A DNA stretch of 36,301 nt from Crocinitomicaceae bacterium (GCA_002720375.1 PBIE01000025.1:4795-41095); one strand, 5' to 3'. Positions 1 to 36,301 are shown, counted from the stretch's first letter. The notes: generated by a model from the letters alone, not told the origin. Program-made: numbers and translations.

Positions 1-399
1 AATGTCGCCTTCCTTCGAACCAAGATTGAGTTTGTCCAGAACTTCTTTGCAGAAGGAGAGGTAAGCGAGATCTGGCTCACCTTTTCTGATCCTCAGCCCA
101 AAGACGAGAAGGGCACCAAACGGATCACCTCTGAGGTATTTTTACGCCGGTATCAGCAGTTCATGAAGCCGGGGGGGCTCATACATGTCAAAAGCGACAG
201 TCCATTGCTCTATGCACTGTCTAAAGCGGGCTGGACAGAAGCAGGGTTTCCTGTCTTGGAGGACAGTCAAGATGTACACGGCGATCTCGTCCACCGCGTT
301 GCGCCTGATTTTGCTGAAGTCCTTCGGATTCGAACGTATTACGAGTCTCGGTGGCTCGATGAGGGGAAAAAAATCCACTACCTCAGAACGCGCGCATGA
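1..399 (+). CDS. trmB: tRNA (guanine-N7-)-methyltransferase TrmB, C-terminal part (5' end outside window)
   Basis: Frame 1 open from base 1: NVAFLRTKIEFVQNFF..EIWLTFSDPQPKDEKGTKRITSEVFLRRYQQFMKPGGLIHVKSDSPLLY, matching the TrmB C-terminal motifs. Confidence 0.85.
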   Translation, partial: NVAFLRTKIEFVQNFFAEGEVSEIWLTFSDPQPKDEKGTKRITSEVFLRRYQQFMKPGGLIHVKSDSPLLYALSKAGWTEAGFPVLEDSQDVHGDLVHRVAPDFAEVLRIRTYYESRWLDEGKKIHYLRTRA

Positions 400-761
400 C
401 CCAGAAACAAGCCACCGCCAGACCAGGGAGTAGAGATTTTGAACGGGATGTTCATGCTGTTGCGCGGCTTATTCCTTTTGGACGCGTCACAAGCTATGGG
501 GCCATCGCCCAATATTTGGGTGCAGCCAGGTCCAGTCGGATGGTGGGTTGGGCGATGAACAGAGCACTGAACACCACATCTGAAGGCCAGCCTGTGCCTG
601 CTCATCGTGTGGTAAATCGCATTGGTGTACTGAGTGGTCGCTTGCATTTTCCCACCCCTATCGCGATGCAAGAGCGCCTCGAATCTGAGGGGATTGCGAT
701 TCGCGATCATCAAGTGGTGAACTTTAATGCCCACTTCTGGAATCCATCAACCGAACTTTGA
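396..761 (+). CDS. MGMT-fold alkyltransferase-like (ATL) protein
   Basis: DVHAVARLIPFGRVTSYGAIAQYLG...VPAHRVVNRIGVLSG; DNA-binding domain of the O6-alkylguanine transferase fold with PAHRV in place of PCHRV. Start overlaps the trmB stop by 4 bp. Confidence 0.85.
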   Translation: MTQKQATARPGSRDFERDVHAVARLIPFGRVTSYGAIAQYLGAARSSRMVGWAMNRALNTTSEGQPVPAHRVVNRIGVLSGRLHFPTPIAMQERLESEGIAIRDHQVVNFNAHFWNPSTEL

Positions 762-764
762 CCA

Positions 765-1856
765 ATGGATACATTGACACGTGCGCACCTAATGGAAGCC
801 TTGTCTGGAGTGATGGAGCCGGATTTAGGCAAGGACCTCGTTTCGCTGAATCTCGTCGAGATATTGCTGATGGAAGAGAAGGAGGAGTGTTGGGCCCTTC
901 GCCTTCGGGTCAAGTCCTCAAGCCCGGCCATGCACGCGCGTCAGCGCATGCGGGAGGCGGTGGAGTTTGCGCTTGAAAAGCTCGGCAACCGGATGGGAAC
1001 CAAGATCGCCACTGATGTTGAGGTCGTCCCTTTGGCAGAGGACGAGCGGACGATGGAGACCCGGAAGGTGCTTCCTGGTGTGAAGCACGTTGTCGCAATC
1101 GCATCGGGTAAAGGGGGTGTGGGCAAGAGTACCGTTGCGGCGAACTTGTCGGTGGAGCTGGCTCGTCGGGGCCATGCCGTTGGCCTGATTGACGCGGACA
1201 TTTATGGTCCGAGCATGCCGACGATGTTTGACGTGGTCCGCGAGAAACCGCAACCTGTTGACAAGGATGGAAAGCCCCTCATCGGCCCAGTGGAGGCACA
1301 TGGTGTCAAGCTGCTGAGCATTGGTTTTTTTGCAGACCCCGACCAGGCCATTGTTTGGCGGGGCCCGATGGCATCCAAGGCACTAGGACAGCTGTTCACT
1401 GATGGGGACTGGGGGGATTTGGATTACCTCCTCATCGATCTGCCGCCGGGCACCGGGGACATCCACCTCTCTCTGGTTCAACTTGCCCCGCTCAGCGGGG
1501 TTGTGGTGGTCAGCACGCCACAGGATATCGCCCTCGCCGATGCCCGTAAGGGAGTCAGTATGTTCCAATTGGACAACATCAACGTACCGGTGCTCGGCTT
1601 GGTGGAGAACATGGCCTATTTCACGCCTCCTGACCTGCCGGACCGGAAATACCATTTGTTTGGAAGAGACGGGGTCAAGCGATATGCGGAGGCGTCTGGA
1701 ACACCCTTTCTGGGAGAACTTCCTCTGGTGCAGGCGATTCGAGAAGCGGGAGATGCTGGTCGTCCAGCCGCGCTCCAAGAAGGCACGCATGCGGCGAAGG
1801 CCATTGCGGCACTGACCGATCGGTTTATTGAGGAGTTGGAGCGTCTCCCGATGTAA
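765..1856 (+). CDS. mrp: Mrp/ApbC/NBP35-type P-loop ATPase (Fe-S carrier) with N-terminal DUF59/MIP18-like domain
   Basis: VVAIASGKGGVGKSTVAANLSVELARRGHAVGLIDADIYGPSMPTMF; DLPPGTGDIHLSLVQ; ENMAYFTPPDLPDRKYHLFG. Confidence 0.93.
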   Translation: MDTLTRAHLMEALSGVMEPDLGKDLVSLNLVEILLMEEKEECWALRLRVKSSSPAMHARQRMREAVEFALEKLGNRMGTKIATDVEVVPLAEDERTMETRKVLPGVKHVVAIASGKGGVGKSTVAANLSVELARRGHAVGLIDADIYGPSMPTMFDVVREKPQPVDKDGKPLIGPVEAHGVKLLSIGFFADPDQAIVWRGPMASKALGQLFTDGDWGDLDYLLIDLPPGTGDIHLSLVQLAPLSGVVVVSTPQDIALADARKGVSMFQLDNINVPVLGLVENMAYFTPPDLPDRKYHLFGRDGVKRYAEASGTPFLGELPLVQAIREAGDAGRPAALQEGTHAAKAIAALTDRFIEELERLPM

Positions 1857-1864
1857 ATTGCACC

Positions 1865-2140
1865 ATGGCTGAAGCCCTCCAGGATTTCAACGCCCTTCGC
1901 ATGCGCATAGACCGCGCGTTGGATGAATTGCGTCCGTTTTTGCGTTCCGACGGCGGAGACATCACCGTGTTGGCCGTGAAGGATGACCTGACGGTAGAAG
2001 TGGAGTTACAAGGTGCTTGCGCGCACTGCTCACAAGCAGCAATGACCATGCGTGCCGGGGTAGAGGAGGCGGTGCGGCGTGTTGTTCCCGAGGTGACGCA
2101 GGTGTTGGCGGTGAATATGCCCGATGTCGCCAAGCGTTGA
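1865..2140 (+). CDS. NifU C-terminal-domain (Nfu-like) Fe-S scaffold protein
   Basis: ALDELRPFLRSDGGDITVLAVKDDLTVEVELQGACAHCSQAAMTMRAGVEEAVRRVVPEV; CxxC motif of the NifU-like domain. Confidence 0.9.
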   Translation: MAEALQDFNALRMRIDRALDELRPFLRSDGGDITVLAVKDDLTVEVELQGACAHCSQAAMTMRAGVEEAVRRVVPEVTQVLAVNMPDVAKR

Positions 2141-2207
2141 ACACATCGGAGTTGATGTTGTTGCACGCACAGAAAGCCGTGACTCCTAAATTTGCTTCCT
2201 GAGACTC

Positions 2208-3215
2208 ATGATTCAGACTGACATCCTCATTATTGGTGCGGGTCCTTGCGGCCTCTTCACCGTCTTCGAGGCCGGGCTTCTCAAGCTCAAGTGCCATCTC
2301 ATCGACGCCTTGCCTCAAGCTGGAGGCCAGTGCGCTGAGATTTATCCAAAGAAGCCCATCTACGACATCCCGGCGTATCCCGATATCCTCGCAGGAGATC
2401 TTGTGGAGCGCCTCATGGAACAAGCGTCGCCATTCAAGCCAGGCTTCACCTTGGGAGAGCGTGCTGAGTCCATCGTCAAAGACGATGAAGGTCAATTCAT
2501 TGTAACCACAAATCGGGGCACGGTTCACCGCTCGCCGATCATTGCGATTGCAGGAGGATTGGGTTGCTTTGAACCTCGAAAACCGCCCGTTGAGCGGCTC
2601 GCGGATTACGAGGACCGGGGTGTTGAATACATTATAAAAGATCCCGAGTTTTACAGGGATAAAAAAGTGGTCATCAGTGGTGGTGGAGACAGTGCTTTGG
2701 ACTGGACGAATTTCCTCGCTGATGGTGTGGCTTCGGAGGTGACGTTGGTTCACCGACGCGATGGCTTCCGGGGCCATCCAGACAGCGTACAGAAGGTGCT
2801 GGATCTCGCAGGGCAAGGGCGAATTCGCTTGTTGACCCATGGGGAAGTGGTTGGCGTTGAAGGGGACGGGTGTCTCGAGGCGTTGACGGTGAAGCACAAA
2901 ACTGAGGGCAACCTGCGATTGGAGGCGGACCATTGGGTGCCGCTTTTTGGTCTCAGCCCCAAGCTGGGCCCCATCGCCGACTGGAACTTGAACATTTCTA
3001 AGAACGCCATCGAGGTCGACACCTTCGATTACAGCACCAACGTTGACGGCATCTACGCCATTGGGGACATCAACACCTACCCTGGCAAGCTGAAGCTCAT
3101 TTTGTGCGGATTTCATGAGGCGACCCTCATGGTTCAGAGCGCTTTCAAGCGGATTTATCCTGACAAGAACCTCGTACTGAAGTACACGACAGTTAACGGG
3201 GTCAACGGCTTCTGA
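2208..3215 (+). CDS. Ferredoxin-NADP reductase, thioredoxin-reductase-like type
   Basis: TDILIIGAGPCGLFTVFEAGLLKLKCHLIDALPQAGGQCAEIYPKKPIYDIPAYP; VVISGGGDSALDWTNFLAD; GIYAIGDINTYPGKLKLILCGFHEATLM. Confidence 0.92.
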   Translation: MIQTDILIIGAGPCGLFTVFEAGLLKLKCHLIDALPQAGGQCAEIYPKKPIYDIPAYPDILAGDLVERLMEQASPFKPGFTLGERAESIVKDDEGQFIVTTNRGTVHRSPIIAIAGGLGCFEPRKPPVERLADYEDRGVEYIIKDPEFYRDKKVVISGGGDSALDWTNFLADGVASEVTLVHRRDGFRGHPDSVQKVLDLAGQGRIRLLTHGEVVGVEGDGCLEALTVKHKTEGNLRLEADHWVPLFGLSPKLGPIADWNLNISKNAIEVDTFDYSTNVDGIYAIGDINTYPGKLKLILCGFHEATLMVQSAFKRIYPDKNLVLKYTTVNGVNGF

Positions 3216-3217
3216 CC

Positions 3218-3544
3218 ATGACCTTCATTCGCGTCACTGTCATAGACCGAGAGGGCGTCTCCCATGAGTTGGAGGCTCCGACCGACATGAACATGAACAT
3301 CATGGAACTCTGCAAAAGTGCAGAATTGCCCGTAGAGGGCACATGCGGAGGAATGGCCATGTGCGCGAGTTGTCATTGTTATGTTGAGAGTGCCCACGGG
3401 GAAACCATGCCTGAAAAGTCCGATGACGAGGAAGACATGCTCGACGAGGCTTTCCACGTGGAAGACGAGAGCCGGTTGGGATGTCAAATCCAATTGGCTG
3501 ATGCCCTGGAAGGTCTGGTGATTCGCCTTGCTCCGGTAGGCTAA
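3218..3544 (+). CDS. 2Fe-2S ferredoxin
   Basis: VEGTCGGMAMCASCHCYVE..DEEDMLDEAFHVEDESRLGCQIQLADALEGLVIRLA; plant/adrenodoxin-type Cys ligands. Confidence 0.93.
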   Translation: MTFIRVTVIDREGVSHELEAPTDMNMNIMELCKSAELPVEGTCGGMAMCASCHCYVESAHGETMPEKSDDEEDMLDEAFHVEDESRLGCQIQLADALEGLVIRLAPVG

Positions 3545-4312
3545 TCAGAACAATTTCGAGTTTCTGGCCGTTTTGGCCAGCCGGTGAACTGCGGCCTTGA
3601 CCCTCGAGACTGCCAAGGCATCAATGTGCCGGATTCCGTGTGCATCGGTCCCAAGAAGGTGCACCCATCCGCTGTCAATACAGGTTTCGGCAACTTGCTG
3701 TATTTCGCGTCCATAGGCGCCGGCCAGTGATGCTGCATTGACTTGGAACCAAACGCCAAGTTCTGCAAGTTTTTTAAGGCGGTGCAACTCCCCATGCCAG
3801 TAGCTGTAGCGTTCTATGTGAGCCAAAACAGGCTGAAATCCCCGCACTTGGGCTTCGAAGACAAACTCTTTGAGTAGTCCTTCCTCCGGGGGCGCACCAA
3901 ATGCGAGTTCAAAAAGCAAGCGGCCACCAGGAGCGAGCAGGTCCGCACCGTTTCGCAAGTCAGAGAGAATGCTGGCGTCCAAGAAGTACTCTGCCCCCAA
4001 CGCCAGTTTGAAGTTTGGATGACGTTCCGAAACAGCGGCTTGGAGCATCTCGAACGGGGGCGTCAAGGTCGAGCGGTCGTTGGGGTAGGTTCCCACCATG
4101 ACATGCGGTGTGGTTACGGCCCCTTCATAGCCGAGTGAGACAAGCCCATCAATCATCTCGATGGCGGAATCAAGGTCGGGTGCACCATCGTCCACACCGG
4201 GGACCAAATGGCTGTGAAAGTCGTAACGGAAGGTGGAGAGGTCGATTGGCTCAAGGTCTCTCGACTTGGCTTGGCCCGGAACAGCCCTGAACCAGCGGGA
4301 GAGCAAACCCAT
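3545..4312 (-). CDS. CpsB/CapC-type (PHP-family) tyrosine-protein phosphatase
   Basis: YDFHSHLVPGVDDGAPDLDSAIEMIDGLVSLGYEGAVTTPHVMVGTYPN...HIERYSYWHG...LLGTDAHGIRH. Confidence 0.88.
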   Translation of the reverse strand: MGLLSRWFRAVPGQAKSRDLEPIDLSTFRYDFHSHLVPGVDDGAPDLDSAIEMIDGLVSLGYEGAVTTPHVMVGTYPNDRSTLTPPFEMLQAAVSERHPNFKLALGAEYFLDASILSDLRNGADLLAPGGRLLFELAFGAPPEEGLLKEFVFEAQVRGFQPVLAHIERYSYWHGELHRLKKLAELGVWFQVNAASLAGAYGREIQQVAETCIDSGWVHLLGTDAHGIRHIDALAVSRVKAAVHRLAKTARNSKLF

Positions 4313-5394
4313 CAGCGCGCTCCGTATTGCTTTTCGTAGTAGTCTCTGTAGGCTCCGCTGGTGACCTCTTCAAGCCACGCTTCATTGGCGAGATACCAAT
4401 CTATGGTCTTGGCCAAGCCTTCTTCGAAAGTGATGGACGGTCTCCAGCCGAGTTCCTCGCTCAGTTTAGTGGGGTCTATGGCATACCGCATGTCGTGTCC
4501 TGCACGGTCTGTCACGTATGTGATCAGGTTCTCGGTTTCTCCTTCACCCCTGCCGAGTTTGGCATCCAACTGCCGGCACATCAGATGAATCAAATCGATG
4601 TTGCGCCACTCGTTCTCACCACCGATGTTGTACGTTTCTCCGTTTGCGCCCCGTGTGATAATCACTTCCAATGCAGCGGCGTGGTCTTCAACCCAAAGCC
4701 AGTCGCGAACGTTGACCCCTTGGCCGTAGACAGGAAGGGGCTTCTTTTGGACGGCATTTCGGATGAACAAGGGAATCAACTTCTCCGGAAATTGGTAGGA
4801 CCCGTAGTTGTTGGAGCAGTTGGAAATCACCACGGGCATGCCGTAAGTGTGGTGCCAGGCGCGTACAATGTGATCACTCGACGCCTTGGATGCGCTGTAG
4901 GGGCTGCGTGGATCGTACGGGGTGTTCTCTGTGAACAGCCCGGTGGCGCCAAGAGACCCGTAGACCTCGTCTGTGGACACATGGTGGAAGCGCTTGCCGG
5001 ACATGCTCCCTTCCGAGTCCGACCAAGCCGTCCTCGCTGCTGAGAGCATTGACGCCGTGCCCATGATGTTGGTTTCAAGGAAGGCCATGGGGCCAGAAAT
5101 ACTTCGGTCTACATGGCTTTCAGCAGCCAAGTGCATCACGGAGTCAACGTTTTCCTCTTTCATCAAGGCGGTCACTCCCGCGGTGTCTCGGATGTCCATT
5201 TTGACAAAGCGGTGGTTTTCTGCGCCTTCGATGTCGTTCAGGTTGGCGAGGTTTCCGGCGTAAGTCAAAGAATCGAGGTTAATCACGCGGACTTCTGGGT
5301 GATGCGTCACCCAACGGCGGACCACATGAGAACCGATGAAGCCTGCACCACCAGTGACGAGCAGGACTTTGGGGGAGTGATTCGCGTTGGTCAT
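4312..5394 (-). CDS. rfbB: dTDP-glucose 4,6-dehydratase
   Basis: VLLVTGGAGFIGSHVVRRW; HLAAESHVDRSISGPMAFLETNIMGT; STDEVYGSLG; YSASKASSDHIVRAWHHTYGMPVVISNCSNNYGSYQFPEKLIPL. Confidence 0.95.
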   Translation of the reverse strand: MTNANHSPKVLLVTGGAGFIGSHVVRRWVTHHPEVRVINLDSLTYAGNLANLNDIEGAENHRFVKMDIRDTAGVTALMKEENVDSVMHLAAESHVDRSISGPMAFLETNIMGTASMLSAARTAWSDSEGSMSGKRFHHVSTDEVYGSLGATGLFTENTPYDPRSPYSASKASSDHIVRAWHHTYGMPVVISNCSNNYGSYQFPEKLIPLFIRNAVQKKPLPVYGQGVNVRDWLWVEDHAAALEVIITRGANGETYNIGGENEWRNIDLIHLMCRQLDAKLGRGEGETENLITYVTDRAGHDMRYAIDPTKLSEELGWRPSITFEEGLAKTIDWYLANEAWLEEVTSGAYRDYYEKQYGAR

Positions 5395-5395
5395 G

Positions 5396-6709
5396 TCAAA
5401 AGCTCCAGTAGCTCATTTTGGCAGAAAGGTGTCTGTAAATGCCTTTTATATCAACCAGAAATCCAGTCTCCGGATTACGGAAAAGTCGATCAAAGGAAGA
5501 CTTATCATACCCCGTGTATTGGTCGTGATTGACGGCGACAATGACAGCGTCATAGGAGGCCTCAGATGGGGCCTCCGACAGCTTCACACCGTATTCCTGA
5601 TCAACCTGGTTCGCAGAGGCAAATGGATCGACCACATCCATCTCGACATTGAAAGAGCGCAGCTCGCGAATCACATCAAATACCTTGGAGTTTCGGATGT
5701 CTGCGACGTTTTCCTTGAAGGTGACGCCCATTAATAAAACTTTCGCTTCCAGTGGATTAACGCCTTTTTCCAGCAGCCGCTTCACGACCTGCTTTCCAGC
5801 GTAGTAGCCCATGCTGTCATTGACATAGCGGCCAGAGTTAATCACCTTGGGATGGTAGCCCAATTTTTTGGACCTCCACGTGAGGTAATATGGATCAACA
5901 CCGATGCAATGGCCACCGACCAGGCCCGGGGTGAACTTCAAGAAGTTCCACTTTGTACCCGCTGCCTCCAATACCTCAAACGTGTTGATGCCCACGCGAT
6001 TGAAGATGATGCTCAATTCATTGATGAGCGCGATGTTGACGTCGCGCTGGGTGTTCTCAATGATTTTGGAGGCTTCTGCCACCTTAATGCTGGAGGCGCG
6101 GTGGGTGCCTGCCTTGACCACCAAGTCGTAGGTTCTGGCAATCACGTCTAGGCTCTCCGCATCACTCCCACTGACCACCTTGACGATGGTTTCGATGGTG
6201 TTGACCTTGTCGCCTGGGTTGATACGTTCCGGACTGTAGCCGACTTTGAAGTCGGTACCAAATGTCAATCCGCTGCGCTGCTCCAATACGGGAACACAAT
6301 CTTCCTCAGTGCATCCAGGATAGACGGTGGACTCGTAGACCACGTAGTCTCCTGCAGACAGGGCGTCTCCAACAATTCTTGATGCTGAGATTAGCGGGGA
6401 CAAATCGGGTTGGTTGGTCGCGTTGATGGGGGTTGGAACAGCGACCACGAAGAATTGAGCGGCCTTGAGGTCTTCAGGGTTTGCAGTGAAGCTGATGTTG
6501 CATCCGTCAAATGCAGTGGTATCCAGTTCCTCACTTGGATCGATGCCCTGTTTCATCATCTCCACGCGCCCGGCGTGGATGTCGAAACCGATGACGCGGA
6601 TGTGCCGGGAAAAGGCGAGCGCAATGGGCAGACCGACGTAACCCAGACCAATCACAGCCAGTGTGGCGTCCTGATCCAACAGCCGTTGGTGGAGATCAGT
6701 TTGACTCAT
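5396..6709 (-). CDS. UDP-N-acetyl-hexosamine-type nucleotide sugar dehydrogenase (WbpA/WecC/VipA-like)
   Basis: LAVIGLGYVGLPIALAFSRHIRVIGFDIHAGRVEMMKQGIDPSEEL..GLVGGHCIGVDPYYLTWRSKKLGYHPKVINSGRYVNDSM. Start chosen at MSQTDLHQ (6709). Confidence 0.92.
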   Translation of the reverse strand: MSQTDLHQRLLDQDATLAVIGLGYVGLPIALAFSRHIRVIGFDIHAGRVEMMKQGIDPSEELDTTAFDGCNISFTANPEDLKAAQFFVVAVPTPINATNQPDLSPLISASRIVGDALSAGDYVVYESTVYPGCTEEDCVPVLEQRSGLTFGTDFKVGYSPERINPGDKVNTIETIVKVVSGSDAESLDVIARTYDLVVKAGTHRASSIKVAEASKIIENTQRDVNIALINELSIIFNRVGINTFEVLEAAGTKWNFLKFTPGLVGGHCIGVDPYYLTWRSKKLGYHPKVINSGRYVNDSMGYYAGKQVVKRLLEKGVNPLEAKVLLMGVTFKENVADIRNSKVFDVIRELRSFNVEMDVVDPFASANQVDQEYGVKLSEAPSEASYDAVIVAVNHDQYTGYDKSSFDRLFRNPETGFLVDIKGIYRHLSAKMSYWSF

Positions 6710-7307
6710 GAGGGTGATGAATTGGGCGGACTTCGCCGTTTTGAAGGGTGTAACACTCGCCCGATTCAGGACATGTCGCTTGGTTTTTGACGTCAAATTC
6801 AAGCCGGTGCCCAAAGGCGCTCATCCAACCGACTTGGCGGGCGGGATTCCCGAGCACAAGGGCGTATGGGGGAACAGGCTTCGTGACCACAGCCCCAGCC
6901 CCTACAAAGGCATACGGACCGATGTCGTGGCCGCAGACGATGGTGGCATTGGCCCCAATGGACGCGCCCTTGCCCACACGGGTTTTGGTGTATTGGTCTC
7001 TTCTCACCACCGCACTGCGGGGGTTGGTGACGTTCGTAAAGACGCAACTCGGGCCGAGAAACACATTGTCTTCACACTCGACACCAGAGTATAGAGTTAC
7101 GTTGTTCTGGACCTTGCAATTATGGCCGAGTTTGACATCTGGACTGATGACCACGTTCTGGCCGATGTTGCAACATTCCCCGATAACAGAGCCGGACATG
7201 ATGTGGCTGAAGTGCCAGACCTTCGTTCCGGCACCAATTGCACAGCCCTCGTCAATTACAGCCGTTTCGTGTGCAAACCAATCCTCTTGTCCAGCGTCGC
7301 CGATCAT
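6696..7307 (-). CDS. Left-handed beta-helix acyltransferase, WbpD-like UDP-sugar N-acetyltransferase
   Basis: [116 protein letters not shown]; hexapeptide repeats. Confidence 0.9.
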
Positions 7308-8287
7308 TTGCTGTAGGATGCAAAATCCTTGTGTTCGGTCTTCCGAAGGTCTGCTTCGGACAGGCCTTTGAAGTATTCATAGGTGATGGCCAACCCTTCA
7401 GAGCGTCCCACCTTTGGTTCCCAGCCGAGAAGATCTTTGGCCCTTCCGATGGCGGGCCTTCGTTGTTTGGGGTCGTCCGTTGGAAGCGGCTTGTAGATCA
7501 CCTTTTGGTCCGTCCCCGTAAGTGAGATGATCTCTTCTGCAAAATCCGCGATGCTGATTTCGTCTGGGTTTCCCAAATTGATCGGACGAGATTCGTCGGA
7601 CAGCAGCAAGCGGTGGATGCCCTCGACCAAATCGTCCACATAGCAGAAGCTTCGCGTTTGGCTTCCATCCCCGAAGACGGTCAGGTCCTCTCCCCTCAAG
7701 GCTTGGCCTATGAAAGCGGGAAGAACACGTCCATCGTTCAGCCTCATTCGAGGTCCGTAAGTATTGAATATGCGTACGATGCGTGTCTCGAGACCATGGA
7801 AGGTGTGATAGGCCATGGTCATCGCCTCCTGGAATCGCTTCGCTTCATCGTAGACTCCTCTCGGCCCTACTGGGTTTACATGTCCCCAGTATTCTTCGTG
7901 CTGAGGGTGAACCTCAGGGTCGCCATAGACCTCGCTTGTGCTTGCGATGAGCATGCGGGCGCCTTTGGCGCGGGCCAAGCCCAGACAGTTGTGTGCCCCC
8001 AGCGACCCCACTTTCAGCGTCTGGATAGGGATTTTGAGGTAGTCAATCGGGCTAGCCGGAGAGGCGAAGTGCAGGATGTAGTCCAGGTCTCCCTTGACGT
8101 GGATGAACTGGCTGACGTCGTGGTGGTGGAACTCGAAGCGATCGAGGGCCATCAGGTGCTCGATGTTTCTCAAATCACCCGTGATGAGGTTGTCCATTCC
8201 CAGCACATGGTGTCCCTCGGCGATGAATCGATCGCAGAGGTGAGAGCCGAGAAAGCCGGCTGCACCGGTAATCAGAACGCGCTTCAT
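7304..8287 (-). CDS. UDP-glucuronate decarboxylase (UDP-xylose synthase)-type SDR
   Basis: [136 protein letters not shown]. Start at 8287. Confidence 0.92.
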
Positions 8288-9600
8288 TTTTCGTGTGATC
8301 CGCGACGTCCGATGGAGGTGTATTCCCAACCGCGATCGGCCATGTCGTCGACATCGTAAAGGTTTCTTCCGTCGAACACAATGGGGTTTTTCAGGGCATT
8401 CTTCATTCGGTCAAAATCCGGGGTCCGGAACACCTGCCATTCAGTGCAGATGAGCAGGGCATCTGCACCGGACAAGGCTGCATAGGAGTTCTCTGCAAAC
8501 ATAATCCGGTCGCCTAATCGACCTCGAACATTGTCCATGGCCTCCGGGTCAAAAGCACACACAGTGGCCCCCGCTTCGAGTAGCTTTTCAATCATGTAAA
8601 GTGCCGGTGCTTCTCTGATGTCGTCCGTCTCCGGCTTGAACGCCAGACCCCAAAGGGCGATTCTCACACCGTTGAGGTTCCCATTGAACCGCTTCAGCAT
8701 GGGGTCAAACAAAACTGTTTTTTGGGACTCGTTGACTTCCATCACACTGGTGAGGATTTCAAACTTGTGATTCGCCTCACGACCGCTGCGGTGAAGTGCT
8801 TGCACGTCCTTGGGGAAGCAACTGCCCCCGTATCCGATCCCGGGAAACAGGAAGCGCGGTCCGATCCGTGTGTCTGTTCCGATACCCCGGCGCACTTTGT
8901 CCACATCCGCTCCAACCTTCTCGCAGAAGTTAGCGATCTCATTCATGAAGGTAATCTTGGTCGCCAAAAAGGCATTGGCAGCGTATTTCGTGAGTTCAGC
9001 GCTGCGTTCGTCCATGACGATGAGGGGGTTGCCCTGGCGGATGAACGGCTTGTAGAGCCGGGTCATGACCTCTTCTGCACGGTCGCTTCCGACGCCAATG
9101 ACCACGCGGTCTGGCTTCAAGAAGTCGTCCACGGCATAGCCTTCCCGCAAAAATTCAGGGTTGGACACGACGTCAAAGTCAACAGTCGCGTGAGCGGCCA
9201 GAGCGGCGGTGACCTTCTCGGCAGTGCCCACAGGCACCGTGCTCTTGTCCACGATGACCTTGTAATCGGTCATCATGCGGCCAAGTTGATCGGCAACACC
9301 CAGCACATAGCTCAGGTCCGCGCTGCCATCCTCGCCAGGAGGGGTGGGCAGGGCGAGGAAAATGATTTCCGCAGGCTCCACTGCTTCTGCGAGATTGGTG
9401 GTGAAGCTGAGTCTACCGGCCTGGATGTTCCGTTCAAACAGGACATCTAAGTGCGGTTCATAGATCGGTACCTCTCCATTCCGCATCCTGTGTACCTTGG
9501 ATTCGTCGATGTCAACGCAGATGACTTCATTTCCTGTTTCGGCAAAACAGGTGCCAGTTACAAGGCCAACGTAGCCAGTGCCTACAACAGCAATTTTCAT
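8284..9600 (-). CDS. UDP-glucose 6-dehydrogenase
   Basis: [75 protein letters not shown]. Confidence 0.95.
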
Positions 9601-9627
9601 GACTTCTGGGGGCGAATTTGGTCGCCG

Positions 9628-10806
9628 TTAAAGGTACGATGCCAAAGCCCGTCGGATTGCTCCGGCTATGTAGTCCTGCTGGTCATTGGTCAATTCGGTG
9701 TGCATGGGAAGGCTCAGCACACGGTTGGTCAGGTCCTCGGTGACCGGGAGTTCAGGGGGTCTACTGGGTAAATCGGTAAATGCTTCTTGATGGTGAATTG
9801 GCTTGGGATAATAAATGCCAAAAGGGATGCCTTGGGCCTGAAGTTGGGATGCCAAGTGGTCTCGGAGTCCGGGCCCGTCACCCTTTGCGCCCAGTTTAAT
9901 CGTGTATTGATGGAACACGTGGCGCGAGCGCGGGTGGCGGTAGGGTAGGGTAATTTTCGGGTGATCGCCAAGCAGGGCATCATATCGGTCGGCTGCTTTT
10001 CTGCGCGCCGCATTGTAGTCTGCCAGGTGGGGCAGTTTGACTCCTAAAATGGCCGCTTGAATGCTGTCAAGGCGGCTGTTCATCCCGATGATTTCGTGTT
10101 CGTAACGTTGCTTCGACCCGTGGTTGCAGATCATGCGAAGGCGCTTGGCAAGGGCAGCGTCACGGGTGAAGCAAGCTCCTCCATCTCCATATGCCCCGAG
10201 GTTTTTGGAGGGGAAGAAGCTGGTGGTGCCAATTGTCCCCATGGTTCCAGCGGATTGCCATGTTTCGTCTGGAGATTGCCAGGTAGAACCGATGGCCTGT
10301 GCTGCGTCCTCTACAATGGTGAGTCCGTGCTGTTTTGCCAGCGCTTGGAGGGCTGTCATGTCTGCGCATTGTCCGTATAGATGAACTGGCATGATGACCT
10401 TGGTCTGGGGGGTCACGGCGTTGGCGACGGCGTCGGGGTCGAGCGTAAAACTGAGTGGGTCCACGTCCACCATGACCGGCGTCAGACGCAGGAGGTGAAT
10501 GACTTCCACAGTCGAGATGAAAGTAAAAGATGGCGTGATGACCTCGTCGCCTGGTCGAAGGCCCAATGCCATTAGGGCAGCCATCAGGGCATCCGTTCCA
10601 TTGGCGCAAGGCACAACGTGGATGGGCGCCGCCGCCGTGTGGCCGAGCCACTCGCCGAGAGCCAATGTGAAGTTTTTTACAGCAGGGCCATTGATGAACT
10701 GTCCTGATTGGACCACATCGAGGACGGCTTTGTCTATTTCAGATTGAATCCGCGCGTATTGTCCGCGGACGTCAACCATGTGCAGGGTGGGGGAGTCGTC
10801 GGCCAT
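9628..10806 (-). CDS. DegT/DnrJ/EryC1/StrS-family PLP sugar aminotransferase (WbpE/PorR-like)
   Basis: MVDVRGQYARIQSEIDKAVLDVVQSGQFINGPAVKNFTLALGEWLG..HVVPCANGTDALMAALMALGLRPGDEVITPSFTF..VEDAAQAIGS..SFFPSKNLGAYGDGGA. Confidence 0.93.
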   Translation of the reverse strand: MADDSPTLHMVDVRGQYARIQSEIDKAVLDVVQSGQFINGPAVKNFTLALGEWLGHTAAAPIHVVPCANGTDALMAALMALGLRPGDEVITPSFTFISTVEVIHLLRLTPVMVDVDPLSFTLDPDAVANAVTPQTKVIMPVHLYGQCADMTALQALAKQHGLTIVEDAAQAIGSTWQSPDETWQSAGTMGTIGTTSFFPSKNLGAYGDGGACFTRDAALAKRLRMICNHGSKQRYEHEIIGMNSRLDSIQAAILGVKLPHLADYNAARRKAADRYDALLGDHPKITLPYRHPRSRHVFHQYTIKLGAKGDGPGLRDHLASQLQAQGIPFGIYYPKPIHHQEAFTDLPSRPPELPVTEDLTNRVLSLPMHTELTNDQQDYIAGAIRRALASYL

Positions 10807-10938
10807 CAGGTTTGGCGAAGATACCGCCCACCGTGACTCCTCAAGTCCAACAATCTTTCGCTATTTACTTCGGTATTTTTTCGATGAAATAATATATTAT
10901 ATAGATAAAAAGGTGTATTTTGTATGATTAGAATCGTT

Positions 10939-11418
10939 ATGAACGCTATTTTCCGCTTGTCCCTTCGCGCAGCATTTGCGCTCCTCATTTGCCTCTTGAC
11001 CGGCCCAGGTCACGCGCAGGCCTTCAATCCCGATGCCAATGGAGACGGGCAGGTCGGTGCTGGCGACGTCCTCGCCGTCCTCGCGGTTTACGGTCTGCCC
11101 TTTGATGCCTCTGACTTGGTACCGAGAATTTTGCACTTTGACCCCGATACCACGGCCTCCCTTCCATTGGGTTACGACCTGTACATCGCAGAAGACTTCA
11201 CCTTCCCGTATTTGTATGTCACTGTGCCAGATGGTGAGTTCCCTGGTCAGTCCTTCAGGGTGGCTGTCGAAAAGCAGCCCGATATGGACGACCAGCAGGT
11301 GTACCTACAGGACACCCAAGGAAACTGGTTGGCCTTGGCCCGTCAATTTGAAACCAATGGCAGGTACGCTGAGCTGGTTTGGACGGGCATGCGATGGGTT
11401 TCTTCAAACTTGGACTGA
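10939..11418 (+). CDS. Small secreted protein with N-terminal dockerin/EF-hand-like half-module, otherwise unknown
   Basis: Hydrophobic signal peptide MNAIFRLSLRAAFALLICLLTGPGHAQA followed by NPDANGDGQVGAGDVLAVLAVYGLPFD. Upstream in-frame ATG at 10924 also possible. Confidence 0.75.
   Translation: MNAIFRLSLRAAFALLICLLTGPGHAQAFNPDANGDGQVGAGDVLAVLAVYGLPFDASDLVPRILHFDPDTTASLPLGYDLYIAEDFTFPYLYVTVPDGEFPGQSFRVAVEKQPDMDDQQVYLQDTQGNWLALARQFETNGRYAELVWTGMRWVSSNLD
11026..11109 (+). other. Dockerin/EF-hand-like half-module (protein domain)
   Basis: Encodes NPDANGDGQVGAGDVLAVLAVYGLPFD; DxNGDGxV..xDVL calcium-loop pattern. Confidence 0.65.
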
Positions 11419-11464
11419 ACCCCTGTTGCCATCCTTCCGTTTTTGTTTTCGACCTTCGCGCAAT

Positions 11465-11548
11465 GCCCGGATGGTGGAATTGGTAGACACGACAGACTTA
11501 AAATCTGTTGGCCCTAGGGCCGTGCGGGTTCAAGTCCCGCTCCGGGTA
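11465..11548 (+). tRNA. tRNA-Leu (anticodon TAA)
   Basis: GCCCGGA...TCCGGGT acceptor, D-arm TGGTGGAATTGGTAGACAC, anticodon stem ACAGA/TCTGT with loop CTTAAAA, long variable arm TGGCCCTAGGGCCG, T-arm GCGGGTTCAAGTCCCGC. Confidence 0.95.
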
Positions 11549-11550
11549 CA

Positions 11551-11582
11551 AAAAAGCCCCAGCCTTGCAGCTGGGGCTTTTT
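11551..11582. terminator. Bidirectional intrinsic terminator between tRNA-Leu and the giant protease gene
   Basis: AAAAAGCCCCAGC-CTTGCA-GCTGGGGCTTTTT; perfect GC stem with A/T tracts on both sides between convergent genes. Confidence 0.9.
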
Positions 11583-11603
11583 GATAGAGTCGGTCGCTGA
11601 CCC

Positions 11604-11778
11604 TCAGTCGCATTCGCCGCCGAAGACAGAAAGCATCACGAGCATGTCGGAAGTGGTTACACTGCCATCTCCATTCATGTCGTGGTTGCAGTTGGCAGGG
11701 CAGCCAAAGTCACCGAGGAGCATAAGCAAGTCCCCAATGCCGATGATTCCATCGTTGTTGAAGTCACCAAAGCATTCG
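11604..11778 (-). other. Tandem dockerin/EF-hand-like modules at the exact C-terminus of the giant protease
   Basis: CFGDFNNDGIIGIGDLLMLLGDFGCPANCNHDMNGDGSVTTSDMLVMLSVFGGECD-stop: two DxNxDGxI/V..xDxLxxLxxFG units. Confidence 0.75.
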
Positions 11779-14700
11779 TAGACCTCTTGGAAGGTCAGGC
11801 TCTGCTGCAGAATTTGTGGGTTCTCGCCGTTATTTGTCCGCGTTTGCAAATTCACTGTGAAGCTGACCTCTCCATCGGTGGTCAGTTGAGCGATGAGGAC
11901 CTGTCCGTTCGCATCAGGGAAAGCGGTGGGCTCCAAGTCAGGGTAAATGAAGACCGATCCACCATTGACATCGTCGGCCACGATAGACCCTCCGCTTCCT
12001 TCAAAGGCCGCGAAGTCCAGACCGATGGAGCTGACGTCTGCGGAATTGTCCTCGCCCCCAACGGTCAGCCAGCTGTCAAACTCGAGGAGAGGATCGACAG
12101 GTAACAATGCGGGGTTGTATCCAACCGCAAGTGGGCCACCGAGCGTATTCTGGTAGAACGTTGTCGTGGTGTTGATGGTCATGGGTACACTGTCGAACCC
12201 ATAGACCGCCACAAGTTGTTCTGTGGGATCCGCGAACTCTGCCCAGATACGATAGGTGGTCATGCCTTCCACCGTGTTTTGAGCAACCACGTCGTAGCCA
12301 ATTTGAACGAAGCTGCTTTCTGCTTGCTCGTCTTCATCGCAAATGCCGTCGTTGTCCGAGTCATTGAGGCAGTTTCCATCGCAGTCGACGTTGTCGCTTA
12401 CGGGGTAGGTGCAAGACCCATTGTCCACAGTGGCGGAGGGGCTGTAGTTGCATGCTTCAGCATCTGTGCACCCTGGGATATCACCTCCAGTGCAGGTGTT
12501 CACTGTCTCTGTGGCACCAAAGTCACCACCTGAAGCCACCACAGCACCATCGATTTCCAACGTGTAGCTGCCATCACCCCAGTCACAGCATATTCCATCA
12601 CCGAATGTATCGGTGACCGTCAAATCATAGCACCCTGCTGGTAGACATGTGGATTCCACCACAGTGCCCTCTTGACCGTCATAGGGGCCACCGGACCAAA
12701 CTTCCGAGCCGTTTTCATCGGCGAGGACCCAAGAGAACTCGCCAGGATAGTTGTCCAGAACCGTGGTCATAGTGAAGTTCACGCCTTCAGAGACACAGGA
12801 GCCATCATCGATGACAGCATCGGCATCGTAGTTGCAAGCAGCGGGGTCAGTGCAGCCGCCACATGTGCTGTTGTCACCTCCGCAGACGCCACATTCGTCA
12901 TTTTGAAGGCATGATCCATCTTCGAAGACTGCTTCCTCATCGTAATTGCAGGCCTCGGTGTCGGTACAGCCCGAGCAGGAGCTGTTGTCACCACCGCAAA
13001 CCCCACAATCGTCATTGAACAGGCAAGAGCCGTCATCCGTCGTGGCAGAAGGGTCGTAATTACAGGCAGTCTCAATGGTGCAGCCAACACAACTGTAGTC
13101 ACAATTTCCGTTGTCGATTCCTGCATCTTCATCATAGTTGCAAGCTTGCGGGTCGGTACACCCGAAGTTGATGTTGTCCGTGCAAAAGGAGACGGATTCC
13201 CCATCGCCAAAGTCACCGCCAGACGCAATGACCGTCGAATCTACTGTTAGGGTATATCCTCCGGGTTCGTAAATGCCATCTCCCCAACTGTCCAGAATAT
13301 CGAACGTGTAGCAACCGTCTCCAACGCAGATATTCTCCTCGAAGGTCTCACCTATGCTTGTGTAGGGCCCGCCATTGAGCAATATGTTACCAGTGCTATC
13401 GGATAGAGACCACGTCGTCTCGCCGGGCCATGTGTCTGTTGTGATGCTCACAGCAATGTTTATGCCTTCTCCCACACAGGATCCGTCATCTATGGTTGCA
13501 TCTTCATCATAATTACAGCTGGCAGAATCGGTGCAACCATAGCAACTGAAGTCACAAGCATTGTTGTCGAATTCGGCATCCGCATCATAGTTGCATGCTG
13601 TATTATCGGTGCAGCCATATGCACCGCCGGCACAGAAAGAAATGGATTCCCCATCTCCAAAGTCGCCTCCGGATGCCATAGAAACACCATCAATGGTCAA
13701 ATCGTAGCTTCCGGAGCCCCATCCGCAGCAAATTCCGTCTCCAAAGCTGTCATATATGTTGAAGGTGTAGCATCCATCTCCAATGCAGAAGTTCTCGATG
13801 ACAGTGCCCCCTGCTTCGCTGTAAGGACCGCCACTGGCAACTTGGGCTCCAAGGCTGTCTACCAAATTCCAGGTTGTTTCTCCTGGATAGTTGTCGAGGT
13901 TAATGGTCAAAGCGACAGCGAGACCGTCTCCCACGCAAGAGCCATCATCCAAAGTGGCGTCTGCATCGTAGTTGCAACTCTCAGGATCGGTGCAGCCGTA
14001 GCAACTGTAATCACAGTTTCCATTGTCTAGCTCGGCCTCGGCGTCATAATTACACGCAGTCTCGTCCGTACATCCATAATTACCCCCGACGCACACGGAT
14101 GTCGATTCAAGATCAGCGAATTCACCTCCGTTTACATACTCCACGCCGTCCACACTCAGGACGTAGTCTCCCACCCCATAAGCACAGCAGATGCCATCTC
14201 CGAAACTGTCAAACAACTGGAATGTGTAGCAGCCATCTCCGACGCAGAAGCTTTCTTCAATTGTTGCGCCAGCTTCCGCGTAGGGTCCACCAGAGGCGAC
14301 GGCTGCTCCGGTTGAGTCGAGCAGGTTCCAAGTGGTTTCACCAGGAAAATTGTCCAGAAGCAATGTCAATGAAAAATTAAAGCCGTCGAGCACACAGGAT
14401 CCATCATCTAAAATGGCTTCCGGGTTGAAATTACATGCCTCACTGTCTGTGCATCCTGAGCAAGTGCTGTCGTCTCCGCCGCACACCCCGCATAGGTCGA
14501 GAGCAAGACATGAACCGTCGTCTTCAATTGCCGATGGTTCAAAGTTGCAAGCTGTGCTGTCTGTGCATCCGGCAATTCCGCCACCACCGGAACCACAGAG
14601 TCCAGCAATTGTCCACGATGCGTCGTATTGGACGTTGGCTGAGGTGCTGTATCCGTTGTACAAGGAGACGGACCAACTTCCATTGCCACTGAGTCCAGTT

Positions 14701-16658
14701 CCGGTCAGGTCTAAAAAGGCGGTGTAGGTTCCGGATGTCGTTGTCTGCCAATCGGCAGGCCATAGATTAAAGTCGCCCACGCTGGTGCAACCGGCGGGGC
14801 TTGAATTGTATCCCCCGAGGGCAATGCAGCCGCCGTCTGGGCCAGTGATGGAAATGGCCAGGTCTGCAGGCCAGCTTCCGCCATTGTCTGTATTGGACCA
14901 GTTTAGATTCAGGTCCAAACTCTCAGGGGAGCCCTCAGCTTCGAAGGTGTATGATGCTGATTCTTCCTCTGCACCCAGTGTGACATCAAGTGCGCCTTCT
15001 GCATCGCAATCGCAGGGAAGGTCGTTCTGAGGCAAGATGCATGACCCATCGTCAATGGTGGCAGTTGCATCGTAATTGCAAGCCTCTTCATTCGTGCATC
15101 CTGAGCAACTGCTTCCATCGCCACCACAGATTCCACACACGTCGTCTTGCACGCAAGTTCCATTGTCCTCTGTTGCCTCTGGGTCGTAGTTGCAGGCTGT
15201 GGGATCCGTGCATCCCGCATCGGGATTGCTATTTGTGGGATAACTGTCAAGGGTGAGTTGTCCAGTTCCCAGCGGGTCGAGATAGCCTGACACCCCGACG
15301 CCCCAAGAGACGTCAAAACGTCCGTAATAATCATACGCTCCGTTGTTTACTGAGCCACTGCATGCAGCCGCACCGCCGTATAGCTGTCCGATGATTCTTT
15401 GGTTTCCATCAAAGAGGGGAGAGCCAGAAGAACCAGGTTCAGTGACACCTGCTTCCCATGCATTGATCCACCACACTTGTGCACCTCCCGCAGTAGAGGT
15501 GTAAGGTGCATCGTTTTCAAAACAGATTTTTTTGACGTCCCCGCTGGGGTGGTGAATTCCCACTGCAGAGGTCGGCGCAGATCCGCTGGCATCCCATCCG
15601 GCGTATTCCACATTGAAGTCTGCTGGCGGAGCTGAACTCAGCTCAATCAATGCCACATCGCTGTTGCCGCTGTTCACCAAAAGGGTTCCCCCGGAAATGC
15701 TTTGGTTGGTGGGGCCTGTATTTCCGTCGCAGGTGCTGCTTTCATGGTTGAAGTAGTACACCCAGCTGTTCGGGTTGCCGAGGCAGTGGTTTGCCGTCAG
15801 GAAGTAGGGCGTTCCGTCTTCCAACGTGTTGTTGACCAAAGCTCCTGTACAGACCGCAAATCCACCGTTGGTAATGAGTGCAACTGATTTCTTTTGGGTT
15901 TGCCAAGCAGCGCCTTCAGGACAGTTGACGTTGATGTTGCACGCACCAGAATTTCCAAAAGGGCCCATGTTGGCCGTGTTGGCCTCTGGGTTTTGAGGAT
16001 GGAGCAAGAGGCTCCGGTAGCCATGTACGATTTGACTGATTCGAACTTCACCTAAGCCATGCACAGACTCTGGCTCTTGATATTCCACAACAATGTGGTC
16101 ATCATTCAAAAGACCCAAAGGCAAGAATCCCCAGTCCTTCTCATTGGCTTCTGTGAAGCTTCCGAGGAATTGCGTCCGGGCTTGATTCCAAACAAACAGC
16201 TGTGCACCTGAGGGCAGATCAAAGTCCCCAAGGGTCAGACCGATGCCGGTGGCACCTTCGCAATGGATAGCCAAGCGCCAAATCCAACGGTCTTTTTCGA
16301 ATGTCCACTCTCCAGCATTGTCCAGTCCAAGGCTGACTTCACGTTCTACGCCAAATCGCCAAGGGGCTTCTTTGTATTGATCCGTAACAGCATCTTCCGC
16401 AGCCAGGACATTCAAATCCAGTGCTTCAGAAGTAAACGTTGGAATGGTGGACATGTCGATGTTCGATCCCCATTTCCAAGGCGACCCTCCTTGGGAAATT
16501 TGCGCTTGGGAGATTTGCGCGCCCATGAGCAGGACTATGGAGAGAAAGCAGTTCAGCGCGCCCAACCTAATTCGTTCGGTCGAGGCGTTTGTTGTCGCTG
16601 ATTGAAAGAAAGGGGAGCGCTGCAGGGATGCGGCGTGGAATAGAGAGCAAATTCTCAT
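11604..16658 (-). CDS. Secreted mosaic protein: trypsin-fold (lysyl endopeptidase-like) protease, P-domain-like region, 13 GCTD Cys-rich repeats, 4 GDGCYTF beta modules, C-terminal dockerin-like pair
   Basis: 1684 aa ORF. Protease motifs GTPYFLTANHCLG (His), NSDVALIEL (Asp), GVTEPGSSGSPLFDGNQRIIGQL (Ser). Repeats of the type GCTDPTACNYDPEATEDNGTC. Ends DFNNDGIIGIGDLLMLLGDFGCPANCNHDMNGDGSVTTSDMLVMLSVFGGECD. Confidence 0.9.
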   Translation of the reverse strand: MRICSLFHAASLQRSPFFQSATTNASTERIRLGALNCFLSIVLLMGAQISQAQISQGGSPWKWGSNIDMSTIPTFTSEALDLNVLAAEDAVTDQYKEAPWRFGVEREVSLGLDNAGEWTFEKDRWIWRLAIHCEGATGIGLTLGDFDLPSGAQLFVWNQARTQFLGSFTEANEKDWGFLPLGLLNDDHIVVEYQEPESVHGLGEVRISQIVHGYRSLLLHPQNPEANTANMGPFGNSGACNINVNCPEGAAWQTQKKSVALITNGGFAVCTGALVNNTLEDGTPYFLTANHCLGNPNSWVYYFNHESSTCDGNTGPTNQSISGGTLLVNSGNSDVALIELSSAPPADFNVEYAGWDASGSAPTSAVGIHHPSGDVKKICFENDAPYTSTAGGAQVWWINAWEAGVTEPGSSGSPLFDGNQRIIGQLYGGAAACSGSVNNGAYDYYGRFDVSWGVGVSGYLDPLGTGQLTLDSYPTNSNPDAGCTDPTACNYDPEATEDNGTCVQDDVCGICGGDGSSCSGCTNEEACNYDATATIDDGSCILPQNDLPCDCDAEGALDVTLGAEEESASYTFEAEGSPESLDLNLNWSNTDNGGSWPADLAISITGPDGGCIALGGYNSSPAGCTSVGDFNLWPADWQTTTSGTYTAFLDLTGTGLSGNGSWSVSLYNGYSTSANVQYDASWTIAGLCGSGGGGIAGCTDSTACNFEPSAIEDDGSCLALDLCGVCGGDDSTCSGCTDSEACNFNPEAILDDGSCVLDGFNFSLTLLLDNFPGETTWNLLDSTGAAVASGGPYAEAGATIEESFCVGDGCYTFQLFDSFGDGICCAYGVGDYVLSVDGVEYVNGGEFADLESTSVCVGGNYGCTDETACNYDAEAELDNGNCDYSCYGCTDPESCNYDADATLDDGSCVGDGLAVALTINLDNYPGETTWNLVDSLGAQVASGGPYSEAGGTVIENFCIGDGCYTFNIYDSFGDGICCGWGSGSYDLTIDGVSMASGGDFGDGESISFCAGGAYGCTDNTACNYDADAEFDNNACDFSCYGCTDSASCNYDEDATIDDGSCVGEGINIAVSITTDTWPGETTWSLSDSTGNILLNGGPYTSIGETFEENICVGDGCYTFDILDSWGDGIYEPGGYTLTVDSTVIASGGDFGDGESVSFCTDNINFGCTDPQACNYDEDAGIDNGNCDYSCVGCTIETACNYDPSATTDDGSCLFNDDCGVCGGDNSSCSGCTDTEACNYDEEAVFEDGSCLQNDECGVCGGDNSTCGGCTDPAACNYDADAVIDDGSCVSEGVNFTMTTVLDNYPGEFSWVLADENGSEVWSGGPYDGQEGTVVESTCLPAGCYDLTVTDTFGDGICCDWGDGSYTLEIDGAVVASGGDFGATETVNTCTGGDIPGCTDAEACNYSPSATVDNGSCTYPVSDNVDCDGNCLNDSDNDGICDEDEQAESSFVQIGYDVVAQNTVEGMTTYRIWAEFADPTEQLVAVYGFDSVPMTINTTTTFYQNTLGGPLAVGYNPALLPVDPLLEFDSWLTVGGEDNSADVSSIGLDFAAFEGSGGSIVADDVNGGSVFIYPDLEPTAFPDANGQVLIAQLTTDGEVSFTVNLQTRTNNGENPQILQQSLTFQEVYECFGDFNNDGIIGIGDLLMLLGDFGCPANCNHDMNGDGSVTTSDMLVMLSVFGGECD
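12400..15225 (-). repeat. Protein-level Cys-rich repeat array, 13 copies of GCTDxxACNYxxxAxxDDGSC, interspersed with CGVCGGDxSxC linkers and beta modules
   Basis: Counted by eye in the translation: GCTDPTACNYDPEATEDNGTC, GCTNEEACNYDATATIDDGSC, GCTDSTACNFEPSAIEDDGSC, GCTDSEACNFNPEAILDDGSC, GCTDETACNYDAEAELDNGNC, GCTDPESCNYDADATLDDGSC, GCTDNTACNYDADAEFDNNAC, GCTDSASCNYDEDATIDDGSC, GCTDPQACNYDEDAGIDNGNC, GCTIETACNYDPSATTDDGSC, GCTDTEACNYDEEAVFEDGSC, GCTDPAACNYDADAVIDDGSC, GCTDAEACNYSPSATVDNGSC. Outer bounds approximate. Confidence 0.9.
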
Positions 16659-16771
16659 GGTTTAATTGGTTCTTCTGGCAGAAGGTTCTGGCTTTGTCAA
16701 GATGCATCGGAAAAAGGGCATTTGCTACATTATTATACTGAATGATTTCAGGTCTTTTGTTCTTGGCTCGG

Positions 16772-16801
16772 TTGTAGACGATGTGTTTTGGTGTAAATTT
16801 G
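16772..16801 (+). promoter_or_regulatory. Bacteroidota primary-sigma-type promoter for tRNA-Gly
   Basis: TTG (16772-16774) - 19 nt - TAAATTTG (16794-16801), an exact match to TTG-N19-TAnnTTTG, 11 nt upstream of the tRNA 5' end. Confidence 0.7.
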
Positions 16802-16812
16802 CCGTCGCAAAA

Positions 16813-16885
16813 GCGAGAATAGCTCAGTTGGTAGAGCACAACCTTGCCAAGGTTGGGGTCGCGAGTTCGAGTCTCGTTTCTCGCT
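16813..16885 (+). tRNA. tRNA-Gly (anticodon GCC)
   Basis: GCGAGAA...TTCTCGC acceptor, AGCTCAGTTGGTAGAGC D-arm, anticodon stem CAACC/GGTTG with loop TTGCCAA, T-arm GCGAGTTCGAGTCTCGT. Confidence 0.95.
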
Positions 16886-16889
16886 CAGT

Positions 16890-16922
16890 AAAAAGGGCTT
16901 CCGACACCGGAAGCCCTTTTTT
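16890..16922. terminator. Bidirectional intrinsic terminator between tRNA-Gly and waaA
   Basis: AAAAAGGGCTTCCG-ACAC-CGGAAGCCCTTTTTT between convergent genes. Confidence 0.9.
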
Positions 16923-16956
16923 AATCAAGGATTTTGCCCTTGGCAATTGATTGAGT

Positions 16957-18219
16957 TCAGACGTTTAAAATTCGTGACGCGATGGATTTGGCAGCACCTA
17001 AGTTGTCGAGAATCCAGTCTGCCCCCGCTTTTCCTTCCTTCTCTGGTGGTGCATCCGACATCCATAAATCGACCGTCCGTATCATCTCATGTGGAGATGG
17101 ACAGACTGTAAGGGCTCCGATGGATTGCAGCGATTGGATTTCACGAAATCCTCCAATGTTCGGCCCAACTGCCATGGGCAAACCAAAAACTGCTGGTTCT
17201 AAAGTGTTGTGCACACCGGAACCCCAGCCCCCACCGACAATGGCGGCGTGTCCCAAGGCGTAGGTGTGTTTCAAGACGCCCATCTCATCGAGGATGAGCC
17301 CGTCTGAAGGGGGAATGGGGCAGTCGAGATATTGGGTTGATCGGGGGAAACCCGATTCAGAGGCCCAGTTGCGGGCAGTTTGACCTTGGACTTCGTGGGG
17401 CGCGCAGAGCAAGCACCAGCCAGAGGCCGAAAGCCTTGGGATAAGTTTTCGTAAGACCTTCCACTCCTCCGGCCATACACTGCCCGTCACAAGCATTTTG
17501 CGGTTGCCCATCCAATGGGCAATTTGGTCGAGCTTGGCTTGGACGGCTTGAGAAGGCTCCATGTGAAAGGTGTCGCGGACACGGTCCATTCTCGGGTCAC
17601 CAGCTACCTCTGCATGGATGCCGAACTTTGCAATCACACCGGCAGATGCCGAATCCTGCACCAAAACAGACGTAAACCGGGCCATTTTCTTGCGAATCCA
17701 TCGGCCCCAAATGTTGGCGGGGTGCCGATTGGCATCGAAGCGGGCCGCAATCAGGTGAATTTTAGCTCCTTCCGAAAGGCGGGACTCCAGAAGGTTGGGC
17801 CATAATTCATACTTGATGAGAACGGTGTCCGACGCTGGCAAAATTTTGTGGAACAGCCGCATATTTTCAGCGGTGTCGAAGGGCAGGTAGTCAACATGAT
17901 CCGCTGTGTTGGCCGGGACAGATTCAACACCAGAGGGTGAAAAGAACGTGAGCAAAATGGGCCTGTCGGGCACCCGTTCGCGAAGGGCGGACATCACTGG
18001 GGCTCCTTGTTCAAATTCCCCGAGTGACGCGCAGTGGATGTGAATCCATTTACCCGGACGCTTTTTTTCTGCGGCCTGAACCGCATACGAGAGGCGCTCT
18101 GGCCAACCCCGCCTGCCGGTCAAGGACTGCCTCGCTTTTCGGTGCCCCAGTATGGAGGCGGCATTCAGCCCAAAAAGAAAGACCCTCAGTCCTATGGCGT
18201 AGAGTGCCCCAGCCATCAA
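16957..18219 (-). CDS. waaA: 3-deoxy-D-manno-octulosonic acid (Kdo) transferase
   Basis: GKWIHIHCASLGEFEQGAPVMSALRERVPDRPILLTFFSPSGVE; DTVLIKYELWPNLL; AIVGGGWGSGVHNTLEPAVFGLPMAVGPNIGGFREIQSL. Confidence 0.92.
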   Translation of the reverse strand: MMAGALYAIGLRVFLFGLNAASILGHRKARQSLTGRRGWPERLSYAVQAAEKKRPGKWIHIHCASLGEFEQGAPVMSALRERVPDRPILLTFFSPSGVESVPANTADHVDYLPFDTAENMRLFHKILPASDTVLIKYELWPNLLESRLSEGAKIHLIAARFDANRHPANIWGRWIRKKMARFTSVLVQDSASAGVIAKFGIHAEVAGDPRMDRVRDTFHMEPSQAVQAKLDQIAHWMGNRKMLVTGSVWPEEWKVLRKLIPRLSASGWCLLCAPHEVQGQTARNWASESGFPRSTQYLDCPIPPSDGLILDEMGVLKHTYALGHAAIVGGGWGSGVHNTLEPAVFGLPMAVGPNIGGFREIQSLQSIGALTVCPSPHEMIRTVDLWMSDAPPEKEGKAGADWILDNLGAAKSIASRILNV

Positions 18220-18989
18220 TAGAAGTAATCGACTGTGCTTCTGGATTCAAGTCGAAGAATCCATGCAGCAAAGATTCCCATGGCGCGATCGTTGCGGTTG
18301 ACTTGATCGACAGTCCCCGTATCGGCATTCCAAGACCGGCTGGGCTGCAGACGGCCGATCAAGGCTTCCAAACCAACTTGAAAGCGGGCTTGGCCATTCG
18401 AAGAATGATACTCCATTCCGATGCGTGGCGAGACAACCCATCCTCCGCTGAGCCGATCATATCCGCTCAGGTATGGCGCTTCCAATTGGGTGATGCGGTT
18501 TCCCCTGTTTTGAAAATGCACTTTGTGCTCCCAAAATCCGGCGGCCATTTCTGCAATAAAGCCCGTTTCAGGGTGACGCGCCCCAAGAGACCACTTTCTG
18601 CCGATTGTGGCCATAATCAAGGTGCCCCGTTGTTGAGGGGTGATCAATGCGATCCTGCCTTCGTTGTCGATGACATTGCCATTCGGGTCAACTAGGTTTT
18701 GGAGCAACCCCGGTTCGCGGACCTCAGATCCTGTCTGGAATCGATATTGTGCACCGTAACGCCAGCCTGAGTTTGCCGTTCTGCGCCATCCGATTCCCAC
18801 GGTGTTGGCAATTCCAAAGCGGTCGGCCAATTCGCCCCAAGGAACGTGAATGCCCGTGTGAAGGATGAGTTGGTGACCTGGTCTAGCGGCACTCCGCTGC
18901 CCGCTGTTCGGATCTTGAGCCATGGAAGCCAAGGCTGCCATCGTGAAGGCAATGGTGGGCAGAATGTTGCGATACACTAATGACATCAT
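18216..18989 (-). CDS. Secreted/outer-membrane beta-barrel-like hypothetical protein
   Basis: Signal-like MMSLVYRNILPTIAFTMAALASMAQ then alternating beta-type sequence (HQLILHTGIHVPWGELADRFGIANTVGIGWRRTANSGWRYGAQYRFQTG). Overlaps waaA by 4 bp. Confidence 0.7.
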   Translation of the reverse strand: MMSLVYRNILPTIAFTMAALASMAQDPNSGQRSAARPGHQLILHTGIHVPWGELADRFGIANTVGIGWRRTANSGWRYGAQYRFQTGSEVREPGLLQNLVDPNGNVIDNEGRIALITPQQRGTLIMATIGRKWSLGARHPETGFIAEMAAGFWEHKVHFQNRGNRITQLEAPYLSGYDRLSGGWVVSPRIGMEYHSSNGQARFQVGLEALIGRLQPSRSWNADTGTVDQVNRNDRAMGIFAAWILRLESRSTVDYFY

Positions 18990-19603
18990 AAAGGGAAGCT
19001 GAGTCCGACGAGAAATCCGCTCATCAGCGTGCCGCCGTCCATCTGAAGAAGGAAGGTCATGTCCTTGTATGTGTAGCGGCCTCCGATTTGTCCACTCAAT
19101 CCCGTGCCTCCAATGGCGCTCCCGTCGTAACTGCTCGGCGCGGGACCAGCCCCTGCCCATTTATAGCTGTGTGCGAACCAGCCTAAGGTGAGCCCGGCAA
19201 ACAAATCGAAGGGCGAAGGGGCGAGTTCAATAAAATGATAATTCCCTTGTAGGCCGACACCAAAATATTGATGGCTCCATGTCCCTGCTGAGCCATTTTC
19301 TCGACCCGATTGAAAGGTGCCGATGAGGGCGGCGGAAATGTGGTCATCTAGGGTCTGCTCGACACCGACAAACAAGGGCAGTCCTCTTGTACTCATGCCC
19401 AATCCGGCATTGATGAGGTCCCATCGCTGTCCGGATTGTATTCGCACTTGAGCGTCCACCGTATTTTCGAAGCCAAAGGACGTGCAGGTCAAAAATGCCA
19501 AAAACAAACCCATCCCGCCGGCACCAAAAAGTCTATAAAAAGTAAGAAAATGACGATTGAAAGCCTTAAATTGAAGACGAAATTCTTTGGGGTGAAACGG
19601 CAT
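18986..19603 (-). CDS. Outer-membrane beta-barrel-like hypothetical protein
   Basis: MPFHPKEF..LFGAGGMGLFLAFLTCTSFGFENTVDAQVRIQSGQRW..YFGVGLQGNYHFIELAPSPFDLFAGLTLGWFAHSY..SGQIGGRYTYKDMTFLLQMDGGTLMSGFLVGLSFPL. ORF extends to 19624; start uncertain. Confidence 0.65.
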   Translation of the reverse strand: MPFHPKEFRLQFKAFNRHFLTFYRLFGAGGMGLFLAFLTCTSFGFENTVDAQVRIQSGQRWDLINAGLGMSTRGLPLFVGVEQTLDDHISAALIGTFQSGRENGSAGTWSHQYFGVGLQGNYHFIELAPSPFDLFAGLTLGWFAHSYKWAGAGPAPSSYDGSAIGGTGLSGQIGGRYTYKDMTFLLQMDGGTLMSGFLVGLSFPL

Positions 19604-19680
19604 TGATGTTTTTTTCTCTTTCAAGTTGGTCCCCCGAAGGTCGTTCTTGCCGGGCAGTTGGTGTGGATAGACTCAAAAAA

Positions 19681-21585
19681 ATGTTTCCAGAGGTGTCTTC
19701 AATCTGGGCAGCGGTGCTCTCGCTTTTTCTCATGGCAGCGGTTGGTCATGCAAGGGGGCAGGGCGTTGAGTTGCTTGGACTCAACGTGGAACTTGAGCCA
19801 GGCCAGCAATTTTCGCCAGGATGGATTCTGGCTGCACCAAGGTTCACTTCTAATCTAACCTTCCCATTCCTGGTTGATGAGGAGGGCATTGTCCGCTACA
19901 ATCAAAACCGACCGTACGAGGGCTTCAATTTTGATTTGCAGGATAACAACACCTTGGCTTGGTTTTCGAGTATAGATGGATGGTGGTATCAATTGGACAG
20001 TTCTCTCAATGTCTCCCAATTCATAGGGTATGTGGATGCAGATTTAGATTTTCACGACCTCGAGTTGAGGGACGATGGCACCAAGCTGCTCATGGGTAAA
20101 GAGGTCGTCACCATGGATGTCATCGATAGCGTCCCAGATGCGAGTGATTCGATGCGGTCTGTGCTTGACTGTCTTTTGCAAGAGTTGGACGAGAGCGGTA
20201 ACGTCATTTGGAGTTGGCGAGCGTCTGAACACATCCCCCCCACTTTCTGTGCGCACTGCAACTGGGAGATGCCATTCATTGATGCTTACCATCAAAACTC
20301 ATTCGAGACCCAAGACAATGGAGATATTTTACTCTCTATTCGCAACATGGACATGGTTGTTCTGATTGATAAACTAACGGGAGACCTTGTTTGGCAATTG
20401 GGGGGAGCTGCGAGCGACTTTGTTTTCACGGATGAGAATGGAGCCTTTGCACAGCAACATGACGCCCACCTGCTAGAGGACAACCGTCTGCTCCTTTTTG
20501 ACAATGCCTCCGGAAGTTCACCCCTCACCTCGAGGGGCGCAGAATACATTCTGGATTATGAAGCTGGAACCGCTTCGCTTCTGGCCACATGGCCTCATCC
20601 ACATGGCAGTTTTGCAGGCTCTCAGGGCAGCATCCAACGCTTAGACGGGGGCGGGACCCTCATAGGCTGGGGAACTGCAGGGTCTGAACAGTTCAATGGG
20701 GGGATGGTGTCCGAATACTCGGCTTCTGGGGCGCTCAGGGGGAGCATCTACTTCCCCGAGAATTATTGGAGTTACAGGGCCAGGAAAGTTCCGTTGGGCC
20801 AATTGCCTCTTCACACAGGTTGCGCCAACCCCGTTGCCTGCAACTACAATGATCAGGCAATCGTCGAGGAAGCATGCACAATAGTTGGGACAGAGTGTGA
20901 CGATGGGAATCCTTGCACCTTCGTGGACAAAGTCAACCCGGAATGTGAGTGTGAAGGCGAGTTGTCCGAGTCAGACCCTAGTGGGAGCCAATGCACCGAC
21001 CCCATGGCAATCAATTACAACCCCTGTTCTTCGGTAATATTTGATAATGAGAGTTGTCAATACCAAGTGGAATTTCGGGTGGATGCCACACAGATGAACT
21101 CTGTGCCGGATACTGTGGAAATTGTCTTGTCTGGTTTGGAACCCTTCCTATTTGAGCCTGGAGGATTTGGTACATGGAAGGGCAGCTTGGTTTTGGGAAG
21201 CGGGTTCTGGACTTACGAATTTTGGATTGACGGTTTGACAGATGGTGAGCCAAGGCAGTTGGACCTGAGTTGGCCTGTCGTTTGGGACGGGGAGGTTGTC
21301 AGAGCATGCTTGGGTCTGCCGGAGTCACTGTGTCCAGGGTGCAACGACCCGGACGACTTGGCATTCTCACCTTTTGTTTCTGGGGACTCCCTTTGCGGAT
21401 TGGGCCTTGGTTTGGGTTGCACCCAATCAGGAGCGGTGAATTTCAACCCTGGTGCTTTTTTTGATGATGGTGGGTGTCAGTTCGACATTACCCCAGATTG
21501 CCAGCAGGATTTAAATGGAGATGGACTAATTGGCGTCGCTGATATTCTAGAGGTATTGACCTACTTCGGTGTAATCTGCGATTGA
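19681..21585 (+). CDS. Secreted arylsulfotransferase (ASST)-like protein with degenerate GCTD repeats and C-terminal dockerin-like module
   Basis: Signal peptide MFPEVSSIWAAVLSLFLMAAVGHARG; ASST-like LVDEEGIVRYNQNRPYEGFNFDLQDNNTLAWFS...DADLDFHDLELRDDGTKLLMGKEVV...QQHDAHLLEDNRLLLFDNASG; ends CQQDLNGDGLIGVADILEVLTYFGVICD. Confidence 0.82.
   Translation: MFPEVSSIWAAVLSLFLMAAVGHARGQGVELLGLNVELEPGQQFSPGWILAAPRFTSNLTFPFLVDEEGIVRYNQNRPYEGFNFDLQDNNTLAWFSSIDGWWYQLDSSLNVSQFIGYVDADLDFHDLELRDDGTKLLMGKEVVTMDVIDSVPDASDSMRSVLDCLLQELDESGNVIWSWRASEHIPPTFCAHCNWEMPFIDAYHQNSFETQDNGDILLSIRNMDMVVLIDKLTGDLVWQLGGAASDFVFTDENGAFAQQHDAHLLEDNRLLLFDNASGSSPLTSRGAEYILDYEAGTASLLATWPHPHGSFAGSQGSIQRLDGGGTLIGWGTAGSEQFNGGMVSEYSASGALRGSIYFPENYWSYRARKVPLGQLPLHTGCANPVACNYNDQAIVEEACTIVGTECDDGNPCTFVDKVNPECECEGELSESDPSGSQCTDPMAINYNPCSSVIFDNESCQYQVEFRVDATQMNSVPDTVEIVLSGLEPFLFEPGGFGTWKGSLVLGSGFWTYEFWIDGLTDGEPRQLDLSWPVVWDGEVVRACLGLPESLCPGCNDPDDLAFSPFVSGDSLCGLGLGLGCTQSGAVNFNPGAFFDDGGCQFDITPDCQQDLNGDGLIGVADILEVLTYFGVICD
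21499..21585 (+). other. Single dockerin/EF-hand-like module at the exact C-terminus of the ASST-like protein
   Basis: CQQDLNGDGLIGVADILEVLTYFGVICD-stop. Confidence 0.75.
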
Positions 21586-22292
21586 TTGGTTTCGTTTCGT
21601 GCGGGCCCATCCAATCTGAATCCCACCCCGTGCAGTGTTTCGAGACGAACGGAGGGGTCGGCTTTGAGAATTTTCCGCAAGCGTGCAATGTAGACGTCCA
21701 TGCTCCTTCCGATAAAGTATCCCGAGTCTCCCCAAACCAGCCGCCCAATAAGGTCTCGTTCGGTCGTTCTTCCTTCTCGCTGGATGAGCAACTTGAGCAC
21801 ATCTCCCTCTTTTCGGGTGAGCTTTTTTTCTCCGCCGGGCCAGCATAGCACGTAGGTATCCCGGTCGAGTGTAAAGGCTCCGATGCTGAGCAGACGGACA
21901 TGGGTGTCGGTCGTGGGTTCGGACCGTTTTAGCAGGCTGCCGATTCGAAGCAGCAGCTCTTCATTGTGAAAGGGCTTAATAACATAGTCATCCGCCCCGG
22001 CGCGCAATCCGCGGACCCTGTCTTCTATGCGATCCCGAGCAGTGAGGAGAAGAATCGGAAGGGCGGGCGAAATTTTTCTGAGGTCTTCAGTTAGAGCGAA
22101 CCCGTCACGACCGGGAAGCATGATGTCGAGGACGGCCAGGTCGATTGGGTTGGCATGATATGCGGGCAGTGCTTCGCGACCGTCGCGAATCAGCGTAACG
22201 GCATAGCCCTCCATTCGCAGCAAGTCGTGGACAATAAGGCCAAGAGTGGGGTCGTCTTCGACAAGGAGGATATGTCGTTGTGTGGCGCTCAT
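21561..22292 (-). CDS. OmpR-family response regulator
   Basis: HILLVEDDPTLGLIVHDLLRMEGYAVTLIRDGREAL..LAVLDIMLPGRDGFAL..RAGADDYVIKPFHNEELLLRIGSLLKR; winged-helix end LTRKEGDVLKLLIQREGRTTERDLIGRLVWGDSGYFIGRSMDVYIARLRKILKADPSVRLETLHGVGFRLD. Confidence 0.94.
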   Translation of the reverse strand: MSATQRHILLVEDDPTLGLIVHDLLRMEGYAVTLIRDGREALPAYHANPIDLAVLDIMLPGRDGFALTEDLRKISPALPILLLTARDRIEDRVRGLRAGADDYVIKPFHNEELLLRIGSLLKRSEPTTDTHVRLLSIGAFTLDRDTYVLCWPGGEKKLTRKEGDVLKLLIQREGRTTERDLIGRLVWGDSGYFIGRSMDVYIARLRKILKADPSVRLETLHGVGFRLDGPARNETNQSQITPK

Positions 22293-23563
22293 GAAGTCCG
22301 GTCGGGAAGTTCAATGACAAAGCGGCTGCCACCGCCTTCTCTTTGAGCACAGTATATGCGGCCGCCATGTCCTTCCACGATGGACCGCGCATAGTGCAAT
22401 CCCAGCCCAAACCCCTTCACGTCATGCCGGTCTCCTGTGGGGACACGGTGAAATCGATCGAAGATGCGCTCAGCTTCTTCTTCGGGCACCCCGATGCCGC
22501 GGTCCGCCACCGTGATGTGCCATCGACCGTGGGCTTCCGGCCGGCATTGAAGGCTTACTTCGACATCGGGGGGGGCATCGCCAGAGTAGCGGATGGCATT
22601 GTCAATTAGGTTCATGAGCACGCCGTCCAAATGGGTGATGTCGCCCACGAAATCGACAGGGTTGGAATCTTCCGGTACGGAGACAGTCAGTTTGCCCTCC
22701 ATTCGTTCCACAGTGGGCAGGGCCGATTCTACACCTCTAATTGCCCATTGGCGCAGGTCGATGGGGTCTGTGGCCAGCCGCACGTCGCCCTTTTCCATGG
22801 TGGCCATTTCCATAACCTTGTTCACCTGTCGTCGCATTCGGCCATTCTCGGACAGGATGAGGTCGAGGTAGCGTCTCCGGGCTTTCGCGTCCCCGCCGAT
22901 TTCGTCGCGTTGTAGCAACTGTGCTCCCGATTCGATGGATGCGATTGGGGTCTTGAACTCGTGTGTCATGTTGTTGATGAAGTCCTCACGAACCTCAGAC
23001 AACCGTTTTTGTCGCAGGACAATGACAACAGCATACACGAAGGTCCCCAAAACGAGAAGCTGCAAGACGCTGGCCAAAAGCCACCTGTCTAAGCTCATCA
23101 GAATGTCTGCCCTCCGCTCGGGGAAGCGAATGCCGAAATAGTGACCATCCCGATCAAATCTGGGCGGCATTGTCCCTTGTGATTCGGTTCCACCCACATG
23201 TCCCCCATAGACGATGCTGTCGCTGAAGCAGTCATAAATGGCATAGTCGAAGGGAGAATCAAGGGCTGCCCGTTCGAAGGACTCCCGGAGAAGGGCCTCG
23301 AGAAGGAAGGGGTGGAGCGTGTCGTTCAGGTTGGCCACGAAGGCGTTGGAGGCCTGTTGGCGCACGGGTTCTACCACCGCGCTGTCTCCACGCATCGCCT
23401 GAACTCGATCAACGACCTCCGTGAGCGCAATGACGACGCGGTCATTGAACTCTCGCTCCCTAAGGTCGACGGCCTGTCGAAGCCAGATAAGCTGGAGCAC
23501 CAGCGTGCCGCAGATGGACAGCAGGCCGGTCAGGATGAGAAGTCGGATTCGGCTTCGTGACAC
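22289..23563 (-). CDS. Membrane sensor histidine kinase
   Basis: FINNMTHEFKTPIASIESGAQLLQRDEIGG (H box); LMNLIDNAIRYSGDAPP (N); VADRGIGVPEEEAERIFDRFHRVPTGDRHDVKGFGLGLHYARSIVEGHGGRI (G1/F/G2). Confidence 0.94.
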   Translation of the reverse strand: MSRSRIRLLILTGLLSICGTLVLQLIWLRQAVDLREREFNDRVVIALTEVVDRVQAMRGDSAVVEPVRQQASNAFVANLNDTLHPFLLEALLRESFERAALDSPFDYAIYDCFSDSIVYGGHVGGTESQGTMPPRFDRDGHYFGIRFPERRADILMSLDRWLLASVLQLLVLGTFVYAVVIVLRQKRLSEVREDFINNMTHEFKTPIASIESGAQLLQRDEIGGDAKARRRYLDLILSENGRMRRQVNKVMEMATMEKGDVRLATDPIDLRQWAIRGVESALPTVERMEGKLTVSVPEDSNPVDFVGDITHLDGVLMNLIDNAIRYSGDAPPDVEVSLQCRPEAHGRWHITVADRGIGVPEEEAERIFDRFHRVPTGDRHDVKGFGLGLHYARSIVEGHGGRIYCAQREGGGSRFVIELPDRTS

Positions 23564-23669
23564 ACGGCCAATTTACGGGTTCGCCTCGGGCCATTCCGAC
23601 TCTTATGGAGCGCGTTACTTTGGGTGGATGTTGTAGTTTCGATGCGTGACGATTCAAGCCTTCATGTCT

Positions 23670-24473
23670 CCCAATAAAAGCCACATGGCTAGGTGGATGA
23701 CTTTGGTCCTCATTTGCGCCGCTTGCCCCGCGGTTTCGGCTCAGTCGGCCATCGAGGTCGGCGGCTTATATCAGGGCGAAAATCTTTTGGTGGTCAATGA
23801 GACCAATCCAGACGGCGTGGGCTTTTGTTGTTATGAGGTGAGGGTCAATGGCCAAGTGACGGCCGACCAAGTGAACTCTCATGCATTTGAAATCGACCTG
23901 CGGAGCCACGGGATAGCCCTTGGAAAGGGGGTTGCCATCCGGTTGCTTCACCGTGCTGGGTGTGCCCCGAGAATCCTGAATCTCGAGGTCATCACCCCTT
24001 CCCCTGGGTTCGAGCTTGTCGAATTCAAAGCCAATCCCACTGGCGAGGTGTTTTGGGTGACCTCTGAGGAGCGGGGAAGAATGCCCTACGTCTTGCAGCA
24101 ATTCAAGTGGGGGAAATGGGTGGATGTGGTCCGCATCGATGGGCTCGGGGGACCAGGCCAACGACACTATAAAACTCAGTTCAAGCCGGTCCGAGGAGAG
24201 AATGTTTTGCGGTTGACTCACCTCGGCCCCGATGGCGCCTTGGAGATTAAAGGAGAGGCCCGATTCACTTCAGATGCCCCGCCGGTAACGTTCGATTACG
24301 ACCACAAATCCCAGACAATCACATTCAGCGAAGAGACCCAATATGAGGTGGTCGATGCATTCGGCACAGTTGTGTTGCAAGGCCATGGCGCAGACGTCAT
24401 TCTTCGCTATCTTGCACGCGGCGAGTATTTCGTCAATTGCGGCGCGCGGTCTGACACCATTAAGAAGCGCTGA
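23670..24473 (+). CDS. Secreted hypothetical protein with T9SS type-A-like C-terminal domain
   Basis: Signal peptide MSPNKSHMARWMTLVLICAACPAVSAQS; C-terminus TQYEVVDAFGTVVLQGHGADVILRYLARGEYFVNCGARSDTIKKR fits the type-A sorting-domain pattern (xDxxGxxV...L..GxYxV....KK). Start may be 23646. Confidence 0.65.
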   Translation, partial: PNKSHMARWMTLVLICAACPAVSAQSAIEVGGLYQGENLLVVNETNPDGVGFCCYEVRVNGQVTADQVNSHAFEIDLRSHGIALGKGVAIRLLHRAGCAPRILNLEVITPSPGFELVEFKANPTGEVFWVTSEERGRMPYVLQQFKWGKWVDVVRIDGLGGPGQRHYKTQFKPVRGENVLRLTHLGPDGALEIKGEARFTSDAPPVTFDYDHKSQTITFSEETQYEVVDAFGTVVLQGHGADVILRYLARGEYFVNCGARSDTIKKR

Positions 24474-24516
24474 CAACAGCCTCAGCGGCCGACCAAACTT
24501 TCAAGTCCACATCGAC

Positions 24517-25158
24517 ATGCCCACTTTTCCCGCTACGACGGCCTTTGATGGCTTGACCTACAACAGCCGACGCACAGACATTGTCATTCCTGAATATGGA
24601 AGGGTTGTCCACGAAATGGTGGCCCATTGCATTGGAATCGAAGAACGGGAAGAGCGCAACAAATGCGCTGCTGCCATTGTGAGTGTCATGCGCACCCTCG
24701 TCCCAGGGTCGAAGGAAATGACCGACCACGAGGAGAAGCTTTGGGGCCATCTCTACGTCATGGCCGACTGGAAATTGGACGTCGACGGTCCTTTTCCACC
24801 ACCCGCGAGGCCAGAGGAAGACCCCGGCCCTGAGAAGCTGGCATATACTCAAATTGGGAAACGGCCATCGTTCTATGGCCGAATCGTAGAGGACCTCATT
24901 GCCAAGGCCATTGAGATGCCGGAAGGGGAGGAGCGCGCTGCGTTGTCCATGATGATTGCCAACCTGTTAAAGCGGCAATACCTCACATGGAATAAGGGCG
25001 CTGTGGAAGACGCACTTATTCGTGCCCAATTGCGTGAAATGTCGGGCGGGGCCTTGGATGTGCCCGCGGAGAAGGAATTGGTTTCCTCGAGCGAGATATT
25101 AAAAAGCAAGCGGAAGACATCCAACAATTTCCGCAACCGCGGCAAGCGCAAGCGCTGA
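24517..25158 (+). CDS. DUF4290-family protein
   Basis: LTYNSRRTDIVIPEYGRVVHEMVAHCIGIEEREERNKCAAAIVSVMRTLVPGSKEMTDHEEKLWGHLYVMADWKLDVDGPFPPP; immediately upstream of murA as I recall for Bacteroidota. Confidence 0.8.
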   Translation: MPTFPATTAFDGLTYNSRRTDIVIPEYGRVVHEMVAHCIGIEEREERNKCAAAIVSVMRTLVPGSKEMTDHEEKLWGHLYVMADWKLDVDGPFPPPARPEEDPGPEKLAYTQIGKRPSFYGRIVEDLIAKAIEMPEGEERAALSMMIANLLKRQYLTWNKGAVEDALIRAQLREMSGGALDVPAEKELVSSSEILKSKRKTSNNFRNRGKRKR

Positions 25159-25278
25159 GTTAATGCCCATTCGATTGCATGGCCGGGCCTCCCCGACCTG
25201 TTGTCGAAAACAACGTCTGGTCATGGTTACAGAGGCCTTCCCCTGCACCACCTTGGGGGCCAAACCTCTGACCTAACC

Positions 25279-26592
25279 ATGGGCACTTTTGTCATTGAAG
25301 GAGGGCGTCCCCTCAACGGATCAATCACACCGCAGGGCGCGAAGAACGAGGCACTGCAAGTGGTATGTGCAGTACTTCTTACCTCCGAACCCGTCACGAT
25401 TTCAAACCTTCCGGACATTGTCGATGTCAACCGTCTGATTGACCTGCTGTCTTCGATGGGGGTGAAAGTTGAGAAGCGGGATGCCGGAACGTTCCTGTTC
25501 CAGGCGGACGATGTGAATCTCGACTTTTTGAAAAGCCCCGAATTCAGGGAAAAGGGCGGTGGGTTGCGGGGCAGTGTCATGATCATGGGCCCCCTCTTGT
25601 CTCGGTTCGGGATGGGTTATATCCCGAAGCCTGGCGGAGACAAAATCGGACGCCGCAGAATGGACACTCACTTTATTGGGTTCGAGAATCTGGGGGCTTC
25701 ATTCCGTTACGATGCCGGAGAGACCTTCTACCGCGCGGAGGCGCCAAATGGCCTTCAGGGGAGTCACATGCTACTAGACGAGGCTTCTGTCACGGGAACA
25801 GCCAACATCGTCATGGCTGCAGCACTCGCCAAAGGAACGACGACCATTTACAATGCGGCATGTGAGCCTTACTTACAGCAGCTGTGCAAGATGATCAACC
25901 GGATGGGGGGCAAAATCTCAGGCGTGGGGTCCAACTTGCTCACCATCGAAGGTGTGGATTCGCTAGGCGGTTGCGACCACCGGTGCCTGCCTGATATGAT
26001 CGAAATTGGGAGTTTCATTGGCTTGGCGGCCATGACGCGTGGTGAGGTGACCATCAAGGATGTCAGTTGGGATGACCTCGGTCAGATTCCCAGAATTTTC
26101 CAACGCATGGGAATCGGTGTGGAACGAAGGGGAGACGACCTATACGTTCCTGCGCAGGACCATTATGAAATTGACACCTTCATTGATGGGTCTATCCTAA
26201 CCGTAGCCGATGCCCCTTGGCCAGGCTTTACGCCTGATTTGTTGTCTATTTTGTTGGTGACTGCCACCCAGGCCCGCGGCAGCGTTCTCGTTCACCAGAA
26301 GATGTTTGAGTCGAGGCTTTTCTTCGTCGACAAGCTCATTGACATGGGCGCACAGATTATACTCTGTGATCCCCATCGGGCCACGGTTATCGGCCTCGAC
26401 AGAAAGACGGCTTTGCGGGGCGTGACCATGACCTCGCCCGACATCAGGGCAGGTGTTTCATTGCTTATCGCTGCGCTTTCAGCAGAGGGCCGTTCGACCA
26501 TCCACAACATCGGCCAAATCGATAGAGGATACCAGTATATTGAACACCGTTTGCGGGCATTGGGCGCCCAAATTGAGCGTCTTGCAGACTGA
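25279..26592 (+). CDS. murA: UDP-N-acetylglucosamine 1-carboxyvinyltransferase
   Basis: GTFVIEGGRPLNGSITPQGAKNEALQVVCAVLLTSEPVTISNLPDIVDV; PKPGGDKIGRRRMDTHFIGFENLGASF; EASVTGTANIVMAAALAKGTTTIYNAACEPYLQQLCKMINRMGGKISGVGSNLLTIEG. Confidence 0.95.
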   Translation: MGTFVIEGGRPLNGSITPQGAKNEALQVVCAVLLTSEPVTISNLPDIVDVNRLIDLLSSMGVKVEKRDAGTFLFQADDVNLDFLKSPEFREKGGGLRGSVMIMGPLLSRFGMGYIPKPGGDKIGRRRMDTHFIGFENLGASFRYDAGETFYRAEAPNGLQGSHMLLDEASVTGTANIVMAAALAKGTTTIYNAACEPYLQQLCKMINRMGGKISGVGSNLLTIEGVDSLGGCDHRCLPDMIEIGSFIGLAAMTRGEVTIKDVSWDDLGQIPRIFQRMGIGVERRGDDLYVPAQDHYEIDTFIDGSILTVADAPWPGFTPDLLSILLVTATQARGSVLVHQKMFESRLFFVDKLIDMGAQIILCDPHRATVIGLDRKTALRGVTMTSPDIRAGVSLLIAALSAEGRSTIHNIGQIDRGYQYIEHRLRALGAQIERLAD

Positions 26593-26643
26593 GGTTACGA
26601 CCTTCTCCGTTCCATCAGTAAATTGAAGCCACATTTCATCACG

Positions 26644-27177
26644 ATGTCTTTTTCCCGATTCTCTCTCGCCCTCATGTTGGGCTTTCTTGTCGTGAGCACC
26701 TTTGGATTTGCACAGGATCCCCGGGTGGGAACCAATGTGGGAGACGAAGCACCTGAGTTGATTCTACAAGGTATCGACGGTGACGAAGTCCGGTTGAGTG
26801 ACTTGCGTGGCCAGCTTGTGCTCATTGATTTTTGGGCGAGTTGGTGTGGGCCATGCCGGAGAGAAAACCCCAATGTCGTCAACGCATTCAAGAAGTACCG
26901 AAAGTCAAAGTTTAAGACAGCGGAGGGCTTTACTGTTGCCAGTGTCTCGCTCGACCGAAAGCAAGAAAGCTGGGAAAAGGCGGTTAAGCAGGATCAGCTT
27001 GACTGGGATTGGCACGGAAGCGACTTGTCCGGTTGGGACAGTGAGGCTGCAGGCTTGTATGGGGTGAGCAGCATTCCCATGAGCTTTCTCGTGGATGAGA
27101 ACGGCATCATCGTGGCGAAGAATCTCAGGGGAATGGAGTTGCACATACAAATCGACAAACACGTCGCCCGCCTTTGA
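26644..27177 (+). CDS. TlpA/ResA-like thioredoxin-fold exported protein
   Basis: Signal peptide MSFSRFSLALMLGFLVVSTFGFAQ; VGDEAPELILQGIDGDEVRLSDLRGQLVLIDFWASWCGPCRRENPNVV. Confidence 0.9.
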   Translation: MSFSRFSLALMLGFLVVSTFGFAQDPRVGTNVGDEAPELILQGIDGDEVRLSDLRGQLVLIDFWASWCGPCRRENPNVVNAFKKYRKSKFKTAEGFTVASVSLDRKQESWEKAVKQDQLDWDWHGSDLSGWDSEAAGLYGVSSIPMSFLVDENGIIVAKNLRGMELHIQIDKHVARL

Positions 27178-27183
27178 TTTTTC

Positions 27184-27231
27184 CTGTCAGGTCGACCGGG
27201 TGAAACTGACAGCCGGTCGTTTTGCCTGTCA
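27184..27231. promoter_or_regulatory. Interleaved inverted repeats upstream of grpE-dnaJ (candidate operator or attenuator)
   Basis: CTGTCAG (27184-27190)/CTGACAG (27206-27212) interleaved with CGACCGG (27193-27199)/CCGGTCG (27213-27219), followed by TTTT; a further CTGTCA at 27226-27231. Confidence 0.5.
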
Positions 27232-27292
27232 CGTTGTCCGAACGGGTCTGCATGGCACGGCAATTGGACACACTGAACAAACTTTCCTATCC

Positions 27293-27844
27293 ATGACAAT
27301 GCACATCATGAACGAGGAAGAGCCTCTGGAAGGCACCTCACCCAATATGGCGGAAGACGAGGTCACTGCGGAAGAAGGAGCTCCTGATTCCGAAGGCCCA
27401 AAAGAAGCTGAACCCGGTCTTACGGAAGAAGAGGAAGCCTGGCGAGACAAGTACCTCCGGTTGTATGCTGAGTTTGACAATTTTCGGAAAAGGACCATGC
27501 GGGAAAGGGCCGATTTGGTCCGGAGTGCTGGCCGTGACTTGATGGAGGCAATGCTTCCCGTGCTGGATGATTTCGAGCGCGCGGCAGCAGCGGAACAAGA
27601 CCCAGAACAAGTGAGGGAAGGCTACCAACTCATCGGTCAGAAGATGCGGGGCATTCTCGAGGCGCGGGGGCTTCAACGAATGGAAGCGAAGGGCAACGCA
27701 TTCGACACGGATTTGCATGAAGCCATCACCCAAATTCCTGCACCGACGGAAGACCTCAAGGGGAAAGTGGTCGAGGTTGTAGAGCCCGGTTACAAGCTCC
27801 ATGACGGCGTCCTTCGTTTCGCTAAGGTGGTCGTCGGAAACTGA
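27293..27844 (+). CDS. grpE: Nucleotide exchange factor GrpE
   Basis: EEEEAWRDKYLRLYAEFDNFRKRTMRERADLVRSAGRDLMEAMLPVLDDFERA..QKMRGILEARGLQRMEAKGNAFDTDLHEAITQIPAPTEDLKGKVVEVVEPGYKLHDGVLRFAKVVVGN. In-frame ATGs at 27293, 27299, 27308. Confidence 0.94.
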   Translation: MTMHIMNEEEPLEGTSPNMAEDEVTAEEGAPDSEGPKEAEPGLTEEEEAWRDKYLRLYAEFDNFRKRTMRERADLVRSAGRDLMEAMLPVLDDFERAAAAEQDPEQVREGYQLIGQKMRGILEARGLQRMEAKGNAFDTDLHEAITQIPAPTEDLKGKVVEVVEPGYKLHDGVLRFAKVVVGN

Positions 27845-27853
27845 TTTTTCACC

Positions 27854-28966
27854 ATGTCGAAACGCGATTTCTACGAGATTCTGGGTGTGGATCGGGGCGC
27901 CTCTGATGCCGACATCAAAAAGGCATATCGGAAGCTGGCCATCAAGTTCCACCCGGACAAGAATCCGGATGATGCAGAGGCGGAGTCCCGATTCAAAGAA
28001 GCTGCGGAAGCCTACGAAGTCTTGAGTGACCAACAGAAGCGGGCCAAATACGACCGCTTCGGACATGCTGGAATGGGGGGTGCGGCCGGCGGTGGCGCGG
28101 GGATGAACATGGACGACATCTTCAGTCAGTTCGGCGACATCTTCGGCGGGACCTTCGGTGGGGCTTTTGGTGGAGGTGGAGGCGGAGGTGGACCGCGCCG
28201 GATGAAGGGGTCAAACCTGAGAATCAAGGTGCAGCTGACCTTGGAGGAAATTGCCGAAGGGGTGACCAAAAAGGTCAAGGTGTTTCGTTTGGTCCAGGCC
28301 GAGGGGGTCGAATATGACTCCTGTCGACCATGTTCGGGAACCGGCCAAGTTCGTCGGGTCACCAACACCATCTTGGGCCAAATGCAAACGGCATCGACAT
28401 GCCCAACGTGCGGGGGGCTGGGGCGAAGTGTGAAATCCAAGCCTAAAGATTCGGATGAACATGGCCTTCGCCGCGAGGAAACGGTGGTTGAGATCGAGAT
28501 TCCAGCCGGTGTGGAAGATGGGATGCAGTTGAACTTGCGCGGCAAGGGGAATGCTGCGCCAGCAGGGGGCATATCCGGTGATCTTTTGGTCCAGGTTCGG
28601 GAGGCTGATCATGCGCTGTTTACCCGAAACAGCCGCAACCTTCACCTCGATCACTATGTGTCTTTCGTGGAGGCTGCATTGGGATCCCAAGTGGAGATTC
28701 CCCTGTTGCAGGGCAAGGCCAAAATTCGCATTGAGGCGGGCACACAAAGTGGTAAGATTGTTCGGCTTAAGGGCAAAGGGATGCCCTCTGTGGACAGCTA
28801 TGGGAAGGGTGATCTCTTGGTCAATTTGAATGTCTGGACTCCGCAACAGTTGACATCGGAGGAAAGAGAGGTCTTGGAAAAGTGGAGAGAAGCCACCAAT
28901 TTCCAACCTGACCCAGATCCACGAGAGAAAGGATTTTTTGATCGGGTGCGGGACATGTTCAGCTGA
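27854..28966 (+). CDS. dnaJ: Chaperone DnaJ (J domain, G-rich linker, two-motif zinc region)
   Basis: [107 protein letters not shown]. Confidence 0.95.
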
Positions 28967-28969
28967 ATC

Positions 28970-29914
28970 ATGACGCACGCCCTTCGCATATCTGAACTCC
29001 GGAAAACCTTCGGTCAACAGCAGGTGCTCGATGGCGTTGGATTCGAAGTTCCCCAAGGGTCAATCATGGGCTTGCTCGGGCCAAACGGTGCCGGAAAATC
29101 CACCCTGATTCGAAGCATTATGGGCATTGTTGAGCCTGATTCGGGTACAATCGAGCTCAATGGCACACTGTGGAGCCGCGACGCTGTGCGCGGCATCGGC
29201 TACCTCCCTGAGGAAAGGGGGCTGTACCGTGACATGAAGGTGGGTGAACAGGCCATTTACTTCGCTCGGCTCAAGGGCATGGAGCGGGCAGACGCTGTGC
29301 GCGAACTGAAAGTTTGGTTTGAGCGCTTGGAAGTGGATGGATGGTGGGACAAGAAGGTGTCGGACATCTCCAAGGGGATGGCCCAGAAAATCCAGTTTAT
29401 ATGCACATTGGTGCACAAGCCAGAGTTGCTGATTCTGGATGAGCCCTTGAGTGGGTTTGACCCTATTAATGCCCGAAGGATTATAGAGGAAGTGCGGTCC
29501 CTTGCGGCTTCGGGGACCAGCATTCTTTTGTCGACCCATGACATGCCCAGTGTAGAGCGCCTGTGCGATGCGGTCGTGCTCATCGACAGAGGCCAAGTGG
29601 TGTTGTCCGGGGGCGCGGATGAGTTGAGAGAAACGGGATGGGCAGGAGAGCAGGAGGTGGTGTTTCGGGGCAATGACATCGCTTTTACCAATGCATTGGG
29701 TGCCCTTGCCCACTTGGACGGCATTCAGTCCGATTCTGTCGAGGGCACGCGAAAGGCCTCCATTCGATTGCGCAACCGGGAGCAACCCGGTGACGTCTTG
29801 CATGCGCTGGCCGAAGCGGTCGATATCGTTGAATTTGTCAAGGTGCGTCCCACCATGGAGTCCTTGTTCATTCAGGCTGTCAGCGGGACGTCTTCAACTG
29901 AAACCACACCATGA
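28970..29914 (+). CDS. ABC transporter ATP-binding protein (ABC-2/NatA-like)
   Basis: GLLGPNGAGKSTLIRSIMGIVEPDSGTIELNG; YLPEERGLYRDMKVGEQ; DISKGMAQKIQFICTLVHKPELLILDEPLSGFDPINA. Confidence 0.94.
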   Translation: MTHALRISELRKTFGQQQVLDGVGFEVPQGSIMGLLGPNGAGKSTLIRSIMGIVEPDSGTIELNGTLWSRDAVRGIGYLPEERGLYRDMKVGEQAIYFARLKGMERADAVRELKVWFERLEVDGWWDKKVSDISKGMAQKIQFICTLVHKPELLILDEPLSGFDPINARRIIEEVRSLAASGTSILLSTHDMPSVERLCDAVVLIDRGQVVLSGGADELRETGWAGEQEVVFRGNDIAFTNALGALAHLDGIQSDSVEGTRKASIRLRNREQPGDVLHALAEAVDIVEFVKVRPTMESLFIQAVSGTSSTETTP

Positions 29915-31260
29915 AGGGAAGTCTGGTCGGCGCCGTCATCGGCAGGGAGTGGAGGACGCGTGTGTTCAAAAAGAGTTTCCTTTTGGGGACGTTGCTCATG
30001 CCGTTCCTCGGTGTGGGATTCATCGCACTGACGGTGATGCTGACAGAAGGGACCGAGACACAAAACTTGGTTCTTGTGGAGGACACACCCGGTTTGATCA
30101 CCCGGATGGATGCAGCCAGTGGTCAATTCGTGCCGCGCTGCCCCGGCTGCTTCCCGAAACGGGACAAGTTGGAGTATCGTTTTACTCGAGAGGCCCCTGC
30201 AGACAGCGTTTGGAAGTTGGATGGCTATACTGCTTTGGTCGAGTTCGATGAATCTGTGCTTCAAAACAAGGCGGGCTATTTGGTGTATGAGACGTCTCCA
30301 GGGATGCAAGCCAAGCGCAGGATTGAGCGCGATCTCAGCCATGCGATGGAACACGCCCGTGTGTTGGAGAGCACTGAGCTCGATTGGACAGAGTACCAGC
30401 GGCTCAAATTCGAGCTGAACCTCGTGGACCGGGAAGCGTCAGATGCAGGCAGCCGGACCGAGGGAGGCGGAGAGGAGATACGTGGGTTTGTGGGCTTCAT
30501 GTTTAGTGCCGTCCTGTTTCTCGTCCTCGCTGTATACGGAGGTCTGATCCTCCGGAGTGTGGTCGAGGAGAAGTCCAATCGCGTCGTGGAGGTGCTGATT
30601 GCCTCGGTGCGCCCGGAGGAATTGTTGCTCGGAAAAGTGGTCGGAATGGGGGCTGTTGCCTTGACACAGATTGTGGCTTGGTCTGTCCTTTCAACAGCGG
30701 CGTTCACGTTGTTTCAATTTGTGTTTGACAGCGGGTTGATGCCAGGCAACATGGCCCCAGGTGCAGGGGAGGTACCCGCTGACCTGCTGACGGTGATGGC
30801 CGAAAACGAATTCACCAAAATCTTGATTGAAATCAACTGGGCGCTGATGGTGTTCAGCACAGTGGTCTATTTCGTGGGCGGGTATTTGCTGTATGGCAGC
30901 CTCTACGCGGTGGTCGGGGCATCCGTTCAATCCGAGCAAGAAGGCCAAGGCATGGTGTTCCCATTGATCATGCCCTTGATGTTTGCCTATTTCTTCGGGC
31001 TGCAGGCCATTGAAAATCCAGAGATGGCCGCTTTTTCCTGGCTGAGCTGGTTCCCTTTGACTTCCCCGGTCATCATGCTCATCCGGGTGGCCGTGGGTGT
31101 GCCGATGTGGGAGCTCGCGCTCTCGGTAGCGTTGCTTCTCTTGACCGCCAGATTCATGTTGTGGATGGCAGGACGCGCCTACCGCCATGGGGTGCTTGCT
31201 GGTGACTCCACATCAGGTTGGAAGCTTTTGCTACAATGGGTTCGGGGGAATGGAGGTTAA
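29911..31260 (+). CDS. ABC-2 type permease (NatB-like)
   Basis: Follows the ATPase with 4-bp overlap; VEEKSNRVVEVLIASVRPEELLLGKVVGMGAVALTQIVAWSVLSTAAF and C-terminal transmembrane segments. Confidence 0.9.
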   Translation: MKGSLVGAVIGREWRTRVFKKSFLLGTLLMPFLGVGFIALTVMLTEGTETQNLVLVEDTPGLITRMDAASGQFVPRCPGCFPKRDKLEYRFTREAPADSVWKLDGYTALVEFDESVLQNKAGYLVYETSPGMQAKRRIERDLSHAMEHARVLESTELDWTEYQRLKFELNLVDREASDAGSRTEGGGEEIRGFVGFMFSAVLFLVLAVYGGLILRSVVEEKSNRVVEVLIASVRPEELLLGKVVGMGAVALTQIVAWSVLSTAAFTLFQFVFDSGLMPGNMAPGAGEVPADLLTVMAENEFTKILIEINWALMVFSTVVYFVGGYLLYGSLYAVVGASVQSEQEGQGMVFPLIMPLMFAYFFGLQAIENPEMAAFSWLSWFPLTSPVIMLIRVAVGVPMWELALSVALLLLTARFMLWMAGRAYRHGVLAGDSTSGWKLLLQWVRGNGG

Positions 31261-32239
31261 CGCCCCCCATCGAATGGCCGTAGTGGATTGTGGAACAAAC
31301 ACCTTCACGCTCCACGTTGCCGAATTTGATTCGAAAAGGTGGAAATCTGTTTTTCGTCAGCTTCGGTTTGTCCGCCTCGGACACGATAGTTTCCGGACTG
31401 GGAGGCTGTCACCAGACCGTATGCGGCGGGGACTGGATGTTCTGGCTTCATTCAGGGAGACGGCCATAAACTTTGGGGTGACCCACATCCGGGCTATTGG
31501 ATGCAGTGCATTCAGAGATGCATCCAATGGCCTTGAATTCGTTGAGCGGGCCCGAGAAATTGGATGGTCGATTGAGGTCATTGATGGCCAAAAAGAGGCA
31601 CATTGGATACAGGAAGGTGTCGCGGCCACGGTGCCTTCCGAAATTTTAGGGGGGCAGACGGCCCTCACTCTCGACATTGGCGGTGGCAGTGTGGAAGCCG
31701 TGCTCTGGGACCATGAGACAGTCCATGGTAGATTCAGTCTCGATCTTGGTGTGGCGAGACTCACAGATTGGATTAAGCCTTCAGATCCGCTCAAGAATAA
31801 GGACCTCGACTCGCTAGCCCGCATTGCGGACCATGCGATGGTGCCACTTCTCGGGCGCACCAAGCATTATGCACCACAGTTGATTGTGGGCACCAGCGGG
31901 GCCTTCAACACTTTGGCGAATTTGGAGTCTGCCGAGGCCAATTGGCAGCCGCGTCACGTGGCAGACGTCTTGCCATATGCAACTTTGCGGTCACGATGTC
32001 AAGCGTTGATGGCCACCAGTAAGGCTGATTTGGCTTCTATACCCAATCTGCATCCAGATCGGATTCCATACATGTCTATGGCCTGCGCCCTGATTGAGCA
32101 TATACTTGGCCGGTTGCCTTCAGTGGGCATGGTGCTACGGTCTCGACATACAGTGGCAGAGGGGCTGTTGACGGAAACAGCAGCGGGTTGGAAAGGACTT
32201 GAACCAAAGGTTGGGTGGGAAATGCTGACCGACCTTTGA
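31250..32239 (+). CDS. Ppx/GppA-family exopolyphosphatase/phosphatase
   Basis: MAVVDCGTNTFTLHVAEF; THIRAIGCSAFRDASNGLEFVERAREIGWSIEVIDGQKEAHWIQEGV; LTLDIGGGSVEAVLW. Start inferred at 31250; an alternative ATG lies at 31274. Confidence 0.88.
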   Translation: MEVNAPHRMAVVDCGTNTFTLHVAEFDSKRWKSVFRQLRFVRLGHDSFRTGRLSPDRMRRGLDVLASFRETAINFGVTHIRAIGCSAFRDASNGLEFVERAREIGWSIEVIDGQKEAHWIQEGVAATVPSEILGGQTALTLDIGGGSVEAVLWDHETVHGRFSLDLGVARLTDWIKPSDPLKNKDLDSLARIADHAMVPLLGRTKHYAPQLIVGTSGAFNTLANLESAEANWQPRHVADVLPYATLRSRCQALMATSKADLASIPNLHPDRIPYMSMACALIEHILGRLPSVGMVLRSRHTVAEGLLTETAAGWKGLEPKVGWEMLTDL

Positions 32240-32281
32240 ATAGAATGGGTGAATGCGTTGAATTTCACGCATTTTCGCACC

Positions 32282-33448
32282 ATGGCCCACATCCTCATTA
32301 TCGACGACGAGCGCCTCATACGGCACGCCCTCAAGGATATCCTCGAATACGAAAAGCACACCGTTGAGGAGGCTGAAGACGGCGCTGCCGGATTGAAGGC
32401 AGCATTGGAGGGCAAATACGACGTGATTTTCTGCGATGTGAAAATGCCGCAAAAGGACGGGATCGAAGTGGTGGAGGCCCTTACGCTAAAAGGCGTTGAA
32501 ACGCCCGTGGTGATCATGACGGGTCACGGAACTGTGGAGCTTGCTGTGCAGGCATTGAAGGCAGGGGCATACGACTTCATTGAGAAGCCCCTTGACCTGA
32601 ATCGGGTGTTGGTGGCACTCAGGCACGCCACCGATCGTGAAGACCTTCGCAAGGAAACCGTAAAGCTGCGACAGCAGAAACGCACGAAGGGGGGGCACGA
32701 GATGATTGGCCAGAGCGCTGCATTGGAGGACATCCGCAGCACCATTGCCAAGGTCGCTCCGACCGATGCACGGGTGATGATCACAGGAGAAAATGGAACG
32801 GGTAAGGAGGTGGTCGCCCGGCGAATCCATGCCCAAAGTGAACGCCAGTCAGGGCCGTTTGTCGAGGTCAATTGCGCGGCAATTCCCGGAGAGCTCATCG
32901 AGTCCGAGTTGTTTGGTCACGAGAAGGGAGCGTTCACCAGTGCAGTGAAGCAGCGCAAGGGACGTTTTGAGCAGGCACAGGGCGGCACCCTGTTTCTCGA
33001 CGAAATCGGCGACATGGCTCTTCCGGCACAAGCCAAGATGCTGCGCGCCTTACAAGAAAGGGTCATCCAGCGCGTCGGGGGTGACAAGAACATCAAAGTG
33101 GATGTCCGTGTACTTGCGGCCACGAACAAAGATTTGGCGCTGGAAATCAAAGAGGGGAGGTTCCGCGAAGACCTCTTCCACCGCCTCAATGTCATACCCA
33201 TTCACGTGCCGAGTTTGGCAGAACGAAGCGAGGATGTTCCGCTTCTTGTGGAGCATTTTCTCGATGGTGTCTCGGCTGAATTGGGTGTGAAGCCACCGCA
33301 TTTCGAAGACGAGGCTTTGGTGGCCTTGTCCAAGGCCCCGTGGACCGGAAACATACGCGAGCTGAGGAATGCAGTGGAGCGTTTGGTGATCTTGTGTGGA
33401 GACCGGGTGACCCCGTCCGATGTCCATCGCCACGTGGCAATGGATTGA
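32282..33448 (+). CDS. Sigma-54-dependent response regulator (NtrC family)
   Basis: HILIIDDERLIRHALKDILEYEKHTVEEAEDG; VMITGENGTGKEVVARRIHAQS; ESELFGHEKGAFTSAVKQRKGRFEQAQGGTLFLDEIGDM; GNIRELRNAVERLVIL. Confidence 0.94.
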   Translation: MAHILIIDDERLIRHALKDILEYEKHTVEEAEDGAAGLKAALEGKYDVIFCDVKMPQKDGIEVVEALTLKGVETPVVIMTGHGTVELAVQALKAGAYDFIEKPLDLNRVLVALRHATDREDLRKETVKLRQQKRTKGGHEMIGQSAALEDIRSTIAKVAPTDARVMITGENGTGKEVVARRIHAQSERQSGPFVEVNCAAIPGELIESELFGHEKGAFTSAVKQRKGRFEQAQGGTLFLDEIGDMALPAQAKMLRALQERVIQRVGGDKNIKVDVRVLAATNKDLALEIKEGRFREDLFHRLNVIPIHVPSLAERSEDVPLLVEHFLDGVSAELGVKPPHFEDEALVALSKAPWTGNIRELRNAVERLVILCGDRVTPSDVHRHVAMD

Positions 33449-33554
33449 TCATTAAGGATCTTCCAAATCAAGGTCAAGTTGTTGATGGGGAGGTTGTTGG
33501 AGGCAACCATATACTGAATGCGTCGTCTATGTTGCAGGAGCAACTCCTCTTCTC

Positions 33555-33929
33555 ATGGATATCAATCAACGGATCGTCCTGATCATCTTCCTCGGTGCAA
33601 TCGCTGCCTGTGGCGCTGCCCGTCTCTTTGCTAAGGCTGGTCAACCTTTCTGGCACGCCCTTGTCCCCGGCCTCAATTTGGTTACACTGATGCGCATTGT
33701 TGGGCGACCAGAGACCCACGCACTTTGGATCCTCGTGCCCAGTGTCAACTTGTACTTCATGGCCAAGTGGATGGTAGAACTCGCTCAAAGCTTTGGCAAG
33801 CACCATTGGCTGGACCACATTTTGGTGATCGTTTTTAGCGCATTCTATGTCCTCAATCTCGGGCTTGCCTACAATGAGGAGTACGAAGGTCCCGTTTACA
33901 CTAAGGCGACGGGCACGGCCTTCGCTTAA
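33555..33929 (+). CDS. Small membrane protein, DUF5684/signal-peptidase-N-terminal-like
   Basis: FLGAIAACGAARLFAKAGQPFWHALVPGLNLVTLMRIVGRPETHALWILVPSVNLYFMAKWMVELAQSFGK; multiple hydrophobic segments. Confidence 0.7.
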   Translation: MDINQRIVLIIFLGAIAACGAARLFAKAGQPFWHALVPGLNLVTLMRIVGRPETHALWILVPSVNLYFMAKWMVELAQSFGKHHWLDHILVIVFSAFYVLNLGLAYNEEYEGPVYTKATGTAFA

Positions 33930-36301
33930 TCGATTTGATCTCTAAATAAAGCCCGCGCTGCTGCAAGGGCGTCCGGTATACCGTCTTCCCTCTTGCCTCC
34001 TGCAGTGGCAAAGAAGGGTTGTCCGCCCCCGCCTCCTTGAATGTGACGTCCCCATTCTCGGACGAGCTGTCCAGCGTTCCATCCTTTTTCATGGGCGAGT
34101 TCCTCTGTGATAAGACACGTGATGGTGGGTTTGCCACCAACACGGCTGCCGAGCACCGCATAAAGCGGTGCAGCCTCTGCCTTGAGCTGGAATGCAATGT
34201 CCTTAATGGCACCGGCATCCAGAGCAACCTCGGTGACCAAGACCCCGGGGGTTCCATGTCCTCCAGGCCTTTCGATGTCTCCGATGAGCTGGCGTTTGAT
34301 GGCCATCGCTTGTTGGCGGCGGTGCCCCTCCACTTCTCTTTGGAGGGTGGCCACCTTTAGTTGCAAGTCCTCCACAGCAGCAACCAAGTCGGCCGGTCCT
34401 TTCAGTGCATCAGATGCTCGGCGCAGAAGGTCGCGTTGGGAAACGGCTCCATCCACAGCCCGCTGACCCGTTTCTGCTTCGATACGGCGGATTCCCGCAG
34501 CAACTGCACCTTCTGAGGTAATGCGAAAGAAACCGATTTCACCTGTGGCACTGACATGTGTTCCGCCGCACAGTTCTACGCTGGATCCGAAGCCAATCAT
34601 GCGCACGGTGTCACCGTATTTCTCGCCAAATAGCATCATGGCACCAGCGGATTTGGCCTCCTCAAGTGGAATGTTGCGCCGCTCATCCAACTCCCGGTTT
34701 TCGCGGATTGCTTCATTGACCCGGGATTCGACGTCGAGAAGCTCCGCTTCTGTTAACCGCTGAAAATGGCTAAAGTCGAATCGCAGTGCTGAGTCCTTTA
34801 CCAATGAGCCCTTTTGTTCCACATGGGTCCCGAGAACGTCGCGTAGTGCCTCGTGCAGCAGGTGGGTTGCCGTGTGATTCAAAGTGGTCTCCCTGCGTTT
34901 TTTCGCGTGGACCTTGGCGGTGAATGTGGCCGATGGATCATCGGGCAGGCGATCAGCAATGTGCAGAATGAGCTCGTTTTCCTTTCGGGTGGTCAGAATG
35001 GGGAGCTCACTTTCTCCTGGCCCCAGCAAAATTCCATTGTCCCCCACCTGTCCCCCACCTTCTGGATAGAAGGGGGTGAGGTTGAAGACCAGTTGAAAGC
35101 GGGTCTTGTCCTTGACCTTGACCTCGCGCCAACGGGTGATGCGCACCTCGGCTTCCAAGCGGTCATAGCCGATGAACTCTTCCACCTTATCCGCCTCCAG
35201 TACGTTCCAGTCTCCCGCCTGAACCTTACCGGCAGCCCGCGAGCGGTCTTTTTGGCGAGTCAGGGCCGCTTCAAATCCCGCTTGGTCTACCTCTACGCCA
35301 TTTTCTCCGCAGATGAGGGCAGTCAGGTCGACGGGGAACCCGAACGTGTCGTACAATTCAAAGGCAGCGGCTCCGTCGAGGCGTGTGGCCCCATCGATTT
35401 TTTCTTCCAATCGCTGAATGCCCTTGTCGAGCGTTCGCAGGAAGCCCTCCTCCTCCTCCTTCATCACCTTGCTGATGAGGCTTTGTTGAGCCCTGAGCTC
35501 AGGAAAGAAGTCACCCATTTGATCGGCCATGACATCGATCAGTTCAAAAAGGAATGGACGGTCCAAGTTCAAAAAGCTGTACCCATAGCGGACAGCGCGC
35601 CGCAGGATGCGGCGGATGACATAGCCCGCACCAGCGTTGCTCGGGAGCTGTCCGTCTGCTATGGAAAAAGCGACTGCGCGCACGTGGTCGGCACAAACGC
35701 GGAGGGCCACATTGACCTTGTCGTCTCCACCGGTGTAGGGTTTCCCGGATAGTTTGGACAGGTGAGAGATGAGGGGCTGAAAGACGTCCGTATCGTAATT
35801 GCTTTGCTTGCTTTGTAGCACCGCAGCCAAGCGTTCGAAGCCCATGCCCGTGTCGATGTGCTGCGCGGGGAGAGGTTCAAGGGAGCCGTCGGCTTTGCGC
35901 ATGAACTGCATGAACACAAGGTTCCAGATTTCAATGACTTGGGGGTGGTCTTGGTTGACCAATTCGCCTCCCGGAACGGCAGCACGTTCGGCTTCTCCGC
36001 GAATGTCCACGTGGATTTCAGAACATGGTCCACATGGCCCGGTCTCGCCCATCTCCCAGAAGTTGTCCTTTTTGTCCGCCTTGAGAATTCGTTCAGCGGG
36101 CACGTGTTGGAGCCAGAAGTCCACGGCCTCCTGATCCAGTGGCATCCCGTCAGCGTCGTCGCCTTCAAATACCGTGATGTAGAGGCGATCCTTGTCGATG
36201 CCGTAGCGATCGGTCAACAATTCCCACGCCCAGTCAATTGCCTCTTTCTTGAAATAATCACCAAATGACCAGTTGCCGAGCATCTCGAACATGGTGTGGT
36301 G
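33926..36301 (-). CDS. alaS: Alanyl-tRNA synthetase (N-terminus outside window)
   Basis: HHTMFEMLGNWSFGDYFKKEAIDWAWELLT; CGPCSEIHVD; AGYVIRRILRRAVRYGY; NHTATHLLHEALRD; ELCGGTHVSATGEIGFFRI. Reading frame continues past the window edge. Confidence 0.95.
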   Translation of the reverse strand, partial: HHTMFEMLGNWSFGDYFKKEAIDWAWELLTDRYGIDKDRLYITVFEGDDADGMPLDQEAVDFWLQHVPAERILKADKKDNFWEMGETGPCGPCSEIHVDIRGEAERAAVPGGELVNQDHPQVIEIWNLVFMQFMRKADGSLEPLPAQHIDTGMGFERLAAVLQSKQSNYDTDVFQPLISHLSKLSGKPYTGGDDKVNVALRVCADHVRAVAFSIADGQLPSNAGAGYVIRRILRRAVRYGYSFLNLDRPFLFELIDVMADQMGDFFPELRAQQSLISKVMKEEEEGFLRTLDKGIQRLEEKIDGATRLDGAAAFELYDTFGFPVDLTALICGENGVEVDQAGFEAALTRQKDRSRAAGKVQAGDWNVLEADKVEEFIGYDRLEAEVRITRWREVKVKDKTRFQLVFNLTPFYPEGGGQVGDNGILLGPGESELPILTTRKENELILHIADRLPDDPSATFTAKVHAKKRRETTLNHTATHLLHEALRDVLGTHVEQKGSLVKDSALRFDFSHFQRLTEAELLDVESRVNEAIRENRELDERRNIPLEEAKSAGAMMLFGEKYGDTVRMIGFGSSVELCGGTHVSATGEIGFFRITSEGAVAAGIRRIEAETGQRAVDGAVSQRDLLRRASDALKGPADLVAAVEDLQLKVATLQREVEGHRRQQAMAIKRQLIGDIERPGGHGTPGVLVTEVALDAGAIKDIAFQLKAEAAPLYAVLGSRVGGKPTITCLITEELAHEKGWNAGQLVREWGRHIQGGGGGQPFFATAGGKREDGIPDALAAARALFRDQID

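Follow-up and report, generated by a model that had tools for sequence, protein, structure and literature searches.

The closest described relatives of the protein analysed here come from several systems. Achromobacter protease I (API), a lysyl endopeptidase, matures autocatalytically, and the M43B metalloproteases are probably Arg/Lys-directed. At the other end of secreted proteins, a strictly C-terminal position is typical of sorting signals, whereas dockerins can be internal. A review of T9SS effectors gives CTDs of types A, B and C and never mentions dockerins, and the few papers found that combine dockerins with T9SS describe, in their titles and abstracts, no C-terminal tag of the kind considered below. 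In animals, the structure of mouse perforin-2 (MPEG1) contains a truncated EGF-like module where the MACPF and P2 domains hinge on each other (PMC6989145).

The window (the whole stretch of DNA that was analysed, 36,301 nucleotides from Crocinitomicaceae bacterium, GCA_002720375.1 PBIE01000025.1:4795-41095) belongs to a genome assembly of 1.56 Mb that is 65% complete. A single intact ORF with an ATG start and zero internal stops occupies 11604..16658 on the minus strand and encodes 1684 aa. When this protein was searched against Pfam, only Trypsin_2 scored above the cut-off, with Dockerin_1 and TSP3_bac below it, and the NCBIfam search gave zero matches. A signal-like stretch, a propeptide-like region and the catalytic domain are followed by GCTD repeats, CGxCGGDxSxC loops, a P-like domain and beta modules, and then by a TSP3-like stretch, a module named U and a terminal domain named D, as listed here in protein order (genes A and B are the sister-species genes described below):

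11604..16658, minus strand: ORF of a modular secreted serine protease, 1684 aa (translation)
16503..16562, minus strand: signal-peptide-like hydrophobic stretch, residues about 33-52 (read from sequence)
15957..16508, minus strand: propeptide-like N-terminal region (NT), residues 51-234 (62-76% identity to sister-species lysyl endopeptidases)
15225..15956, minus strand: lysyl-endopeptidase catalytic domain (CAT), residues 235-478 (1arb, PF13365, triad, pocket Asp)
15039..15215, minus strand: GCTD repeats 1-2, separated by a CGICGGDGSSC loop, residues 482-540
14574..15038, minus strand: P-domain-like segment (PD), residues 541-695 (identity to genes A and B)
14394..14570, minus strand: GCTD repeats 3-4 with a CGVCGGDDSTC loop, residues 697-755; the gene-A-like tail starts here
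14076..14390, minus strand: beta module 1, residues 757-861
13935..14075, minus strand: GCTD repeats 5-6, residues 862-908
13617..13931, minus strand: beta module 2, residues 910-1014, predicted Ig-like beta-sandwich (AlphaFold2)
13476..13616, minus strand: GCTD repeats 7-8, residues 1015-1061
13164..13472, minus strand: beta module 3, residues 1063-1165
12795..13163, minus strand: GCTD repeats 9-12 with two CGVCGGDNSxC loops, residues 1166-1288
12474..12791, minus strand: beta module 4, residues 1290-1395
12411..12473, minus strand: GCTD repeat 13, residues 1396-1416
12321..12383, minus strand: TSP3-like Asp-rich stretch, residues 1426-1446 (PF18884, 12.5 bits against a cut-off of 25)
11793..12311, minus strand: U module, residues 1450-1622, rich in beta structure and found repeatedly in the genome, with the only two Arg of the tail (AlphaFold2, pLDDT 74)
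11607..11774, minus strand: dockerin-like domain D, residues 1629-1684, two EF-hand half-repeats with cysteines at the ends (PF00404, alignment)

The protein is a known catalytic type in a new architecture. The initial annotation had counted 13 GCTD repeats and four beta modules, and both numbers stand, the former by exact matching of the 21-residue pattern and the latter with modules starting at residues 757, 910, 1063 and 1290. Its estimate that non-catalytic extracellular modules make up more than 70% of the protein agrees with the 72% found after the catalytic domain (residues 475-1684). It did not mention the propeptide-like region, the four CGxCGGDxSxC loops, the lack of K, R and H in the stalk or the chimeric origin of the gene.

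The head is of the API (lysyl endopeptidase) type. The catalytic domain matches API (1arb) over its full length at E 6e-39 (2e-40 with the domain alone as the query) and PF13365 at E 3.7e-8, and all members of the triad are present (H291, D334 and S411), which bears out the intact His/Asp/Ser trypsin-fold domain proposed earlier. D443 aligns to Asp225 of the API S1 pocket, and on the basis of this residue the enzyme is predicted to cleave probably after Lys. His210 of API, an auxiliary residue beside the pocket that is not common to all relatives, is not conserved, the aligned position being Tyr427. The predicted propeptide junction has no nearby Lys or Arg, a departure from the autocatalytic maturation of API. 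At the N-terminus, translation may in fact begin within the annotated extension. The same genome also encodes a paralog (L011) with the same kind of head and a T9SS CTD at its end.

The origin of this combination can be read from the site downstream of the Kdo-transferase gene, where sister species carry two genes, A then B, in tandem in several of their genomes. Gene A joins an M43 metalloprotease head (PF05572, E 5e-16) to the giant tail, and gene B is a lysyl endopeptidase whose short tail comprises just two GCTD repeats, PD and D. Domain by domain, the window protein matches gene B from the propeptide as far as the end of PD, and gene A beyond that, starting with GCTD repeat 3: CAT is 84-87% identical to gene B; PD is 58-60% identical to gene B versus 44% to gene A; the beta modules are 56-66% identical to gene A; the U module is 79-83% identical to gene A, with 79-86% identity between species overall; and D is 74-82% identical to gene A versus 52-54% to gene B. 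The gene is a chimera, with the head of gene B on the tail of gene A and the crossover between the Gly-rich end of PD and GCTD repeat 3. Of the loci that were read, only those of the window genome and of one other, G080, show the fused form, and these two fused genes are neighbours on the catalytic-domain tree (support 93/94); among named relatives, the closest to carry this fusion is the Flavobacteriales MAG PKDZ01000041 (contig of the same length as G080:C23). Since the tandem A-B state is commoner, the fusion is most simply regarded as derived and the tandem as the older state. The modules of the mosaic first described are real, but the mosaic is not unique, being a head swap at a conserved locus where orthologs vary between 10 and 13 GCTD repeats and between 3 and 4 beta modules. 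As such, it offers a clean natural case of catalytic-head exchange on a fixed stalk.

Further observations concern the surroundings of these genes. At one locus (L064, G245:C29:71000-78421) both tandem protease genes seem to be frame-broken, by assembly error or decay. In the window, the protease gene is flanked by two tRNA genes on the opposite strand, tRNA-Leu(taa) at 11465-11549 (+) and, at the other side, tRNA-Gly(gcc) at 16813-16886 (+). A secreted-looking ORF of 164 aa with one dockerin-like EF-hand near its N-terminus lies at 10924-11418 (+) and also adjoins the fused gene in G080, with 87% identity. At 19603-21585 (+), an arylsulfotransferase-like protein (PF14269) has GCTD-like repeats too, and its C-terminus is formed by a D half-domain in single copy; it and the protease are two D-terminated proteins within 3 kb.

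The GCTD repeat is found in 243 of the 249 genomes of the order. Its 21-residue pattern, matched exactly 13 times in the protein, never arose when the region was shuffled 2000 times. Identity among the copies is 65% at the protein level and 62% at the DNA level, identical residues use the same codon in 429 of 1069 comparisons (40%), and within the repeats TRF detected no more than a single, weak DNA array. Because the protein is conserved while the codons are scrambled, the repeat is old and kept by selection on the protein. The repeat had been described as one of no defined function: it indeed matches no Pfam or NCBIfam family, and the literature search found no paper combining GCTD, Bacteroidetes and repeat, but a solved relative exists. 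A profile of 33 diverse single repeats, searched against the whole PDB, matched MPEG1/perforin-2 (6U2J, residues 332-352) over all 21 positions at E 5.8e-4, with other MPEG1 entries following at weaker significance; the matched segment belongs to the truncated EGF-like hinge mentioned above. The middle Cys is missing from the MPEG1 copy, as it is from 17% of the repeats in bacteria, which makes a loop that the first and last Cys close the probable core. A pairing rule between middle and linker cysteines was also considered and dropped, as the counts showed no clean parity. Judged from their sequence, the repeats are plausible disulfide-stapled acidic spacers that may bind Ca, and perforin-2 gives a structural anchor to a repeat that is order-wide and absent from Pfam. 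In addition, four CGxCGGDxSxC loops occupy residues 508-518, 723-733, 1218-1228 and 1256-1266. They resemble an ADAMTS motif, with a weak PDB match to ADAMTS5 (E 0.04), and they could represent a second short motif also found in animal extracellular proteins.

The beta module (about 97 aa) is nearly as widespread, being present in 242 of the 249 genomes. As the initial annotation expected for both it and the GCTD repeat, it has no counterpart in Pfam or NCBIfam; with no significant PDB sequence match either, its assignment to a known family was rejected. The structure prediction that the initial annotation had proposed as a check, run with AlphaFold2 (27 sequences) on GCTD repeats 5-8 with beta module 2, gave an Ig-like model (pLDDT 85.7). 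The best matches in the fold search were Ig-like sandwiches, namely MmpS5 (E 6e-4, TM 0.51 by target), SpyCatcher and DUF3244, so the module is predicted to be an Ig-like sandwich of generic fold. The U module gave a weaker model (pLDDT 74) that found no significant match in the fold search. Its identification as a cohesin was rejected (2vo8, TM 0.33/0.39, E 0.02), the PDB profile search being unconvincing as well. Two further labels had been proposed for the tail: the P-domain-like segment lies at residues 541-695, and no Pfam P-domain recognises it at E <= 1; the Asp-rich stretch likened to thrombospondin type 3 has a PF18884 score below threshold.

The tail is further marked by a near-complete absence of basic residues. 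Residues 481-1446 (966 aa) contain zero Lys, Arg or His, and the tail as a whole (475-1684, 1210 residues) contains 0 K, 2 R and 1 H. The mature chain, counted from residue 235 (1450 aa), contains 4 K and 4 R, none of which fall within the repeat region, compared with 8-11% K+R in three neighbouring cytoplasmic-type proteins. The same holds well beyond this gene. Across D-terminated proteins, 1 K and 1 R were counted in 11116 residues of GCTD repeats, and 0 K and 1 R in 7750 residues of beta modules; in the order's other families, 1961 residues of beta module hold 1 K and 3 R. T9SS CTDs, by comparison, have 8.8% K+R, and U modules retain Arg. K/R absence is thus a near-universal trait of the GCTD and beta modules, in almost any protein that carries them. 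The exception is one clade of lysyl endopeptidases with T9SS CTDs, whose beta modules hold 9 K and 34 R in 1802 residues. As the K/R-bearing beta modules belong to lysyl endopeptidases, simple protection of the enzyme from its own Lys specificity is disfavoured, and as sole cause of a module-wide trait it is weakened. A general dichotomy in K/R between D- and CTD-terminated proteins was likewise dropped, given that the K/R side is almost wholly that one clade and that two metalloproteases with CTDs have K/R-free beta modules. Because the heads borne by such tails include Lys-directed and probably Arg/Lys-directed enzymes, protease resistance is the favoured cause. Avoidance of positive charge is the alternative, which the near absence of His and the exceptional clade sustain; charge alone, however, fails to explain the pattern, because the beta modules are moderately rich in D+E (13% in the D type versus 19% in the K/R-tolerant T9SS type). 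The strict K/R-free rule in order-wide extracellular modules is one of two points that we consider worth specialist time, and such modules suggest a template for protease-resistant linkers.

The other point is domain D as a candidate export tag. The initial annotation had placed tandem dockerin-like modules at the C-terminus; what is found is one domain of two EF-hand half-repeats that scores 17.8 bits against PF00404, under the cut-off of 22.9. D ends 0-2 residues from the stop in 69 of the 73 proteins examined (in sets that overlap slightly). An esterase-like protein (L030:3-1856, minus strand), in which an internal D is followed by more protein, is the sole clear exception to the C-terminal rule in the window genome. 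D is abundant: within the family a single genome can have as many as 74 matches, although genera g16 and g8 are nearly devoid of it; outside the family but within the order, a dozen genomes have 1-2 sporadic copies. The heads that it terminates are those of typical secreted proteins (Endonuclease I, esterase, M12B, M43, FG-GAP and sortilin-like). Type A CTDs (PF18962) are present in 81 of 81 family genomes, and the window genome has 24 matches to this family, none of them in the 1684-aa protein. SprA_N, of the T9SS translocon, occurs in all six near-complete genomes of the genus and was not found in the incomplete window genome. On the catalytic-domain tree, D is confined to one clade and the T9SS CTD to the rest; the switch happened once, so the contrast between the two represents a single evolutionary event. 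A trade-off between D and CTD across genera was not significant (rho -0.36, p 0.13). Given its position, its abundance and its substitution for the CTD, D is probably a sorting or anchoring tag. Were this so, each genome of this marine lineage would export dozens of proteins by means of a sorting or anchoring tag not yet described, all of them overlooked when predictions look for the known T9SS CTDs.

Taken together, these data suggest that the gene arose when a tandem lysyl endopeptidase head came onto the tail of the neighbouring M43 metalloprotease gene. Its product would be secreted as a lysyl-endopeptidase-type zymogen borne on a multi-module, probably Ca-loaded stalk of about 1200 residues, composed of CGxCGGD loops, Ig-like beta modules and short GCTD loops that disulfides close. 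Being acidic and without Lys, this stalk would be hard to trim by its own enzyme or by other Lys/Arg-specific proteases, and the last 56 residues, domain D, would most likely act as the signal that sorts the protein to the outer membrane or anchors it at the surface, substituting for the T9SS CTD of the paralog. We give this reading as a whole an even chance of being right. Its extension, in which D would be a new class of outer-membrane sorting or anchoring signal parallel to CTD types A, B and C, with dozens of clients per genome in one marine Flavobacteriales family and stalks kept K/R-free so as to survive a surface layer rich in Lys/Arg proteases, is possible but tentative. The tail may instead be a binding device, in which the Ig-like beta and P-like modules keep the protease attached to its substrate (particulate protein, polysaccharide or cells), the GCTD repeats act as Ca-stiffened spacers and K/R are missing only as a result of acidic Ca surfaces. 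The beta modules are in keeping with it, as they are spread through the order beside several secreted hydrolase heads, like substrate-binding appendages, and have predicted Ig-like folds, and so is the absence of His, which avoidance of positive charge would lead one to expect. Nevertheless, Pfam recognises no known binding module in the tail, the fold search yields only generic Ig-like matches and the moderate acidity of the beta modules is insufficient to account for K/R, which leaves this alternative less likely than the main reading.

It has also to be considered that D might be a true dockerin, docking the protease into a cohesin-type scaffold to form a cellulosome-like protease complex. 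The EF-hand pattern, the sub-threshold Dockerin_1 score and PDB sequence matches of the protein that include dockerin-bearing chains point in that direction, as does the weak likeness of the predicted U module to cohesin 2vo8, but this likeness is not significant and the U model is itself moderate. Moreover, cohesins were found neither in the window genome (65% complete) nor in five further genomes of the genus, and only 9 of 61 family genomes have any, with 1-2 copies each despite up to 74 copies of D; together with a strict C-terminal position that fits sorting signals better than dockerins, this renders the docking role improbable. Finally, the variable repeat numbers among orthologs and the exchange of the tail between catalytic heads might be taken to mean that the giant tail is mostly the outcome of neutral drift of shuffled repeats, with length as its only role. 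This is very hard to reconcile with protein-level conservation over scrambled codons, with almost no K/R accepted over thousands of residues and with the high identity of the U module between species, all of which argue for purifying selection on the tail. The protease-resistant stalk ending in a sorting or anchoring signal is thus the reading that we prefer.

Compared with described systems, the protein shares with API (1ARB) a full-length catalytic domain, the triad, the Lys-pocket Asp and a long N-terminal pro-region, and differs in its 1200-aa modular tail, the Tyr at the His210 position and the lack of Lys/Arg at the pro/mature junction. With the M43 proteases of the cytophagalysin/pappalysin family (PMC11674741), it has in common the layout of a secreted Bacteroidota protease followed by many Ig-like domains, and gene A of the sister species even bears an M43 head on the same tail as here; cytophagalysin, however, ends in a T9SS CTD-like domain, and neither GCTD arrays nor a dockerin-like end has been described for it. 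In MPEG1/perforin-2 (6U2J; PMC6989145), the likeness is limited to one GCTD repeat in the truncated EGF-like hinge, aligned at all 21 positions and set between two domains; MPEG1 has it as a single copy without the middle Cys, in a pore-forming immune protein that has no other domain in common. Type I dockerins (PF00404) have the same two EF-hand-type half-repeats, whereas D is below the cut-off, cysteine-capped, strictly C-terminal and without cohesin in the genus genomes searched. The substrates of type A T9SS CTDs (PF18962; PMC10202324) resemble the D-terminated proteins in carrying one C-terminal tag per protein on secreted enzymes, in the same genome and the same paralog family, but while the CTD is Ig-like and Arg-rich, D is EF-hand-like, Cys-flanked and K/R-free.
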